A DNA stretch of 64,000 nucleotides from Promethearchaeota archaeon (GTDB taxonomy: Archaea > Asgardarchaeota > Lokiarchaeia > Sigyniarchaeales > SOKP01): contig JAGXNS010000004.1 of the NCBI GenBank assembly GCA_019894855.1, positions 1 to 64,000 of the forward strand, written 5' to 3'. This document shows, one piece after another, positions 1 through 64,000 of this stretch. The translations under genes and the position numbers were made by a program. How positions within the stretch are numbered: position 1 is the first letter of the stretch; each line of letters starts with the position of its first letter. The notes under the pieces were generated by a model. That model searched no databases. It was given only the letters and a program-made list of their open reading frames with translations, and was not told the DNA's origin.

Positions 1-372
1 GGATTTGGCAAATTGGTGCTAGATCATCCAAAATCGATGCATTTATATATATTCATTGCGGCAGCTCTTCCTATTCCTGACGATCCACTTTGGATAGCTC
101 TAGGAATGTCCGGGAAAAAAATTAATTTCCCACGCTGCATATTATGGGCTTGGGCAGGTAAAAATGTAACTACGATTTTTTATGTTCTATTTCCAATTTT
201 GATTTTACTAGGATTTACGGCGACAGGAATAGAAGTAAGTGATATTTCAAGCGTCATAACAGAATCTATTATGTTATTAACAACGCTTGCTATAATGCAA
301 TTCATATTAACATTTAATTGGGAGAAGTTCTTAACAAAAAAAAGCGAAGAAAGATTATCCAACTCGGAGTAA
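1..372 (+). CDS. membrane protein, possibly VTT/DedA-like, C-terminal part (truncated at left window edge)
   Basis: Frame is open from base 1 (GFGKLVLDHPK...); hydrophobic segments; LPIPDDPLWIALG motif resembling VTT/DedA proteins. Confidence 0.5.
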   Translation, partial: GFGKLVLDHPKSMHLYIFIAAALPIPDDPLWIALGMSGKKINFPRCILWAWAGKNVTTIFYVLFPILILLGFTATGIEVSDISSVITESIMLLTTLAIMQFILTFNWEKFLTKKSEERLSNSE

Positions 373-389
373 AGAAGCTAAACAAATAA

Positions 390-557
390 TTACTTTTTAT
401 TATTCTTTAGGCAGTTTTTACAAACAAACACGACTTTTTGTTTGTTTTTCGAATTTTCATCGTAGTAAACTCTCTTGTAAATGTAATTATTACAAATGTT
501 ACATAAAGCTGTTGTTCGAGCCTCTTCTAATAAGGGCCCTAAGTTTTCAAAAGTCAT
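390..557 (-). CDS. 55-aa zinc-ribbon protein (below the ORF-track length cutoff)
   Basis: Manual reverse translation: MTFENLGPLLEEARTTALCNICNNYIYKRVYYDENSKNKQKVVFVCKNCLKNNKK*; two CxxC pairs; directly downstream of the Alba-like gene. Confidence 0.7.
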   Translation of the reverse strand: MTFENLGPLLEEARTTALCNICNNYIYKRVYYDENSKNKQKVVFVCKNCLKNNKK

Positions 558-566
558 AGATCGATT

Positions 567-899
567 CTATAAGAGTAATTTTGAAATGGTTATTTCGATT
601 TTTGAAATTAAATCCTTTTTATTTTTGTTATTATAATTGTTTCTGTTGTTTTTTCGATAGTTATTCCTTTGCCTATTTTCAAAAAAGGGACGGCTCCCTA
701 ACGAGATATTGGCTATTTCTACACCCGGATACATTCGCTTTTTTAAAATTTCAGCAACTTCAACCACAGTTGAAATTTCTTCTCCTTCCCCTTTTATTAA
801 TAGCGATTTTGTTCCCCCTGAAAATGCAAAAATTGCATCTTTTATAGTTTTCTCCCGATCTGTTCGATTTCTTATTATAAGGGTTGTACCATTAGGCAT
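567..899 (-). CDS. Alba-family nucleic-acid-binding protein with Asn/Arg/Lys-rich tail
   Basis: Alba-like pattern (IKGEGEEISTVVEVAEILKKRMYPGVEIANISLGSRP) followed by RQRNNYRKNNRNNYNNKNKK. Confidence 0.65.
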   Translation of the reverse strand: MPNGTTLIIRNRTDREKTIKDAIFAFSGGTKSLLIKGEGEEISTVVEVAEILKKRMYPGVEIANISLGSRPFFENRQRNNYRKNNRNNYNNKNKKDLISKIEITISKLLL

Positions 900-1108
900 G
901 AAAAAACCTCATTACCAACTATTTGTTAAGTTTGATTTAAAAGCAGTCTATATATTAGTTATACATCAAGTAATATAAAAGTTATTCTAATATTTACTTA
1001 AAACAACACTTAAAAAGCAACTATCTGAATAACCTCTTAAAAACAATAAATATAACTTTCACGATGCGATAAAAATGAGGTCACTTCATGATTATATAGA
1101 TGTGAAAT

Positions 1109-2308
1109 TTATAAATTGAACTCAGAACGACTCAGTAAATCATCTAATACCTTACTATATTCAGAAATCCTTTCCTCGAAATGTTCAATTATCTTTCGTT
1201 CATCTGTATCCAGGTAATCGAAAAATGGCGAAATTTTTTCAATTCTTTTTGTAAAATCATTCATAATTTTTGTGTACCACTCGTTCGGCTTAGCTAGCAT
1301 GTCATTTAGTTTTTTTTTGTATTTCGCCTTCTTTTTTTTGACCTCAAGATCCTTCTTCTCAGCATTGAGCTCAGAAAGATTTGCTTCACACTTTTTTAAT
1401 TCCTTTTCAATCTTTTCTCTAAACTTTGGGATTCTGTAGATTTTTTTGTTGATATCAGGATCCCATTCATATAAATAGTAATCCTCGCTTTCAGCTTCTA
1501 TTTCATCGTCAGTTATTTTAATGTCTCCTTTTAAAACCATAATAAGACCGAAATTCCTTTGAAGTTGAGCAAGATATCTTTTTCGCAATGTTTCATCTAT
1601 GTATTTAATTTCATTCAGAACATCCTTCATATTTTTATTGATTTCTTTTACTACTTTATCAACATTTTTAACCATTTTCTCCTTAGTATGTTCAAACTTT
1701 AATTCTATTGAGTTTGAATACGTAGCGAACATACCACGATCAGGATTTTTCAACCTTATTCCAGCTACCCCTAAATAATATGATTTAGATTCTTTTTGGC
1801 AATGATCAAAAACAAGAGCAATAGCAAATGGGTTAACACCTTGGTAAAAGAGTTGCGTTTCAATATCTCTTGGTGAAAAAATAAACCCAATTCCAGGATG
1901 AGTGTGCCACCAGCCTACAAAGAAATCTTCTTTATCGTCTTGAATTGCTCTTTCATATACAGCCGTATTAAACTGAGCTGTATCGACATAATGCTTGCTC
2001 TTATACTCAACATATGCTCTATCGCCTACCATAACGGGGATTGCATCCTTAACGATTACTTCTTTATTTTCCTTAATCGACCCAATTAGTATACCATAAA
2101 CTTCACGCCAAGCTTTTTGAGGAAGATCGTTACTTCCGTATCTCATGGCATAACCAACAATGCGCTTATAAGCATTGTATGACAAGTATACGGGCGTAAA
2201 TGCCGGATCAATCCCGTATTCCTGAATGTAGGACTCTCTTTTTGATATCTCAATCATTTCATTAGTATCGGATAAAAAATTATCTTCCTTCTCTTTTTGA
2301 AGTTTCAC
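1109..2308 (-). CDS. JAMM/MPN+ metalloprotease (Rpn11/CSN5-like) with C-terminal coiled coil
   Basis: FVGWWHTHPGIGFIFSPRDIETQ matches the HxHP...SxxD JAMM motif and resembles Rpn11 [21 protein letters not shown]; Lys/Glu-rich helical C-terminus. Confidence 0.85.
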   Translation of the reverse strand: MKLQKEKEDNFLSDTNEMIEISKRESYIQEYGIDPAFTPVYLSYNAYKRIVGYAMRYGSNDLPQKAWREVYGILIGSIKENKEVIVKDAIPVMVGDRAYVEYKSKHYVDTAQFNTAVYERAIQDDKEDFFVGWWHTHPGIGFIFSPRDIETQLFYQGVNPFAIALVFDHCQKESKSYYLGVAGIRLKNPDRGMFATYSNSIELKFEHTKEKMVKNVDKVVKEINKNMKDVLNEIKYIDETLRKRYLAQLQRNFGLIMVLKGDIKITDDEIEAESEDYYLYEWDPDINKKIYRIPKFREKIEKELKKCEANLSELNAEKKDLEVKKKKAKYKKKLNDMLAKPNEWYTKIMNDFTKRIEKISPFFDYLDTDERKIIEHFEERISEYSKVLDDLLSRSEFNL

Positions 2309-2501
2309 TGCTTTAAACCTAATTTATAGTTTTAAATCGACTAACTCTGCTTAGTGAGCTTGTAATAAATCCGTATAATTTTCTAATCTCTTAATAGTTT
2401 CAACTATTATTGGATAAATTTAAAACTTTTAAATTTATCAATCTTTTTAACAAATTAGAACGTTAACACATTTATTTAATTAGATCGATTAAGAAACCTT
2501 C

Positions 2502-3044
2502 ATGAAAGTTATAGGATTTTGTGGATTACCAGGTTCTGGTAAATCAACCGTCTTGAAAGCTATAGAGGATTTAGGGCCTATTATTACGATGGGAGATGTT
2601 ATAAGAAACGAAGCGAACCACAGAAACATTGCCCCAAGTGATGAGAATTTGGGGAATATAGCCCTAGAATTACGAAAAAATTACGGACCAGAGATAATTG
2701 CTGAGAAATGCGTAAATTTAATTAAAAAGTTAGAAAGTGAAGTGTGTTTCATAGATGGGTTGAGATCTATGGCAGAAGTAACGGTTTTTAGAAAATACTG
2801 GAAATTTCCATTAATTGCAACTGTAGTAGATGAAAAAATTAGATATGAAAGACTTTCTAACAGAAAAAGACCTGACGATCCAAATTCTTTAAGTGAAATA
2901 CGAGAGAGAGATCAACGAGAAATTAAATTCGGCTTAAACGAAGTTTTAGAAAACGCGAACTATAAAATAAATAATAATTTATCAGAAGTAGATGTTCAGC
3001 AAGAAACGCGCTCTTTGATTTTTAAAATTATAGAAAATTATTAA
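2502..3044 (+). CDS. P-loop nucleotide kinase, UPF0200/dephospho-CoA-kinase-like
   Basis: GLPGSGKST Walker A; GDVIRNE, FIDGLRSMAEV, RKRPDDP and ERDQRE motifs typical of archaeal UPF0200. Confidence 0.75.
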   Translation: MKVIGFCGLPGSGKSTVLKAIEDLGPIITMGDVIRNEANHRNIAPSDENLGNIALELRKNYGPEIIAEKCVNLIKKLESEVCFIDGLRSMAEVTVFRKYWKFPLIATVVDEKIRYERLSNRKRPDDPNSLSEIRERDQREIKFGLNEVLENANYKINNNLSEVDVQQETRSLIFKIIENY

Positions 3045-3048
3045 AACT

Positions 3049-3951
3049 TCATTTCAAATAATCTATAATAGCTTTCGACAATGAAACTTTACTCACCTCA
3101 TTATCAATAGAATCAGTACCGATTATATCATCTGCTCCTGCATTTAATATTCTATATCTTGCGTTTTGTAATAAAAGAGCGTGGGTTGCTACAGCAAATA
3201 CCCTATTAGCCCCCTCCTTCTTTAAAATCTTTATAGCTTTAGCCATCGTTCCGCCCGTGGCAATAATATCGTCTGAAATGATAACATCTTTATCTTTTAA
3301 GCTTAATTTTCCCGACATTGTTATCTCTCCCGATTTAACGTCTCGTACTTTTTCAAAATACTCTACTGGTACGTTATCTCCAAAACGTTTCGCAAATGCT
3401 TTAGATCTTTCTACGGCACCTTTGTCAGGAGCGACCACTACAATGTTTTTAATATTTAAAGATTTAATATAATCCGCTAAAATTTTCATGGAATCTATAT
3501 TCACACACTTACATTGGATTTCTTCTAAGGCTTTTGGAGAATGGATATCAACAACATAGAGTTCATCAATTCGCATTGAATCTATAAGTCTTAAAACCAT
3601 TTGAGCAAATTTACACTCTCCCGGTCTAAAAACACTATCTTGACGAGCATAGGCTAAATATGGAACAACAACAACAATTTTAACGGCACCCATTCTTTTA
3701 ACAGCTTCGATCATCATTAAAAGTTCGATTAGCCTTCCATTTTGGTTTTCGCTTGAACTCGGCCCTGTTGATTGAACAATTATAACTTCAGCTCCATCTA
3801 TTAATGAATCATTATCTACGTTTATTCTAAGGTAGTTTTCTCCATCAGGAAAGATTTTTGTTTCGGTGTTATAGTACTTAATGTCTAAACCCTTAGCAAT
3901 TCTAATCCCAAGTATTTGAGAAGCCGGTCCAATGATTAAGATCTTTTTCAT
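3049..3951 (-). CDS. prs: ribose-phosphate pyrophosphokinase
   Basis: VDIHSPKAL, VVAPDKGAVERSKAFA, DVIISDDIIATGGTM (PRPP loop). Confidence 0.95.
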   Translation of the reverse strand: MKKILIIGPASQILGIRIAKGLDIKYYNTETKIFPDGENYLRINVDNDSLIDGAEVIIVQSTGPSSSENQNGRLIELLMMIEAVKRMGAVKIVVVVPYLAYARQDSVFRPGECKFAQMVLRLIDSMRIDELYVVDIHSPKALEEIQCKCVNIDSMKILADYIKSLNIKNIVVVAPDKGAVERSKAFAKRFGDNVPVEYFEKVRDVKSGEITMSGKLSLKDKDVIISDDIIATGGTMAKAIKILKKEGANRVFAVATHALLLQNARYRILNAGADDIIGTDSIDNEVSKVSLSKAIIDYLK

Positions 3952-4005
3952 ACAGTTTCACTTTTTTATATTAACTTTATACATTTTAACATATTATTCC
4001 ATTTC

Positions 4006-4725
4006 TTATATTTTTTTTATAAACTTAAGAGAAGCATCAAAAATATCTTCTCTATGACCTTTAAAAGAATGACCTCCCGTTTCAAATTGAATCACATTCT
4101 CCGCATTTAAACCGAGTCGTTTTTTTATCTGCGAGAGATTAGAGAATGGGATTCTATTGTCATCTTTACAATGGGCTATCAGAATTCTTTTATTGTTTGA
4201 TGGGTCGTTTTTTAGAAAATATTTAGGGCTAATTTTTTGAATAATTTCCTCTTGAAACTTTATAGTGGTTGTATGGTAATCGTATCTCGCACACAGAGCT
4301 ATTAAAGCCTTTACTTTTTTGTTAAGGAAACCTTGTGTTAATATAATAGCACCCCCCATGCTCCTTCCAAATAAAATGATTTTTTCTTTCAAGAGACTGT
4401 AAGACTGATGGGTTAGCACCCAATCAATTACAATTTGGATGTCTGAAAATATTTGAACTGCCATTCTATCCCATCTAGATCCCGTTTGTACTTTGGTTTC
4501 TCCATGCGCACGGTAATCGTAAGACAAGACGTAAAATCCAGCGTCAACGAATTTTTCTGTAAAATATTTAACAAAATAACTCTCCCGATGATCCAATAAT
4601 CCAGCTAAATTAATTATAAAAGGTGCTTTCTTGGGTGTGTTAGGGTTAGAATAAATAGTACCCTTTAAAAATAAATTTTCATCTTTGATTGGAATATCTA
4701 TATTTTCAATTTCTACGCTATTCAT
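4006..4725 (-). CDS. alpha/beta hydrolase
   Basis: GRSMGG nucleophile elbow, C-terminal GGHSF, D in DDNRIPF. Confidence 0.85.
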   Translation of the reverse strand: MNSVEIENIDIPIKDENLFLKGTIYSNPNTPKKAPFIINLAGLLDHRESYFVKYFTEKFVDAGFYVLSYDYRAHGETKVQTGSRWDRMAVQIFSDIQIVIDWVLTHQSYSLLKEKIILFGRSMGGAIILTQGFLNKKVKALIALCARYDYHTTTIKFQEEIIQKISPKYFLKNDPSNNKRILIAHCKDDNRIPFSNLSQIKKRLGLNAENVIQFETGGHSFKGHREDIFDASLKFIKKI

Positions 4726-4736
4726 TTTATAACGAA

Positions 4737-5177
4737 TTAATTTATTTTGCTTCTATATTTCGCAATAAGATTCCTTAAAGTATTTACTGCCAGTTCTAAA
4801 CTATGTTTATGATCGTCTGGTAATCCATTTAACGCAAGGTCTATATCTTCGGTTTTTAGGCTTTCAGCATACTCTAAAGATTTCCCTTCAATTAATATAG
4901 TTGTTTGACTTCCAGTTGCGACAGTTGCTCCACAACCATCAGTGAAGAAATTAGCATTTTTGATCACATCGTCCTGAATCGTTAAATAAAATTCCATCGT
5001 ATCTTTTTTTTCTCCTTTACATGAATGAGAAATTGTGAAATTAGCCGGTTTTCCCCAATTTTTAGGGTTATGAAACAACTTTACAATATGTTCGTTAAAA
5101 TCGTGTATTTCTTTATCAATGATTTCCTCTTGAAGTTTGTCAACAAATCTGTCAAAATTTTCCCTATTTTGAGACAT
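4737..5177 (-). CDS. IscU/NifU-like Fe-S scaffold family protein
   Basis: FTDGCGATVATGSQTTILIEGKS motif; NPKNWGKP N-terminal motif; third conserved Cys position reads HKHS. Confidence 0.75.
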   Translation of the reverse strand: MSQNRENFDRFVDKLQEEIIDKEIHDFNEHIVKLFHNPKNWGKPANFTISHSCKGEKKDTMEFYLTIQDDVIKNANFFTDGCGATVATGSQTTILIEGKSLEYAESLKTEDIDLALNGLPDDHKHSLELAVNTLRNLIAKYRSKIN

Positions 5178-5178
5178 T

Positions 5179-5472
5179 TTATTTAGAATCCTCTAGATGA
5201 CTGAGCACATGTTTTTCTAATCGAATTTTTCTATCAATTTCGTCATTAAGCTTGCCGTATTTATTTAAAATATCAATTATATCTTTATTCAAATTGTTAT
5301 GTTGTTGTAGACAACCGCTCTTCTTTAAAAAATCTTCTCCGTGCCTTAAAGCGGTTAAGTTTTCCGTAATTTTAACTAATTCAGTTGCAATTACGCTATT
5401 TATATAAATCAGATCCGAAAACATATTTTTCATGTATAATACTAATTTTGTTTGGTCAGCTGACATATGCAA
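5179..5472 (-). CDS. hypothetical helical protein
   Basis: Intact ORF directly upstream of and in operon with the IscU-like gene. Confidence 0.6.
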   Translation of the reverse strand: MHMSADQTKLVLYMKNMFSDLIYINSVIATELVKITENLTALRHGEDFLKKSGCLQQHNNLNKDIIDILNKYGKLNDEIDRKIRLEKHVLSHLEDSK

Positions 5473-5525
5473 TAAAAGATTTCTAGAAATTAATTCATTA
5501 TTATTTAAGAGTCAAAGGCGAATAT

Positions 5526-7229
5526 TTAAAATAACATTAAAAAATAAAACGCCATATAAAATAAGCTCCCGAAAATAAGAGCTAAAATTATCACCATTCT
5601 TATTAAAAAAGTCTTTTTCATCTCAAGTTGCATAATTTCCTTCGGAAAATTTTTCAAATTCTTTATGTATTGCTTAATGATGTTAGTTTCTTTTAATTTT
5701 AGAGTGACTTGAACTCTATAAGTTATAGATGGTGATTTAACTTCAATGAAATCTATTGGAAAGCATAAATAAAATATGACAAATGCGAGTATCAATATCA
5801 ATAGCAAAGTACTAATCAAATTATCTATTCTTAGTGTAAAAGTATCTGCTACTATCCATCCTTCCAATTGTTGAAGCGTAAGAAATACTAAAAGTCCACA
5901 TATTCCAAAAACATCAAAAAAATCTATTTTTCTGTACCATTTTTTTACGCTTATTGATTCTACCTTATTAGCGCCAATATAGTAGAACTTATGTAAGAAT
6001 TCTCGTTTGAACCTAAATTCTTTTGATTCTTCATGAAATTTAAATGAATCTCCATTCTTTTTACTGAAATCGTAAAACACAGCTTTTACCAACAACATTA
6101 AACCATACATTAAAGCGAACCACCATACCTGAGGGCCAAATAATACCATTTGCGTGAGCATTATAAGCGCAATTGTTACTAAAAATAATCCAAAGATGAG
6201 CTTAAATAATTGAAAATTAGTCGAATTAACACCTGAGAATACGTTATCATCGCTGTTAGTTTCAGTATCTCGTAGATTTGGATTACATTCTAAAAAATTG
6301 GCAAACTTTTCTTTAAAATGTGATCGGTTCTTCAATTTTATCGGTGAAAACCACATTTCATATAATTTTTCTTTCGTAGCAATTTCGAAGTATTTCTGTT
6401 GAAATATCACTAAAATAACTAAAACTACGATGTCAATAAAAGATATTACGATAAATGTCCACGACAATATAAAGTCTGGCCCTGCATTTTCTACAGCAAG
6501 TAAGGGAATTGCCGTCATGAGTTGTAAGACGATAAAAGGGATCATTAGAATAATCCAAGCCAGTTTGGGTCCGGTGTGGTTATTTTGGAATCGTACGAAT
6601 TCGATATCTTTTTTTGGAATTTCGGTTAACCATGCAAATCCGGGTCTAATTTCGGAAAAGAAAAGAAAGTTCTTCGATTTGGAAAAATTACCCCGAAATG
6701 GACTCAAAATAAAATAAATTAATAAGCCAAGACCTGTCATTAGCATGGGAAAACCAGTAACATAAAACCAAGAGGGTCCACCAAGAATTATAGCACTTCC
6801 AAATTCTACCTCGTGACCAACATCGGCTCCAAATATAACATACGAAATAACACCGTTTAATATTAAGAGTATAGAGGCTGTGAGTCTCGTAAGAGCAAAC
6901 GAGTTAAACTTCACATAATCATCAACCGGTTCAATTAAATCTCGCGTTTTTTTAAAAGTTAAAGAATTTTCCCGTATATAGTAGGGCGTTATATAATATT
7001 TCGAAGTAATTATGCCCCCAAATATAATAATTAAGATGTTTACGATGAGAGAGAGGTTAAACCCGTTAAGAGTTATTCCAAAATCATAACCTAAAAACGT
7101 AAACAGGCAACCTAAAGAAATAATCAGGAGTCCAGTTGCTAAAAAAAAATAACGTAGATATCGTTTTTTGGGATGTATTAGTTTTAAATTCTCAATTTCT
7201 TCGTCGGTTAAATATGTCATTGAAACCAC
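5526..7229 (-). CDS. large polytopic membrane protein
   Basis: 567-aa ORF with many hydrophobic segments. Confidence 0.8.
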   Translation of the reverse strand: MVSMTYLTDEEIENLKLIHPKKRYLRYFFLATGLLIISLGCLFTFLGYDFGITLNGFNLSLIVNILIIIFGGIITSKYYITPYYIRENSLTFKKTRDLIEPVDDYVKFNSFALTRLTASILLILNGVISYVIFGADVGHEVEFGSAIILGGPSWFYVTGFPMLMTGLGLLIYFILSPFRGNFSKSKNFLFFSEIRPGFAWLTEIPKKDIEFVRFQNNHTGPKLAWIILMIPFIVLQLMTAIPLLAVENAGPDFILSWTFIVISFIDIVVLVILVIFQQKYFEIATKEKLYEMWFSPIKLKNRSHFKEKFANFLECNPNLRDTETNSDDNVFSGVNSTNFQLFKLIFGLFLVTIALIMLTQMVLFGPQVWWFALMYGLMLLVKAVFYDFSKKNGDSFKFHEESKEFRFKREFLHKFYYIGANKVESISVKKWYRKIDFFDVFGICGLLVFLTLQQLEGWIVADTFTLRIDNLISTLLLILILAFVIFYLCFPIDFIEVKSPSITYRVQVTLKLKETNIIKQYIKNLKNFPKEIMQLEMKKTFLIRMVIILALIFGSLFYMAFYFLMLF

Positions 7230-7339
7230 GCAATTATTTATTAATTAATAATACATTTCTTGTTTTTATCTTTATTAAAAGTTCAATTTTAAAATCAGAT
7301 CAACATCTTTTTTACACAAACATAAAAATTAGACGAAAA

Positions 7340-7816
7340 ATGGATTATAAATACTTTCATGATGGTTTGCTATCTTTATCAGTTGTTCAATTTGTTTTTT
7401 CATCAACTTTAATGCTTGGGTCTATAATTTTAAAGCCTTACATTGCCTTGGAGCCAAACGAAAGAGATTTTATAATTCTCTTAGCCTTAGTAAATCTTGC
7501 TTTTAGCTTTTACTATTTAATAGAAGCTCTAAAGTTGAACCGCGTATTTTGCCTAGAAGAAAAGCATATTTTCAAATTTGGAAAGAGAATTGGAGTAGTA
7601 TCGTTAATATATACACCTCATCTATTTGTTTTTATATCATTATTGTTTATAGATTTGCACGATCTTCAATTGATGATGGTAACGTTAAACCTAATTATAG
7701 AAACACTTTTACTTGGAATTGTTTTTAAAGAAATCTACGATATTATCTTTAAGGAGGAGACTGAAAGAAAATTTGAATTGGAACAAAATAGAAAATTATA
7801 TTTTGAAAAGAAGTAA
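7340..7816 (+). CDS. membrane protein (start moved from 7136 to internal ATG)
   Basis: MDYKYFHDGLLSLSVVQF... hydrophobic helices; upstream part of the ORF overlaps the divergent gene. Confidence 0.65.
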   Translation: MDYKYFHDGLLSLSVVQFVFSSTLMLGSIILKPYIALEPNERDFIILLALVNLAFSFYYLIEALKLNRVFCLEEKHIFKFGKRIGVVSLIYTPHLFVFISLLFIDLHDLQLMMVTLNLIIETLLLGIVFKEIYDIIFKEETERKFELEQNRKLYFEKK

Positions 7817-7849
7817 ATTAAAATAATGCATTTTTGAAAGCTTTAATTA

Positions 7850-9094
7850 TTACTTGGTTACATGAGCTAATTTCTCTATAGCAGTATCTATCATGTTCAA
7901 TTTTACGGTATATTTCTCTAGTAGTTCAACGAATTTTTCAATATCTATTTCTTTATTCTCTTTTAATAATTTCAATTCATTAATGGTTCTCACAATTCCA
8001 GCCTTCTTATCCATTAGTCTTTCTCGTTTGCTATATGGAATTTTTTGCTCCAATTTTTTCTTTTGAAACGATTTAAATCTCTTAATATTCAAATCCTTTG
8101 GTACGAACTTAGTTAAGTATATCGTGCTTTTTGGAACAAATGGGGCTAAATTTTCTGGAATAATAATAATTGGCTCCGGGTCTTGAATTCTTTTGATGTC
8201 CTCATAATCTAATAAATCTAAATTCTTTTCTTTTAACACATCTTTAACTATGGATATATTTTGCTCAATACTACTTTTTTCCTCTTTAGATAATTCAGAT
8301 AGGCTACTGATCATCTCACTCCATATTTCTTCAGATTTTAAAAAGTAAAAATTTGCCTTCTGTTGGAGTTTCGTAACTTTATCTGTATTTATATTAGTAA
8401 TAGAAGATTCTCGCGAAGCTTGAGCTTTTAATTGACATGCTTTACCCATATCGAAATGAAATTGAGCTCTTAATTGTTGTTTTTTTTTCTCCTCATGTTT
8501 CTTTAAATAGAATAACCTTTTTGACAGTGAACTTAACCCAGAGTAGAGTTTAGAGGCAAAGTACGTGTTATTAGAATTTTCTTCCTTTAAAGCCGCCACA
8601 CCCTGCGCAAGTATTCTCGCTTCTTCAGAATTTAATTCTAGGTTCTCAGATGAAAGAGTTATCCCTAAATCATGTTGCTTAATAGATGCTGCACTAAAAT
8701 ACGCACCTGTTTTAAACATTTTACTACTTTCAACCATAGCTATTATAGCATCTTCCCATTCTTCATTGTTTTCAAATTTTTCTGAGAGATGAGAATAAGC
8801 TCGTGCCATAACCCATAAAGTTCGCGCGCATTCAAACATTAAGTCATTAATCTGGATTTCTCTATTGTTCTCTTGTGGTTCTAAGAAAATTGGAGTAATG
8901 TCTAAAGCTTTTAAGAGTTTAACTTGATCTTCATTTTGATAGTTAACATTTAAGATTTTAGTATACTCTAAGACAAGATTTAGGTCGTCTAAAGAAAAAC
9001 TTTCTTCCTCTTTATCTAACGCTTCTTCAATTTTTTTAATTTTATAATGCAGATATCGAATTCTTTGCATTACTTCTTCTGTAAAAAAAGTCAT
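7850..9094 (-). CDS. helical/TPR-like hypothetical protein
   Basis: 414-aa ORF, helix-rich with repeat-like segments. Confidence 0.7.
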   Translation of the reverse strand: MTFFTEEVMQRIRYLHYKIKKIEEALDKEEESFSLDDLNLVLEYTKILNVNYQNEDQVKLLKALDITPIFLEPQENNREIQINDLMFECARTLWVMARAYSHLSEKFENNEEWEDAIIAMVESSKMFKTGAYFSAASIKQHDLGITLSSENLELNSEEARILAQGVAALKEENSNNTYFASKLYSGLSSLSKRLFYLKKHEEKKKQQLRAQFHFDMGKACQLKAQASRESSITNINTDKVTKLQQKANFYFLKSEEIWSEMISSLSELSKEEKSSIEQNISIVKDVLKEKNLDLLDYEDIKRIQDPEPIIIIPENLAPFVPKSTIYLTKFVPKDLNIKRFKSFQKKKLEQKIPYSKRERLMDKKAGIVRTINELKLLKENKEIDIEKFVELLEKYTVKLNMIDTAIEKLAHVTK

Positions 9095-9191
9095 AATTCA
9101 CAGTTTTTTATTTAAATTCAGTTAAGTGTAATAATTTATTCTTATTTTAAAACCATTTTAAAATTATGAAAATTAGTACTTCATATTAAAA

Positions 9192-10511
9192 ATGTTCCAT
9201 CAAAAAATCTTTATCTTTGAATTCGTCTCAGGAGGAGGATTTAATCAAGTTGATATCCCTTCGTCTTTATTTTGCGAAGGGTATGCCATGTTGAGGACAA
9301 TTATAGAGGATTTTAAGAATTTAGGTTTTCACGTTACTACTCTATTGGATTCTAGGATTAAATTTTTATCCCATTATATGAAAGCAGATGTAATAAAATC
9401 TGTTGAGTTGGTAGAAGATTATTTGCAAAAATATACCACATGCGTAAGGAATTCTGATTTTTGTTTTGTAATTGCACCCGAATTCTCAAATGTTCTCTAT
9501 AATCTTACAAAAGTTGTTAAAGAGAATAAGAAGAAATTATTAAGTATAGATTTAAATGGTGTAAAGCTCGGAGCGTCTAAGCTAGAAACTTATAAGTTCT
9601 TTATTGCGAATGAAATAAATACTCCGAAATCATATAATATCCCCTTTAATGGAAGAATTTTGGATTTAGATTTTATCCTTCAAAAATTTGATCAACTAAA
9701 TAGTTCCATTGTAATTAAACCTGATGATGGAGTAGGATCAGAATTAATTTTTTATTTCGAGAAAAAAGATGAGATATTACATTTTTTTGAAAGTTCTAAC
9801 AAAATAACAAATACAAATAGAAAATATATCCTTCAAGAATATATTGAAGGCGATCCTATGAGTGTTTCAATCATCAATGATCATCGACCTCTTGAAAAAC
9901 CAGTCGAAAATGGTCCTAAAATTCTAAGTATCAACGCTCAGAATTTACAAATAACGGACCCTACTATGGATTCTGTATACCTTGGAGGATTTACACCCGT
10001 AGATCAGTTTGAACAGTTAAAAGCTCAGATAGAAAATATATTAAAGGGTGTAGATTTATCAGCTTTCAAAGGTTATTTTGGAATAGATTTCGTGAAAAAA
10101 GTTGACAATTCTCTCTCTTTTATCGAGATTAATCCAAGATTAACTACATCCTATGTAGGAATTAGGAATGTCTTAGAATTCAATCCTATGGATTTACTTC
10201 TCACTCAAAAAAAAAAGTTACAAAATTACAAATTGATCCCTCATAAGTTTTCAGAGTTTACTCAAATAAAATTGAAATATGACGGAAAGTATACATTGGG
10301 AGAGATTAATAATTTAGTATTGCCTAAATTGATAAATCTAATTCCAGAAATAATAACTCCACCAATAATTATAGAAGGAGTAAACAAGAGTCAAGAAGCT
10401 TTTTATTCTTGTTTTATCGCGACAAAATCAAATGACAACCAATCGTCGAAGCATCGTATTTCTCAAATTAATCAGATTTTTAGCAAGTTTGATTTTAGAA
10501 TTACTAAATAG
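9192..10511 (+). CDS. ATP-grasp protein, MfnD-like (tyramine-glutamate ligase family)
   Basis: N-terminal IFEFVSGGGF, VIKPDDGVGSE, FIEINPRLTTSYVGIR; COG1821-like. Confidence 0.7.
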   Translation: MFHQKIFIFEFVSGGGFNQVDIPSSLFCEGYAMLRTIIEDFKNLGFHVTTLLDSRIKFLSHYMKADVIKSVELVEDYLQKYTTCVRNSDFCFVIAPEFSNVLYNLTKVVKENKKKLLSIDLNGVKLGASKLETYKFFIANEINTPKSYNIPFNGRILDLDFILQKFDQLNSSIVIKPDDGVGSELIFYFEKKDEILHFFESSNKITNTNRKYILQEYIEGDPMSVSIINDHRPLEKPVENGPKILSINAQNLQITDPTMDSVYLGGFTPVDQFEQLKAQIENILKGVDLSAFKGYFGIDFVKKVDNSLSFIEINPRLTTSYVGIRNVLEFNPMDLLLTQKKKLQNYKLIPHKFSEFTQIKLKYDGKYTLGEINNLVLPKLINLIPEIITPPIIIEGVNKSQEAFYSCFIATKSNDNQSSKHRISQINQIFSKFDFRITK

Positions 10512-11397
10512 CAATTAGAAGGACAATTGAAAATCCTCCATAGTGAACCAAGAGCGATATTATTAACGAGTTCTCTATTTTCAGTTTTTTATTAACGGCT
10601 AGGCTAAACATAAGTAACCACAGAGACCACACTTGAAATAAAATCATAAGTACATTGTCTAACACTCTAATATATGAAAAATCTAGCGAACCAGTTGAGG
10701 TTAAAATAAACCGCAACACTAAGTAAATATCTAAAGGAAAAAAAATTATCGCAAATGTCGCTAAAAACTTCAAGGTATTCTCTCTTTTCTTATAAATGAT
10801 TCGAGATAATCCTTCATTTACTAGAAAATAAAGAATGATATTTCCTATAAAAAAAAGAGCGAGTAGAAATTGAAAAATTGTTTCAGTGTTAGGAAATACC
10901 ATCAAGGATTCATTGAAAAATAGGAAAAAGGGGAATAAACCGTTCAAACCGCAAAAAATGGAGCCAATTATAGCAATCAGAATCGAAAATATTATTACAT
11001 TATATGTTCTCTTGTTCTCGTAGTTTATGTACGTTTTTGGAGTAAGAAACATTAATCCCTTTAATATTGGAGAATTGAATTCTTTTTTGCTGAACTCAAG
11101 TGTTATGATGTTATCTTTATTATCAATAAGCGAATTATAAGCGTGGAGTCCTAATTCCGTCAAATAATACTTTTTATCATCTTGTTGCGCAATTAAATTG
11201 GACAATGTATCTAGATGGTGGTAAATAGTACCTGTACTCACATTTAACTCTTTTTTAAGTTGAGTAAATGAAGAAAATTTATTTTCCGCTATGATTTTGA
11301 TTATCTTTCTTCTTAATTCGTGACTTAAAGCGTAGTAATAATCAGCCTCAGCGTCAACAGAAGCTTTTTTTTTATCTATTTCTTCTTTTTCCGAAAT
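10504..11397 (-). CDS. winged-helix (ArsR-like) transcriptional regulator with multi-TM C-terminal domain; likely ATT start
   Basis: Open frame upstream of the listed GTG encodes SEKEEIDKKKASVDAEADYYALSHELRRKIIKIIAENKFSSFTQLKKELNVSTGTIYHHLDTL, a complete wHTH; no ATG/GTG/TTG before the in-frame TAG. Confidence 0.75.
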   Translation of the reverse strand: MSEKEEIDKKKASVDAEADYYYALSHELRRKIIKIIAENKFSSFTQLKKELNVSTGTIYHHLDTLSNLIAQQDDKKYYLTELGLHAYNSLIDNKDNIITLEFSKKEFNSPILKGLMFLTPKTYINYENKRTYNVIIFSILIAIIGSIFCGLNGLFPFFLFFNESLMVFPNTETIFQFLLALFFIGNIILYFLVNEGLSRIIYKKRENTLKFLATFAIIFFPLDIYLVLRFILTSTGSLDFSYIRVLDNVLMILFQVWSLWLLMFSLAVNKKLKIENSLIISLLVHYGGFSIVLLIAI

Positions 11398-11415
11398 TTT
11401 TAGATCCCTTCCTAA

Positions 11416-11823
11416 CTATTCATGTTTAATCAAGAGTATGTTTAAAATATAGAAAAATATTAGAATTGAGCCAATAATTGAGAAGTAAAATCCGATTTCT
11501 GCATAGGGGATATAAAGGAGTTCTCTAGGAATGATCTCAATAATAAATATCAAAAAAAATCCAATCCCTATGAAATTAATTATAACAGAATTAATCTTAT
11601 ACTCCATATTATAAATACTTACTATAGAACCAACCAAACATATTATTCCGCAAATTAAGGGAAATAGATATAAAAATGAATCTTCAATTGCTACACTTGT
11701 GGTAAATATATATATGGCTAATAAAGATTGTCCAGAAAACCAAGACAAAAATTGGGAAATTATCAATAGGATCGAACCAGTTAACCCTAGTAACCTAAAA
11801 TCTAAATATTTTTTGATAGTCAT
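11416..11823 (-). CDS. small polytopic membrane protein
   Basis: Internal ATG (MTIKKYLDFRLLG...) preferred; hydrophobic helices. Confidence 0.65.
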   Translation of the reverse strand: MTIKKYLDFRLLGLTGSILLIISQFLSWFSGQSLLAIYIFTTSVAIEDSFLYLFPLICGIICLVGSIVSIYNMEYKINSVIINFIGIGFFLIFIIEIIPRELLYIPYAEIGFYFSIIGSILIFFYILNILLIKHE

Positions 11824-11944
11824 TATTATCCAGACATGCGAATTTTTTATTATATAAACATTCAAATAGTATAAACTAAAATAGTAATATTAATTTAAGT
11901 CTTAAAACACGACTTTTAAATAAACAAACTTTTTTCCAACTACT

Positions 11945-13339
11945 ATGCCAACAGAAGAAGAATATGAAGATGATCTAAGTTCAATTCCCTTGATTGACTA
12001 TTTAAAAAAAGCGATACCCGTCGAAGAGCTTAGGGATTTCTCTTCCTCAAGACGCATTGAAAGCATAGATTTTGTAAAAGGGATAGCCATAATTCTTATA
12101 ATAGGGGCGCATTCAGCTGCTGCATGGCTTGTAGAATCATGGCAGTTTTTCTACGGGATTGGTTTTGCCTTTCTGGACATAGTTGGTCCGTCTTTATTCG
12201 TTTTCTTGTCAGCTCTAAGCGTCGTTTTTAGTATCCGCCGCAAAAAGGGAGAAGTAAAAGAGAAGATTATAAGGAATAGAATTTTTTCTAGGGCCATTAT
12301 GATTATTGTAATAGCGGTTATTTTTAATTTAATCTCTATTGAATTTACTATCGAAGGTTATTCTTTTCCCGCAACTCTATGGGGTTGGAACATATTGATG
12401 TTTATTGGTTTATCGCAGATCTTTTCTTATTACGCATTGAAACTTAGTAAAATTGCTCGGGCTATCATTGGTTTTTTTATTATCTTTGCATCTGACCCAA
12501 TTCGGCAATACCTTTTTCAAGGAAAAGAAGCGGGAGATTTACTAAGTACTATTCTACATTACATAATAACTTCTCCCTCTCCTATGACACCTTTATTGCC
12601 GTGGATTTCAATTTGCTTTATTTCTTCGATTTTTGGAGAATATTTGTACGAGGCAATGATTGGCGGAACTAAAAAAGACTATCGAAAGCTCTTTCGAACC
12701 TTTTTATATTATGGTATATTTTTCGTCCTCGTAGGTATTTTTCTAGGAAGAAATTCTTATATACCAGGAAATGAGTTTATTTTAGCTACGGATATTACAA
12801 TGGGAACCCTACCTTCAAATGAATACCCCCATATCCTTCTTTTATATCACATGAGGACACAAATGTTTATACCTGAGATTACATATCCAGGTATGTGGGA
12901 ATTTTTGATAAGGGGAAGAAGCCCCAATATGATATATAATTTAGGTACTGCCCTAATTCTTATTGCAGTGTGTTTCTACATCATCGACATTAAAAGGAAA
13001 ATGAATAATTTTATATCAATGATAAATTATTACGGAAAAGTATCATTAAGCTTGTTTTTGCTACATTTTGTTTTTGTAACGCTATTTTTGGATGCCCTAG
13101 ATTTCTACGCTTATGTCGTTTTATATTTTGGTATTCTTGGATTTTGGGGATTTATCATGTATATATGGAACGAGTTCTATAACGGTGTAGGATCTCCGGA
13201 ATGGCTTATGGTTCAAGTTGGGCGAATAGGGCAAAAAACGGGCAAAACGGTAAAAAAAGAAATTCTCGTCTTCGAAGAAGAAATAAAAGAAACGGTTCAT
13301 AAAATAAAAAGCGATCGTAAAAAAGGTTCAGAAAGATAA
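11945..13339 (+). CDS. HGSNAT/DUF1624-like membrane acyltransferase (paralogue 1)
   Basis: SRRIESIDFVKGIAIILIIGAHSA ... GPSLFVFLSALSVVFSIRRK motif typical of COG3503 heparan-alpha-glucosaminide N-acetyltransferase-like proteins. Confidence 0.75.
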   Translation: MPTEEEYEDDLSSIPLIDYLKKAIPVEELRDFSSSRRIESIDFVKGIAIILIIGAHSAAAWLVESWQFFYGIGFAFLDIVGPSLFVFLSALSVVFSIRRKKGEVKEKIIRNRIFSRAIMIIVIAVIFNLISIEFTIEGYSFPATLWGWNILMFIGLSQIFSYYALKLSKIARAIIGFFIIFASDPIRQYLFQGKEAGDLLSTILHYIITSPSPMTPLLPWISICFISSIFGEYLYEAMIGGTKKDYRKLFRTFLYYGIFFVLVGIFLGRNSYIPGNEFILATDITMGTLPSNEYPHILLLYHMRTQMFIPEITYPGMWEFLIRGRSPNMIYNLGTALILIAVCFYIIDIKRKMNNFISMINYYGKVSLSLFLLHFVFVTLFLDALDFYAYVVLYFGILGFWGFIMYIWNEFYNGVGSPEWLMVQVGRIGQKTGKTVKKEILVFEEEIKETVHKIKSDRKKGSER

Positions 13340-13458
13340 GTCGATACAAATAATTTCTAATTTATTTATTATTATCTCAATTTTTCCCTTTTGTGATAAA
13401 GTTTAAATTTTCACAAGATAAGAATATTCTATAATTTTCAAATTTTATTTGGTGAAAA

Positions 13459-14727
13459 ATGTCAATTGAAAAAGAAGATGGAACAGCAACCGAATCCCCT
13501 CCTATTTTTAACTATATGCAAGAATTAATCCCATTAGAGGATGTCCGGGATTTTGCATCTTCAAAACGAATTGGAAGCATCGATTTTGTCAAAGGTTTTG
13601 CCATAGTCTTTATAATTTTAGCCCATTCTGCTGCGATTTGGCTAGATAGCGAAAATCGCTATCTTTACGGATTGTTATTCACATTATTAGATTTTCTAGG
13701 GCCCTCCCTATTTGTTTTTTTGTCTTCTTTAAGCGTGATATTCAGTATAAGAAATAAGCAAAATATCCTCCCCGCTAAAGTAATTCGTATGAGAATTTTC
13801 TCGAGAGGAATAATTATTATTCTGATAGCTACATTTTATAACATAGCCTCTCTAAGCATAGAAGCCCCCGAGATTCGCTTTCCTTTCAATTTATGGGGTT
13901 GGAATATTTTAATGTTTATTGGTTTTTCCCAAATATTTTCTTATTACGCTTTAAAAATTCCAAAATTATATCGAGGAATTATTGGCATTTTAATCGTTCT
14001 TCTTTCTAACCCAATTAGAGATTTAATTCTTGTTCCTGGAATGGAAGCTGGTAATTTAGTAATAATTACGATTAATTACATCGTAGTAGGACCAATTCCT
14101 ATGATACCTCTTCTTCCAGGACTCGCTATTTGTTTTATCTCTACTATTTTTGGAGAATATCTGCACGAAGCGATGAATAGAGGAACTCACGAAGCTTACG
14201 TGGGATTGTTTCGTATTTTTATGGTTTGGAGCATAATCTTCATCTTGGTTGGTATTGGTTTCGGATGTGAATTGTTTACTCGCTATACAATCTTAGGCGG
14301 TGTCAAAGAATATCCTAGTCTTGGATTATTAGTCACCATTAATAGCCAAGCTTTCTTTAAAATACCGGGGATACCCGAATTTTTGATAAGAGGAAGAGGC
14401 CCAAATTTGATATATAATTTAGGTGCTGCCCTATTAGTAATTTCCATTAGCTTTTACTTCATTGATATAAAGAAAAAATACGGTAATTTTGTTAAAATGC
14501 TAGTATACTACGGCAAAGTATCTTTAAGTTTATTTTTATTTCATCAACTATTCCTCGGTTTGTACAGTAGACAATTTGGCATTGCACTCTTTCTTATCAT
14601 GGATATTACATATATTGGCTTATGTGGATTTTTAATGTATATTTGGATGGAATATGCAAATGGCGTTGGAAGCCCCGAATGGTTCATGGCTGCGATGGGA
14701 AGGCTTGGAAAAAAAAAGCGAAAATAA
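13459..14727 (+). CDS. HGSNAT/DUF1624-like membrane acyltransferase (paralogue 2)
   Basis: Tandem paralogue of the preceding gene: SKRIGSIDFVKGFAIVFIILAHSA, PNLIYNLGAAL, VGSPEWFMAAMGRLG. Confidence 0.75.
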   Translation: MSIEKEDGTATESPPIFNYMQELIPLEDVRDFASSKRIGSIDFVKGFAIVFIILAHSAAIWLDSENRYLYGLLFTLLDFLGPSLFVFLSSLSVIFSIRNKQNILPAKVIRMRIFSRGIIIILIATFYNIASLSIEAPEIRFPFNLWGWNILMFIGFSQIFSYYALKIPKLYRGIIGILIVLLSNPIRDLILVPGMEAGNLVIITINYIVVGPIPMIPLLPGLAICFISTIFGEYLHEAMNRGTHEAYVGLFRIFMVWSIIFILVGIGFGCELFTRYTILGGVKEYPSLGLLVTINSQAFFKIPGIPEFLIRGRGPNLIYNLGAALLVISISFYFIDIKKKYGNFVKMLVYYGKVSLSLFLFHQLFLGLYSRQFGIALFLIMDITYIGLCGFLMYIWMEYANGVGSPEWFMAAMGRLGKKKRK

Positions 14728-14941
14728 AAAACCATTATTCTAGTAAAATTTAACCAAACAGATTTTATTCTGCTCTTTAAATGTGGTTAAAGATAATTAT
14801 ATATACTAAAAGTAACAAAATATAAATAGTAAAGAAAGAAAAAGTATTAAATTATTAATTGTATATATTCTCCTTGGTTAGCAGCGTTCTAAATCATTCC
14901 GTAACCAAAGCGAGAAACATCCAGTACATAGGTGAACCCTT

Positions 14942-15460
14942 TTGGATAAATCGTCTTATAAATTTAAAGTATGCTTGTTTGGTCCGGGAAATGTGGGTAA
15001 AACCTCATTACTAATTAGATATATTAAAGATTTCTTTAATACTGATTTGAAAAAAACCATCGGCTCGAGTTTCTTGATTAAAGATGTAGTAATAGATGAA
15101 GTAGATGTCAGACTCTTGTTATGGGATATCGGTGGGCAAGACATTTTTCAAAAATTGAGGACCATTTATTTTAAGGGAAGTAATGCAGCTTTTGGCGTAT
15201 TTGATGTAACTAATCCCCAATCTCTTTTAAAACTTCCAGGTTGGATCAGTAGTATAAAAAAGACGGTGAAAAAATCTATCCCAATGATCATCGTTGGTAA
15301 TAAGATCGATTTAGAACGCCAAGTTGGGAGACAAGAGGCAGAAGATCTAGCAAAAAGATTAAATTGTGATTATTTAGAAACATCTGCTAAAACAGGAGAA
15401 CAAGTTGAGTTTGCATTTGAAAGTATTGCTCGAGCTTGTCTGAACTCAGTTGGAATATAA
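14942..15460 (+). CDS. Ras/Rab-like small GTPase (TTG start)
   Basis: GPGNVGKTS (G1), WDIGGQD (G3), NKID (G4), ETSAKTG (G5). Confidence 0.95.
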   Translation: MDKSSYKFKVCLFGPGNVGKTSLLIRYIKDFFNTDLKKTIGSSFLIKDVVIDEVDVRLLLWDIGGQDIFQKLRTIYFKGSNAAFGVFDVTNPQSLLKLPGWISSIKKTVKKSIPMIIVGNKIDLERQVGRQEAEDLAKRLNCDYLETSAKTGEQVEFAFESIARACLNSVGI

Positions 15461-15493
15461 TCCTTTATATGAAATATCTCTTTAAGTAAATAA

Positions 15494-16126
15494 TTAACTT
15501 ATTTTTATGCCGTATTTTAGAAGTTCCTCGATCAGTATATCTAATCCCATATATCTTATCGAATTTATACCCATCTCACTAGCTGATCGAATGTTGTTTA
15601 AGCCGTCGTCGATAAATAAAATTTCTTTTGGTTTGCATCCCGCTATTTTTATGGCTAGTTCGTAAACTTTCGGATCTGGTTTTGTGAGATGAATTTCATG
15701 AGAAAGTATAAATTCATCAAAAAGTTCCCAGATATCCCACTTTTGTTTCTTTAAGTAGTTCCAATGGCTTGAATTGATATTTGACATGCAGATAAGTTTA
15801 AAACTGTTAAAAGTCTTAATCTTTTTTATCAAGTCTACCATTTCTAGATTAAGCTTATCAATAATACTATTAAAAGAATCGAAAAATTGAGCTTGGTTGA
15901 GAGCACAAGCTCCTAGTATTTCGCAAGATTGTTTATAAAATTCTTCATCGGTTATTTTACCTTGATGATATATGTCTGATTGACGAAAAAATTCTAACAT
16001 TATTGGAGTTTGGGGTTTATTCAACGGAGATGGTGTAATAACATCATTGAAAAATCTACTAAAATCTAAATCAATTACTACATCTCCTAAATCAATAATT
16101 ATACATTTAATCGTCATTCTTATCAT
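15494..16126 (-). CDS. HAD-family hydrolase
   Basis: IIDLGDVVIDLD, CMSNINSSH, KPDPKVYELAI, LFIDDGLNNI; start trimmed to avoid overlap with thrS. Confidence 0.85.
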   Translation of the reverse strand: MIRMTIKCIIIDLGDVVIDLDFSRFFNDVITPSPLNKPQTPIMLEFFRQSDIYHQGKITDEEFYKQSCEILGACALNQAQFFDSFNSIIDKLNLEMVDLIKKIKTFNSFKLICMSNINSSHWNYLKKQKWDIWELFDEFILSHEIHLTKPDPKVYELAIKIAGCKPKEILFIDDGLNNIRSASEMGINSIRYMGLDILIEELLKYGIKIS

Positions 16127-16151
16127 CCGCAATCTTGTTATATATAAAACT

Positions 16152-18212
16152 TTACTTTCTGAAAGAAATCTTAGTTGAGAATTTTCTAAATGGTTTAGGT
16201 AATTTATGTTTTGGAAATCCTTTAGTGTCTTCATTTAGCATTTCAATAAGCTCGCTTAGTTTTATATTGTTAATATTTTTTGATGTTTCCTTTTTCGGGC
16301 CGATTGGAAGACCTATTAGCCTTTTTCTTACTGAAATAGTTTGATTTTCTTGCTCATTTTTACCGAGTATTATTGTATAGGGAATCCAATCAATTTCGGA
16401 TTGTCTAATTTTTTTACCTAATTTTTCATTTCTATCGTCAAAATCTACCCTGTAGGATTCTTTACTGAGAATTTCAAGTATTTTCTCAGCATATTCGTGC
16501 TGATCATTACTTATAGTTAAAATCCTTACTTGGATCGGAGCTAACCATGTTTTAAATCCAGGAACGATTTTATCTTTATCTCGAATTGCCGTCTCGATTA
16601 AACCCCATATGATTCTCTCTAAACCTCCCGTTGGAGAATTATGGAGAATTACCGGATACTTCTTTATACCATCAATATCTGTGAAATTAATGTCGTATTT
16701 TTGTCTCTTTTTTCCTTCGTTATCTACCATATATTCAAGCGAGCTTTCTACATCAATTTGGTTAGTTGAGAGTGTAGCGCTTCTATTTTGAGCTGAGAGA
16801 ACTGGTCTTTCGAACTTTAAAACAAAGTAAAAGTATCTTTCTTCCCATAATTCTAATAAAGCTGGTTGTCCTTCTTTCTTTATCAATTCTTTAATCCATT
16901 CCTTATTTTCTCTATAAAAATCTTGAGTTGCTCTGAAGATTATGTAAGATTTTATTCCCAGGTCGTCTAAAAGATTTTTTATTAAGAAATATTGAATTTT
17001 AAATTCTTCTACGGAGGACTTTACATCTTTGCATAATGTATGCATATCAGGCATTACAAAACTTCTTAACCTTCTCAAGCCTGTAAGTTCTCCTTTCATT
17101 TCTCGTCTAAATGAATATTGTTCCCATTCATATACTCTTAATGGGAAATATTGAGGTTTTAAATTCATAGAGCTTAATAAATCAAATAGTAAGAAATCAG
17201 AAGCATATCTTAATATATACCTATCATTTCCTGATTCAACCCAATAACTCCTCGCTGGAAAACGCGCAGTTTGTGCAGTTAATTTTTTGTTTTTAGTAGT
17301 ATACATAAGAGGAGTGTCAATAAGAATAGCACCATAATCAATTATCCTATCTTCCACAAAACTTTTAATCAAGTTTTTCATGATCACTCCTTTGCTATAC
17401 CAACGGAGATTTCCCGCATCTGTATTCGGATCGAAATCTACAAGCTCAAATTCTTTCATTACTTTGATGTGAGCTGGTTCGATACCTTCATCTATTCTTT
17501 TTGTTCCTAATTCAGATTCTAAGAAAAGCTGGAAGTCCTCGTCGTTAATCTCTTTTAATGGCAATACATTTTTATCCTCATCAAATTTTAAATCTAACTC
17601 AGTTCCATTGGGAGTAATTACTTTAAATTCTGCGTTTTCTATATGTTCTTCGGGTTGAATGTAAAGCTTTACATCTCGATACATTTCAGCTACTTCGTGA
17701 CCAATGCAATTTATTTTAAAAGATTTGTACCAACCAAATGGAGAAAATTTTGCTTCTATGCCTTTATCTTTTAAGATTTCTGTTATTTTGGGACAAACAT
17801 CCATAGCGTTTGCTTCATTACTAAGAAATTTGCTTAAATGCGCCCAAGGGTAAACTAATACTTGATCAACCCTATAAGTACCCCTTTCCTTTATTAATTC
17901 AAGGATTTTTCTTGGTTTTCCTTTAGTTTGGCTACTTTCAATCTTTTTATTATATTCTCTTATCTCTTCGTTTTTCCGTCTAATAACTTCGGGAAAATTC
18001 GTTATTTGAATTATTGCGTCTTCTATTACTTGAGCACCTTGTTTTGAAATCAAATCCGTATCGTAGGTATCTTGATCTTCTACAGATACATAAGCTACTA
18101 AAATTAAGCCCTCCATTTTAATTATATCTTCGGGAAAATCTTGTGGATTGCTTGTGGCAACTTTATTTTTAGTAACTTCAACTCCATCAGAATGGATTAA
18201 TAAAATTTTCAT
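16152..18212 (-). CDS. thrS: threonyl-tRNA synthetase, archaeal type
   Basis: Archaeal N-terminal editing domain (MKILLIHSDGVEV), class II motifs and C-terminal anticodon-binding domain. Confidence 0.95.
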   Translation of the reverse strand: MKILLIHSDGVEVTKNKVATSNPQDFPEDIIKMEGLILVAYVSVEDQDTYDTDLISKQGAQVIEDAIIQITNFPEVIRRKNEEIREYNKKIESSQTKGKPRKILELIKERGTYRVDQVLVYPWAHLSKFLSNEANAMDVCPKITEILKDKGIEAKFSPFGWYKSFKINCIGHEVAEMYRDVKLYIQPEEHIENAEFKVITPNGTELDLKFDEDKNVLPLKEINDEDFQLFLESELGTKRIDEGIEPAHIKVMKEFELVDFDPNTDAGNLRWYSKGVIMKNLIKSFVEDRIIDYGAILIDTPLMYTTKNKKLTAQTARFPARSYWVESGNDRYILRYASDFLLFDLLSSMNLKPQYFPLRVYEWEQYSFRREMKGELTGLRRLRSFVMPDMHTLCKDVKSSVEEFKIQYFLIKNLLDDLGIKSYIIFRATQDFYRENKEWIKELIKKEGQPALLELWEERYFYFVLKFERPVLSAQNRSATLSTNQIDVESSLEYMVDNEGKKRQKYDINFTDIDGIKKYPVILHNSPTGGLERIIWGLIETAIRDKDKIVPGFKTWLAPIQVRILTISNDQHEYAEKILEILSKESYRVDFDDRNEKLGKKIRQSEIDWIPYTIILGKNEQENQTISVRKRLIGLPIGPKKETSKNINNIKLSELIEMLNEDTKGFPKHKLPKPFRKFSTKISFRK

Positions 18213-18306
18213 GATTATATCAAAAATCCTAAATATTTTTCTTCCTTTTGATAATTAGTATATTTAAAATTGAAATTAATTATTACTAAAATATTTAATC
18301 ATAAGT

Positions 18307-18927
18307 ATGAAGCTTAATAAGATTTTTACGGAATTAAATGAAAGTTTAGAGAGGCTAGACAAAGATAGAGAAAGCTTATTAAAATTATCTCGTATTATAA
18401 TCCGTAATTGTAGTATTGCAATAAAAAATATTCATAGAAAGGAATATAGTCAATATCACCAGAAAGTCTTAAATATTCAAAAAATCCACAAAGATATGCT
18501 ACTTTTGGTAAGCAATAATCCTGGTGTATTCTTAAAGTATTTAAAAGTTCCGGAACAAGAGTATACGGAAGCTATAGCGTTTTATGCTGTCATATCAAAA
18601 GAACCTCTTCCATTACCTAGTGATTTGAATATCGATCCGATAAATTATGCTTTAGGTCTTGCTGATGTAATTGGGGAATTAAGAAGATATGCATTGGACA
18701 ATATAAGGAATTCAATCGTAGATGATCTGAACTACATATTAGAATGCATGGATGATATATACACTCAATTATTTTCGATTGACTTTCCTGCCGGTTTGAC
18801 AAAAGATTTAAGACACAAGATAGATCAAGCGAGAAATATAATTGAAAAAACTAGAGGAGATGTATCTATTTCGCTTCAAATGAATGATCTAAAAAGTTGT
18901 ATAGAAAAAAGTGAAAAAAATCGCTAA
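18307..18927 (+). CDS. translin-family protein
   Basis: All-helical; SKEPLPLPSDLNIDPINYALGLADVIGELRRYALDNIR resembles translin/TRAX. Confidence 0.8.
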   Translation: MKLNKIFTELNESLERLDKDRESLLKLSRIIIRNCSIAIKNIHRKEYSQYHQKVLNIQKIHKDMLLLVSNNPGVFLKYLKVPEQEYTEAIAFYAVISKEPLPLPSDLNIDPINYALGLADVIGELRRYALDNIRNSIVDDLNYILECMDDIYTQLFSIDFPAGLTKDLRHKIDQARNIIEKTRGDVSISLQMNDLKSCIEKSEKNR

Positions 18928-19028
18928 AATTCTGCAATTTCATAATAACTACACAATTTTTCATAGATTTTGTAATTATTTTTTTGTAATTATATATACT
19001 TGAAAAAACATAAATGAGCTGAAAAAAA

Positions 19029-19466
19029 ATCGCGAAGAAAGTATTAATTGCTGGTACATTTGATATAATTCATCCTGGACACTTATATCTAATCAATGAA
19101 GCTGCTAAAATGGGTGCTGTCTATGTAATTGTTGCTACTGATATGAATAGAAAATTATATTCTGGAGAAATTCCTATAATTCCAGAAGACCAAAGGTTAG
19201 AAGTTATCAAGAGCATAAAAAATGTAAAAGAAGCAAGATTGGGACGATCTGACAACGATACTCTCAAAACTGTTCAAGAGATTAATCCAGATATTATCCT
19301 TTTAGGTCCCGATCAAAAATATAATCTTGAAAAGCTGAAACGAGAATTAGGAAAAAAAGGGTTAAGTAAAATTATAGTAAAAAGGTTGGATACATACTAT
19401 GAGAAATATGATCTTCACTCCTCTAGCTTAATTAAGGAAAAAATAATAGAACCGTATAAGAATTAA
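19029..19466 (+). CDS. ribL: FAD synthetase / cytidylyltransferase, RibL-like; non-canonical start (ATC at 19029?)
   Basis: Extended frame AKKVLIAGTFDIIHPGHLYLINEAAKMG... restores the HPGH catalytic motif; LLGPDQKY, LHSSSLIKEKIIE; followed by a RibK-like gene; no ATG/GTG/TTG after the in-frame TGA at 19020. Confidence 0.85.
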   Translation: MAKKVLIAGTFDIIHPGHLYLINEAAKMGAVYVIVATDMNRKLYSGEIPIIPEDQRLEVIKSIKNVKEARLGRSDNDTLKTVQEINPDIILLGPDQKYNLEKLKRELGKKGLSKIIVKRLDTYYEKYDLHSSSLIKEKIIEPYKN

Positions 19467-19482
19467 AACCTTTAGTGAGGCT

Positions 19483-20196
19483 ATGTCAAATAAAGAAGAG
19501 ATATCACCTGAAAACTACGCAAATTGGTTTGCTCTCTATCAACTTTGTAAGCATATAGAATATCGACAAACAATTAATATTAGTAGTGTAGAGTTTGGGA
19601 AACTTCTAAACTTGAGTCAGCAAACTGCTTCGAGAAGAATTAGCGATCTGGAGAACCTCGGGTGGATTAAGAGGAAAATTGAGAATAAAACCCAAAAAAT
19701 TGTCGTAACGAGAGAAGGAAGCGATGTAATGCTTTTAATGTATAAAAATTTAAAGGAAATTCTTGCAAGCATTGTTATCCTAGGTTCTGTTCAGAGTGGA
19801 ATAAAAGAAGGTGCTTACTATGTTGCAATTAAAGGATACTTTGAACAATTTCAAGATAAATTAGGCTTTTTACCATATAAAGGCACATTGAATTTAGAAC
19901 TCAACGATACGAATATCGACTTATTAAGAGAAAAACTAAAATATATTAAACCAGTGATTATTTCGGGATTTGAAGACGATAACTCAGAGCGAACTTACGG
20001 TAGCGTTCATTGCTATGATTGTTTTATATCTCGCTTAGATAATCATGAGAATAAAATTAACGCTGCAATACTTGATATACAAAGAACTCATCATGAAAAA
20101 AATACAATTGAAATCTTGGCTAAACCTTATTTAAGAGATTATTTTAACCTCAAAGATGGAGATAAATTAATAATTGAACTAAATTTTAGTAACTAA
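19483..20196 (+). CDS. ribK: CTP-dependent riboflavin kinase with N-terminal wHTH
   Basis: N-terminal MarR-like HTH; GYFEQFQDKLGFLPYKGTLNLEL and RTHHEKNTIEILAKPYLRDYFNLKDGDKLII (DUF120/RibK). Confidence 0.9.
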   Translation: MSNKEEISPENYANWFALYQLCKHIEYRQTINISSVEFGKLLNLSQQTASRRISDLENLGWIKRKIENKTQKIVVTREGSDVMLLMYKNLKEILASIVILGSVQSGIKEGAYYVAIKGYFEQFQDKLGFLPYKGTLNLELNDTNIDLLREKLKYIKPVIISGFEDDNSERTYGSVHCYDCFISRLDNHENKINAAILDIQRTHHEKNTIEILAKPYLRDYFNLKDGDKLIIELNFSN

Positions 20197-20240
20197 AAAC
20201 TGGTTTAGCTCCTGAAAAGACTGTTGAGAGTCAAATAACT

Positions 20241-20864
20241 TTACTTATCATTCTCGTATTCTTTTATAAGAATCTTAATTTTAAAATATCTGAAAAAAGC
20301 AGTGGCTAATACTAAAAGCATGAAAACGAATAAAAATTCGTTTACATAACCTATAAAATTCGCAATCAACATCGTGACCACTAGATAAAATAACCTTTCT
20401 GATCTTGCCATCAAACCAAAATCAAAATCACCTTTAAAAAATACCTCTGCCCTCGCTCTTAAATAACTTATCATAATGGAGCTAATGAATGATATTAGGA
20501 TAATTATTTTCATATCAATAATACCCCATAAAGCGCCATTCCAGCTATAAATCAAAAGCGCCAAAAATAGTATGAATTCACTTACCCTATCCATTAAAGA
20601 ATCAAAAAATCCTCCAAATTTCGTCACCCTTTCCTGCTCTCTTGCGATTGCTCCATCAATTCCATCAAAAAAGCCAGTTGCGAAGACAAAAATTGAAAAT
20701 AAGAGCAAATTCGAAAAGAAAACGAGAAGAATGAAACTTATAATAGAAAAAATGAGCATAGTAATCGTAGCTAAATTTGGACTTAAACCCCCTCTACTTA
20801 GGAGATGTGCAACTATTTTCACTAGTGGTTTGAAAATTCTACGAAGTCTAAATTTTGATGCCAT
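20241..20864 (-). CDS. CDP-alcohol phosphatidyltransferase (archaetidylinositol-phosphate synthase-like)
   Basis: DGIDGAIAREQERVTKFGGFFDSLMDR matches DGxxAR(x)8G(x)3D(x)3D. Confidence 0.9.
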   Translation of the reverse strand: MASKFRLRRIFKPLVKIVAHLLSRGGLSPNLATITMLIFSIISFILLVFFSNLLLFSIFVFATGFFDGIDGAIAREQERVTKFGGFFDSLMDRVSEFILFLALLIYSWNGALWGIIDMKIIILISFISSIMISYLRARAEVFFKGDFDFGLMARSERLFYLVVTMLIANFIGYVNEFLFVFMLLVLATAFFRYFKIKILIKEYENDK

Positions 20865-20895
20865 AACTCATATATTCACTTTATTTTAGGACTTA

Positions 20896-20957
20896 TTTTA
20901 ATATAATAATTTTAAATAGCTTAAATTTTTTTAATATAATAATTTTAAATAGCTTAA
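20896..20957. repeat. two perfect 29-bp direct copies (ttttaatataataattttaaatagcttaa), period 33 bp
   Basis: Copies at 20896-20924 and 20929-20957, between divergent genes. Confidence 0.9.
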
Positions 20958-20991
20958 TAATAAGATTAAAGAAAAATTTCATGTGAAATAA

Positions 20992-21297
20992 TTGAAGTTA
21001 AAACTAGTTTTAAAAACTACGACAAAAAAAGACAAAGATGTATACCTTAAATTCAACATAGCTCCAAGCAAACATTTAGGTTTTATAAACTTCATTAATT
21101 TGGCTTTAAATCAAGATAAACCGGTTTTGTTATCTTTCGAAAAAATAAGCAAAAAAGGAGATAAGGAAGAAAGCAAAATTGTTGGAACCTTTAAATTTGA
21201 AGGAAAAAGCGATGCTGAATTGAAAAAGATCGAAGAAGAAATTAAAGATCAAGAGAAAAAAAGGAAGAAACAGCACCAAAAAAGAGTTCAAGGCTAA
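20992..21297 (+). CDS. hypothetical charged protein (TTG start)
   Basis: 101-aa ORF with Lys-rich C-terminus. Confidence 0.6.
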   Translation: MKLKLVLKTTTKKDKDVYLKFNIAPSKHLGFINFINLALNQDKPVLLSFEKISKKGDKEESKIVGTFKFEGKSDAELKKIEEEIKDQEKKRKKQHQKRVQG

Positions 21298-21386
21298 TTT
21301 CTATTGATTAAAAAATTTATGATAGTATTTAATATTCTAATTTTATAAATCCATGGATACTTAGTAAACTTAAATAAGTCTTAGAT

Positions 21387-22337
21387 ATGAATAAAGAAAT
21401 TTCTCTAGAGATACCTGGTCGCATTTGTATTGTGGGAGATAAGGTTGATCTTCTAGGAAAACCAGTCATAGCCATGGCAATTAATTTAATGATGAGATTT
21501 AGTTATAAACCACGCTCAGATGATACAATTGAATTTTATAGTTACAACACGAATGAAAGAATCCATTTCACATTAGAGGAAACCCCACCTAAAAATATAG
21601 ATTTAGCGTATTTGAGTGTTTTATTTGACAGGCTAAAAAGTAAAATTGACCACGGTTTCTATTTAGATGTGTTATCAGATATCCCCATTGGAGGGGGTTT
21701 ATCTACATCAGCAGCACTTTCCGTTGGATTTTTAAAAATTATGAGTGAAGCATTCACTTTAAATTTAAATAACGATGAAATTGCTGAGCTTGCATATTTG
21801 GGAGAAAATCACGATTTAGGAATCCAATGCGGGAGAATGGATCAATATAGTATTGCGCATGGAGGTATCACTTTTATCCATACTGACGAGAATCCCCAGG
21901 TTGAGCAACTAAAGATTAAAAATCTTCCTATTGTGGTTGGAGATTCAGTTGAAGTAAGAGAAGCTGCATCGGTGTTGAATAGAATTAAACGACAAATACA
22001 AGAAAAAGATGAAACAACTCTAAAAGCTTTTAAGGAAATTGAAAAGTGTGTAACTCAATGTAAAACAGCGCTTTTAAATAACGACTACCAAAAACTTGGA
22101 ATGTGCATGGAGATTCAACAACAACAAGAAATTTTATTAGGTGCTACAACTCCGAAGATTTTAAAATTATGTGAAGCCGCAAAAAGCGCAGGAGCACTTG
22201 GAGCAAAACAAATGGGGGCTGGAGGGGGTGGTTGCATGCTTGCGATAGCACCAGGAAGACAAAATGAAGTTGTTAAAGCTATAGAACGAGTTGGAGGGAG
22301 AGCTTGGATTTTTGATATTTATAATTATACATCTTAG
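21387..22337 (+). CDS. GHMP-family sugar kinase
   Basis: IPGRICIVGDKVDLLG, IPIGGGLSTSAALS, GAKQMGAGGGGCMLAI. Confidence 0.9.
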   Translation: MNKEISLEIPGRICIVGDKVDLLGKPVIAMAINLMMRFSYKPRSDDTIEFYSYNTNERIHFTLEETPPKNIDLAYLSVLFDRLKSKIDHGFYLDVLSDIPIGGGLSTSAALSVGFLKIMSEAFTLNLNNDEIAELAYLGENHDLGIQCGRMDQYSIAHGGITFIHTDENPQVEQLKIKNLPIVVGDSVEVREAASVLNRIKRQIQEKDETTLKAFKEIEKCVTQCKTALLNNDYQKLGMCMEIQQQQEILLGATTPKILKLCEAAKSAGALGAKQMGAGGGGCMLAIAPGRQNEVVKAIERVGGRAWIFDIYNYTS

Positions 22338-23083
22338 AGCAAGCTCACAAATCCTAGCTTAATGAGATTTTTACATATGTTATAGACTTGTACATGCTTT
22401 AAATCCAAACTTTCTGTTATTTGTCTTATAGATTTTTTCCCATCGATTTGATAAAATATTTTTTGTGAAGTTGCACCTGACAAGTAATATTTCGGATTAA
22501 TTTTTTTTAGCGTTGTGAATCGGGGGATTTGATTACAATAAGGCGGTAAGTTAGGTGGAGGATCTAGCTTACTTCTTAGAGCTTGTAAGTTGGATTCTTC
22601 ATTTAATCTCTCTTCTACGTTTTTAAACAACTCAACAACTCTCTCCTTAAAACCAGTATCGCTTTCATTCAATTCTTCATCTACAAAAGCCTCTAAGATA
22701 TTCTCAAAGGATTTGAATGCATTAGTATTACCTCTCCAATTTAATATTGCATCGATGCTGAATTTTTGTAAAAATGTTCGAGAAAGCTTCCTTAAAATTC
22801 TTAAAACATTTACGGGTTTAGATTTTTCATCGTATGTGGCAATGTAAATTAAATTTGGAATGCTTGAGTCCTTTAAAAACGATAATTTTAAATCATTATT
22901 AGATAATTTCAATTCGCTAATTGTTCCTAAATCTTCAAAAGAGTCAGAAAACGAGTTCAGTGCTGAAAAAAAACCAGATACCATAAGTAATGAATCTGTT
23001 TCTGAGAAAATATTTTTAAGAATAGAAAAATTCTTGAACAATAACGGTAAGCCATCTTTAATAATTAAGAAATCATGTATCAT
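22334..23083 (-). CDS. longin-like domain protein with C-terminal winged helix
   Basis: N-terminal IIKDGLPLLFKNF...DSLLMVSGFFSALNSFSDSFEDLGTISELKL pattern seen in archaeal longin/roadblock-type proteins; C-terminal YQIDGKKSIRQITESLDLKHVQVYNICKNLIKLGFV wHTH. Confidence 0.6.
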   Translation of the reverse strand: MIHDFLIIKDGLPLLFKNFSILKNIFSETDSLLMVSGFFSALNSFSDSFEDLGTISELKLSNNDLKLSFLKDSSIPNLIYIATYDEKSKPVNVLRILRKLSRTFLQKFSIDAILNWRGNTNAFKSFENILEAFVDEELNESDTGFKERVVELFKNVEERLNEESNLQALRSKLDPPPNLPPYCNQIPRFTTLKKINPKYYLSGATSQKIFYQIDGKKSIRQITESLDLKHVQVYNICKNLIKLGFVSLL

Positions 23084-23297
23084 GAATTAAACTCGTCTTA
23101 CTTTCTTCAGTTATTTATAAAAACTCAAATAAAATCATCAACCTAGGTATCAATAAAATCTAATATCCAAAGAAGAAAAAAAAAAGTAATATCCTAGTAA
23201 TATAAAAAAATATTGAAATCTTTAAACGATAAGGAAATATAATTATTTGGAATTAGAAAAGTATTTTCAATTTCTTAACTTTCATTGAAAAAGTAAT

Positions 23298-24401
23298 ATG
23301 ATAAGGATAAAATCTCCAGGAAGAATATGTCTTTTTGGTGAACATCAAGATTATTTAGATTACCCAATTATTTCAATGGCTATATCTAAATACATTTATT
23401 TAGAAGCAAAGAGAATTCCTGAAAAGAAATTCGAAATTTGTTTACCTAACTTAAATCAATTAGTGGAAATTCCGCTTAATAACAAGGAACGGGATTATAC
23501 ATCAAAGAGGGATTATTTAATAAGTGGTTATAATCAGTTCCTTCGGAAAAAATTCAGGTTTACTAAAGGATACAAAATAAAAATCACTGGGGACATCCCA
23601 ATTAATGCAGGTGTTGCGAGTTCTTCTGCATTAGTTATATGTTGGTTATATTTTTTAAATTTCATATCTGAAAGAAAAATGGAACCTTATCAAATGGCAT
23701 TAGAAGGATACGATACTGAAGTAAAAGAATTTCAAGAAGGAGGTGGTATGATGGATCACTTCACATCGGTATTTGGTAATCTAATCTTTTTAAAACCAGG
23801 CGGATCTAAACCTCAATTAAAAACATATGATCTAACTCTTAAAGGATTTGTTTTAGGAAATTCTATGGAGAAGAAGGCAACAGTTGATGACTTAATTAGA
23901 ACAAAATTTTCATCTTTAAAAGCATTCGAGATAGTAAATTCGATTTTTCCGAAATTCGATCGCTTCCACACAAAATTAGAAGATATTGAGCCTTATATGT
24001 CCAGTATAAAAGAAGAATACAAAAGGAAGATAATTGGAAACATTATAAATCGGGACATTACCAATAAAGCGAAGAATTTAATTGAAAATTATATTATTTC
24101 AGTTAAACAAGGAATTAACCCAAGTGTTGATCTTGATTTCTATCAAAAGCTTGGAACTCTCTTAAATCAGCATCAAGAGCAATTGAGGGATAATATTGGA
24201 GTATCAACGAGTAAAATTAATAAAATTATTGAAGATTGTCTAAAAGCCGGGGCTTCTGGCAGTAAAATAAACGGATCGGGATTTGGTGGAACGATGTTCG
24301 CGCTATTTCCAAATAATGAACAGATTCTTAAGGAAACTATTCAAAAAGCGGGAGGAAAGGCGTACGAAATAAAAACAAGTTATGGAGTTGAGACTTATTG
24401 A
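23298..24401 (+). CDS. GHMP-family sugar kinase (galactokinase-like), second copy
   Basis: KSPGRICLFGEHQDYLDYPII, IPINAGVASSSALVI, GASGSKINGSGFGGTMFAL. Confidence 0.9.
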   Translation: MIRIKSPGRICLFGEHQDYLDYPIISMAISKYIYLEAKRIPEKKFEICLPNLNQLVEIPLNNKERDYTSKRDYLISGYNQFLRKKFRFTKGYKIKITGDIPINAGVASSSALVICWLYFLNFISERKMEPYQMALEGYDTEVKEFQEGGGMMDHFTSVFGNLIFLKPGGSKPQLKTYDLTLKGFVLGNSMEKKATVDDLIRTKFSSLKAFEIVNSIFPKFDRFHTKLEDIEPYMSSIKEEYKRKIIGNIINRDITNKAKNLIENYIISVKQGINPSVDLDFYQKLGTLLNQHQEQLRDNIGVSTSKINKIIEDCLKAGASGSKINGSGFGGTMFALFPNNEQILKETIQKAGGKAYEIKTSYGVETY

Positions 24402-25141
24402 AAGCAATAATACTCTGTGCGGGTCAAGGAACGAGGTTACAACCTTATACTAACAAATATCAAAAAACGATGCTGAAACTTCACGGTAAACCTTTTTTAG
24501 AATATATTTTAGAAGGATTGATATTTGCAGGCTTTAGAGAATTCATATTTGTGGTTGGTTATAGAAAAGAACAAATTATTAGCTATTTTCAAAGTGGTAA
24601 GAATTGGAATGTAAATATTGAATATTTTGAGCAAGAAAAGCTAAATGGAACTGGAGGAGCTTTATTGCTTTGTGAAAGTTCTATTTTTAATAACCATTTT
24701 TTTTTAACGTGGGGAGATATTTTAGTCCCTTATAAGATTTATAAAGATATGGTTGAAATCCATCAAAAAGAAAAGTACGATTATATTTTAGTTGCTAATT
24801 ACACGGAAGATCCTTACTTAGGGGCCGCAATTTATAGCAATGGTAGTACATGTACCAATATAATTGAAAAACCACCGCTCGGAACCTCGAAGACTAATTT
24901 GAATAATTGTGGCGTATTCGTTTTTTCTAAAAATATTTTCAATGTTTTGAGAAATCTCTCACCTTCCGAAAAGGGTGAAATCGAAGCTCCAAAAGCTCTT
25001 CTAAAAGGGATAAAAGAACATAATTGGGAGGTAAGAGTTGTAGAAATGGGAAAAAATCAATTCAGAGTTGACTTAGGTGTTAAGCAAATATATGAACAAT
25101 TAAGAGACGATCCATCATGGCTTCAATTTTTAAAGATTTAA
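24398..25141 (+). CDS. sugar-1-phosphate nucleotidyltransferase (TTG start)
   Basis: AIILCAGQGTRLQPYTNKYQKTMLKLHGKPFLEY; 4-bp overlap with the upstream kinase. Confidence 0.9.
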   Translation: MKAIILCAGQGTRLQPYTNKYQKTMLKLHGKPFLEYILEGLIFAGFREFIFVVGYRKEQIISYFQSGKNWNVNIEYFEQEKLNGTGGALLLCESSIFNNHFFLTWGDILVPYKIYKDMVEIHQKEKYDYILVANYTEDPYLGAAIYSNGSTCTNIIEKPPLGTSKTNLNNCGVFVFSKNIFNVLRNLSPSEKGEIEAPKALLKGIKEHNWEVRVVEMGKNQFRVDLGVKQIYEQLRDDPSWLQFLKI

Positions 25142-25219
25142 ATAATAAAAGAGTGAACATAGATACATAGTAAAACACTTGAGATATTTTATATCAATTG
25201 TGAAAGGTTAGGGGTCTAA

Positions 25220-26845
25220 ATGCGAATAAGAACGAGAAAAAATCTTTTAAAGAAAAATATCGTGGTAACATTTTTGCTTTTGATCCCTGTAATAAGCTTT
25301 TTTAGTTTTATTGGTTTTGGTCTTAGTATTCTCGACGATCTCGCATCACTCACCCTACACCTTGAACCTCCAAATACCAATTTTTTTACACCCTTGGATC
25401 AAATTACAGCAAACCAAACTTATCTAGACCAAATGGCTGATAAATACGATTATCTGTTAGAAAAATGGCACATTCCTACTAACATAAGTATAGATGTTAC
25501 ATTCATTAATGACTCGTATAACGAAGTTCAGAGCTATCATAGCACCGATAATGGAAATTTGCATTTAGGTTATACACTCGCTTCTCAATGTTTACGTTAT
25601 AAATACGCAAACGATACTGGCGATTTAGACGAGTTAAATAATGCAACGCGTATGGTTAAAAAATGTGTTACAGGATTCAGCAACATGCTTGCTGCTCCTA
25701 ACGGAGGGATTGGCCCCGATTACCCTGGAATGCCTGCAAGATTTGTGTGCGCTCCAGAAAATAGGAAATATCACGAATGGCTATTCCAAGATCATCCGCG
25801 ACACTTTAATGGAACGGGAATTTACAAGAATTGGAGAGTAAGGCTGCACACATCTCGTGACGAGCTAGCAGGGTATTATCTGGGATTCGCTAGCGTGCTA
25901 AAATTCATCGATCCTGAAGCTAATGAAGAAAGTAGATGGTGCGTTGAAAGAATTAAGTTATTAACAGCTCAAATGATAGAAGGCTTTCGCAAAACAAATT
26001 GGCTTATATTGGGTGGAAATGGTGAACCTGTTGGATCAGATTTAAATCCGATATTAGGTGAAAGCATGTGGCAATTAGCTTTACTTCGCATAGGAGCTAC
26101 GGCCTATCCAGACAGATATGATTCTCTTTATCATTATGCAGCAACAAAAATCATGTCTATGCACAATGGTCACATGGGATCAGTTAGCAATACAGCGTAC
26201 GACACCTATGCTCTAGCTTTTAGCATGGATGTAGAGTTTGCGTTAATAATTTTAGAAGATAACCCTCTACTTCAACACCATTATATAAAAAGATTCGAGG
26301 AAGGATTCTATAGTTTCTTGAGATACCACCGTAATGCTTTTTTTAATATCATACACTTGGCCTTTATGAAAATGATAAAAGATTCGGCTTTATTTGAGGA
26401 TCCTAACTATGCTGACGAGACTATAAAATGGGATGTTTTGGATCAATTGTGGCGCTTTAACACTTCTGGTTGGGGAAATGGGATAAGAGATTATAATTTA
26501 ACCGTAAGACCTAATTCTACAAGAGCCACTAGTTTAAATCCAGAAATAGCTAATATGGATATTGATCCTAGTAGAGCAAAATGGTCTGAATTCTTTGAAA
26601 ATAACATATATGGAACTCTCTTCTCGTGGGTTGGAGAAACAATCGATCTCGACGATCCAAGAGATACTCAGTACAAATTTCCTTTAACAGTATCCGAAAT
26701 GGGTGTTCATCACTTTCTCTGGGAAGGTAGTAAATTTTTTGGAACTGGGGGTAATAATGAATCTTATAATGTTGGATTAAAACAGGTAATACCTAATAGT
26801 TATTTGGTCGTCTATTGGATGGGAAAGGCTTTTAATATCTTCTAA
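25220..26845 (+). CDS. secreted/membrane-anchored protein, possible alpha/alpha-barrel carbohydrate-active enzyme
   Basis: N-terminal TM/signal; aromatic-rich helical repeats; several NxS/T sequons; follows sugar kinase and nucleotidyltransferase. Confidence 0.5.
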   Translation: MRIRTRKNLLKKNIVVTFLLLIPVISFFSFIGFGLSILDDLASLTLHLEPPNTNFFTPLDQITANQTYLDQMADKYDYLLEKWHIPTNISIDVTFINDSYNEVQSYHSTDNGNLHLGYTLASQCLRYKYANDTGDLDELNNATRMVKKCVTGFSNMLAAPNGGIGPDYPGMPARFVCAPENRKYHEWLFQDHPRHFNGTGIYKNWRVRLHTSRDELAGYYLGFASVLKFIDPEANEESRWCVERIKLLTAQMIEGFRKTNWLILGGNGEPVGSDLNPILGESMWQLALLRIGATAYPDRYDSLYHYAATKIMSMHNGHMGSVSNTAYDTYALAFSMDVEFALIILEDNPLLQHHYIKRFEEGFYSFLRYHRNAFFNIIHLAFMKMIKDSALFEDPNYADETIKWDVLDQLWRFNTSGWGNGIRDYNLTVRPNSTRATSLNPEIANMDIDPSRAKWSEFFENNIYGTLFSWVGETIDLDDPRDTQYKFPLTVSEMGVHHFLWEGSKFFGTGGNNESYNVGLKQVIPNSYLVVYWMGKAFNIF

Positions 26846-26952
26846 AAATTATTTTTTAAATTTATTTCTTATAAATTGGACTCCAAATCTTTTTAAATAA
26901 ATGAATCATCTCGTTATTTAGAATTTCTACTACTAAAAAAAGGTTAGAAATC

Positions 26953-27519
26953 ATGTCAAGTACAAATTATAGAAATCGATACTATTCAAAAAAAAAATAC
27001 GAAGCCGCAATTGAAACGCTAGGATGTGGATTTGTATTCTTATTTGTAGCAATATTATCCTTGTTTTTTATAGCTTTCAGTGTTGACTTTATTGGTCTTA
27101 AATCTTGGGGTTATTGGCTTTTCATTCCTGCCTTCTTTATAATTCTTGGGGGAGTTCAGCAATATTATACTAACGATAAATTCCAAAAAGCTGTGAGAGT
27201 TGCAATTTTGGATCGCAGTAATCAAGGAACTCATAAATTAGAAGATATAGCTCTCGAAGTCGGAATTAAACCTAGGGATGTGCTTAAAGTTCTTATCGAC
27301 CTACGTCAAAAAGGAGCTATTAGCTACCGCTTTAACTCAGAAACGGGAGAGATAATTCTTGGTGAAAAAGTTGCTTACGTGAAATCAGAAGAATATGTAG
27401 TTCCTCCAAAAAAGCTATCAGAGCCATTAGAAACGAAAGGAAAAGGATACTGCGTGTATTGCGGTCATGAATTACCTTCAGAAGGCAACTTTTGTGAAAA
27501 TTGCGGTTCAAAAATCTAG
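26953..27519 (+). CDS. membrane protein with wHTH-like segment and C-terminal zinc ribbon
   Basis: Two TM segments; HKLEDIALEVGIKPRDVLKVLIDLRQKGAISY; CVYCGHELPSEGNFCENCG. Confidence 0.75.
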   Translation: MSSTNYRNRYYSKKKYEAAIETLGCGFVFLFVAILSLFFIAFSVDFIGLKSWGYWLFIPAFFIILGGVQQYYTNDKFQKAVRVAILDRSNQGTHKLEDIALEVGIKPRDVLKVLIDLRQKGAISYRFNSETGEIILGEKVAYVKSEEYVVPPKKLSEPLETKGKGYCVYCGHELPSEGNFCENCGSKI

Positions 27520-27653
27520 GTATCCATAATTATATCTTTTTTTTTTTAAAATAATACACTTCTTAATTTCATGATAAATTAACTGAGGCTTTTTTTTTAA
27601 ATAGCTGTCTTGGATTATTTTTTTATATCGAAAATTCTCCGGGATGAATACTT

Positions 27654-27983
27654 ATTTCTAAGGGTTTCATTAACAACAGGGATGCTGAAAATACACTCGA
27701 AACAATTAACCTAAATGGGACTAATCTTAATCTAAGTAAGGAAGAGATTAATGCCGGAAAAAATTCTTATAACATAAATAATCCTATAGATTTACTCATT
27801 CAAGAATGCGATATTGCTAAAAAAGAATATTTAACCATGGTGGAAGATATCCACGCTATCTTAAGCAATCGCGAAGAATTATCTAATTTTGAAAAGTTAA
27901 ATTATTGTAATAGCGAAAGACATTACATGAAACAATATCTAAAGCATACTATGATAAAAATAAATAGAATTTTGCCTGATTAA
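27654..27983 (+). CDS. possible small helical protein lacking a canonical start (ATT?)
   Basis: Open frame from 27648 to TAA at 27981; first ATG only at 27837; not in ORF track. Confidence 0.3.
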   Translation: MSKGFINNRDAENTLETINLNGTNLNLSKEEINAGKNSYNINNPIDLLIQECDIAKKEYLTMVEDIHAILSNREELSNFEKLNYCNSERHYMKQYLKHTMIKINRILPD

Positions 27984-28054
27984 TTTTTTAACCCCAAATT
28001 AGCGTCTTTTTAGTTGTAAAATTATATATATGGTGCCGTTAATTATGAAAAGTA

Positions 28055-28921
28055 ATGATATTTTCTAAATCTATAATTGCCATTATAAAGGAACGGACAT
28101 CTTGGAGAACTTATTCTAATCAATTACTTGAAGATGATACGAAGAAGAAGATGAATCAAATTTTAACATTTAAAGATATTAAAAGTCCTTTTAGTGAGCT
28201 CGCGGGAAAAACACGATTTGAATTAATAGCAGTCCCAGAATTTGCTCCCGATGAAAGAAAAAAATTAGGAACTTATGGGCTAATCAAGGGAGCTCAAGAA
28301 TTTATAGTGGGAGCGATCGAAAAATCCGATTATTACAAAGAAAATTATGGATACATCTTGGAAGCTATAATTTTAGGAGCCACCGATTTAAATCTAGGTA
28401 CGTGTTGGCTGGGAGGAACTTTTAACAAAACTCTTTTTTCTAGTAAAATCAATTGCCAAAAAAACGAAATAGTTCCAGCAATAACGCCAATTGGATACAC
28501 TACCGATACCAGACGCAAAAAAGAGAAAGTTATACGGGCATTCGTAAAAGCTGATTCTCGGTTTCCTTGGAGTAAGATATTTTTTGAAAAGACATTCTCT
28601 ACACCCCTTCCTCGAGAGACAACCGGTAGATATGAAGCTTTGTTGGAAATGGTTAGACTTGCTCCATCTGCAGGCAACAAGCAACCATGGAGAGTTTTAA
28701 AAGAAAAGGATTGTGATAATTTTCATTTCTATGTATATTTCTCACCAGATTTAAAAATGAAAGGCTACAATACGTTCGTAAACATCGATGTAGGGATTGG
28801 AATTTGTCACTTTGATCTAACCGCAAAAGAAGTCGGAATGAAAGGAAGATGGGAGTTTTTAGAGCCAAAACTCGAACAACCCAAGGAATTAAAATATATT
28901 ATATCGTGGATTGGTCAATAA
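28055..28921 (+). CDS. nitroreductase-family protein
   Basis: TSWRTYSNQLL, LGTCWLGGTF, RLAPSAGNKQPWR. Confidence 0.85.
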   Translation: MIFSKSIIAIIKERTSWRTYSNQLLEDDTKKKMNQILTFKDIKSPFSELAGKTRFELIAVPEFAPDERKKLGTYGLIKGAQEFIVGAIEKSDYYKENYGYILEAIILGATDLNLGTCWLGGTFNKTLFSSKINCQKNEIVPAITPIGYTTDTRRKKEKVIRAFVKADSRFPWSKIFFEKTFSTPLPRETTGRYEALLEMVRLAPSAGNKQPWRVLKEKDCDNFHFYVYFSPDLKMKGYNTFVNIDVGIGICHFDLTAKEVGMKGRWEFLEPKLEQPKELKYIISWIGQ

Positions 28922-29067
28922 AACTTTTTTTTAAATTTGCTACATGTTTGTCTAACTTCCTAAACTTCTCTTATTTTAATAATATTAATTGTTTTAAAAG
29001 TTTTAAAAACAAGATTTAATAATTCTCTTTTATTTGAGACTTGAATATACAATTACTTATTTTTATA

Positions 29068-30066
29068 ATGGCCAATATACTTATAACTGGAGGAACGGGA
29101 TTTATTGGGATTCCTTTAGTTAAAAAATTACACGAATTAGGACATAAATTAAAACTACTGATAAGAGAGAGTAGTAATACTACACCATTTAAGGACCTTA
29201 ATGGTATTGATTATGCTGTCGGCGACGTCCAAGATATTAGCAGTTTGAAAAAAGCTGCGAGTAAAGTAGATGCAATATATCATCTTGCCGCTTATACAGG
29301 CATATGGGCGAAAGATAAATCGATTTATTATAATGTTAATGTAAAGGGGACAGAAAACATTGCTAATGTTGCTCTTGAAAATAATCTAAAATTATTTTAT
29401 GTTAGTTCCTTTACTGCTTTAGGTCCTACACCTCAAGAACCTGTTGATGAGACTCATGAAAATGAGGATTTTTTTATGGAATATGAGAAATCTAAATTCC
29501 AAGCGAAAAAACTCGTGAAGAGTTATATACCAAAAGGTTTGAAAGTGATGATATTTTATCCCGGAATCGTATACGGTCCAGGAGATTTTAATATCTTCGG
29601 TAGAATGCTATTTGATGTTATGAGGGGAAAATTGTTTCCCTTGGGAATTTGTCCTGGAAAGGGAGAAGCTATGACTTGTCTCTCTTATGTATATGATGCA
29701 TCAAATGTTTTAGCAGATGCAATAAATAGAGAAGATCTTTTTGGGGAAGATTTTATTCTTGGGGGAGAAAATGTTAGATTTAAAGAATATCTTGATTTAA
29801 TTGCAAAAATTGGAAGAGATAAAAAAGCAATAAAGCTTCCTTTCACATTTGCGATGGCATATGCTTGGTTATTGGAAGTTAAAGCTAAGTTTAATAAGAA
29901 AAGTCCTTTTTTAACTCGACCTACACTAAGAGCAATTAAATATCATAGATCGTATTCCTCAAAAAAAGCCATTGATAAATTGGGGTATAAGATTACTCCA
30001 CTAAAAGAAGGGTTAGAAGAGACAATTAAATGGTATAAGGAATATATTGAAGAAATAAAAAAATGA
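29068..30066 (+). CDS. NAD-dependent epimerase/dehydratase (SDR)
   Basis: ILITGGTGFIG, YEKSKFQAKKL, YPGIVYGPGD; internal ATG preferred. Confidence 0.9.
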   Translation: MANILITGGTGFIGIPLVKKLHELGHKLKLLIRESSNTTPFKDLNGIDYAVGDVQDISSLKKAASKVDAIYHLAAYTGIWAKDKSIYYNVNVKGTENIANVALENNLKLFYVSSFTALGPTPQEPVDETHENEDFFMEYEKSKFQAKKLVKSYIPKGLKVMIFYPGIVYGPGDFNIFGRMLFDVMRGKLFPLGICPGKGEAMTCLSYVYDASNVLADAINREDLFGEDFILGGENVRFKEYLDLIAKIGRDKKAIKLPFTFAMAYAWLLEVKAKFNKKSPFLTRPTLRAIKYHRSYSSKKAIDKLGYKITPLKEGLEETIKWYKEYIEEIKK

Positions 30067-30084
30067 TATAAACTTACGAAAATC

Positions 30085-30564
30085 ATGTTAGAAGACGAAT
30101 TGACAAGTCAAATTATTGATAAGGATGCATATAAAACAGAAATAGCAAAAAAATACACCACATTTCTAGCACAATATCCGGAAATTTTTTCTGATCTAAT
30201 ATCAGGCTCGATCTTTGATTTCGCTCTTTATGATTCAGCGGAAACATATTATAAAGAATCTCCTGTAGATATTTTTAATGTACTTAGAAATGGAAATGGA
30301 ATTGAAATAAAACCCGGAGGAGCAGTTGATTCTGATTTAGAATTAGCGCTCTCGGTAAGTGCTGTTAAAAAATTAATTCAAACGAAATCAAAAGTAGAAT
30401 ATGCTGAACTTTGCGGATCATTTTATAATGATCCAGATGATGAGAAAGGATGGGTTGATTTTGTATTACATAAAAGAACGCAAACTATAATCGATATGGG
30501 CTATGGTAAATTTGCCCAGGCTTCTGGGATTCTCAATGATTATGACGATATTAATAGTATTTAA
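30085..30564 (+). CDS. SCP2-like fold protein (candidate)
   Basis: DLELALSVSAVKKLIQTKSKVEYAELCGSFYNDPDDEKGWVDFVL pattern suggests an SCP2-like domain. Confidence 0.45.
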   Translation: MLEDELTSQIIDKDAYKTEIAKKYTTFLAQYPEIFSDLISGSIFDFALYDSAETYYKESPVDIFNVLRNGNGIEIKPGGAVDSDLELALSVSAVKKLIQTKSKVEYAELCGSFYNDPDDEKGWVDFVLHKRTQTIIDMGYGKFAQASGILNDYDDINSI

Positions 30565-30621
30565 AAATCTTCTTAAACAAATATTAGAAACATCAGTAAA
30601 ATTAGAAAGGTAATTAAAAAT

Positions 30622-32115
30622 ATGACAACAGTTCAAGAATTAGAAATAAAAAATAAATATACTGGAGAAGTTATTGATACCATACAAGCAGATACACCTG
30701 AGTCTCTAAGAGATAAAATAAAAAAAGTACATAAAAATCAACATTTATTAAAAGAAATGGACTTCTTTGAACGCGCTCAAATTCTCTCTAAATATGCAAG
30801 TAAAATGCGATTTAAAAAGAAAAAACTAAAAGATTTAGTTGTAGCAGAAGGAGGTTTACCGATCAAATATTCGGATTGGGAACTGAATATTGTGCTTACG
30901 GGCTTCCAATTTTGCGATTGGTATTATCAATTTATAGAAGACAAACCATTAACTGGTATTGAAGGAGAGAAAAATGTAATTATAAAATATATTCCACACG
31001 GATTATCTGCTTGTATCTCTCCTCGTAACACACCTATTAGCCTTCCCCTTTATCAGATGGGCGCTAATTATTTAGTAGGAAATGGCGCGGTTGTTAAACC
31101 ATCTACCGCATGCCCCTTAACCATGTTAGAAGCCTATTCCACCATGAAGGAGATGGATTTTCCCGGATTAGATGCATTAGATTTGGTTATTGCTCCAGGA
31201 GAATGGGCCGTAGATGAATTTCTTAAATCTCAATTAATCAAGATTATTATGACGGTTACTTCTTCACATACTGCAAAAGATATTCTTGTAAGATATGGAA
31301 GGATGTTGAAAAAAACTGCAGATAAATCAATGGGAGTCACAATGTATACTCAACCTTTTAAACAATTCTTCTTTGAGTGCGCAGGAAATGATGCTGGAAT
31401 CGTAATGGATGATGTTAATTTAGAAAATGTAGCAAGATGGAATGCTATGGCAAGTTACACCAATTCAGGTCAACAATGTTTCTCTATGAAGCGAATTATA
31501 GTCCATCAAGATATATATGATGAATATACAGAATGTCTAATAAAAGAAATTGAGAAATTAAAATATGGAGACCCCACAGATCCAGCTGTTGATATTGGAC
31601 CATTGGGAAGTCGACGAATACTAATGATGATGGAAGTGATGGTGGCTGATGCTAAAGAATATGGTGTTAAAATATATACTGGTGGTGAAAAAATTGATAC
31701 GGGAGAAGACTATGGATTATTTTATACGCCGACTCTGGTGGAAATTAAACCAGAATTGTGTGAAGATTTATCTAAAGCTCCATTTTTGTGGAGAGAAGAG
31801 GCTTTTGGACCTGTCCGTTCTATTACTAAAGCTAAAGATATGAAAGATGCAATTAGATTAGCAAATGCGAGTAATTATGGTATGAGAGCAGTAGTTTACA
31901 CTTCTAATTTGAATAATATTGAGATTTTTAAGAATCAATTAGAAGCTGCAAATATTTATATTAATGCTAGACCTATGCTTGTTGATATCACGGTTTCTTT
32001 AGGAGGGATTAAAGATTCTGCTTATCCTGCAGGTTGCAAATATTATCCTCAAGAGTTAGTTTATGGAAAATTTATTTATGATGGTACTCCACTGAATTTA
32101 GAAAAAATTAAATAA
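30622..32115 (+). CDS. aldehyde dehydrogenase-family protein
   Basis: SPRNTPISLPLYQMGANYLVGNGAVVKPS, NSGQQCFSMKRIIV catalytic Cys, EEAFGPV. Confidence 0.9.
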   Translation: MTTVQELEIKNKYTGEVIDTIQADTPESLRDKIKKVHKNQHLLKEMDFFERAQILSKYASKMRFKKKKLKDLVVAEGGLPIKYSDWELNIVLTGFQFCDWYYQFIEDKPLTGIEGEKNVIIKYIPHGLSACISPRNTPISLPLYQMGANYLVGNGAVVKPSTACPLTMLEAYSTMKEMDFPGLDALDLVIAPGEWAVDEFLKSQLIKIIMTVTSSHTAKDILVRYGRMLKKTADKSMGVTMYTQPFKQFFFECAGNDAGIVMDDVNLENVARWNAMASYTNSGQQCFSMKRIIVHQDIYDEYTECLIKEIEKLKYGDPTDPAVDIGPLGSRRILMMMEVMVADAKEYGVKIYTGGEKIDTGEDYGLFYTPTLVEIKPELCEDLSKAPFLWREEAFGPVRSITKAKDMKDAIRLANASNYGMRAVVYTSNLNNIEIFKNQLEAANIYINARPMLVDITVSLGGIKDSAYPAGCKYYPQELVYGKFIYDGTPLNLEKIK

Positions 32116-32127
32116 ATTTCATACACA

Positions 32128-32535
32128 ATGGAACCCGATAAATTATATTCAAAATTAAAAGAATTTTTTCCGAATCAATTAGATTTAATGAGACATTTAC
32201 ATGTCAATGCATGTTGGGAATATAGTATCACTGAGCAATCCACTGATGATGCGAATATCAAACTAAACTTCTTTTTATTCAAAAAGAATGAAAAATCGCT
32301 AGAGATGACGAAAACTAAGCCTGATATTAAACCAGATTTAATCTTGTATTTTACAGAAAAAGCTATTTTGAATATGATTGAAGGGACATCTAATGCTGAA
32401 GAATATTATGAGCGTTATCATAATATTATGGACCATCCTCTACCTGGAATTGAATTGGATAGTAAAGTAAATAAACCTAGATTAAAGCTTTGGCAAATTG
32501 GGTATAAGCACTGGCAAAAAGATTTTAAATTTTAA
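32128..32535 (+). CDS. SCP2-like fold protein (candidate)
   Basis: PDLILYFTEKAILNMIEGTSNAEEYYERYHNIMDHP; immediately downstream of ALDH. Confidence 0.4.
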   Translation: MEPDKLYSKLKEFFPNQLDLMRHLHVNACWEYSITEQSTDDANIKLNFFLFKKNEKSLEMTKTKPDIKPDLILYFTEKAILNMIEGTSNAEEYYERYHNIMDHPLPGIELDSKVNKPRLKLWQIGYKHWQKDFKF

Positions 32536-33205
32536 TTCTGAGATTTTTCTTTTTTATAGAAACAACTATTATGGCAATAATAGCAAATATTGTAAAACCA
32601 ATAAAAGTTATACCAAAAGGAATAATCTGAAATTTCCCTTCACTTTTTATTATTATCTGATCAAACTCATCGTAATAAGTTTCTATTATAAGAATCCCTC
32701 TTGAATCAAATTCCTTTTCCCATAAATAATCCATTCCAGTGTCGCTTTTCCCTTGTTTAAATATTGTTAAGCCACTTCTATAATACTCAGAAGGTAGGGT
32801 CGCTATAACTTGTTCTAAATAATCTTCTACTGGTGTAAGACTGAATAGGTAATCTTCATAAAGATTTGGATTTTTTGAGATAAGAATTTCGATAGATTCA
32901 CCACTTAATCCCCAATCAGTCTTATAATCCCAAAATTCTACATATATATTCCAATAAAATGTAAGTTCATTGATTTCTCTTATAATCATTCTAATTTGAT
33001 CTCCTAATTCATAATTAGGATCAAATCCGAAAATCTCTCTAAAACTTTCTAAGTCTAGTACTGTAATCTCCCAAATTAATTCGGTTCCTTCAGTAAAACC
33101 AATTTCATGATCTGTCTCTGCTTTACCAATTAAATTAAAACAGGAACTGAATATAACGAAATTTAAAATTCCTAGTAAAAAAATTATTTTTAATTTTTTA
33201 TTCAC
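32525..33205 (-). CDS. exported protein with signal peptide and C-terminal TM plus basic tail (CTERM-like architecture)
   Basis: MNKKLKIIFLLGILNFVIFSSCF signal; ITFIGFTIFAIIAIIVVSIKKK C-terminal anchor; 11-bp convergent overlap with previous gene. Confidence 0.65.
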   Translation of the reverse strand: MNKKLKIIFLLGILNFVIFSSCFNLIGKAETDHEIGFTEGTELIWEITVLDLESFREIFGFDPNYELGDQIRMIIREINELTFYWNIYVEFWDYKTDWGLSGESIEILISKNPNLYEDYLFSLTPVEDYLEQVIATLPSEYYRSGLTIFKQGKSDTGMDYLWEKEFDSRGILIIETYYDEFDQIIIKSEGKFQIIPFGITFIGFTIFAIIAIIVVSIKKKNLRIKI

Positions 33206-33415
33206 TTTTACATCAATATTCGTTTTTAGGTTCTGCGAAAGTTTCTTTTATAGAATATTTTCTTTAGTAAATTACAGAATAATAATTTTTTTAAATTTAA
33301 AAATTTGATTTTGGAAATCTACAATTATTTTACCTTAATTAAAGAAATTAATTTATATTAGATACTTCAAATAATCATTAATATATTAAAATTAATTCTA
33401 CAGAGATAAAAAACT

Positions 33416-34846
33416 ATGAATAAAGAAGATATCTGTTTTATGTCGGCTTTTGAGATGCGAGAAAAAATTAAATCTCAAGAATTATCATCAATTGAAATTA
33501 CTGAAACAATAATCGAACGAATTAAAGAAATCAATCCTTTACTCAATGCATACTGTACTCCTACTTTTGAACTAGCAAAAGAAACTGCCGAAAAAGCAGA
33601 TGAAGCAGTTAAAAAAGGTGAAAGCCTAGGGTTATTGCATGGAATTCCAACATCAATTAAAGATCTAATGCAAACAAAAGGGATAAGAACTACATTTGGT
33701 TCTAAATTGTATGAAGATTTTATTCCAGAACAAGATGACATCGCTGTTCAAAGATTAATTAAGGCTGGTTGCGTCATGCTTGGTAAGACCAATACACCTG
33801 AATTTGGTTCTATCGCTCTTACAAATAATAAGATATTTGGAGAAACTAAAAATCCATGGGATTTAGAACGAAATTCTGGAGGATCTAGTGGAGGTGCTGC
33901 ATCGGCTGTTGCAAGTGGTATAGGACCATTAGCTTTAGGGTCCGACGGGGGTGGTTCAATTAGAGTCCCTAGTAGCTGTTGCGGAGTGTACGGTTTAAAA
34001 CCAACTTTTGGGCGTATTCCTAGCTATCCTCGCATTGGAATCCATTTTATGTCAATGGATCACTACGGTCCAATTGTCCGTTACGTAAAAGATGCCGCTC
34101 TTATGTTAAATGTTATGAAAGGTCACCATTCTGGAGATAATAACTCTTTTCCCGACGATGACATCGATTATGTTAAGGAGGTTGATGAAACACCCAAAAA
34201 ATTAAAAATTGGTTATTCAATGACCTTGGGTTTTGGAAAAACACTGGAGGAAGAAGTAAAAGAAAATGTTCTTAATGGTGTTCAAAAGTTTGAGGAATTT
34301 GATTGGGATGTAGAAGAAACTAATTTAAAAATAAAAAATCCTGATTCATCATACAAAACCTTGGTCAGTATTGGTTATGCTTATGATTTACAAAAAGATT
34401 ATAAAAATAGACTTGAAGACCTTACCCCTGATTTAATTGGCTCAATTAGATTAGGTTTGGATAATACTGCAATGAATATCGGAAAGGCTAGAGAACAAAG
34501 AAAACGAGTTTACGAAGTTATGTATCAATACTTTAAGAATTACGATATATTGATAACGCCTACATTGCCATGTCCTGCTATTAAACCAGGGTGGTTGGAA
34601 ACTGGAACAGTATTTCCTACAATTGGTAAAAAAGCGTTAAGTATTACAAGTTGGATGACATTTACATATCCGTTTAACATGACAGGTCTACCGGCTGCAT
34701 CAATTCCATCTGGGTGGACAAAATCTGGGTTACCCATTGGAATGCAAATTGTTGGGAAGCGTTTTGATGAAAAAACAGTTCTTCAAGTCTCAAAAGCATT
34801 TGAAGAAGTCGCACCATGGCAAGATAAACGCCCAATATTTAACTAA
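33416..34846 (+). CDS. amidase-signature enzyme
   Basis: GIPTSIKDLMQTKG, NSGGSSGGAASAVASGIGPLALGSDGGGSIRVPSSCCGVYGLKPT (Ser-Ser-Lys triad). Confidence 0.95.
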   Translation: MNKEDICFMSAFEMREKIKSQELSSIEITETIIERIKEINPLLNAYCTPTFELAKETAEKADEAVKKGESLGLLHGIPTSIKDLMQTKGIRTTFGSKLYEDFIPEQDDIAVQRLIKAGCVMLGKTNTPEFGSIALTNNKIFGETKNPWDLERNSGGSSGGAASAVASGIGPLALGSDGGGSIRVPSSCCGVYGLKPTFGRIPSYPRIGIHFMSMDHYGPIVRYVKDAALMLNVMKGHHSGDNNSFPDDDIDYVKEVDETPKKLKIGYSMTLGFGKTLEEEVKENVLNGVQKFEEFDWDVEETNLKIKNPDSSYKTLVSIGYAYDLQKDYKNRLEDLTPDLIGSIRLGLDNTAMNIGKAREQRKRVYEVMYQYFKNYDILITPTLPCPAIKPGWLETGTVFPTIGKKALSITSWMTFTYPFNMTGLPAASIPSGWTKSGLPIGMQIVGKRFDEKTVLQVSKAFEEVAPWQDKRPIFN

Positions 34847-34883
34847 TATCCTTTTTTTTTAAATGAGCTTTTATTCATAAAAT

Positions 34884-35972
34884 TTAAAAAGATTTTATTT
34901 TCGAAGTCGTAATATAAGAAGAATCTCCAATTGTTATATTTTTCTTTATGAGGTCCTCCAATATCGAATAATCTCCGATGATGCTATTAGACGAAATGAT
35001 TTTTCTTAGGAATACTCCATCTCCGATTACAGATTCGGAGAGGATACATTTTTCGAGATGTAAATCGTCGCCTATAGAAACATTAGGACCTATTACGGAA
35101 TTTTTAATGCTCACATTTTTTCCAATAAAAACCGGAGGGACGATTTTAGAATCTAAAATGTTTCCCGTTTGGAATTTTGATTCATATAATGGGTCGTTTA
35201 TTTTGGTTTCAGATAACAAATATCGATTTCCTTCAAGTAATGTTTCTGGTCTTCCGAAATCCAATATTTCACTCTGCATTATATTCCCTTTAAACACCAT
35301 CCCTTCGCTAATAAGCTGTTCTATTATGGGGGTAAAAAGATGTTCTCTCCCATTTTCGAGTTCAACCTTGCTTTGTTCATCTAATAGCTCAAACAATCGA
35401 TTCACTATTCTTTTTCCAAAAAGATAAGCTCCAGAAACAGCATAATCAGAGATAAACTCTTCTGGCTTTTCCACTATTTTTTTTATTTTAGCATCATCAT
35501 CTATTACCGTAACACCATAAAACTTAGGATTATCAACTTTTTTAATATTTATTACTCCATCGCATTCCCCCTGGTGATAAGTTAATAAAATTGAAGAATA
35601 GTCATCCATTGGAAGCCTATCGCTTAGAAAAATGAAACAATCGTCATTATTAACAAAATTCCTAGCTAGTAAAATGGCATCTCCGAGGCCACTAAAAAAT
35701 GGAGTATCTGCTAAATAGCCAAGCGGTTTCTGTTCGATAAATTCAATATTAAAGTAATCAGAAAAATGCTCAGTAATATATTTAGTTATTTGTCGTTTTT
35801 TATAGCCCACAATGAAGGCAATTTCCGTATTTTTTGGGAATGTTCTTTTTAGCTTAATTAGTATGTGGTCAATGAGCCTATTTCCTGCAATTTTGAGGAA
35901 AGCCTTAGGTTTTGAATAAGTAAATGGTTGAAGTCTTTTTCCTACGCCTGCGATTGGACAAACTAATTTCAA
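34884..35972 (-). CDS. nucleotidyltransferase with C-terminal left-handed beta-helix
   Basis: PIAGVGKRLQPFTYSKPKAFLKIAGN; hexapeptide repeats (PPVFIGKNVSIKNSVIGPNVSIGD). Confidence 0.9.
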   Translation of the reverse strand: MKLVCPIAGVGKRLQPFTYSKPKAFLKIAGNRLIDHILIKLKRTFPKNTEIAFIVGYKKRQITKYITEHFSDYFNIEFIEQKPLGYLADTPFFSGLGDAILLARNFVNNDDCFIFLSDRLPMDDYSSILLTYHQGECDGVINIKKVDNPKFYGVTVIDDDAKIKKIVEKPEEFISDYAVSGAYLFGKRIVNRLFELLDEQSKVELENGREHLFTPIIEQLISEGMVFKGNIMQSEILDFGRPETLLEGNRYLLSETKINDPLYESKFQTGNILDSKIVPPVFIGKNVSIKNSVIGPNVSIGDDLHLEKCILSESVIGDGVFLRKIISSNSIIGDYSILEDLIKKNITIGDSSYITTSKIKSF

Positions 35973-35979
35973 ATAAAAA

Positions 35980-36510
35980 TCAACTCTCTAATATGTCTCT
36001 TAAGATTGCATAATATTCCGCATCTTTTAATTTTTCTTTAACAATATTATTTAATTTTCGCAAATAATAATTGTCTGAGTTAGTTTTCTTTATTCCTTTC
36101 AACTTTTTATTCAAAGCAATTCGCGTCTTTTCATCTAAAAATTTGACAGGAATGGATTTATAGCGATTAATCAAAGTTTCTTCTCCATTATTAAACCTTG
36201 TTTTGGTTTGGAAATTTATGCTTATATCAACCATGGAGTATAGATTCTCTACCCAAGTTTGAATTCTTTCAATGTCTCCTTTTATATATGCTCGATTATC
36301 CAACCAATCTTTAAACTCTAAAACTTTGGTTAAAAAGCTCTTTCTACTCTCGTCAAAAATACTAGTAATTTCGTCTTTTTTTACTAATTCGCGGATTTTT
36401 TGTTTACTTAGATCATTTTTTTCTTCATTTGATAAGCTGCTATAAATTTCATTTCTTTTTTTTTTCTTTTCTTTGGTTTCTTCGTCATCCAGCCACTTAT
36501 CCATTGACAT
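35980..36510 (-). CDS. hypothetical charged protein
   Basis: Intact 176-aa ORF, operon-like position. Confidence 0.6.
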   Translation of the reverse strand: MSMDKWLDDEETKEKKKKRNEIYSSLSNEEKNDLSKQKIRELVKKDEITSIFDESRKSFLTKVLEFKDWLDNRAYIKGDIERIQTWVENLYSMVDISINFQTKTRFNNGEETLINRYKSIPVKFLDEKTRIALNKKLKGIKKTNSDNYYLRKLNNIVKEKLKDAEYYAILRDILES

Positions 36511-36640
36511 AATCTTAATAAAAATAATAATTTAGTTCAATCTTTTATATATCTATTAAATTATTAATATAAGGTGAAATTCTCATTAAAAATCTTAGAG
36601 AGATAGCTTAATATTCCTTCAAGTGATTTATATATCTAGA

Positions 36641-37420
36641 ATGAAAGTAAGGGGAATCATATTTGACTTTGGTTTTACACTATTTCATTTTAAAAACGTC
36701 TCAATGAAAAAATACTTTGATTGTTTTAGGAGGGGACTGTCAAAATCTATTAAAATCCTCAAGCAAGAGAAAGTATTAGAAGACAAAGGTCAAATGATGG
36801 AAGATTTCATCACAATTTTCAACAAAAAGAGAGCTACCTATTTTAAACAAGCAATGAAAACAAAAAATGAATTCCCCACCACTTTATTGTTTAAGACGAC
36901 ATTAGACCAGTTAAAAGAAAAAGGCTATGAAATTCAAGAAGAGAAAATAAAAAATAATTTTTTAGAAAAACTTGCGGAGTTGTATCATTCCTGTGAAGAA
37001 GAAGAATGGAAACCCGATGAAAAAACGAAATTTACATTAGAAACTTTATCTAAAATATCAAACTTAAAAATTGGGCTTATATCCAATCATCCAAATCATA
37101 AAACTATTAAAAATTTACTTAGAGATAATGAAATGAATGATTATTTTGATGTTATTGTGACTTCTGCTAAGTTTGGCAAAAGAAAGCCTAATTCTGACAT
37201 TTTTTTTCATACTCTAAAGAGAATGGGATTAACAAAAAACGACGCAGAATATTGTATAATGGTAGGTGATGAAGCTGCTGATATAGTCGGTGCTAATAGA
37301 GTAGGTATGCAAATTATCTTAAAAGAGAGAGATTATGAGTTCCCTTATGAAAAAGAAATTAATCTTCCTAATTTAACAAGAATTAAATCAATTGAAGAAG
37401 TTTTACAATACATAGATTAG
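36641..37420 (+). CDS. HAD-superfamily hydrolase
   Basis: GIIFDFGFTLFHF, GLISNHPNH, KFGKRKPNSDIFF, MVGDEAADIVGA. Confidence 0.9.
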   Translation: MKVRGIIFDFGFTLFHFKNVSMKKYFDCFRRGLSKSIKILKQEKVLEDKGQMMEDFITIFNKKRATYFKQAMKTKNEFPTTLLFKTTLDQLKEKGYEIQEEKIKNNFLEKLAELYHSCEEEEWKPDEKTKFTLETLSKISNLKIGLISNHPNHKTIKNLLRDNEMNDYFDVIVTSAKFGKRKPNSDIFFHTLKRMGLTKNDAEYCIMVGDEAADIVGANRVGMQIILKERDYEFPYEKEINLPNLTRIKSIEEVLQYID

Positions 37421-37428
37421 AGATATAG

Positions 37429-37531
37429 TAGCCCAGAGGGGAATTATTCCTTCTATAAGAAGTTTTAAGAAGATTGAACCCCTGATCACTTGCTTCGCAG
37501 GCAAGCGTCTTATCCACTCGACTACTGGGCT
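37429..37531 (-). tRNA. tRNA-Arg (GCG) with apparent ~30-nt intron in the T arm (approx. 37444-37473)
   Basis: Reverse strand AGCCCAG-TA-GTCGAGTGGATAAGAC-G-CTTGC-CTGCGAA-GCAAG-TGATC-AGGGG-TTCAA[intron]TT-CCCCT-CTGGGCT-A; removing 30 nt leaves a 73-nt cloverleaf. Confidence 0.85.
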
Positions 37532-37681
37532 AAAATTTTGTTAATAATTGTTTAAATACTTTAAAGCTAAAATACTTTATTTCTCTATTAAGTATAAGAG
37601 AGATGAATTAGAATTATCCAAGATTATGTTTCTAATAATTCATCGATTTTTGTAATAGAAGAAATAATCTGATTATCTTAG

Positions 37682-37978
37682 TTACTTAGGATAATCAGGC
37701 TTACTAGATACTAATGTAGTGGTTTCCTCGATCCAGTTAGATAAATCATCGTCAACGCGAATATAAGCTACAATTTTATCCAGTTCTTGAAGTTTAGTAA
37801 ATTTGCATTCTGCTACTAAGTCCCATCCTCCGTAAACAGGAGTTGTGTAAGTCACTGCCCAATCTTCCTCCGGATTATTCGATCTTAAATTTGTTAATCT
37901 TTTTACAACTTCCCATTCAGTTCCAATTACCTTTAACCTAATGAGTATGTAACCACGATAATAGATGTTAAACACCAA
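37682..37978 (-). CDS. stand-alone Lrp/AsnC ligand-binding (RAM)-like domain protein
   Basis: GTEWEVVKRLTN...VYGGWDLVAECKFTKLQELDKIVAYIR. Confidence 0.65.
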   Translation of the reverse strand: MVFNIYYRGYILIRLKVIGTEWEVVKRLTNLRSNNPEEDWAVTYTTPVYGGWDLVAECKFTKLQELDKIVAYIRVDDDLSNWIEETTTLVSSKPDYPK

Positions 37979-38139
37979 ATTTTTCTTTTTAATTAATTAC
38001 AAACGCTACAATGTATTAATGCTAATATTCACCTTAATAATGATATATTTTTTCTGATAAGGTTTATTATTAATACTCAGATAGCTATAAAATAAAATTT
38101 TATACATTCATATTGATGATCTTTAGAGAGGTTTGAATA

Positions 38140-39918
38140 GTGGAAAATTCAGAGATAACGCGATTATTATGGACTTTTACCCTTGAAAATTCAGTGAAAT
38201 TTGGAGGTAAACCCAATGTAAAAGCTGTATTAGGAAAACTTTTAGGGCAAAACCAAGAGCTAAGAAATCAAATAAAAATTATTAAACCGATTCTAGATGA
38301 AATCGCCTTAGAAGTCTCCAAATTAACTCTTCAAGAACAAGAAGCAAGGTTACTAAAGTTAAAACCCGAAGCTTTAGAGAAAAAGGTGTCAAAGAAAGAA
38401 AAGAAAGCATTACCAGAATTACCTAATACTCAGAATTACGATAAAATTGTGATGCGTTTAGCACCATATCCAAGCGGGGCTTTACATATTGGAAACGCAA
38501 GAATGGTAGTCTTGAACAGCGAATATACCAAAAAATACAACGGGGACTTAATACTTTTCTTTGATGATACGATTGGAAGTCCAAAATCATTGAGAAATAC
38601 CTCTAAAGCTAAATATGTGCTCCCTGAAGCTTATAAGTTAATAGAGGATGGACTAAAGTGGTTAGATATTACTTACTCAAAAGTTTATTACAAAAGTAAA
38701 CGACTTGAAATTTATTATGAGTACTGCGAAAAACTTATTCAAGATAATATTGCATATGTTTGTTTTTGTACCGCAGCAGAATTTAAAAATAAATACAAAG
38801 ATCGTAAATTAGATTGTCCACATAGAAATCACACATTATCCTTTAACTTAAAAGAATGGAAAAATATGTTAAATGGGAAATATCATGAAACTGAAGTTGT
38901 TGTAAGGTTGAAAACTGGGATGAAGTATAAAGATCCTGCAATACGAGATCAAATTATTATGAGAATATCCGAAGCTGAACACCCCCGAGTAGGCACTAAA
39001 TATTTGGTTTGGCCGATGTTGGAGTTTTCTTGGGCGATTGATGATTATCTTATTGGTGTTTCTCACATACTTAGAGGGTCCGATTTAGTTAAAGAGGATG
39101 TAATAGAAGATTTTATATGGGACCATTTCGGATGGAAAAAGGCAGAGTTTATCCATTATGGGCGTTTAAATTTTTCGGGATTGAGTAAAAATGAAGAAAA
39201 TCTATTAAGTAAAACAAAAGCTCGAAATAATATAGCTAATGGCACCTATAGTGGCTGGGACGACCCTCGTACATGGAGTCTTCAATCGCTAAAAATGAGA
39301 GGTATTGAACCAAAAGCTTTAAAAGACTCCCTATTAGACTTAGGATTATCTATTAATGCTATTAATTTTTCGGTTAACTGGTTATATTCAAAGAATAAAA
39401 ATATTATTGATGAGCTTTCAAATAGATATTTCTTCGTAGAAGAACCAGTGATAATTGAAATTAGCGATGTTCCATTTTCAGACTTCATAGCTGAGCCTTT
39501 GTTACAACCTACCAACCCACAAAAAGGAAGGAGAAAAATTAAAGTTGATGCTATAAACAATAAATTGTTGATTTTAATATCTCGAGCAGATATGGTTAAA
39601 CTCAATGTCGATCAAATAATACGCCTAAAAGATCTTATAAACATTCAAATAACATCTATAAGGGTAAACGATGGTAAAACTCAAGCTCGTTTCCACAGCT
39701 CCGATTTAAATCGGGATTATAGTATAATACATTGGGTACCCAAAAAAGAAAATGTAAACGTTTCAATCATAAAACCCGATGGAACAGTGTCTAAGGGAAA
39801 CGGAGAAAAAAGTCTTCAAAACATACCGTTGAATAAACCCATCCAGTTCGAAAGATATGGATTTGTAAATCCCATTAAGTGGGAAAATCAGACACTGATT
39901 TGCTACTTTACACATTGA
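38140..39918 (+). CDS. gltX: glutamyl-tRNA synthetase, archaeal type (GTG start)
   Basis: APYPSGALHIGNARM (HIGH-like), FSGLSKNEENLLSKTKARNNIANGTYSGWDDPRTWSLQSLKMRGI. Confidence 0.9.
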   Translation: MENSEITRLLWTFTLENSVKFGGKPNVKAVLGKLLGQNQELRNQIKIIKPILDEIALEVSKLTLQEQEARLLKLKPEALEKKVSKKEKKALPELPNTQNYDKIVMRLAPYPSGALHIGNARMVVLNSEYTKKYNGDLILFFDDTIGSPKSLRNTSKAKYVLPEAYKLIEDGLKWLDITYSKVYYKSKRLEIYYEYCEKLIQDNIAYVCFCTAAEFKNKYKDRKLDCPHRNHTLSFNLKEWKNMLNGKYHETEVVVRLKTGMKYKDPAIRDQIIMRISEAEHPRVGTKYLVWPMLEFSWAIDDYLIGVSHILRGSDLVKEDVIEDFIWDHFGWKKAEFIHYGRLNFSGLSKNEENLLSKTKARNNIANGTYSGWDDPRTWSLQSLKMRGIEPKALKDSLLDLGLSINAINFSVNWLYSKNKNIIDELSNRYFFVEEPVIIEISDVPFSDFIAEPLLQPTNPQKGRRKIKVDAINNKLLILISRADMVKLNVDQIIRLKDLINIQITSIRVNDGKTQARFHSSDLNRDYSIIHWVPKKENVNVSIIKPDGTVSKGNGEKSLQNIPLNKPIQFERYGFVNPIKWENQTLICYFTH

Positions 39919-40012
39919 ATTGACAATATTTTTTTTTACGCATTATCCTTTTAAACCAGAAATAATAATAAACTATAACAAGTATATCTTGAAACCTTAA
40001 TTTGTTGTAAGA

Positions 40013-41116
40013 ATGAATGAGAAGGATAAAATAGACAATTCGAACGAAATTAAGCTAAGATGGTCGTATTGTCCTATATGTGGAACTAAAATCCCGGAAG
40101 TGAAGAATATTAAATTTTGCACCAAATGTGGTGTGGATTTAATCTACATCAATACCCATATGAGGATGCCTCCTCGTAACAATACAATATCTTTAGGTCC
40201 TCGGACTTCGACTACCTACCAACCTTACAGTTTCAGATCTCCTCGACCTCCAAGAAAGAGACTCTCACAAGAGAATCTCTTAAATCTAAAAGAAGAGAAG
40301 TTATGGGGTAGTTTCGCTTCTATTGGCATGACTGCGGCTGCTTTTCTCTTAATGAACTCTATAGCAATTTTAGCAGTTATCGTATTTGTATTTTTTTCAT
40401 TTAACTTAGATACTATATATGACATCTTAGCCAATCCGTATCTAATTATTTTTAGTTCTTTTATCGAGTTAATTTTGTTTATTGTTCCAATGTTATATAT
40501 TGGCAAGTACCTAAAAAAACCAAATTTAAATAATCGATTGATACTCTTAGGATTTACTGTTAAAGGTTTTAACAATAAAAGAATATTGAAAGAAATTCTT
40601 ATAGGTTTCGGTTTTGCGATTCTTGGAGTATTTTTAGTCTTTTGCGTGTCTTTTCTAATAGAGGTTATTTTAACAGTTATTTTTGGGTACGAAATAGTAC
40701 ATGATATTCTTGGGACTTCTGGTGAAGTGGATGTTCTCATTACATCTTCTGATGTACTCACTATCTTTTGGTTAGTCATTATAATGATATTAATAATAGG
40801 AACATCAGAGGAGGTGCTTTTCAGAGGATTTTTACAAAAGGGACTAGTACGCAGTCTAGGTAAAAATTGGGGTATATTAATTACAGCATTAATATTTTCT
40901 TCAATTCACTTAATAGGAATATTCTTATTTCCAGAATCTTTGACTACCTTCTTAGTCTCATTGCTCCTCAACTTCTTTCCATTTTTCGCGATTTCCATTT
41001 TGCTTGGATTGCTATATAACTGGAGGAAAGAAAATTTAATTGCAGTTATGATAACTCACGGCGTTTATAATGCGTTAACCATCATCATTTCATTTTTAGT
41101 ATTCAGTTCTTTTTAA
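40013..41116 (+). CDS. CPBP intramembrane metalloprotease with N-terminal zinc ribbon
   Basis: CPICGTKIPEVKNIKFCTKCG; GTSEEVLFRGFL (EExxxR), SSIHLIGIF, ITHGVYN. Confidence 0.9.
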   Translation: MNEKDKIDNSNEIKLRWSYCPICGTKIPEVKNIKFCTKCGVDLIYINTHMRMPPRNNTISLGPRTSTTYQPYSFRSPRPPRKRLSQENLLNLKEEKLWGSFASIGMTAAAFLLMNSIAILAVIVFVFFSFNLDTIYDILANPYLIIFSSFIELILFIVPMLYIGKYLKKPNLNNRLILLGFTVKGFNNKRILKEILIGFGFAILGVFLVFCVSFLIEVILTVIFGYEIVHDILGTSGEVDVLITSSDVLTIFWLVIIMILIIGTSEEVLFRGFLQKGLVRSLGKNWGILITALIFSSIHLIGIFLFPESLTTFLVSLLLNFFPFFAISILLGLLYNWRKENLIAVMITHGVYNALTIIISFLVFSSF

Positions 41117-41134
41117 CAAAAAACAAGAAATTCG

Positions 41135-42031
41135 ATGAGTATATTAGAAAAATTCTATCAAAGAACCAAAGGTATCGAAGCTAAAATAGGTATTGGACTA
41201 GGAGATTCAGAGGTTCATAATGATAAAATCTTAGAAGCTGCAATATCAGCTTTAAAACCAAAGTGTAATTCATTTTTTTTCTTTGGAAGAAGAAAATCAA
41301 TCGATCATATCGCTAATAATAAACTCTTTAGTAAAAATAAAAAAATTATTACTTTAGTTGAATCAGATGAACCCACATCTGAAATTCTCAATTATCTTAA
41401 AACTAATCAAATTTCAAGTGTTGTGAGAGGAAGTTTAGGTTCAACCAAATTCTTACTAGGACTTCAATCCATTCTAAAAATATTAGAAATAAATCGGTTA
41501 GCGCTGTTAGAAACTTTCACAGGGTATCAGTTTTTTTTCGGACCAGTAGGTATAGACGAATGTACTGATTATGATAGCAAAATAATATTCATTAATAAAG
41601 CAATCAAGGAAATAAAAGCATTAAATTTAGAACCAAAAGTGGGTATATTAAGCGGTGGAAGAATCGGTGATATAGGAAGAAATCCAAATGTAGATAGTAG
41701 TATCGAAGAAGCTCAAAAAGTTGTAGATTATTTTAGAGATAAATTTTCGTCCCTAATGATTGAACATTCAGAGATTTTAATTGAAAATGCGATCGCTAAA
41801 AAAACTAATTTAATCATTGCTCCTGATGGGATTACAGGAAACTTAATATATCGAACTTTGGTTCACTTGGGAGGAGGTAAAGCATATGGTGCGATTTACA
41901 TGGATATTGATTGCGCAATTGTCGATACTTCCAGGGTAGGAGATATCTCTGAAATCAGAGGAGCCCTTATTTTAGCTCAAAGTCTAAGTTCTCGTTATCA
42001 ATCTAATTCCACTAAGAAATTGGCAATTTAA
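41135..42031 (+). CDS. methanogenesis marker protein 4 / MtxX-like (phosphotransacylase-like)
   Basis: GLGDSEVHNDKILEAA, VRGSLGSTKFL, LSGGRIGDIGRNPNVD, IAPDGITGNLIYRTLVHLGGGKAYGA. Confidence 0.6.
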   Translation: MSILEKFYQRTKGIEAKIGIGLGDSEVHNDKILEAAISALKPKCNSFFFFGRRKSIDHIANNKLFSKNKKIITLVESDEPTSEILNYLKTNQISSVVRGSLGSTKFLLGLQSILKILEINRLALLETFTGYQFFFGPVGIDECTDYDSKIIFINKAIKEIKALNLEPKVGILSGGRIGDIGRNPNVDSSIEEAQKVVDYFRDKFSSLMIEHSEILIENAIAKKTNLIIAPDGITGNLIYRTLVHLGGGKAYGAIYMDIDCAIVDTSRVGDISEIRGALILAQSLSSRYQSNSTKKLAI

Positions 42032-42110
42032 ATCTTGATTTATCTATACGATTAGTGTGTGAAATAGTGCATTAAGTAATTATTTTTCCTAGTAAATAAA
42101 AAAAAAAAAA

Positions 42111-42410
42111 TTAGGTTATTGCTCCAAGTAGAGTAGCTACAATAATTATAATACCGCCAATCAATACTCCAAAGACGATGACACCTACTCCAAGAATCCC
42201 CAAAAATACGGGAGTGTAATGGATTGGTCTAATACCTAGTAATATCACAAGAATAGCTAAGAGAAGAGCAACTGCACCTCCAATTGCTCCCCATCCCCAT
42301 ACTGCCAATGAAACACCTGCTATTTTTAAAACTGCTTCTATTAAAACTATAATTCCACTCGCGATTGCCGCTATTCGCATCATTACATCGGTTTCTTGAA
42401 TTTCACTCAT
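42111..42410 (-). CDS. small membrane protein
   Basis: Three hydrophobic segments. Confidence 0.65.
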   Translation of the reverse strand: MSEIQETDVMMRIAAIASGIIVLIEAVLKIAGVSLAVWGWGAIGGAVALLLAILVILLGIRPIHYTPVFLGILGVGVIVFGVLIGGIIIIVATLLGAIT

Positions 42411-42585
42411 GTTAAGACACCATAATTTAAATGCTAATTAAATAAAAAATAGACTACTTCTCCTTAAATATTTATAGCCTATTCCTCTTAAACATTTAAT
42501 ATTTTTAAGATATATTGAATTTAAATGTAGTAAAAAAAAAACAGTGGAGGTCTTAATATCTGTTCAATTTCGCTTAAAACTAAAA

Positions 42586-42659
42586 TGGGAGGAGGGGGAT
42601 TCGAACCCCCGGCCACTCGGCCCCCAGCCGAGTATCATACCAAGCTAGACCACCCTCCC
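42586..42659 (-). tRNA. tRNA-Pro (GGG)
   Basis: Reverse strand GGGAGGGTGGTCTAGCTTGGTATGATACTCGGCTGGGGGCCGAGTGGCCGGGGGTTCGAATCCCCCTCCTCCCA; anticodon loop CTGGGGG. Confidence 0.97.
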
Positions 42660-42838
42660 TTCTAAAAAAGTATGTTCTTCTTATAATTTACACAGAAAAA
42701 TTAGTCCAACTTAGATTTGTATAAATTAAAATCATAAATTCTATTTATTTTTAATGATCTCCGAAGTTCATAAAGGCAACCTTATTATTAGAGTTATACT
42801 AAATCTAAAAATAGAAAAAAATAAATTTTTTAATCTCA

Positions 42839-44365
42839 TTAAGCTTTTTCTTCATCGCGAAGTGCTTGTTTCATTATTTTACCCGTAGGGGTCGTAAGTA
42901 AATTATCTCGAAATTCGACATATTTTGGGACTTTAAAATCTGCAAGATTTTCTTTACAAAACTTTAATATTTCTTCGGTAGTCACGGATTTTCCTTCTTT
43001 TAAGACGATGAAAGCTTTGGGAAGTTCTCCATAAATTTTGTCTCGTACCCCTATAACTGTCGCCAACGAGACTGCTGGGTGTGAATAAAGTACTTCTTCG
43101 ATTTCTCTCGGATAGATATTTTCTCCACCTCGAATAATCATATCTTTTTTACGATCTGTTATGTAGAAAAAACCATCTTCGTCTATATGGCCAATATCAC
43201 CGGTATACAACCAGCTGCCTTTAAGAGTTTGAGCGTTCGCTTCTGGATTTTTAAAGTACTCTTTCATTACATTATCGCCTTTAACAAGAATTTCACCTTT
43301 TGAGTTTGGAGGAAGATCATTACCATCACTGTCTACAATTTTCATCTCATTACCAGGTAGAGGTATACCTATACTTCCTATTTTTCGCCTATCTTCTATA
43401 TCTGTAGGAATTGGATTAACTGAAGATGCACAAGTACCTTCTGTTAGACCATAGCCCTCAACAATCCTACATTTAAATGTTTCTTCGAATTCTCTGAATA
43501 CTTCGACGGGTAAAGGTGCTGCTCCACAAATTACGAATTCTAAGGAAGAAAGATCCAAATTTTCGTGGGGCATTTTAATAAGGATTGATAGTATGGTCGG
43601 AACCGCGCTGAATGTGGAAGCTTTATATTTCGATACTGTTTCCCAGTGTGTTTGGGCAGAAAATCCCGGAGTTAAAATGCAACTAGCTCCAATAGTAAAA
43701 GGCGCCATTACAGTAACTATTTGTGCGTTAACATGGAATAATGGCAAAATTAACATAAATCTGTAGTGTTCTTCAGCTTTCAGGAAATCTTTTATCATTT
43801 CAGCATTTCTTCTTATGTTGTAGTGAGTTTGTAAAACGCCTTTAGGAAACCCTGTTGTCCCTGAAGTATAAAGAATAGCGGCAGGATCATTTTTTTCGTC
43901 AATTATTACTTCTGGAGGAGCATTCTTTGATGATTTTTCCATTAATTCCCAAAAGTTTAAAGTTCCCTCAACAGATTCTCCGATAACAATTATGTGTTCT
44001 ACTTTTGGGAGGTCATCTTTAATCTCATTAATTACTGCCATTAATTTCGGGATTGTAACTATAATCCTTGCCTCTGAATGATTCACTACAAATTTAACTT
44101 CTCGAGCCTTAAACAATGCATTTACAGGACCAGTAACTGCTCCAATTTTAGGAATTCCTAGGTAGAGATAAACAAACTCGGGCATGTTTGGTAGATAAAC
44201 ACTAACTTTATCTCCTTTCCTTATTCCAAGATTGTAAAGAAAATTTGCTACTTTATTAGTTAATTCATCTATTAGGGAGTAAGAAATGGTTATATCCTCC
44301 CAATACATAAATGTTTTGTCTCCATATTTTTTTGCTTGCTTATTGACTAATTCTCTTAAATTCAT
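42839..44365 (-). CDS. acyl-CoA synthetase (AMP-forming)
   Basis: ILYTSGTTGFPKGVLQTH, GYGLTEGTCAS, YTGDIGHIDEDGFFYITDRKKDMIIRGGENIYPREIE. Confidence 0.95.
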   Translation of the reverse strand: MNLRELVNKQAKKYGDKTFMYWEDITISYSLIDELTNKVANFLYNLGIRKGDKVSVYLPNMPEFVYLYLGIPKIGAVTGPVNALFKAREVKFVVNHSEARIIVTIPKLMAVINEIKDDLPKVEHIIVIGESVEGTLNFWELMEKSSKNAPPEVIIDEKNDPAAILYTSGTTGFPKGVLQTHYNIRRNAEMIKDFLKAEEHYRFMLILPLFHVNAQIVTVMAPFTIGASCILTPGFSAQTHWETVSKYKASTFSAVPTILSILIKMPHENLDLSSLEFVICGAAPLPVEVFREFEETFKCRIVEGYGLTEGTCASSVNPIPTDIEDRRKIGSIGIPLPGNEMKIVDSDGNDLPPNSKGEILVKGDNVMKEYFKNPEANAQTLKGSWLYTGDIGHIDEDGFFYITDRKKDMIIRGGENIYPREIEEVLYSHPAVSLATVIGVRDKIYGELPKAFIVLKEGKSVTTEEILKFCKENLADFKVPKYVEFRDNLLTTPTGKIMKQALRDEEKA

Positions 44366-44559
44366 TTTAATATCCTCTTTCGTTATAAATTTCATACATC
44401 TATTTTGATGAATAGGTCTGCATTAACTTAGTATTATTTAAAATCACAAATTATATTTATGTTTAATTATCCCTTTTTTTAAAAGCAATAATTTTTAAAT
44501 TCTTTAGAGGTTTTTTATTCTTATAATTTTATTAAATTAAAACATTCTAATACTAAATT

Positions 44560-44856
44560 ATGCGCTCCAGAAAACCTTTTACCATTTTTTGGCCTCAATA
44601 TTTCGACGCAAAAAGGAGTAGATCAAAGGGAAGGCGCATATCGAAGAAGTTTGCAATAGAAAAAATAACTACAAATGATATTTTAAAAGCTGCAAAACGA
44701 TTAGGCTATGAAGCCCATTTCGAAAAAGGTTATCAATATCCTAGAACCTGGTGGGACGATCCTGGTAGAGTATCGATCAATACGAAGGGTAAAAAGAAGT
44801 CTAAAGTCTTAATAGACCTCGCTAAAGAAATTAAAAAAAATCAAACAAAAAAATAA
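44560..44856 (+). CDS. srp19: signal recognition particle 19 kDa protein
   Basis: IFWPQYFDAKRSRSKGRRISKKFAI; YPRTWWDDPGRV. Confidence 0.92.
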   Translation: MRSRKPFTIFWPQYFDAKRSRSKGRRISKKFAIEKITTNDILKAAKRLGYEAHFEKGYQYPRTWWDDPGRVSINTKGKKKSKVLIDLAKEIKKNQTKK

Positions 44857-44866
44857 ATTTGCGATT

Positions 44867-45238
44867 ATGCATGAATTCTCGTTTGCTTTTAATATATTTA
44901 AAATTGCAGAAGCTACAGCCATAAAACATAACGCTAAGAAGATAACAGAAGTTCACCTCGAAATTGGTGAATTAACACTAATTGTGCCAGAACTTCTCAA
45001 ACGCTCATTTGAAATGGCGACAACTGGTTCTATTGCCGAGGGTGCAGAATTAGTAATCGAACTGCTTCCTGGTAAAATAAGATGCAGAGATTGCGAAAAA
45101 ACTTCATCTGTCACCTTAAGCGAAGAATCACACTTAACCGGTTTACAATTATTTCAATGTAAATACTGTCAAAGTAAGAATACTGAAATTATAGACGGTA
45201 AGAAAGCCAATATTAAGAATGTCAAAATACAAGAATAA
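44867..45238 (+). CDS. hypA: HypA-like nickel metallochaperone
   Basis: N-terminal MHE; EVHLEIGELTLIVPELLKRSFE; CRDC...CKYC zinc site. Confidence 0.9.
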   Translation: MHEFSFAFNIFKIAEATAIKHNAKKITEVHLEIGELTLIVPELLKRSFEMATTGSIAEGAELVIELLPGKIRCRDCEKTSSVTLSEESHLTGLQLFQCKYCQSKNTEIIDGKKANIKNVKIQE

Positions 45239-45329
45239 GTTTTTTGATATAAATTTAAACCATCTTAAATCACAATTAATACTGATTATTAAAATTGATC
45301 TTACGTATACATCTTAAGATAAAAAGAGA

Positions 45330-45722
45330 CTACTCGCTAATCAAGATACCATTTAAAATTCCGTGTTGACCTGGCCGACTAGATATTTGTGCTTTACCTA
45401 ATTCCGTTTCCACTATTGCACCTTTAGTGAGGATATGGCGTCGATTCAAATCCTTAGAAGCAGCATTACTTTCGAATTTTAAAATCTTAACTTTTGTTGT
45501 TTTATTAGTCGTAGGATCAGTTAAATTAATGAAATTTGAGGAGAATAACTTAAGTTTATAATTTCCTCCGATCGTCCGCTGTTTCTTTTTCTTTTCAACG
45601 CCTATCTGCGTGTTAATGGGTGGTCTCTCCAATTCCCTCTTCCTTTTCTTGTGGAAGGTCTTATACTTTTTACCCGTGTACTTGCGTTTTGAACGAGCTT
45701 GTGATCTTGCGATTGTAAACAC
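45330..45722 (-). CDS. rps8e: ribosomal protein S8e (GTG start)
   Basis: GGNYKLKLFSSNF, NRRHILTKGAIVETELGKAQISSRPGQHGILNGILI. Confidence 0.92.
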   Translation of the reverse strand: MFTIARSQARSKRKYTGKKYKTFHKKRKRELERPPINTQIGVEKKKKQRTIGGNYKLKLFSSNFINLTDPTTNKTTKVKILKFESNAASKDLNRRHILTKGAIVETELGKAQISSRPGQHGILNGILISE

Positions 45723-45921
45723 CTAATAAATAATATATTTAATTATTTAAAAGGAGGATATCTTTAAAATTTTTGTATCTATTGTACTTCAATCTATAAA
45801 TATGATTATTATTATAGTTTATAATTTTTAAAAGTAAAATAGAAATAGGTAAAATTAATTTATTTAATATAACTATTAAAAATCTTAAACTAATTCTAAA
45901 ACATTTGTTGATTGATTAAAA

Positions 45922-46563
45922 ATGATGGAGAACAAATCAAAATATCCAAACTTAGATGAAGATTCTATAAAAAATATAATTAAATCGGGTACAACCACAG
46001 TAGGGATAATTGTAAAGGATGGCGTTGTAATCGGTACTGAATCTCAAGCTACTGCAGGATACACTGTAGCCACCAAAGAAGCTCAAAAATTATTTAAAAT
46101 AAATGACTATACGGCAGCTACTATTAGTGGTGGAGTTGCAGATTGCCAATATGTTGTTAATCAACTACAAGCTCTATCAAGATTAAAACAAGTAGAGGAC
46201 GATAAAGTACCCGATCCACAGTACATTGCAAGCATGACAAGGAATGTTTTGTTTAGCGGAAGATCGTACTTCTTGTGTATGATGATCATAGGAGGTTTCT
46301 CACATAAAACTAATAACGGAATTCTTTATGGCGTTGATTTATTAGGAACTTTATATGAAGAAGAAAAATTTATTTCGTTTGGTTCAGGTTCCCCATTTTC
46401 ACTAGGTGTGTTAGAAGCTGACTGGAAACCAAATTTGAATAAACCAGCAGGGATAAAATTGATAGAAACAGCGATATCAAGCTCTCGAGAAAGAGATGCT
46501 GCTTCTGGGTTTAAACTTCAAATTTGCTCTATAGATAAGACAGGATTTAAACAAGTTCAATAA
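45922..46563 (+). CDS. psmB: proteasome beta subunit
   Basis: GTTTVGIIVKDGVVIGTESQATAGYTVATKEAQKLFKI; SSSRERDAASG. Confidence 0.92.
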   Translation: MMENKSKYPNLDEDSIKNIIKSGTTTVGIIVKDGVVIGTESQATAGYTVATKEAQKLFKINDYTAATISGGVADCQYVVNQLQALSRLKQVEDDKVPDPQYIASMTRNVLFSGRSYFLCMMIIGGFSHKTNNGILYGVDLLGTLYEEEKFISFGSGSPFSLGVLEADWKPNLNKPAGIKLIETAISSSRERDAASGFKLQICSIDKTGFKQVQ

Positions 46564-46575
46564 ATTGTTAAAAAT

Positions 46576-47073
46576 TTATCTTAAATATTCATTACTACTT
46601 ATTATTAGTTTTATTTGCGTAAGCTTGTTATTCAGATAAATAAACCCATTCATCTCTTTGTTCCGGGAATCTACAATAATCCAAATTAAGTGTGTGAATT
46701 TCTTTAGACCGCTATTATGGTAATATTTCATGTTATTTTTATCTGTGCTACTAGGGGTTGTTCCAGCAGGATGAGAGTGGAGAATAGCTATTAATTTCAA
46801 GTTTTCATTTTTCATTAAATGTTCTGAAAGCTCTAAAATTTTCTGATCGTTATCTAATATAAATGATATAGTGCTTCCTATACTGGATTCTATACAATGA
46901 AAAGAAGTGCTATGGTAGTTGTAACTAAAATTACCGTTATCATTGTTAACTTCTTGAATATTCCCTAAGATAAAACCGCTAGCTTCGTTAGGGGACACTA
47001 ATTTAATACAGGTACCGATTTTTTCAACTATGGTATTACTGATATAAAAAACTATATCTTTCTCATATCTCAT
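46576..47073 (-). CDS. JAMM/MPN metalloprotease
   Basis: EASGFILG and AILHSHPAGTTPSSTD (HxHP...SxxD). Confidence 0.8.
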   Translation of the reverse strand: MRYEKDIVFYISNTIVEKIGTCIKLVSPNEASGFILGNIQEVNNDNGNFSYNYHSTSFHCIESSIGSTISFILDNDQKILELSEHLMKNENLKLIAILHSHPAGTTPSSTDKNNMKYYHNSGLKKFTHLIWIIVDSRNKEMNGFIYLNNKLTQIKLIISSNEYLR

Positions 47074-47093
47074 AATTAACTCCGAATATTAAA

Positions 47094-47792
47094 TCAGAAT
47101 AAAGTTAAAGCAGCGTTCAAAGTAGCTAACCGAGCCTTTTGATAGTTATCTCCTGAACCTATTATAATTACGTCATTTTTTTCAATTTTAACCTTAGCTT
47201 CTTCAATTTCCGATTTAAAATAATTCAATGTTTTAGGATTAATTTTAGTTTTATCTTTATCATCTTTGAAAGCTGTTTTTGTAGGAAAAAACAAATTAAT
47301 TCCATCGTAAACTAGGCAAGTGGCACCAGAACCGTTAACTTTTATAGCCGCGTCTCTTTGCTCCACCCCATTACTTAACTTCGTAGATCCTTTTTTGACT
47401 AAACAGAAATACGAGTTAACATCTTCTTGTTTAATAACAATATCTTTTAAATACTCCAAATCTGCTTTCTTTAACAAAAGAATCTTCTTATTTACTTTTG
47501 CTAAAAATTCAAAACCTTTTTGAGTTAAAACATGCCCTCTCCTCTGTATTTCACCAGCATTCAATTTTCCTTCGCTTGGAACAATTATAAATTTGGTAAC
47601 ATCTTTTAATTTATTGAATAATGACTTTACAGTTCCAGCTCCAATTTCCAATTCTTTTTGAAGTCGATATCTGCCAATCCCTTCTACATTCTCACCAAAT
47701 AGAAATAGTGACAATAAAACATGCACATAATCGAATGTTGGTTTAATAGTGGGACTTTCAAATAATGGATCTAATTCGCTCAATACATTCAT
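47094..47792 (-). CDS. wHTH protein, DUF4443-like
   Basis: N-terminal wHTH (GRYRLQKELEIGAGTVKSLFNKLKD) plus GVEQRDAAIKVNGSGATCLVYDG C-terminal domain. Confidence 0.7.
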   Translation of the reverse strand: MNVLSELDPLFESPTIKPTFDYVHVLLSLFLFGENVEGIGRYRLQKELEIGAGTVKSLFNKLKDVTKFIIVPSEGKLNAGEIQRRGHVLTQKGFEFLAKVNKKILLLKKADLEYLKDIVIKQEDVNSYFCLVKKGSTKLSNGVEQRDAAIKVNGSGATCLVYDGINLFFPTKTAFKDDKDKTKINPKTLNYFKSEIEEAKVKIEKNDVIIIGSGDNYQKARLATLNAALTLF

Positions 47793-47921
47793 ACTGTTGA
47801 TATATAATAAGAATCATATGTAAAAAAAACAGTTGGTCAAAAAAAAATATAAATTAAAATAGTTTAATACTTCTTATAAAATCAATTGTAATATTTTAAT
47901 TGAAAAACTGGCGAATGATTC

Positions 47922-48944
47922 ATGGAAAGGAGAAATAATGATAAAAATCAAAAAGAAACCCATGAATTAATACTATTTAATGAAGATACTGAAACGAAGT
48001 CAAAATTGTTTGAACCTGAACCATTAGAATATATAGATCAAGAAGACAAGATAAATATGGTCTATAAGTTAGTCCCATTTGGGGGAAACTACCTTTATTC
48101 TTTACTAATAACGAATCAAAGCACCGATCCTATTACAAAGGTTAAAATTAGAATTAATTTTCCGGGATTTTTTAAATTATGTAGGAGCACCCCCCCAACT
48201 TTGATTCTAGAGTCATTAGAATCTGGGGGAGATGGAAGTAACAACAATCAAAAAGAAATTGAACAACAACAAATCGTTATGAAATTTGAAAGCCTAGAGA
48301 AAAATTCTAATAAACAGATAAACCTATATTTATGTCCCCTTTTCTTAGAAGAAAAAGGTACAATTAGATCCTTTATTACTTTTGTTAACAATGCTGATTT
48401 CATAAGGGCAATTGATACTGACACCATCCCAATTCAGTTTGATCCCTTCAGTATTGAAAAAAAAATCATACCCTCGTCAGAAATTAAACAATTTCTAGAA
48501 AAGCCATGGATAAAAAAAGCAATTAAAAGCATCGGAATTGGTATTGATAGCCAACTTGATGAAAAATATTATTTTGAGTATATAAATGAAGTTCTTGAAA
48601 CCCTTAACTTCCAACTAATTATGAATATTCAAAGCAAGAAAATAAGTTGGTTTTTTGGAACTGATTTAGTCTCAGGGAACGATGTTTTGATTATCTGTCA
48701 ATTATCGGGTCACAAAATAGAGTGGTTAGCAGCATCGTCAAATCCTCACCTACTCATATCTCTCTTAACGAAGATTATCACCGTGTTTGAAAGAGAAATG
48801 ATATTACGTGGTCATATAGAGTCTAAAGAACAAATTTACACTCTGGAATGCCGGTATTGTGGAAATACGTTGACTTATTTTCCACCAAAAGGAGAATCAA
48901 TTAAGTGCAATAAATGCAATTATGAACAAATTGTTTGGAACTAA
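47922..48944 (+). CDS. hypothetical protein: Ig-like beta-sandwich (appendage-like?) plus alpha/beta region plus C-terminal zinc ribbon
   Basis: GGNYLYSLLITNQSTDPITKVKIRINFPGFF; LECRYCGNTL...IKCNKCNYEQIVWN. Confidence 0.65.
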   Translation: MERRNNDKNQKETHELILFNEDTETKSKLFEPEPLEYIDQEDKINMVYKLVPFGGNYLYSLLITNQSTDPITKVKIRINFPGFFKLCRSTPPTLILESLESGGDGSNNNQKEIEQQQIVMKFESLEKNSNKQINLYLCPLFLEEKGTIRSFITFVNNADFIRAIDTDTIPIQFDPFSIEKKIIPSSEIKQFLEKPWIKKAIKSIGIGIDSQLDEKYYFEYINEVLETLNFQLIMNIQSKKISWFFGTDLVSGNDVLIICQLSGHKIEWLAASSNPHLLISLLTKIITVFEREMILRGHIESKEQIYTLECRYCGNTLTYFPPKGESIKCNKCNYEQIVWN

Positions 48945-49385
48945 TTAACTCAACGAGCTTCGCAAAAAATTCTTCCTCTTAACAGAAAAGAACAAGCATA
49001 AATTTGATTTTTTTAAGTTTTCTATAACGGAAAAATTCATTATACAACGATTCACATTTTAACTTATTTTTTGAAATCTTTTAAATTTATTTCCACATTT
49101 CTATATCAGCTAAAAATTTCCTATTTTATATATCATTTTATAGCAAATATTGATAGATTCGACAAATTGATAAAAGAAACCTATATTGCACGAGATTATT
49201 CAATTAATATGATTTGAATTTTGTCGTAAAATTTTTTTCTTTTTTTTCTTTAGAAAATGAAGCTCTAATCAAAATCTTTAAATATATAAAAGAACATTAA
49301 TTATTTGATTAATTAAATTTGATCAAAAAAGTAACATTTAAGGAAATTAACTCAAATAATTAAAAAGTGGAGGATTGAATAAAAA

Positions 49386-49595
49386 ATGGCTGAATATATT
49401 AGTTGGAGTCCAATTAGAAGATTAATGAAACATAACGGCGCCGTAATCGTTGCTCGAGACGCTGTCAATGAATTAGTAGACTGGATGAGTGCATCCGCAG
49501 TTACAATTACAAAATCTGCGTTAGTTCTCACGAAGCATGGCAAAAGAAAGAAGATAACTCGAGACGACATTTTACTCGCTATTAAATACTTCTAA
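49386..49595 (+). CDS. archaeal histone
   Basis: SPIRRLMKHNGAVIVARDAVNELVDWMSASAVTITKSALVLTKHGKRKKITRDDILLAIKYF. Confidence 0.95.
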   Translation: MAEYISWSPIRRLMKHNGAVIVARDAVNELVDWMSASAVTITKSALVLTKHGKRKKITRDDILLAIKYF

Positions 49596-49788
49596 AAAGA
49601 CATATGAATTAGTTACACAATTAATACTCTTTTTTTTCTTTTTTTTTAATTTATTCCCAATTGTATCGAGAATATTTTAGGATAACATGTAATAAACATT
49701 TCTATTTAGAAGTGCATGAAATGACAAAATGAATGAGTTTTTTTAGATTTTATTCAAAAGATCAAACCAGGTACTCTTTTAAAAAAAA

Positions 49789-49825
49789 CTGTGCTAAATC
49801 TTTAAAGGTTATAGATTTAACACAG
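49789..49825 (-). terminator. hairpin followed by T-run on the minus strand, terminator-like
   Basis: ctgtgctaaatct-ttaaaggttat-agatttaacacag (12 of 13 bp); minus strand continues into T8. Confidence 0.5.
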
Positions 49826-49894
49826 CCAAAAAAAAAGATATATGGTGTTAAATGATCCATAAGTCATATGCAGAAATAACAATATAAATCTTTG

Positions 49895-49911
49895 GGTTAC
49901 TAAATGTAACC
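49895..49911. other. small hairpin ggttac-taaat-gtaacc
   Basis: Perfect 6-bp inverted repeat with 5-nt loop. Confidence 0.5.
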
Positions 49912-49937
49912 TTTATTTTGAGTAGGATTATAAATTA

Positions 49938-50066
49938 TTAATTGAACTGTGGAAGCCACTGTTTTTCAGCTTCAAACATTTCCTCTACCATGTTTTTAAT
50001 TTCCTTAGGAGAACAAACGCTAGCTGTATTAGGATCCTTAAAAACGAGACATGAAGGCAAAACTAC
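49938..50066 (-). pseudogene. C-terminal remnant resembling GH4-family glycosidase
   Basis: Reverse translation VVLPSCLVFKDPNTASVCSPKEIKNMVEEMFEAEKQWLPQFN* preceded by TAG, no start codon. Confidence 0.5.
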
Positions 50067-50107
50067 CTAAAATGAATTAACTTAGTACGCATCTATAAAA
50101 AAAGTAC

Positions 50108-51709
50108 TTACGAATCGTGCTTCAATGACACTTCGGTTTTTTTTGCTGAGGATATTTCAAGAGTTAACGAATCATGCTTCAATGGTATTTCGGTTTTTTT
50201 TGTTGTAGATAATTTAATTGTTGGATTGATGTCTTTCATTAATTCAGCCGTATTTTTTAATTCCTCTGAAATTATTTTAGTTGTGATACCTTGAGAATAG
50301 AGCATTCCTAGCCCGCCCAATATTCCCTGCTTAACTAACCTTCCCAAGCTTCCCAGCATCCAATTGAATTTCCCAAAAGGGTTGAGATATTCTTTAGCCC
50401 TTCTAATTAACCATCCTTTCAGATAAAAAGCGGCATAAGCTTCCGCTACTAATTGAAGAAAATCTTTGGAGGTTAATTCTTCAGTTTTCATCATTGGATG
50501 AAACAAGTCGTAAAATTTGTAATTGCTTGCGGTTATCATTCCTTTCTCTTTCATCTCATCATAAAATGGCGTCCCCGGAAAAGCAGTAATGGGTGTAAAC
50601 TGGACACAGTCTAAATCTAGGTCTATTGTAGTTTGAATATTTTGTCTAACCATTCGTTTGGTTTCGCCAGGAAAACCGATTATAATCCCGCCGAAGATGG
50701 ATATTCCTTTGTCCCGTAAACTTTTTACGACTGTTTTAACCATTGCAGGCGTAGTGTTCCTCTTATTCATAGCGTCTAGACTCTGTTGATGAACGGATTC
50801 AATTCCAAGAAAAACTTGTCTAAAATTGGCTCTATGCAATTTATTGATTAAATCTGGGTTATTATATAGAGTATCCACTCTTGATTGACAAGAAAAGCGC
50901 ATTTTAGAGTTGACTCCTGATTTAATTATAGTATCCAATATCTTGTGTGTTCTTTTCACGTTAATTGTGAAATTATCTTCACAGAAAAAAATAAAATCGT
51001 TTTTCCAGTCAACATCGTATACTTCTCTCATTATTCTTGAAATTGATTTAGTTCTGTATGTAGAACCACCACTTGAATTTCTCCACATTTTTATAATACA
51101 GCAGAACTTACAATTGTGCGGACAACCTCTTGAAGTTTCTACTTGGCGAGTTGTGGTCCCCAAGTATGTGTAAAGCTTTCCTTTCAATAAATCTCGTCTG
51201 GGCATTGGAAAATTATCTAAGTTGTGTTCTAACACTCTTTCAGAAGTATGGATAATCTTACCTTCCTTATTTTTGTATGAAATTCCATCAATTTCTTTAA
51301 GAGAAATTTGTTTTTTATTATCATCAAGGTAATCGATAATTTCTTTAAAAGTATGTTCTCCTTCTCCTCTTACCGTAAAATCTACATACTCGTGGTCGGC
51401 TACAAATTCTGGTACCAATGTAGGATGATATCCACCTATAATCGTGTTGCAACCGTGCTCTTTCGCCATTTTAGCGACTTCTAAAGCTGAATATATTTGT
51501 GGCGTCATACTTGTGATCGCTACTGTATCGTACCGATTTAACTCGCTACGAAATTTTTTCTCGCGATATTTATCAACCTTGAAATCAAACAATTTTGCAT
51601 CATGTTCTGGGACCATCCCAGCTATCGAAATTAAACTTAATGGTGCTCCAGTAATAATAGCGTCCATCCCCGATTCCAGACGAGCCGGATTAATATATAA
51701 AATTTTCAT
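50108..51709 (-). CDS. B12-binding-domain radical SAM protein
   Basis: N-terminal Rossmann/B12-like region; SRGCPHNCKFCCI (CxxxCxxC); GGIIIGFPGET. Confidence 0.92.
   Translation of the reverse strand: MKILYINPARLESGMDAIITGAPLSLISIAGMVPEHDAKLFDFKVDKYREKKFRSELNRYDTVAITSMTPQIYSALEVAKMAKEHGCNTIIGGYHPTLVPEFVADHEYVDFTVRGEGEHTFKEIIDYLDDNKKQISLKEIDGISYKNKEGKIIHTSERVLEHNLDNFPMPRRDLLKGKLYTYLGTTTRQVETSRGCPHNCKFCCIIKMWRNSSGGSTYRTKSISRIMREVYDVDWKNDFIFFCEDNFTINVKRTHKILDTIIKSGVNSKMRFSCQSRVDTLYNNPDLINKLHRANFRQVFLGIESVHQQSLDAMNKRNTTPAMVKTVVKSLRDKGISIFGGIIIGFPGETKRMVRQNIQTTIDLDLDCVQFTPITAFPGTPFYDEMKEKGMITASNYKFYDLFHPMMKTEELTSKDFLQLVAEAYAAFYLKGWLIRRAKEYLNPFGKFNWMLGSLGRLVKQGILGGLGMLYSQGITTKIISEELKNTAELMKDINPTIKLSTTKKTEIPLKHDSLTLEISSAKKTEVSLKHDS
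50110..50223 (-). repeat. 57-bp tandem duplication in the 3' end of the radical SAM gene
   Basis: acgaatcgtgcttcaatgacacttcggttttttttg / acgaatcatgcttcaatggtatttcggttttttttg; protein repeat KKTEIPLKHDS / KKTEVSLKHDS. Confidence 0.85.
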
Positions 51710-52033
51710 TTTTATTCACATGCTTTTCCCAATTATCAAACTTAACCTTATCCAAAGTGAACCACGGAGTGGATAAACTAACTTGGGAGAAGAGGTTAAG
51801 TGGTAATTCAGTTAGTTATTATTTATTAACAATTTATCATATTTAAACTTGTTGAATCTACATAGTATTTGTTTATTCAATATAGCAATATTTGCTAATA
51901 AACACTATGGTAAAAGAAAGTAATAATTAAAACTAAGTTATTTCAAAATATAATTTGATTCACCTCCTTTTTTTGATATTATTAAACTATATCCCTCTCC
52001 GTATTAAAAAGAATCAACTTCAACTTTTCTTTA

Positions 52034-54187
52034 ATGCAAACTGCGTATTTTAATCATCCTTTTTTAAAAAAAGATAGAGTATTTTATCGACAGTATCAAA
52101 ATAATATCACAAAAAAGTGCAAAGGAAGAAATTCTTTAATAGTATTGCCAACTGGTTTAGGAAAAACGATTGTTGGGATTTTACTCGTAAGTGAAGCTTT
52201 GGAAAAATATCCAGAATCTAAGATCATTATTCTTGCTCCTACTAGACCTTTAGTTTCACAACATGAAGCATCATGTAAGGATTTTCTTAATGTTGAATCG
52301 GATGAGATTATTTCGTTTACAGGCAAGATTTCGCCTGAAAAGAGAATTTTACTTTTCAACAATTCTAAAATTATTGTATCGACACCTCAAGTAATAAAAA
52401 ACGATGTAGAGAGGGGTCGATACGATTTAAAGCACGTATCTCTAATAATCTTCGACGAAGCTCACAGAACAAGAGGTAATTATGCGTATTGTTTCATATC
52501 AACGGAATATATTAATACCTGCCAAGATCCTCTTATACTAGGATTAACGGCTTCACCAGGAAAAAGCTACCTTCGGATACAGGAATTGTGTGATAGCCTA
52601 TTCATTGAGAATGTTATATTCAAAACCTACGAAGATAAAGATGTAAAAAAGTATATTTACGATATAGATACCCATTTAGAATTTGTTGATTTACCCATTA
52701 AAGTCATCGAATTAAGTGCAGTTTGGTATAATTTATTCGAGAAATTTCTGAAATTCTTCATTGACAAAAAATTATTGCCCCCTAACAAAAGATACTATTC
52801 AAAATTAGATTTCTTAGGGATATCTCGCGATTTAACACTTTCTCTTAAGTACGAGAATGGTTACTTACCGGAATTATCAGAAGAGGATTACTTCGATGCT
52901 CTCTTTTTCAAGACTGATCGAATAATAGATAAAGTTAAAGAAAACTCGTTAAACATTCAATCAATCTTCTCTTATTGCTCAAGTTTTATAACGTTACTTC
53001 ACGCTAAAGATTTATTAGAATCTCAAAATATTACGCTCTTTTTAAAATTTTTAGAAAAAATTGAATGGAAATCCGATCAAGATATCCTTTCGGCTAAAAG
53101 AATTGTCAACTCCGAACACTTCAAATTTATCAAAAACAATCTTTTACAAAATAACATTAACGGCTATTCACATCCTAAAATAGAAAAGTTATTTTCGATA
53201 ATTACTGAAGAAATTGAGGATTATCGAAACAATAAGATAATAGTATTCACCCAATATAGAGCCATGGCTGAATTACTAAGAAATTTAATAGAAGAACGCT
53301 TTGAATCTCGTTTAAGAGTTGAAAAATTTATCGGTCAATCAACCAAACCAGATGATTTTGGATTTTCCCAAGATAAACAAATTGGAATAATTAAACAATT
53401 TAAAAATGGGGCGCTAGACGTACTTGTAGCCACCAGCGTTGCAGAAGAAGGACTTGACATACCTAATGTGGACGCAATTATTTTTTACGAGTCAGTTCCC
53501 TCAGAAATTAGATTAATCCAAAGACGCGGTAGAACAGGTCGATATCGACCTGGAAGGTGCTATCTATTAATAGCCAGACAATCTATCGATGTCCCATTTT
53601 ATAAAGCTGCCGAGCGAAAAGAAATGGCTATGAATTCGGTGCTATCAGATTCAAAACAATTAGAATTATGTAATGAAGTTAAACGAGAACAAATATGCTT
53701 TAAGACAGTTTCAAATAAAATTTCAGAATATGATTTAATTAAAAATTATCGAGAGCGACGCGAAAGAGAAAAGGAATTACTTTCGAATCGATCAATAAAC
53801 GAAATTATCACAGAACTTGATAACTTTGCCCACAGTGAAGAATTTAAAAGATTTAGAGATGTAGGTGTAATTTTTTATTCCGATGTAATAAAGTTGGATA
53901 AATTGAAATTAAAAACTTCAATATTAAAATTAAAAAGAAATCAAAAGGAAAAAAATAAGAAAATGCCAGAAAGAAAAATTTATTTAAATCATAATGTAAA
54001 AACACTAATTAGAATTGCCAAAACTTATAGTGTCGATGGAAAAATGCCTCTTTCGGATTTTAAAGCATTTGCTGAAGAAGAAGATATAATAGAAAAGAAA
54101 TTTTATGCCCATTTTAATCAAGCCTGCTATTTAGGCTACCTTAAAAGAACAACCAAAGAAGTACAATTCCTAAAGGATTACGATTAA
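52034..54187 (+). CDS. Hef/FANCM-like superfamily 2 helicase lacking an obvious ERCC4 nuclease domain
   Basis: LPTGLGKT, FDEAHR, GLTASPG, IIVFTQYRAMAELL, RRGRTGRYRPGR. Confidence 0.88.
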   Translation: MQTAYFNHPFLKKDRVFYRQYQNNITKKCKGRNSLIVLPTGLGKTIVGILLVSEALEKYPESKIIILAPTRPLVSQHEASCKDFLNVESDEIISFTGKISPEKRILLFNNSKIIVSTPQVIKNDVERGRYDLKHVSLIIFDEAHRTRGNYAYCFISTEYINTCQDPLILGLTASPGKSYLRIQELCDSLFIENVIFKTYEDKDVKKYIYDIDTHLEFVDLPIKVIELSAVWYNLFEKFLKFFIDKKLLPPNKRYYSKLDFLGISRDLTLSLKYENGYLPELSEEDYFDALFFKTDRIIDKVKENSLNIQSIFSYCSSFITLLHAKDLLESQNITLFLKFLEKIEWKSDQDILSAKRIVNSEHFKFIKNNLLQNNINGYSHPKIEKLFSIITEEIEDYRNNKIIVFTQYRAMAELLRNLIEERFESRLRVEKFIGQSTKPDDFGFSQDKQIGIIKQFKNGALDVLVATSVAEEGLDIPNVDAIIFYESVPSEIRLIQRRGRTGRYRPGRCYLLIARQSIDVPFYKAAERKEMAMNSVLSDSKQLELCNEVKREQICFKTVSNKISEYDLIKNYRERREREKELLSNRSINEIITELDNFAHSEEFKRFRDVGVIFYSDVIKLDKLKLKTSILKLKRNQKEKNKKMPERKIYLNHNVKTLIRIAKTYSVDGKMPLSDFKAFAEEEDIIEKKFYAHFNQACYLGYLKRTTKEVQFLKDYD

Positions 54188-54239
54188 ATCGCAGTTATGT
54201 CATTAGAAATAAATTAAAAAAAAGGAAAGATTAATCAAA

Positions 54240-57200
54240 TCAAATCTTTTCGTCTTGCTTTTTTTTGAAAAGAAGGTATCCAAGAACTACTAAAGTCAAT
54301 ATAATAGGAATGATTATAGTAACTGGACTAATTTGGAAAATATAATATGAGATCGTGATTAGTGAGGCAAAGAATGCAATTATTGAGCCATACTGGCTTG
54401 TAAAATTCTTTAAACGCCTTATAAACATATACACGCGGAAATTCATTTTCTTTATAACTTCTAATTCTTTATCATCAAGCATACTCAGAACTTCTGGATT
54501 TTCGTAATATAAACCAATTTGAGGATCGTATTTCCCTTTCAATTTCCCAGAACTAATTAGAGAAATCAGGCGTTTTTGAATTAGGGGTTTCTTTATCTTT
54601 AATTCATTCTGCAAAAAACTTAAGGTAAGGAACTCGTTTGCCACAGCTTTGATTGCAAATTCCACGTATGATTTCACAATTAATTCCTCTAATGTCTTAA
54701 CTTTCTCTCTTAGAATTTCATTAAACTCTAATACGAATCGGTCAAAATCATCAATGATGTGCTTATTTTTAGTTTCAAAATCATTAGAATTTCTATTAAA
54801 TTCCTTATACATATCTTTAATTCTTCTATTTGTATTCCTAATCTCTTGCTCGATATACTTATGTTTTTTATTTACTTTTAGATAAGCTCTCTTAAATTGT
54901 TCTGTTTCAATATAATCTTCAACCCTCGCCTGTAAAGTTCCTAATAATTGGCTTAAATGGATATTATTATTGGTAATCGTTAGTACTAATTTACCTCGAT
55001 CTGTCTCAAACCTTATAGATTTTATCCTATCATTTATTGCTTGAACTTTCTCTTCTATCATTGCTTTGATCTCATTTTTATGAGAGACATAAAATTCTCT
55101 CGCTTCGGTCTCAAACTTCCTTGTTTCATAAGATAAACTAATAGTCGATTTCAATTTATTTTCGATTTTTTCGTCAACTTGCCTTAGTCTAATTATAATA
55201 TTCTCCTTTCTGCTTTCAAGAATCTCATTCATCTTAATAAGGGAGTCAGTTCTCACTACATCGTAGGAAGTTTTAGTCAATTGATTCTCAAATTCGATTT
55301 TTACTGTATCTAGTAAATCGATTATAAATATTTGTAAGTCTTTAAAAAGAATCAAATTTTCTTTAATATTCAAAATCGCTTTCTCATTATTGTTTATAAC
55401 CGCCTTTAGACCATTAATCAGTTCCATGTTTTCTAATCTATTCTCATCAATATTTAACTCTTTTGTCTTAGTGTTGTATTGGACAGTAATAGATTCCTTC
55501 AAATCGCTTAAATCATTAATTCTATTTTGAACTTCTAGCAAGTTTACTCCAAGAGTTTTGTTTTTTATACACGAATCGTATAGGGCTAATAATTTTCCTA
55601 CTGCTTCCTGGGTTTGCTTAATAATTCTATTTTCTGTGAAATTTTTTAACTCTCTATTCTTATAATAAGTTTCAGTGTGAACTATAAGTTCTTTTTTATC
55701 TTCAAGTAAATCACCTTGCAATTTAGACACCTCTATCATGCCTTTAATTCTCGGAATTATCACTCTACATTTGAGTTTAAGCTTATCGGCCAATTTTTTA
55801 AGACTAATTGTGTCTGTATGCTCCTCCTCACTCATTAATATAATCTCTTGAGAAATGATGTCATTAACATATTCTTCCTTTAGTTTATCAACTTCCTCAG
55901 TAAGAAATACTTTAAATTTCTCCCATTGTATAATTTTTATCGAACTTTCATTAAGATCTGTGATAATTGCTTTTAGATTTGTTATCTTATTAGAAAAAAC
56001 CTTGTTACTTTCGTTAAAATCAATTAAAATTTTATCAAAACCACTAATAACATTTGGGATTTCATTTACTTTGGTTTGATCAATGTTTAACCTGTAATTT
56101 TCTAACTTAGCCTTAAAATTTTGGATAGTATCTGAAACAAAACTATCAAAATCCTCAACACCTGCCCTGTTTCTTTCTTCTATAACCTTTTCTTTTAAAA
56201 ATTGCTCCTGTTCGGCTATGAACTCAATGATATTTTCTTCCAGACTGTCAAGCTTTTCATTTATATATTTATAAAGCGGAAATAGTTTCTGTTTAAAAGA
56301 AGTGTTCTTTTTAACCATAGCTTTTAAGCTTTGAATTTCATTTGTTTTTTCTTTTAGTAAATTATCCGCTTCCTTCTTAATAATCTTAAATGCTTCTTGA
56401 TATTGATTTTGAGTGGCTATATGTTTAACTTCCTCTTTAATTTGAAGAATTCCTTCCTGAATTTTATCCCTAACATTTCCTATCTGTCTATTTAAATTGT
56501 TGAAAAACTGAAAACCAATAGTGTAATCAGCAAAAATCAAATCAAAGTTTTCTTTAAAATTAATCCATTTCTGTATTATTTTCTTATGGTTCTTTGCGAT
56601 CTTTTTCTCCTTTGTTGTAATCTGATGCGAAACCTTGTAGATAACTGAATCGTATTTGCTTACGACTTGGGCTATTTTATTAAACGCATTTATGATAAGA
56701 TTTAATTTTTCTTCATCATAACCCTTTTCAAGAACCTCTATAATGTAATTTCTAAAAGAATCTATCTCGCGATTTACCTGATCCTGAATATCGTATATTT
56801 TATTATCTAATTCGTCTAAGATATTGCTAAATTTTTTTAAACTTTCCATCTCTTGGATCTTTTCTAGGAGATAATTATTTAATTCACCTAAACGCTTTTG
56901 TAATAAAGAATAAGACTTATTCCATTGAGATATTTCAGAACCTAAAGCAGCTTGTAGGTTGATGTATACAAGTTCTTGATTGAAAGATGTTTCTATGTTT
57001 TTATTAAGAAAATCTGCTTCCATTAATGAATCTCGCAATACAAACTTCAACCTTTCTTTAGCGAAATCAACTTCGTCTATCATAAGATAGGATTCTATTT
57101 CTTCTTTAATTTGAGGAATCGTGTTCTTAAGCTTCAAAGTCATATTGTAAATATCGTTTTTAATTTCCTTCAGTTTAGCTTTTTCTTCGAAAAGTCTTTC

Positions 57201-58643
57201 GCTGTTAATTTCCTTATCGGAAATAATTATGTTTTTGTACAATACATCTAAACAAAAGTAAAATTTTGTTTTAAATAAATATGCCTTTTTTGATCTAATC
57301 TCTCCTTCAAAAAAATGGTTGCTTATTAAGTCATAGATGATTGGAAAGATATCTTCTTTTAATTTCACGGGTTCCTGTTGGTAGGAACTTTTATATTTTT
57401 TGTAAATATCCGAAAGTGAAATGATGCTATTATTACCTAGCTGGTCATAGACTTCTTGGATAATTTTCTTTTTGTCTTGACTTAAATTTAGTAGGTAATC
57501 GTTAAATTCAAATGAAATATCGATATTCTTCAAAGTAAACATATAATTGAGGTTAATATACAATACAATCTCTTCTACTCCATGACTTAAGCCAAATGTA
57601 GTTTTTATCTGGTTTAAATCGATAAAATTATCTGTTTCTAACCGCCTAAATACAACTCTCTCGATTTCTTCGATAAAACGATTCCAGATAACAGATAATA
57701 AAATTACTAACTTAGTAACATTTCTTAACGCTACTAAGTTCCAACCTTCTTTATCTTTCAAAAATGAGTCTAATTTTTGGGTGATAAAAGAATAAATTCT
57801 TGCTGGGTTGTAATCTATCAGCCACGAATAAATATCGAAAAGGTTTACACACCAAAATGTAGATGCAATATCTCCTCCAATTGATTCTATGACAAAGCCT
57901 CCATTTGGCTGTTGAAATTGATAGAAATGCTGAATTTCTTTATCTTTTACGTCTGAATCTAAATCAAAGAACTTTAGACTGAGAAGTTTAAAAATTAGTG
58001 ATATATCTTTCTTTCTTTCTCTTAAATATTGACGGAATTGCTCTTTGAAAACCCTTACATCAACACCGATAAGCATGAGACTTTCAACTACATAGTAAAA
58101 AGTCTCCCCCATAGGTCCTTGAATACATAATTCGCATTGTTTGTCAAGGCAATGTAAGAATCCATTATTTCTTTTATGATCGTAAATAAAGTTTTTAATT
58201 TTTTCAATAATTATATCTTGCCCTTTAGACGCTAGGTATTGTTGGAGCACTCCTAATAACTCTAAACTTGCTAGAGCATAGTATGTTGACCAAATATCAG
58301 GTGTTTTTACTGAATAAGGCGATGCTTTAAATCCCAATTGATCTTTTTCAATTATCTCAACTTCACAATTTTTTACATATTCTAAGAAAACTTCACTGTG
58401 GTCGTCCACTTTTTGTTTGATATACTTCCTCAGAAGGAGAAACCAAAAAAGATCCTCTAAATTTAAAGATGATTCTTTAATTAAGTTTCTATTATAATTT
58501 TGATATAATTCTAAAACTTTATTGTAATTACTTAAGTAGAAATTGCCGATATCCTTTCTATTTGCTAAAACAAAAGATTTAAAAGGCTCCTTTTTGAATT
58601 CCGTAATGTACGGGTATGCTGTCTTGTTCTCTACATTTGTCAA
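54240..58643 (-). CDS. giant coiled-coil protein with N-terminal alpha/alpha-toroid-like region, wHTH-like segments and C-terminal TM
   Basis: N-term YYALASLELLG...NGGFVIESIGGDIASTFWCVNLFDIY; long Lys/Glu heptads; wHTH-like TLSFLQNELKIKKPLIQKRLISLISSGKLKGKYD; C-term IIAFFASLITISYYIF...IIIPIILTLVVLGYLLFKKK. Confidence 0.8.
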   Translation of the reverse strand: MTNVENKTAYPYITEFKKEPFKSFVLANRKDIGNFYLSNYNKVLELYQNYNRNLIKESSLNLEDLFWFLLLRKYIKQKVDDHSEVFLEYVKNCEVEIIEKDQLGFKASPYSVKTPDIWSTYYALASLELLGVLQQYLASKGQDIIIEKIKNFIYDHKRNNGFLHCLDKQCELCIQGPMGETFYYVVESLMLIGVDVRVFKEQFRQYLRERKKDISLIFKLLSLKFFDLDSDVKDKEIQHFYQFQQPNGGFVIESIGGDIASTFWCVNLFDIYSWLIDYNPARIYSFITQKLDSFLKDKEGWNLVALRNVTKLVILLSVIWNRFIEEIERVVFRRLETDNFIDLNQIKTTFGLSHGVEEIVLYINLNYMFTLKNIDISFEFNDYLLNLSQDKKKIIQEVYDQLGNNSIISLSDIYKKYKSSYQQEPVKLKEDIFPIIYDLISNHFFEGEIRSKKAYLFKTKFYFCLDVLYKNIIISDKEINSERLFEEKAKLKEIKNDIYNMTLKLKNTIPQIKEEIESYLMIDEVDFAKERLKFVLRDSLMEADFLNKNIETSFNQELVYINLQAALGSEISQWNKSYSLLQKRLGELNNYLLEKIQEMESLKKFSNILDELDNKIYDIQDQVNREIDSFRNYIIEVLEKGYDEEKLNLIINAFNKIAQVVSKYDSVIYKVSHQITTKEKKIAKNHKKIIQKWINFKENFDLIFADYTIGFQFFNNLNRQIGNVRDKIQEGILQIKEEVKHIATQNQYQEAFKIIKKEADNLLKEKTNEIQSLKAMVKKNTSFKQKLFPLYKYINEKLDSLEENIIEFIAEQEQFLKEKVIEERNRAGVEDFDSFVSDTIQNFKAKLENYRLNIDQTKVNEIPNVISGFDKILIDFNESNKVFSNKITNLKAIITDLNESSIKIIQWEKFKVFLTEEVDKLKEEYVNDIISQEIILMSEEEHTDTISLKKLADKLKLKCRVIIPRIKGMIEVSKLQGDLLEDKKELIVHTETYYKNRELKNFTENRIIKQTQEAVGKLLALYDSCIKNKTLGVNLLEVQNRINDLSDLKESITVQYNTKTKELNIDENRLENMELINGLKAVINNNEKAILNIKENLILFKDLQIFIIDLLDTVKIEFENQLTKTSYDVVRTDSLIKMNEILESRKENIIIRLRQVDEKIENKLKSTISLSYETRKFETEAREFYVSHKNEIKAMIEEKVQAINDRIKSIRFETDRGKLVLTITNNNIHLSQLLGTLQARVEDYIETEQFKRAYLKVNKKHKYIEQEIRNTNRRIKDMYKEFNRNSNDFETKNKHIIDDFDRFVLEFNEILREKVKTLEELIVKSYVEFAIKAVANEFLTLSFLQNELKIKKPLIQKRLISLISSGKLKGKYDPQIGLYYENPEVLSMLDDKELEVIKKMNFRVYMFIRRLKNFTSQYGSIIAFFASLITISYYIFQISPVTIIIPIILTLVVLGYLLFKKKQDEKI

Positions 58644-58854
58644 CTAAAAAACCCCAAACTTCTTTTTAATAGTATAACAATAATAAAAATTTTCGAATTT
58701 ATTTTTTTAGTATTGTTTTGTTTGATGCATTTGAATTTATCAATATGATACAAAAAAGTTAATTCTGGCACTGAAATCTTTAAAGATTCAGTATCATTTA
58801 ATAATGTAGTTAATTTATTTTCTCTAATTAGGATATAAGGAGATTGAGGATACA

Positions 58855-59910
58855 ATTACTATTGATAAGAAATGTATTGGATGGTTATGTAGTTATACAC
58901 CTATAGAACTCATCTATGCTGCAGATTTTCTTCCATATCGAATAATAGGCCATTCAAATCCGCCACAAAACGCAGATTCTTATATTCATCCTAATTTCTG
59001 TCAATTTATAAAGTCTACAATTGATGTGGCAATAGAAGGTGGATATGACTTTCTCGATGGAGTTATTTTCGTAAACTCTTGTGACGCAATGAGACGACTC
59101 CACGATGTTTGGAAAAGATATGTTCCGACGAAGTTTATTCATATATTAGATATTCCTATGGGTAATTTATCTTTAGGGTCAAAGTATTTCGAAAATGAGT
59201 TTCTAAAGCTTAGAAACGCACTCGAAAAATATACATCTTCCCCAATTAAAGAGGAGGATATTAAAAATGCCATTGATATTTTTAATAATTCTCGGTTATT
59301 GTACAACCAGCTGAACTCGTTAAGAATGGAAGATCCTCCCTTGATTACAGCTGGTAGTTTAATGAAAATCACATCAGATTTCTTCAAAGCCGAGCCAGAA
59401 GCTTGGAATGAAAGAACTAAACAGCTCATAAAAGAGATAAAATCGAAACCTACGAATGTAGAACAAAACAAAAACCCTAGAATCCTTTTATCAGGAAGTC
59501 CACTCCACGAAATAGAATTCATTAAATTTATAGAAGAGATTGGATTGAATGTTGTATACGAAGATCTTTGTACTGGAAGTAAATTTTTTGATTTGAATGT
59601 TAAGTCTTCCAATAATTTAATATCTTCATTAAGCGAAGCTTATTTAACAAGGACCCCATGCGCGCGAATGATGCAAATAAAAGAAAGGGCTGCTCAAATC
59701 ATAAAAACTTCAAAAAACTTCAATGTCGACGGAGTTATCCACCATTCCTTAAAATTTTGCGATACTTATTTGTATGATGTTCCTGCTTTGAAAGAAATCT
59801 TGGTAGAAAATGGATTACCGGTTTTATTCATCGAAAGTGATGGCGGGTTAGGAGATGTAAATCAAATTAGAACGAGAATTGAAGCCTTCTCAGAAATGAT
59901 TAAAAATTAA
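58855..59910 (+). CDS. 2-hydroxyacyl-CoA dehydratase / benzoyl-CoA reductase subunit; N-terminus extended, likely ATT start
   Basis: Upstream open frame gives TIDKKCIGWLCSYTPIELIYAADFLPYRIIGHSNPPQNADSYIHPNFCQFIKSTIDVAIEGGYDFLDGVIFVNSCDAMRR, the conserved HgdB/BcrB-type N-terminus. Confidence 0.85.
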   Translation: MTIDKKCIGWLCSYTPIELIYAADFLPYRIIGHSNPPQNADSYIHPNFCQFIKSTIDVAIEGGYDFLDGVIFVNSCDAMRRLHDVWKRYVPTKFIHILDIPMGNLSLGSKYFENEFLKLRNALEKYTSSPIKEEDIKNAIDIFNNSRLLYNQLNSLRMEDPPLITAGSLMKITSDFFKAEPEAWNERTKQLIKEIKSKPTNVEQNKNPRILLSGSPLHEIEFIKFIEEIGLNVVYEDLCTGSKFFDLNVKSSNNLISSLSEAYLTRTPCARMMQIKERAAQIIKTSKNFNVDGVIHHSLKFCDTYLYDVPALKEILVENGLPVLFIESDGGLGDVNQIRTRIEAFSEMIKN

Positions 59911-59914
59911 CAAG

Positions 59915-61144
59915 GTGGTAAAAATGGTATCTCATAACATGTTAAAAAAATATTTTGAACAATTGGAAACCGGTCTTAAAAATAAACTTGAAACAAAAGT
60001 TACCGCTCGTAGAAGATTTGTATACGAGATAGCACGGATTGGTTCTCGTATATTTGACAACGACTGGTCAATTGCTTGGACTACGGTATTTGTCCCTTAC
60101 GAAATACTTAATTCCATGAGTGTTTCTGGAATGTTTGTAGAATTTTTTGGAGCGATGCTTGCTGGAACAGGAATATCCAGTAAATACCTTGACCTCTCTG
60201 AAAGTAAAGGTTTTTCAACCGACAGTTGTTCTTACCATAGAACTATAATTGGGGCTGCAATGGATGGTTTGCTTCCTGAACCAGATGTGCTTATTGGTGC
60301 CAGTATTCCATGTAATGGTGGCGTTAAAGCTTTAAAGCGAATTGGAGAAATCTTCAATAAAGATGTGTTTATATTAAACATACCTATTGAGACAACTCCA
60401 GACGCTGTTGATTACTTAACTGATCAATATAAAGAAATGATAGAATATGTTGAAAATGAAACAGGCCGTAAACTTGACTATGATAAACTTAAGAAAACAA
60501 TCAAATATAACAACCAAGCAAGAGAATACCTTATAGAAGTTAATAACTTCTGTAAGAATGTTCCTTGTCCTGCAAACTCAAACGATCTAAAAAATTTCAT
60601 AATTTATATATTGCTTCAAGGAACTGAAGAAGGTGTAGAAGTTGCAAAATTATATAGAGATGAGTTCAAATTTCGTGTTGAGAACGGATTAACGGGTTTA
60701 TCCGAAGAAAAATTTCGTTTGATGTGGATACAGAATAGAATACAGTTTAAAACGGATATTTTAGATCTTCTAGAAAAAAGATTCGGGGCAAATATCGTTA
60801 TCGATGAATTAAACCATATCTGGTGGGAACCTATGGACGAAAACCAACCCTTAAGAAGCTTGGCCCATAGAATGATGATACACCCCATTGTTGGACCTGC
60901 AGAACGCCGTCTCGAAGTTATTACGCAATTAGCTCAAGAATACAAAATTGATGGCGCAGTTAATCCCGCTCACTGGGGGTGCCGTCAATCGGCTGGAGCT
61001 CGAGTGTTGTTTAAAGACGCACTTCAGAAGATTGGAATCCCACTTATTCATTTAGATGTAGATTGCGTAGACGAACGAAACTACGCACCAGGACAAATAA
61101 TGACTCGACTCGAAGCGTTTTTAGAAATGCTTTCTAATTACTGA
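59915..61144 (+). CDS. 2-hydroxyacyl-CoA dehydratase / benzoyl-CoA reductase subunit
   Basis: SCSYHRTIIGAAMDGLLPEPDVLIGASIPCNGG; NPAHWGCRQSAGA; DCVDERNYAPGQIMTRLEAFLEML. Confidence 0.88.
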   Translation: MVKMVSHNMLKKYFEQLETGLKNKLETKVTARRRFVYEIARIGSRIFDNDWSIAWTTVFVPYEILNSMSVSGMFVEFFGAMLAGTGISSKYLDLSESKGFSTDSCSYHRTIIGAAMDGLLPEPDVLIGASIPCNGGVKALKRIGEIFNKDVFILNIPIETTPDAVDYLTDQYKEMIEYVENETGRKLDYDKLKKTIKYNNQAREYLIEVNNFCKNVPCPANSNDLKNFIIYILLQGTEEGVEVAKLYRDEFKFRVENGLTGLSEEKFRLMWIQNRIQFKTDILDLLEKRFGANIVIDELNHIWWEPMDENQPLRSLAHRMMIHPIVGPAERRLEVITQLAQEYKIDGAVNPAHWGCRQSAGARVLFKDALQKIGIPLIHLDVDCVDERNYAPGQIMTRLEAFLEMLSNY

Positions 61145-61214
61145 TTATAGCAGTTATAAAATAACTAAAATATATAAATTAAAAAATATAAAAAAAAGGA
61201 GTAATTCTCCTCGC

Positions 61215-62576
61215 TTATTTCAAGTTTGATTTATCTAAAAGATTGTATGTGGATATCATTTCCAGAACGCCCATTACTTGCATGCCATGATTGTATTGAT
61301 CATTAGCATCAGAAAGATTCCTCCAACAAAATGGGCATTCAGTTGTCAAAATATCTGCTTTTACAGCATTAGCTTCATCACATCGCAGACTAGCAGTTCG
61401 TAATGAGAATTCAGGATAACCTGCTCTAACTCCACCACCAGCACCACAACACATCGAATTATTCTTTATACGATACATCTCAGTAAACTTAATCCCGACA
61501 TCTTCTTCAAGTTTTCGTAAAATAACTCGAGGAATTTCGAACCATTCGTCGATCGCTTTGTTTACTTTGCGCATATCAAACATCAGGTTCTTGGAGTTCT
61601 TGATCATTTCTTGTTCCATGTCAAGCGCAAAATGTCTTCCAGTATGGCAAGGATCGTGATAGGTTACAATTTTTCCCTTAAGCTCTTTATTAGGTTTGAA
61701 CTTAATCTTTCCTTCAGTGATTAATTTTGAAACCAATTCAAACGCGTGCATGGTTTTGAAAGGAAGATTCTCGTCTTCTGCCATCCACTTAGGATAATCA
61801 ATCGTTATAGTCCGATAACAACCTGCACATGAAAAATAGACCGTTTCTAAATCCTTAAAAGCCTCGAGATTTTTCTTCATTAACATTTGGGCAGTATCAA
61901 CAGCGCCTACTCTAAAGAATGGGCTCCCACAACACACTTCGTCTTCGATTAATGTAAAATCAATCCCTAAATCTTCGAATATTTTTGCTGTAGCGATAGC
62001 AACCTCTATTTGACGATAACTCGCTGTACATCCAACATAATAACCTACTTTAGCGCTTTTATTGTTAATATATTTCCCTAAACCGGCGTCTTTAGCCCAT
62101 TTAAACCGTTCATCTGCCTTTCCCCCGTAAGGATTATTTAATTCCTTGACTAACCGATCAACTAATTGGTGTTTTTCTATCATAGGGACGCCTGATTCTA
62201 CTAATGCTGCTCTTAAAGATTCGATTATGTCTACTGTAGGTATTTTATTCTCACATTGGGCTGAACATTGTCCGCATGTAATGCACGGCATAATAACATC
62301 CCTAACCTCATCAGAAAATTCTAAATCACCGCTTAAAATTGAACGAGCAATCCAAATTTTACCGGCGTTCCAAAACGCTTCCCAACCGTATTCTATTCCT
62401 GCTGGACACGCGTCAACCATTCCTTCGTAAAGAACTGTACCTTGTTTTCCAGTGAACTCCCCTATTCCTTCTCTACTAGGTTCTCCTGAATAAGCAAACC
62501 GACACGCTTTACAGTGGATACACTTATAGATTTCCTTCTCCAATTCTTTTAATCTTTCCATTCCAGTTTTAGCCAT
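61215..62576 (-). CDS. Fe-S oxidoreductase with CCG domains (GlcF/HdrD-like)
   Basis: CIHCKACR, CITCGQCSAQCE, VCCGSPFFR, FSCAGCYRT, HDPCHTGRH, NSMCCGAGGG. Confidence 0.92.
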   Translation of the reverse strand: MAKTGMERLKELEKEIYKCIHCKACRFAYSGEPSREGIGEFTGKQGTVLYEGMVDACPAGIEYGWEAFWNAGKIWIARSILSGDLEFSDEVRDVIMPCITCGQCSAQCENKIPTVDIIESLRAALVESGVPMIEKHQLVDRLVKELNNPYGGKADERFKWAKDAGLGKYINNKSAKVGYYVGCTASYRQIEVAIATAKIFEDLGIDFTLIEDEVCCGSPFFRVGAVDTAQMLMKKNLEAFKDLETVYFSCAGCYRTITIDYPKWMAEDENLPFKTMHAFELVSKLITEGKIKFKPNKELKGKIVTYHDPCHTGRHFALDMEQEMIKNSKNLMFDMRKVNKAIDEWFEIPRVILRKLEEDVGIKFTEMYRIKNNSMCCGAGGGVRAGYPEFSLRTASLRCDEANAVKADILTTECPFCWRNLSDANDQYNHGMQVMGVLEMISTYNLLDKSNLK

Positions 62577-62597
62577 TTTTTTTACCTCTTTACTCAG

Positions 62598-64000
62598 TTA
62601 TGGAAGAGCAAGCCTCCCAGGATGCATTATCATATTAGGATCAAACATTTTTTTCATCATTCTCAAATATTTCCAATACATCCCTGCTTGACTATATGTA
62701 AGAGGGGCATGGATGTACGGATCTGGTCTGTAATTAAGCCACCCTTGTTTAAGTGCGTATTCTGTTGTTTCTCTATTCATATCCTGAACTTTTTCGATAT
62801 CTGATTGTTTTGTGCTATCGAAACAAATGATAGGCATACAAATTGCTTGTCTACAACGCTCAATACTAGCAATCCACATAACTGGTGGAAAACCATATTT
62901 CTCCATAGCAGCAATATACATTTTAGCAAAATGGGCACATTCGTTCCATGGGGTATAGAATGTAATGAATAAAAATCCTGCCTCCCAAAACGAATAAGGA
63001 ACCGCAATCTTATTGGGTTTTTTCAATCTGCTTGCGATTTGTTTGGGATGTAGTTCTTGAGGTTTTATACTATCAGGATCTTTAGCTCTATTTTTCTTGA
63101 AATCTTCAGCCATTTTATTGATTTTATTAACTACATAATCTAACTCTTCTTGAGTTTGTGCCCAGCACTCCCAATTCATCCACCACTTACTAATTCCTAA
63201 CTGTTCGTAGAATTCGTAATCGTGAGGAACTTTATCTTTTGGCCAACGCGTCATTACTAAAGGATAATTCCCACCTTGAACCATAACGGTGTTGTGAGCA
63301 ATTCCAAATTCTTGTTTTCCAATTTCTAGTGTTAGATCCTGCATATCCTCAGGATTGGACATTCCCCACACAACTACAGTCTTAAATTTTGGATGTGGAT
63401 ATATTTTAACTGCGACTTTAGTCATTACGCCTAAAGCTCCTTGTGATCCCATTAAAAAGGACCAAATATCTGGACCTAATCCGTATTTATAGAATGGTTT
63501 CGCAAATGGAAGAGCCCAAGAACCAGTTCGTACAATATCTCCGTTTGGAAACACTATCTCACCGCACATAAAGTTATCACCTTGTGGACCAACGGAACTA
63601 GTATAAAGGGAAAATCCTCGATCGATAGCGTCACCCATTACGGTAGAAGCCGGTGGAGCACCGTCTGGTACAGGAGGTGCCCACTCTGGGTAATTTTTGT
63701 GCATGTAAGCCCAAAGTTCTCCAATCGTGACTCCTGGTTCGACTACGACATATCGATTCTCGGTATCAACTTCGATAATTCTATTCATTCTACCTAAATC
63801 AAGCATAACTCCAGCAGGCTTAATAGTTGGACACGCAAAGCCACCAGATAGTCCGCCTGAAATCGGTGAGACTGCAATTTTTTCTGCAGAGCAGTAAAGT
63901 AGAATCTTACGAATCTCTTCTATGTATTTGGGACGTACGACGATATCAGGAATTTGTGCCTCTAATCCCATTACAGATTTGGAAAGATAAGACGCTGTAA
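62598..64000 (-). CDS. FAD-linked oxidase (GlcD-like), N-terminus beyond right window edge
   Basis: PDIVVRPKYIEEIRKIL, SPISGGLSGGFACPTIKPAGVMLDLGRMNRI, VVEPGVTIGELW; frame stays open to the window end (TASYLSKSVMGLEAQ). Confidence 0.9.
   Translation of the reverse strand, partial: TASYLSKSVMGLEAQIPDIVVRPKYIEEIRKILLYCSAEKIAVSPISGGLSGGFACPTIKPAGVMLDLGRMNRIIEVDTENRYVVVEPGVTIGELWAYMHKNYPEWAPPVPDGAPPASTVMGDAIDRGFSLYTSSVGPQGDNFMCGEIVFPNGDIVRTGSWALPFAKPFYKYGLGPDIWSFLMGSQGALGVMTKVAVKIYPHPKFKTVVVWGMSNPEDMQDLTLEIGKQEFGIAHNTVMVQGGNYPLVMTRWPKDKVPHDYEFYEQLGISKWWMNWECWAQTQEELDYVVNKINKMAEDFKKNRAKDPDSIKPQELHPKQIASRLKKPNKIAVPYSFWEAGFLFITFYTPWNECAHFAKMYIAAMEKYGFPPVMWIASIERCRQAICMPIICFDSTKQSDIEKVQDMNRETTEYALKQGWLNYRPDPYIHAPLTYSQAGMYWKYLRMMKKMFDPNMIMHPGRLALP

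Follow-up and report, generated by a model that had tools for sequence, protein, structure and literature searches.

Probable Shine-Dalgarno-Directed Initiation at a Conserved AUC Codon in the ribL Gene of a Lokiarchaeal Genome

Genomic Context of the ribL Gene

The ribL-like gene identified in the window, a stretch of 64,000 nucleotides from a Lokiarchaeal genome, is very probably translated from an AUC codon at position 19029 that is selected by a Shine-Dalgarno (SD) element. The local sequence reads ATG (19014), AGC (19017), TGA (19020), AAA AAA and ATC (19029), followed by GCG AAG AAA GTA TTA ATT GCT GGT ACA TTT GAT. The frame is bounded by the TGA at 19020 and the TAA at 19464, and its first ATG, GTG or TTG is the ATG at 19110; the ORF that begins there has 118 aa and lacks the HxGH catalytic motif, which is encoded further upstream as FDIIHPGH. 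An earlier sequence-only reading had described this frame without a canonical start ahead of HPGH, and both the sequence and the coordinates are as it described them. The positions of this and other features are collected in Table 1.

The protein encoded by the full frame matches PF01467 with 68.5 bits (cut-off 21), its nearest solved chain is 3glv, and none of the NCBIfam equivalog profiles matches it above cut-off. The best NCBIfam match of the adjoining RibK is NF010762. Given the PF01467 match and the neighboring CTP-dependent riboflavin kinase with its N-terminal HTH domain, FAD synthetase is the likely role of the RibL-like protein. As predicted from sequence, it shares PF01467, HxGH and the kinase neighbor with the archaeal RibL of the Methanocaldococcus jannaschii FAD synthetase type, and differs from it in the start codon and in the lack of an equivalog match. 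No Rfam element was matched 5' of ribL. The host bin is a fragmented Lokiarchaeal MAG of 2.5 Mb in 170 contigs. It contains a second ribL-ribK neighborhood (G000 contig C14; L188, L002), in which RibL is 94% identical and also has ATC; this copy probably belongs to a related strain within the bin (contamination 5%).

Table 1. Features of the ribL locus and candidate genes with near-cognate starts. Positions refer to the window unless a locus is given.
Feature	Position	Strand	Comment
ribL-like gene, proposed full frame	19029..19466	+	145 codons with ATC counted as the first; stop codon TAA 19464; archaeal FAD-synthetase type nucleotidyltransferase
ATC, proposed ribL start codon	19029..19031	+	Column has ATC/ATA/ATT/ACG or ATG in orthologues
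GAGCTGA, SD-like element holding the in-frame TGA	19016..19022	+	GAGGTGA with one mismatch
A6 spacer between SD and ATC	19023..19028	+	Genera share the 5-6 nt spacing but not the A-run
First in-frame ATG, gene-finder choice, behind HPGH	19110..19112	+	ORF reading
TATA-like stretch	18990..18998	+	Weak; distance to start differs among close relatives
RibK, HTH and CTP-dependent riboflavin kinase (DUF120)	19483..20196	+	ATG start; next gene downstream; PF01982 119.6 bits
ArsR-like winged-helix gene	10504..11397	-	No canonical start in first 58 codons; candidate ATT 11397 after GGAAGGGATC; Pfam
Small coding-like ORF	27648-27983	+	63 codons without canonical start; ATT 27654 lies six bases 3' of GGATGA; Pfam search without match
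2-hydroxyglutaryl-CoA dehydratase D-component gene (PF06050)	58828-59910	+	66 codons free of canonical starts; AGGAG followed by several candidate ATT codons
Ribosomal protein eS28 frame, candidate	L234 9239-9493	-	No ATG/GTG/TTG; GGTGA six bases before TTA and three before ATC
Ribosomal protein eS19, candidate	L245 18161-18661	-	No canonical codon until position 129; GGTG a short way 5' of ATT ATT AGC ATA

Conservation of the Start Column

Orthologues of RibL were found in 61 out of 65 genomes of the family. The 5' ends were taken from 64 ribL loci, of which 59 were compared after the removal of five second copies. No ATG, GTG or TTG precedes the conserved N-terminus in 20 of these 59 orthologues, which come from 19 genomes in three genera: 13 genomes of the same genus (plus the second copy in the host bin), together with three genomes each from genera g4 and g5. 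Nearly all 20 share one architecture, with TGA three codons 5' of the ATH codon. Outside the family, 0 of 69 archaeal RibL-like loci lack a canonical start. In every one of the 20 cases, the eighth codon ahead of the GTFD glycine reads ATC (9), ATA (9), ATT (1) or ACG (1), each a single base from ATG. In 12 other orthologues, ATG itself stands in exactly the column of the window's ATC 19029. The sequence-only reading had named a canonical start in close relatives as evidence that would count against it; these ATG codons share one column with ATH and thus support its choice of ATC 19029, which would yield (M)AKKVLIAGTFD. On the maximum-likelihood protein tree, the state without a canonical start requires six changes, at least three of which are forced by strongly supported branches, and it is therefore both inherited and recurrent.

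The onset of coding constraint coincides with this column. Variable sites within the closest clade are distributed over the three codon positions as 14/7/40 from ATC onward, whereas the 36 nt 5' of ATC show a flat 9/8/8 pattern, so the coding signature starts at or very near ATC; the two spacer codons between TGA and ATC do not lend themselves to a separate judgement. Two further loci deserve mention. In L030 (genome G022), the ribL leader almost matches those of the L017 group, but the L030 protein, which begins with ATG, takes a different place on the tree; the start codon thus appears to mark a recombinant junction. The more distant RibL of L154 has GTT as a possible near-cognate start.

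The Shine-Dalgarno Element

The only conserved block 5' of the ATH codon in the closest clade is GAGnTGA, located six bases away, with GAG and TGA invariant. The 3' end of the 16S rRNA of four genus members is GGATCACCTCCT (the anti-SD); its complement, AGGAGGTGATCC, matches the core GAGGTGA. GAGnTGA is one mismatch from this core, the complement of the genus 16S end GGATCACCTCC, and the GAGCTGA of the window would form six of seven pairs with the anti-SD at a spacing of 6 nt. Either GAGnTGA or AGGTGA is found 5-6 nt 5' of the start in three genera; AGGTGA occurs without mismatch in L027 and, before ATT, in G035, and one of the 20 orthologues, L023, has a poor SD only. The same geometry is known from aEF1A of Pyrococcus abyssi, GGAGGUGA-UUUAA-AUG, where five bases precede AUG (PMC6237735).

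With a spacing of six bases, the UGA of the SD element falls in frame by itself; at five bases, an SD-internal GTG, TTG or ATG does so, as observed in other relatives (AGGTGAATAAAATA, GAGTTGAAAAAAATA). Such in-frame codons within the element may mislead gene finders or may serve as actual starts.

In the mechanism that we propose, the 16S 3' end would pair with GAGCUGA (19016-19022) and set the AUC six nucleotides downstream in the P site. The SD duplex would position the 30S subunit, so that Met-tRNAi(CAU) could take the near-cognate AUH codon despite the third-base mismatch, and the first residue would be methionine. The upstream TGA would then be the tail of the SD element and not a recoded stop. 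An initiator-type tRNA-Met (CAU) of normal form is present in the genome (ARAGORN; L319). We also considered an initiator-like tRNA with another anticodon; in the ARAGORN search, a weak test of this idea, the confirmed tRNA has the normal CAU arm only. ARAGORN did not report the GAT-bearing arm of L321, and it missed several CAT arms as well. A weak tRNA match (34.6 bits) at 37460-37531 of the window, minus strand, was likewise not called and possibly represents an intron-bearing or degenerate tRNA. No match to aIF1 was obtained by a simple motif in the genome sequence examined.

Alternative Explanations

Several other routes to a RibL frame without a canonical start were weighed. Translation might begin one base out of frame at CTG, TTG or ATG (19019 in the window) and regain the RibL frame by polymerase or ribosome slippage on A8. 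This run is conserved in the nearest relatives, and slippage from CTG or TTG is conceivable in the closest clade; the L017 group has ATG-A8, yet in its member L018 an ATG-A7 stands in frame. However, the same TGA/ATH layout occurs with A5-A6 (L011-L014) or with no run at all (L025, L027, L121, L145), and in orthologues from other genera the alternative frame is shut after two codons (CTG ATA TAA, GTG ATA TAA). The ATT of the TatD gene described below likewise stands without any long A run. Programmed frameshifting would call for a slippery run that is conserved and for a frame that stays open upstream; in several orthologues the run is absent and the frame closed, and we consider slippage improbable. 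The prospects of stop readthrough or selenocysteine recoding from ATG 19014 through TGA 19020 are poorer still. The ATG AGC TGA string is shared by the window, genus g4 and a few close relatives; it fails as an explanation, since in many orthologues the TGA has no in-frame ATG ahead of it (TAG...TCG AGT TGA, ACG AGA TGA and others), and codon periodicity stops short of this upstream region. A sequencing or assembly error, or a pseudogene that starts at ATG 19110, is conceivable in a fragmented MAG, but we give it next to no weight, since an identical layout recurs in 19 separate genomes and HPGH and the whole frame are conserved with a coding pattern of substitutions. The sequence-only reading had kept both a base error and readthrough as alternatives, and the conservation data exclude them; ATG-AGC-TGA is limited to some of the relatives.

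The same reading had favored a leaderless or short-leader mRNA, in which ATC would be the 5'-terminal codon or nearly so. A TATA-like stretch does lie about 35 nt 5' of ATC, and by archaeal convention it would put the transcription start some 8-13 nt before this codon. The box as such is confirmed; its distance is not conserved, being about -35 here and about -29 in G002. While the TATA distance varies, the SD-like element is conserved in three genera, and the conserved upstream feature is thus GAGnTGA at ribosome spacing. The upstream gene has the same direction and is only ~100 nt away, which makes a longer ribL mRNA plausible. We regard a leaderless start as quite improbable. In our best reading, translation would be initiated under SD direction at AUC, AUA or AUU, with neither readthrough nor frameshifting.

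Near-Cognate Starts in Other Genes

Samples of 570 kb from the same genome and 651 kb from G002 were scanned for other genes lacking a start codon, and several conserved genes in them have no canonical start before the homologous N-terminus. The best case is a TatD-type DNase, in which TGA TAA TAA directly precedes ATT TTA ATT GAC GTT CAC in both genomes, with GGTGA six bases 5' of the ATT. The proposed TatD start column (L285-L314) has ATT or ATC in most of the genus and ATG in other genera; in many of the orthologues, an in-frame GTG sits inside the SD AGGTGA. The candidate ATT of the ArsR-like gene (Table 1) is shared by five close genomes, the present one among them. Further candidates include an aminotransferase, a PLP-dependent enzyme and a Gfo/Idh-like oxidoreductase. 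The ribosomal proteins eS19 and eS28 are striking but tentative candidates, with a possible start of eS28 at UUA or AUC. Two loci have other near-cognate codons at their possible starts, namely CTG or GTT in a response regulator (L225, about 4466, plus strand) and GTC after GGAGGTGA in an FAD-binding protein (L232, minus strand).

A tally around SD-like sequences gave a mixed outcome. When canonical neighbors were kept, the pooled wide set had 53 ATH codons out of 461 in frame vs. 70 out of 991, which is weakly significant. With GGTGA cores near ORF starts and no canonical codon in range, a restriction that was chosen after this weak result, in-frame ATH was found in 17 of 57 cases vs. 5.8 expected from codon use (p 3e-5) and vs. 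7 of 117 out of frame (p 4e-5). Genome-wide pairwise comparison of ATG/ATH columns between the samples gave too few informative pairs. Because of the order in which the restriction was chosen, the apparent use of ATH starts in multiple genes is less certain than the claim for RibL; as a rough estimate, the share of such genes is small, 1-3%.

Discussion

AUH initiation itself is known. In Escherichia coli, infC and pcnB have AUU starts, which are isolated bacterial cases, with infC autoregulated by IF3. They resemble the predicted ribL start in the SD-directed AUH codon, the initiator Met-tRNA and the conservation across relatives. They differ in that the archaeal start would be read with aIF1/aIF2, that AUC, AUA, AUU and one ACG occupy a single column, and that several unrelated genes appear to be involved with no autoregulation evident. 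The SD geometry is shared with archaeal SD-led GUG and UUG starts; those codons are first-base near-cognates, whereas here the third base of AUG differs, and once the second. A 2020 review of archaeal initiation (PMC7531240) names AUG, GUG and UUG as start codons and remarks that SD sequences seem not to be widespread in the cultured Lokiarchaeote. We found no report of AUH starts in Asgard archaea in the open-access literature, and their conserved, apparently multi-gene use in this group thus seems unreported there.

AUH initiation is inefficient in the systems studied, and aIF1 is reported to disfavor non-canonical starts in Sulfolobus, with a fidelity role also seen in Pyrococcus (PMC8211752, PMC6237735). 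Given this discrimination, either a low output of ribL is intended or the discrimination is relaxed in Lokiarchaea; we put forward both as proposals. Low or regulated ribL output is a guess on our part. To the idea that third-base discrimination is relaxed throughout the Lokiarchaeia we would give even chances; in that case, AUA, AUC and AUU, and perhaps GUU, GUC, UUA and ACG, would be routine starts behind a good SD in ~1-3% of genes, possibly including eS19 and eS28.

If so, a systematic slice of Asgard proteomes would be mis-annotated or truncated. In such genes, gene finders restricted to ATG, GTG and TTG either lose the catalytic N-terminus or choose a decoy GTG or TTG inside the SD element. 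Start-codon fidelity, which involves aIF1/eIF1 and aIF2, is a key step in the transition from archaeal to eukaryotic initiation, and the Asgard archaea are the closest relatives of eukaryotes. With a conserved AUH start in a cofactor enzyme, and hints that other genes also use such starts, the idea of relaxed start selection in Asgard archaea becomes directly testable.

Follow-up and report, generated by a model that had tools for sequence, protein, structure and literature searches.

What might a single protein do that joins an enzyme-like toroid to a series of winged helices and a membrane anchor? This question is raised by a gene in the stretch of 64,000 nucleotides that we analysed (the window). 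The initial annotation had called this combination unfamiliar, and so it remains: we found no prior description of a toroid/winged-helix/anchor protein in the literature. Judged by sequence comparison, the 1467-aa frame is a real coding sequence under purifying selection, because it differs from a 93% identical orthologue by 65, 44, and 164 base changes at codon positions 1, 2, and 3, and dozens of genomes carry orthologues, which are 1467-1511 aa long. The N-terminus reads as free of an apparent signal peptide. With the single protein as the query, a PDB sequence search gave only one match, a chance coiled-coil similarity to CheA (E 0.1), and an NCBIfam search gave nothing useful. The weak Pfam matches Methyltransf_PK, DUF4351, Gp44_C, and Apolipoprotein were dismissed as helix-composition noise. 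The features of the gene are as follows.

54243..58643, minus strand: whole gene, 1467 aa, an uninterrupted frame of 1467 codons with the stop at 54240-54242 and a probable TTG start
57729..58526, minus strand: toroid, residues 40-305, alpha/alpha, about six helical hairpins, prenyltransferase-beta/terpene-cyclase superfamily (PF00432, AF2, Foldseek)
58125..58154, minus strand: putative zinc knuckle H-C-x4-C-x2-C, residues 164-173, in a toroid loop (conservation; presumed metal binding)
57480..57728, minus strand: winged helix 1a, residues 306-388 (AF2: E340-342/H343-350/H356-366/E371-375)
57210..57479, minus strand: winged helix 1b, residues 389-478 (AF2; kin to L120)
55854..57209, minus strand: helical arm 1, residues 479-930, 452 aa (AF2 helices; length table)
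55644..55853, minus strand: winged helix 2, PCI type, residues 931-1000 (AF2; PF01399 in orthologues)
54690..55643, minus strand: helical arm 2, residues 1001-1318 (AF2; length table)
54459..54689, minus strand: winged helix 3, PCI/UFL1 type, residues 1319-1395 (AF2; PF01399; UFL1 ranking)
54243..54404, minus strand: C-terminal anchor, residues 1414-1467, two transmembrane helices with a short near-neutral loop and a KKKQDEKI tail (Kyte-Doolittle)
55644..56186, minus strand: duplicated helix-plus-wHTH module, first copy, residues 820-1000 (hhalign)
54459..55016, minus strand: duplicated helix-plus-wHTH module, second copy, residues 1210-1395 (hhalign)

This architecture has firm support, and the function is what we infer from it. 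The toroid-like N-terminus of the initial annotation was borne out by three approaches. PF00432 (Prenyltrans) matched the protein above its cut-off (E 1.7e-6, 28.1 bits versus 26.5) and 22 of the 26 family members scanned, with a best E of 1.4e-21. AF2 modelled the head with a pLDDT of 90 and a pTM of 0.86, placing 12 helices within residues 40-338, and all 16 Foldseek PDB matches below E 1e-3 were protein prenyltransferase beta subunits, with RabGGTase-beta at the top (best 6o60_B, E 2.1e-5). The assignment of the head as an alpha/alpha toroid, which draws on profile and model, is thus well supported. AF2 shows wHTH folds as well as the toroid, the two elements whose absence from a predicted structure would have spoken against the initial annotation.

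A fold of this kind could belong to an anchored enzyme that transfers or cyclises isoprenoids on a protein or lipid, with the H-C-C-C/D cluster as the metal site. The knuckle is indeed conserved across the family as H-C-x4-C-x2-[C/D] (H164 in 59/59, C165 and C170 each in 57/59 sequences), and of the 57 rows in which both cysteines are retained, 56 have C, D, H, or E at position 173, so that the substitutions stay among metal ligands. D116 moreover aligns with what we take to be the zinc aspartate of RabGGTase-beta. However, the position of the prenyltransferase zinc cysteine is variable and mostly occupied by W, Y, F, or H, and neither the zinc triad D-x-C...H nor any D-x-C-[YW] motif was found in the 59 plus 26 sequences searched. 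The DxDD acid motif of class II terpene cyclases occurred in only 1/59 and 0/26 toroids, and two orthologues lack the knuckle yet retain the rest of the protein. A search of nine genomes for a PPTA alpha subunit revealed no convincing candidate: the matches resembled TPR background, a single frame in one of the nine genomes came just above the cut-off, and control genomes gave matches too. Archaeal Rab-like proteins, in addition, have no C-terminal cysteines (PMC4915359). We therefore rejected a catalytic protein prenyltransferase, as the zinc triad is absent and the search gave no clear alpha subunit, and also a terpene cyclase, as the DxDD motif is missing, and we regard an anchored enzyme of any such kind as very improbable. 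The missing motifs suggest that the toroid head is non-catalytic. Proteins of 1060 aa that bear a toroid occur near several orthologues; they were rejected as paralogues, being secreted-type toroids fused to ABC ATPases outside the family.

Each of the three wHTH-like segments listed in the initial annotation coincides with a predicted wHTH fold; one more, at about residues 306-388, had been overlooked, which brings the total to four. Winged helix 1b is related to the HEAT-plus-wHTH protein L120 of another Asgard family. The last two winged helices, by their profiles, belong to the PCI/UFL1 type. At winged helix 3, PF01399 exceeded the gathering score in many orthologues (up to 30.5 bits), and it did so at winged helix 2 in some (among them G037 and G041); in the window's own copy it reached 13.3 bits, below the gathering score. 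In the ranking by the wHTH3 profile, Asgard UFL1 homologues came directly after members of the profile's own family, and the matches listed included no reversed decoy; the wHTH2 profile likewise ranked these homologues. UFL1 was not among the matches at E <= 0.01 when the wHTH3 profile was run against the whole genome, so that the link between wHTH3 and UFL1 is at the superfamily level only. Winged helices 2 and 3 each close one copy of a duplicated module, and hhalign aligned residues 820-1000 with 1210-1395 over 159 columns (probability 96.8%, E 2.9e-10). In a Foldseek search of the C-terminal part, nearly all of the best 50 matches were subunits of the 26S lid, the COP9 signalosome, or eIF3, none of them significant (best E 0.013).

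As winged helices commonly bind nucleic acids, the four wHTH folds could bind DNA or RNA, thereby attaching the nucleoid or ribosomes to the membrane, and the recognition helices are lysine-rich in the window's copy. Winged helices of the PCI/UFL1 type, however, are mainly protein-interaction modules, and it is the models of this type that the better-assigned winged helices match, whereas DNA-binding HTH families matched single members only among the 26 scanned. A membrane-linked organiser of nucleic acids is accordingly a poor prospect.

The same winged helices raise the possibility of a scaffold like UFL1/UFBP1, in which a PCI-winged-helix platform at the membrane would assemble a complex for modification or quality control, possibly jointly with the separate Asgard UFL1. 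Repeated winged helices of the PCI type are present, and the eukaryotic UFL1/UFBP1 complex is built of PCI-like winged-helix repeats, with UFBP1 as its membrane anchor (PMC9627666); UFL1 and DDRGK1 reportedly originate in Asgard archaea, where UFM1 is missing (PMC10183829). The likeness to UFL1-type proteins proposed in the initial annotation holds for wHTH2 and wHTH3, but the protein itself is not UFL1: PF09743 gave no match at E <= 10, and UFL1 is a separate gene of 790-851 aa in the genomes of this group, represented in the same genome by an 851-aa frame (G000:C41, E 5e-15). Identity with DDRGK1/UFBP1 was rejected as well, since PF09756 never rose above its cut-off; its sub-threshold match (E 0.04) came from one orthologue, in whose genome the best matches were to the UFL1 gene. 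Moreover, we saw no linkage of the gene to UFL1, and the genomes of family f4 contain UFL1 without a full-length copy of the 1467-aa protein. Taken together, we consider a UFL1/UFBP1-like scaffold unlikely, though worth keeping in mind.

Of the roughly 1000 residues of coiled coil in the initial annotation, the long helical arms are present, but they are better called long helices. The AF2 monomer model of the arms shows several helices of 30-72 residues, including a long single helix before wHTH3, at a global pTM of 0.38, so that the extended shape is only predicted. Each arm ends in a winged helix (wHTH2 and wHTH3). Arm 1 measures 449-456 aa in orthologues of the same order (about 455 being typical) and 469-481 aa in other orders of the class, and arm 2 measures 312-321 aa across the class (about 318 in the window's order); the lengths thus vary by a few per cent only, at 14-19% identity. 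This constancy could also come from a compact fold. By relative entropy, the head, wHTH3, and the anchor (about 1.9) are more conserved than the arms (1.4-1.5 in arm 2 and the distal portion of arm 1). The two transmembrane helices and the basic tail noted in the initial annotation are present at the C-terminus, and a hydrophobic hairpin with positive flanks is shared by every anchored orthologue for which the full C-terminus was compared (Kyte-Doolittle).

Full-length orthologues occur across the class Lokiarchaeia (Promethearchaeia), including both cultured lokiarchaea, MK-D1 and L. ossiferum. Conservation, to which the initial annotation had looked across all Asgard archaea, therefore extends across this class, but no orthologues were found outside it. 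The gene neighbourhood gave no functional hint in the 76 loci compared, in which the sole frequent immediate neighbour was a convergent helicase (48/76). A supported clade of paralogues carries a longin-like domain in place of the anchor, an assignment that stays below threshold (E 0.0073 in one of three paralogues). The longin is a trafficking-associated fold.

These paralogues, together with the long arms of constant length and the RabGGTase-beta-like head, would suit a golgin-like tether that catches small GTPases or membranes with a toroid at the tip of a long arm, and the predicted hairpin provides the C-terminal transmembrane anchor that a tether calls for. Against this stand the weakness of the longin call and the arms themselves, which in the monomer model are made of several helices and not of a single continuous coiled coil. 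We judge a vesicle or GTPase tether of this type to be improbable.

The reading that we prefer, with a probability of roughly one half, is that of a Lokiarchaeia-specific scaffold or tether in the cytoplasm, which is anchored in the membrane and carries a non-catalytic toroid as its head. The C-terminal hairpin would hold the protein in the cell membrane and leave both termini probably in the cytoplasm, and the two arms of near-fixed length may act as rigid spacers that keep the head, made up of the toroid and two winged helices, at a defined distance from the membrane. The PCI/UFL1-type winged helix at each arm end could serve as a protein-docking surface. The toroid would have lost, or never possessed, the prenyltransferase metal site and may bind a protein partner or a hydrophobic peptide, braced by a separate structural zinc knuckle. 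A bolder version, for which the odds appear long, is that a RabGGTase-beta-like toroid devoid of catalytic activity, mounted on an anchored PCI-winged-helix arm of fixed length, captures small GTPases or their cargo, in what would be a prokaryotic tether system that parallels the eukaryotic membrane-identity machinery or is ancestral to it, with the soluble longin-ended paralogues as its second arm.

In one BLAST search in the literature, Asgard archaea yielded no homologue of Rab geranylgeranyltransferase (PMC10933270). The present Asgard protein, predicted to be cytoplasmic and anchored to the membrane, joins a conserved toroid, whose nearest solved relatives are the beta subunit of this enzyme, to winged helices of the UFL1 and proteasome-lid kind. 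Its presence in MK-D1 and L. ossiferum makes its localisation and partners testable now. Should it organise proteins at the membrane, it would be a candidate component of the cellular organisation that distinguishes these archaea.

Among known systems, RabGGTase beta (PF00432; 6o60_B, 3dss_B) shares with the head a toroid of about 12 alpha/alpha helices and repeat motifs of the QxxxGGF and D-xx-ST-Y/F type, but the Lokiarchaeia protein lacks the D-x-C...H triad, has a different Cys/His knuckle and no alpha subunit that we could find, and its toroid is fused to winged helices, arms, and an anchor. UFL1 (PF09743) and UFBP1-DDRGK1 (PF09756) also combine several PCI-type winged helices with membrane attachment, which in eukaryotes runs via UFBP1, whereas UFL1 itself has no toroid, long arms, or transmembrane hairpin. 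The PCI subunits of the 26S lid, the COP9 signalosome, and eIF3 (PF01399), which dominate the Foldseek list of the C-terminal part, are likewise built of helices followed by a winged helix; the match, however, is confined to the winged-helix end, and the Lokiarchaeia protein is modelled with long arms instead of the PCI helical bundle, and has a membrane anchor. Golgin-type tail-anchored tethers combine a head at the N-terminus with a long stretch of helix and a membrane anchor at the C-terminus, a plan that our protein resembles in layout; it differs in its hairpin anchor, its winged-helix-interrupted arms, and its globular toroid head. The Asgard 980-aa HEAT/arm/wHTH proteins L157 and L158, finally, share the order of N-terminal repeat head, helical arm, and a single winged helix, and hhalign related them weakly to the duplicated module (31-42%), but their head is of the HEAT type instead of a toroid, and a beta-sandwich-like end takes the place of the anchor.

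The initial annotation had placed a toroid-like N-terminus, coiled coils, winged-helix segments and a C-terminal membrane anchor on a single gene, whose coordinates proved correct:

54243-58643, minus strand: a single unbroken frame of 1467 codons (the 1467-aa protein)

As 164 of the 273 base changes relative to a 93% identical orthologue lie at third codon positions, and as orthologues of near-equal length exist in many genomes (48 of 60 relatives by protein search; 68 loci in a pattern scan of GTDB genomes), this frame is not due to chance. The named records among the recovered orthologues were all lokiarchaeia, and the carriers include Prometheoarchaeum syntrophicum MK-D1, Lokiarchaeum ossiferum and Harpocratesius repetitus (class Promethearchaeia). 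Of the 231 genomes in the phylum, 121 gave some match to the family profile; full-length matches were confined to six families within the class (f1, f2, f3, f5, f6 and f7), and matches elsewhere covered the toroid, a stretch of helices or a winged helix alone. The family-profile search found no full-length copy in five genomes of f4, a family of the same order. Two orthologues, L085 (G031:C262) and G027:C338, are broken into two frames or carry one in-frame TAG, owing to either assembly error or gene decay.

The predicted toroid was confirmed. PF00432 (Prenyltrans) matched the window copy above cut-off and 22 of 26 family members, and an AlphaFold2 model of residues 1-490, built from 59 sequences, showed 12 helices and, after them, two winged helices (pLDDT 90, pTM 0.86). 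All 16 Foldseek matches below 1e-3 were prenyltransferase beta subunits, the majority RabGGTase, and a profile search of PDB sequences weakly returned the same family (E 0.007). In that alignment, D116 lies opposite the zinc aspartate of the beta subunit, and W118 occupies the place of the zinc cysteine; residue 118 is mostly W, Y, F or H across members. Among the toroid members, D-x-C-[YW] was not found in any and DxDD in only one. Conserved instead are H164, C165, C170 and C/D173, with both cysteines kept in 57 of 59 sequences and position 173 being C, D, H or E in 56 of those 57, a pattern that we read as a structural zinc knuckle, with putative metal binding. A further toroid match lies within a 14439-aa open frame, a giant protein of a same-class genome (G055:C5:1041428-1041724). 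One published BLAST search reported no RabGGTase homologue for Asgard archaea (PMC10933270); another paper describes homologues of the two prenyltransferase subunits as common among archaea, without evidence that they act as a heterodimer (PMC4915359).

A second model, for residues 476-1467 (pLDDT 82, pTM 0.38), usable for local folds and not for the global arrangement, contained helices of up to 72 residues, the terminal membrane helices and winged helices at 945-988 (wHTH2) and 1338-1380 (wHTH3). Together with the pair behind the toroid, these predicted folds account for all the winged-helix segments noted initially. The module at residues 820-1000 recurs at 1210-1395 (hhalign 96.8%, E 2.9e-10), marking an internal duplication. 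PF01399 (PCI) scored above cut-off for wHTH3 in many orthologues and for wHTH2 in some (for example G010, 30.5 bits; G041, 29.7 plus 22.8 bits), and Foldseek matched this part mostly to PCI subunits of the 26S lid, COP9 and eIF3, but with a best E of 0.013. Arm 1, between the toroid-proximal winged helices and wHTH2, has 449-456 residues in same-order orthologues and 469-481 in other orders; arm 2, between wHTH2 and wHTH3, has 312-321 in all orders compared. Despite this near-constant length, identity falls to 9-19% in arm 2 and in the distal half of the first arm; most conserved are the toroid, the first winged helix behind it, wHTH3, the segment preceding the membrane and the hairpin. The two-helix anchor also held up, with two hydrophobic segments in all anchored orthologues compared in full (L033 and L034, whose ends were covered only in part, are left out). 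Its loop has at most 14 residues and a net charge of -1 to +1, and its flanks are mostly positive, so by the positive-inside rule both protein ends are predicted to be cytoplasmic.

Three paralogues of 1239-1338 aa, one clade in the head tree (support 100/99), retain the toroid, the winged helices and an arm bearing a single winged helix; in the anchor's place, each has a conserved C-terminal domain (GFLTAIQSF) some 150 residues long:

L042:2843-6856: paralogue with a candidate longin-like end
L043:5749-9564: paralogue with a candidate longin-like end
L044:4210-7926: paralogue with a candidate longin-like end

As one of the three matched Fuz_longin_1 (E 0.0073), we treat the longin likeness as a lead. 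The L042 toroid has additional CxxC zinc-ribbon-like insertions. A parallel architecture with another head, also present in MK-D1, occurs in 980-aa proteins (L157:2687-5626, L158:647-3586) that start with HEAT-like repeats, continue with a long helical arm and a single winged helix, and finish in a beta-sandwich-like part. Another Asgard family, of 468-aa HEAT-repeat proteins (L120:1995-3398, L121:1305-2690), has a C-terminal winged-helix pair similar to residues 333-472 of the 1467-aa protein.

The gene stands alone, with a 2-hydroxyglutaryl-CoA dehydratase D-like pair divergent from it and a Hef-type DEAD helicase convergent at 52 bp, which accompanies it at 48 of 76 loci; neither neighbour accounts for its role. 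The window also encodes a proteasome beta-type subunit beside a Prok-JAB protein (45922-46563, 46576-47073) and a JAB/MPN protein (PF01398) whose tail is helical (1109-2308), and the JAB gene recurs downstream of the toroid/winged-helix gene in several relatives. In several genomes, roughly 8-25 kb from the toroid/winged-helix gene and adjoining another ABC ATPase, lie genes for proteins of about 1060 aa (L117:1468-4656; L118, L119, L136; G010:C52:29182-30231; G034:C4:35977-37236). These start with a membrane segment, continue into a prenyltransferase-like toroid (PF00432, 2.9e-37) that appears to be extracellular, and finish with an ABC ATPase domain.

We regard the architecture and family assignment as well supported and very probably correct; the open-licence papers searched contained no description of this toroid/winged-helix/anchor combination. 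At about even odds (0.5), the protein would be a cytoplasmic scaffold or tether anchored to the membrane, its toroid head being non-catalytic and its docking sites of the PCI type.

The UFL1-type likeness noted initially stood in part. With the wHTH2 and wHTH3 profiles, Asgard UFL1 homologues ranked immediately below the family and its paralogues in a UFL1-enriched pool of 1333 frames to which reversed decoys had been added; the matches listed contained no decoy. Identity as UFL1 was rejected, as 32 of 40 related genomes carry PF09743-positive UFL1 homologues, about 800 aa long, as distinct genes, the window's own genome encoding one in an 851-aa frame (G000:C41, above cut-off). Because the pool was enriched and UFL1 was not listed at E <= 0.01 when the whole genome was searched with a 24-row wHTH3 profile, we claim only that these winged helices and UFL1 share a superfamily. 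Asgard archaea are the reported origin of UFL1 and DDRGK1 (PMC10183829), and UFL1/UFBP1 are described as built of PCI-like winged-helix repeats (PMC9627666).
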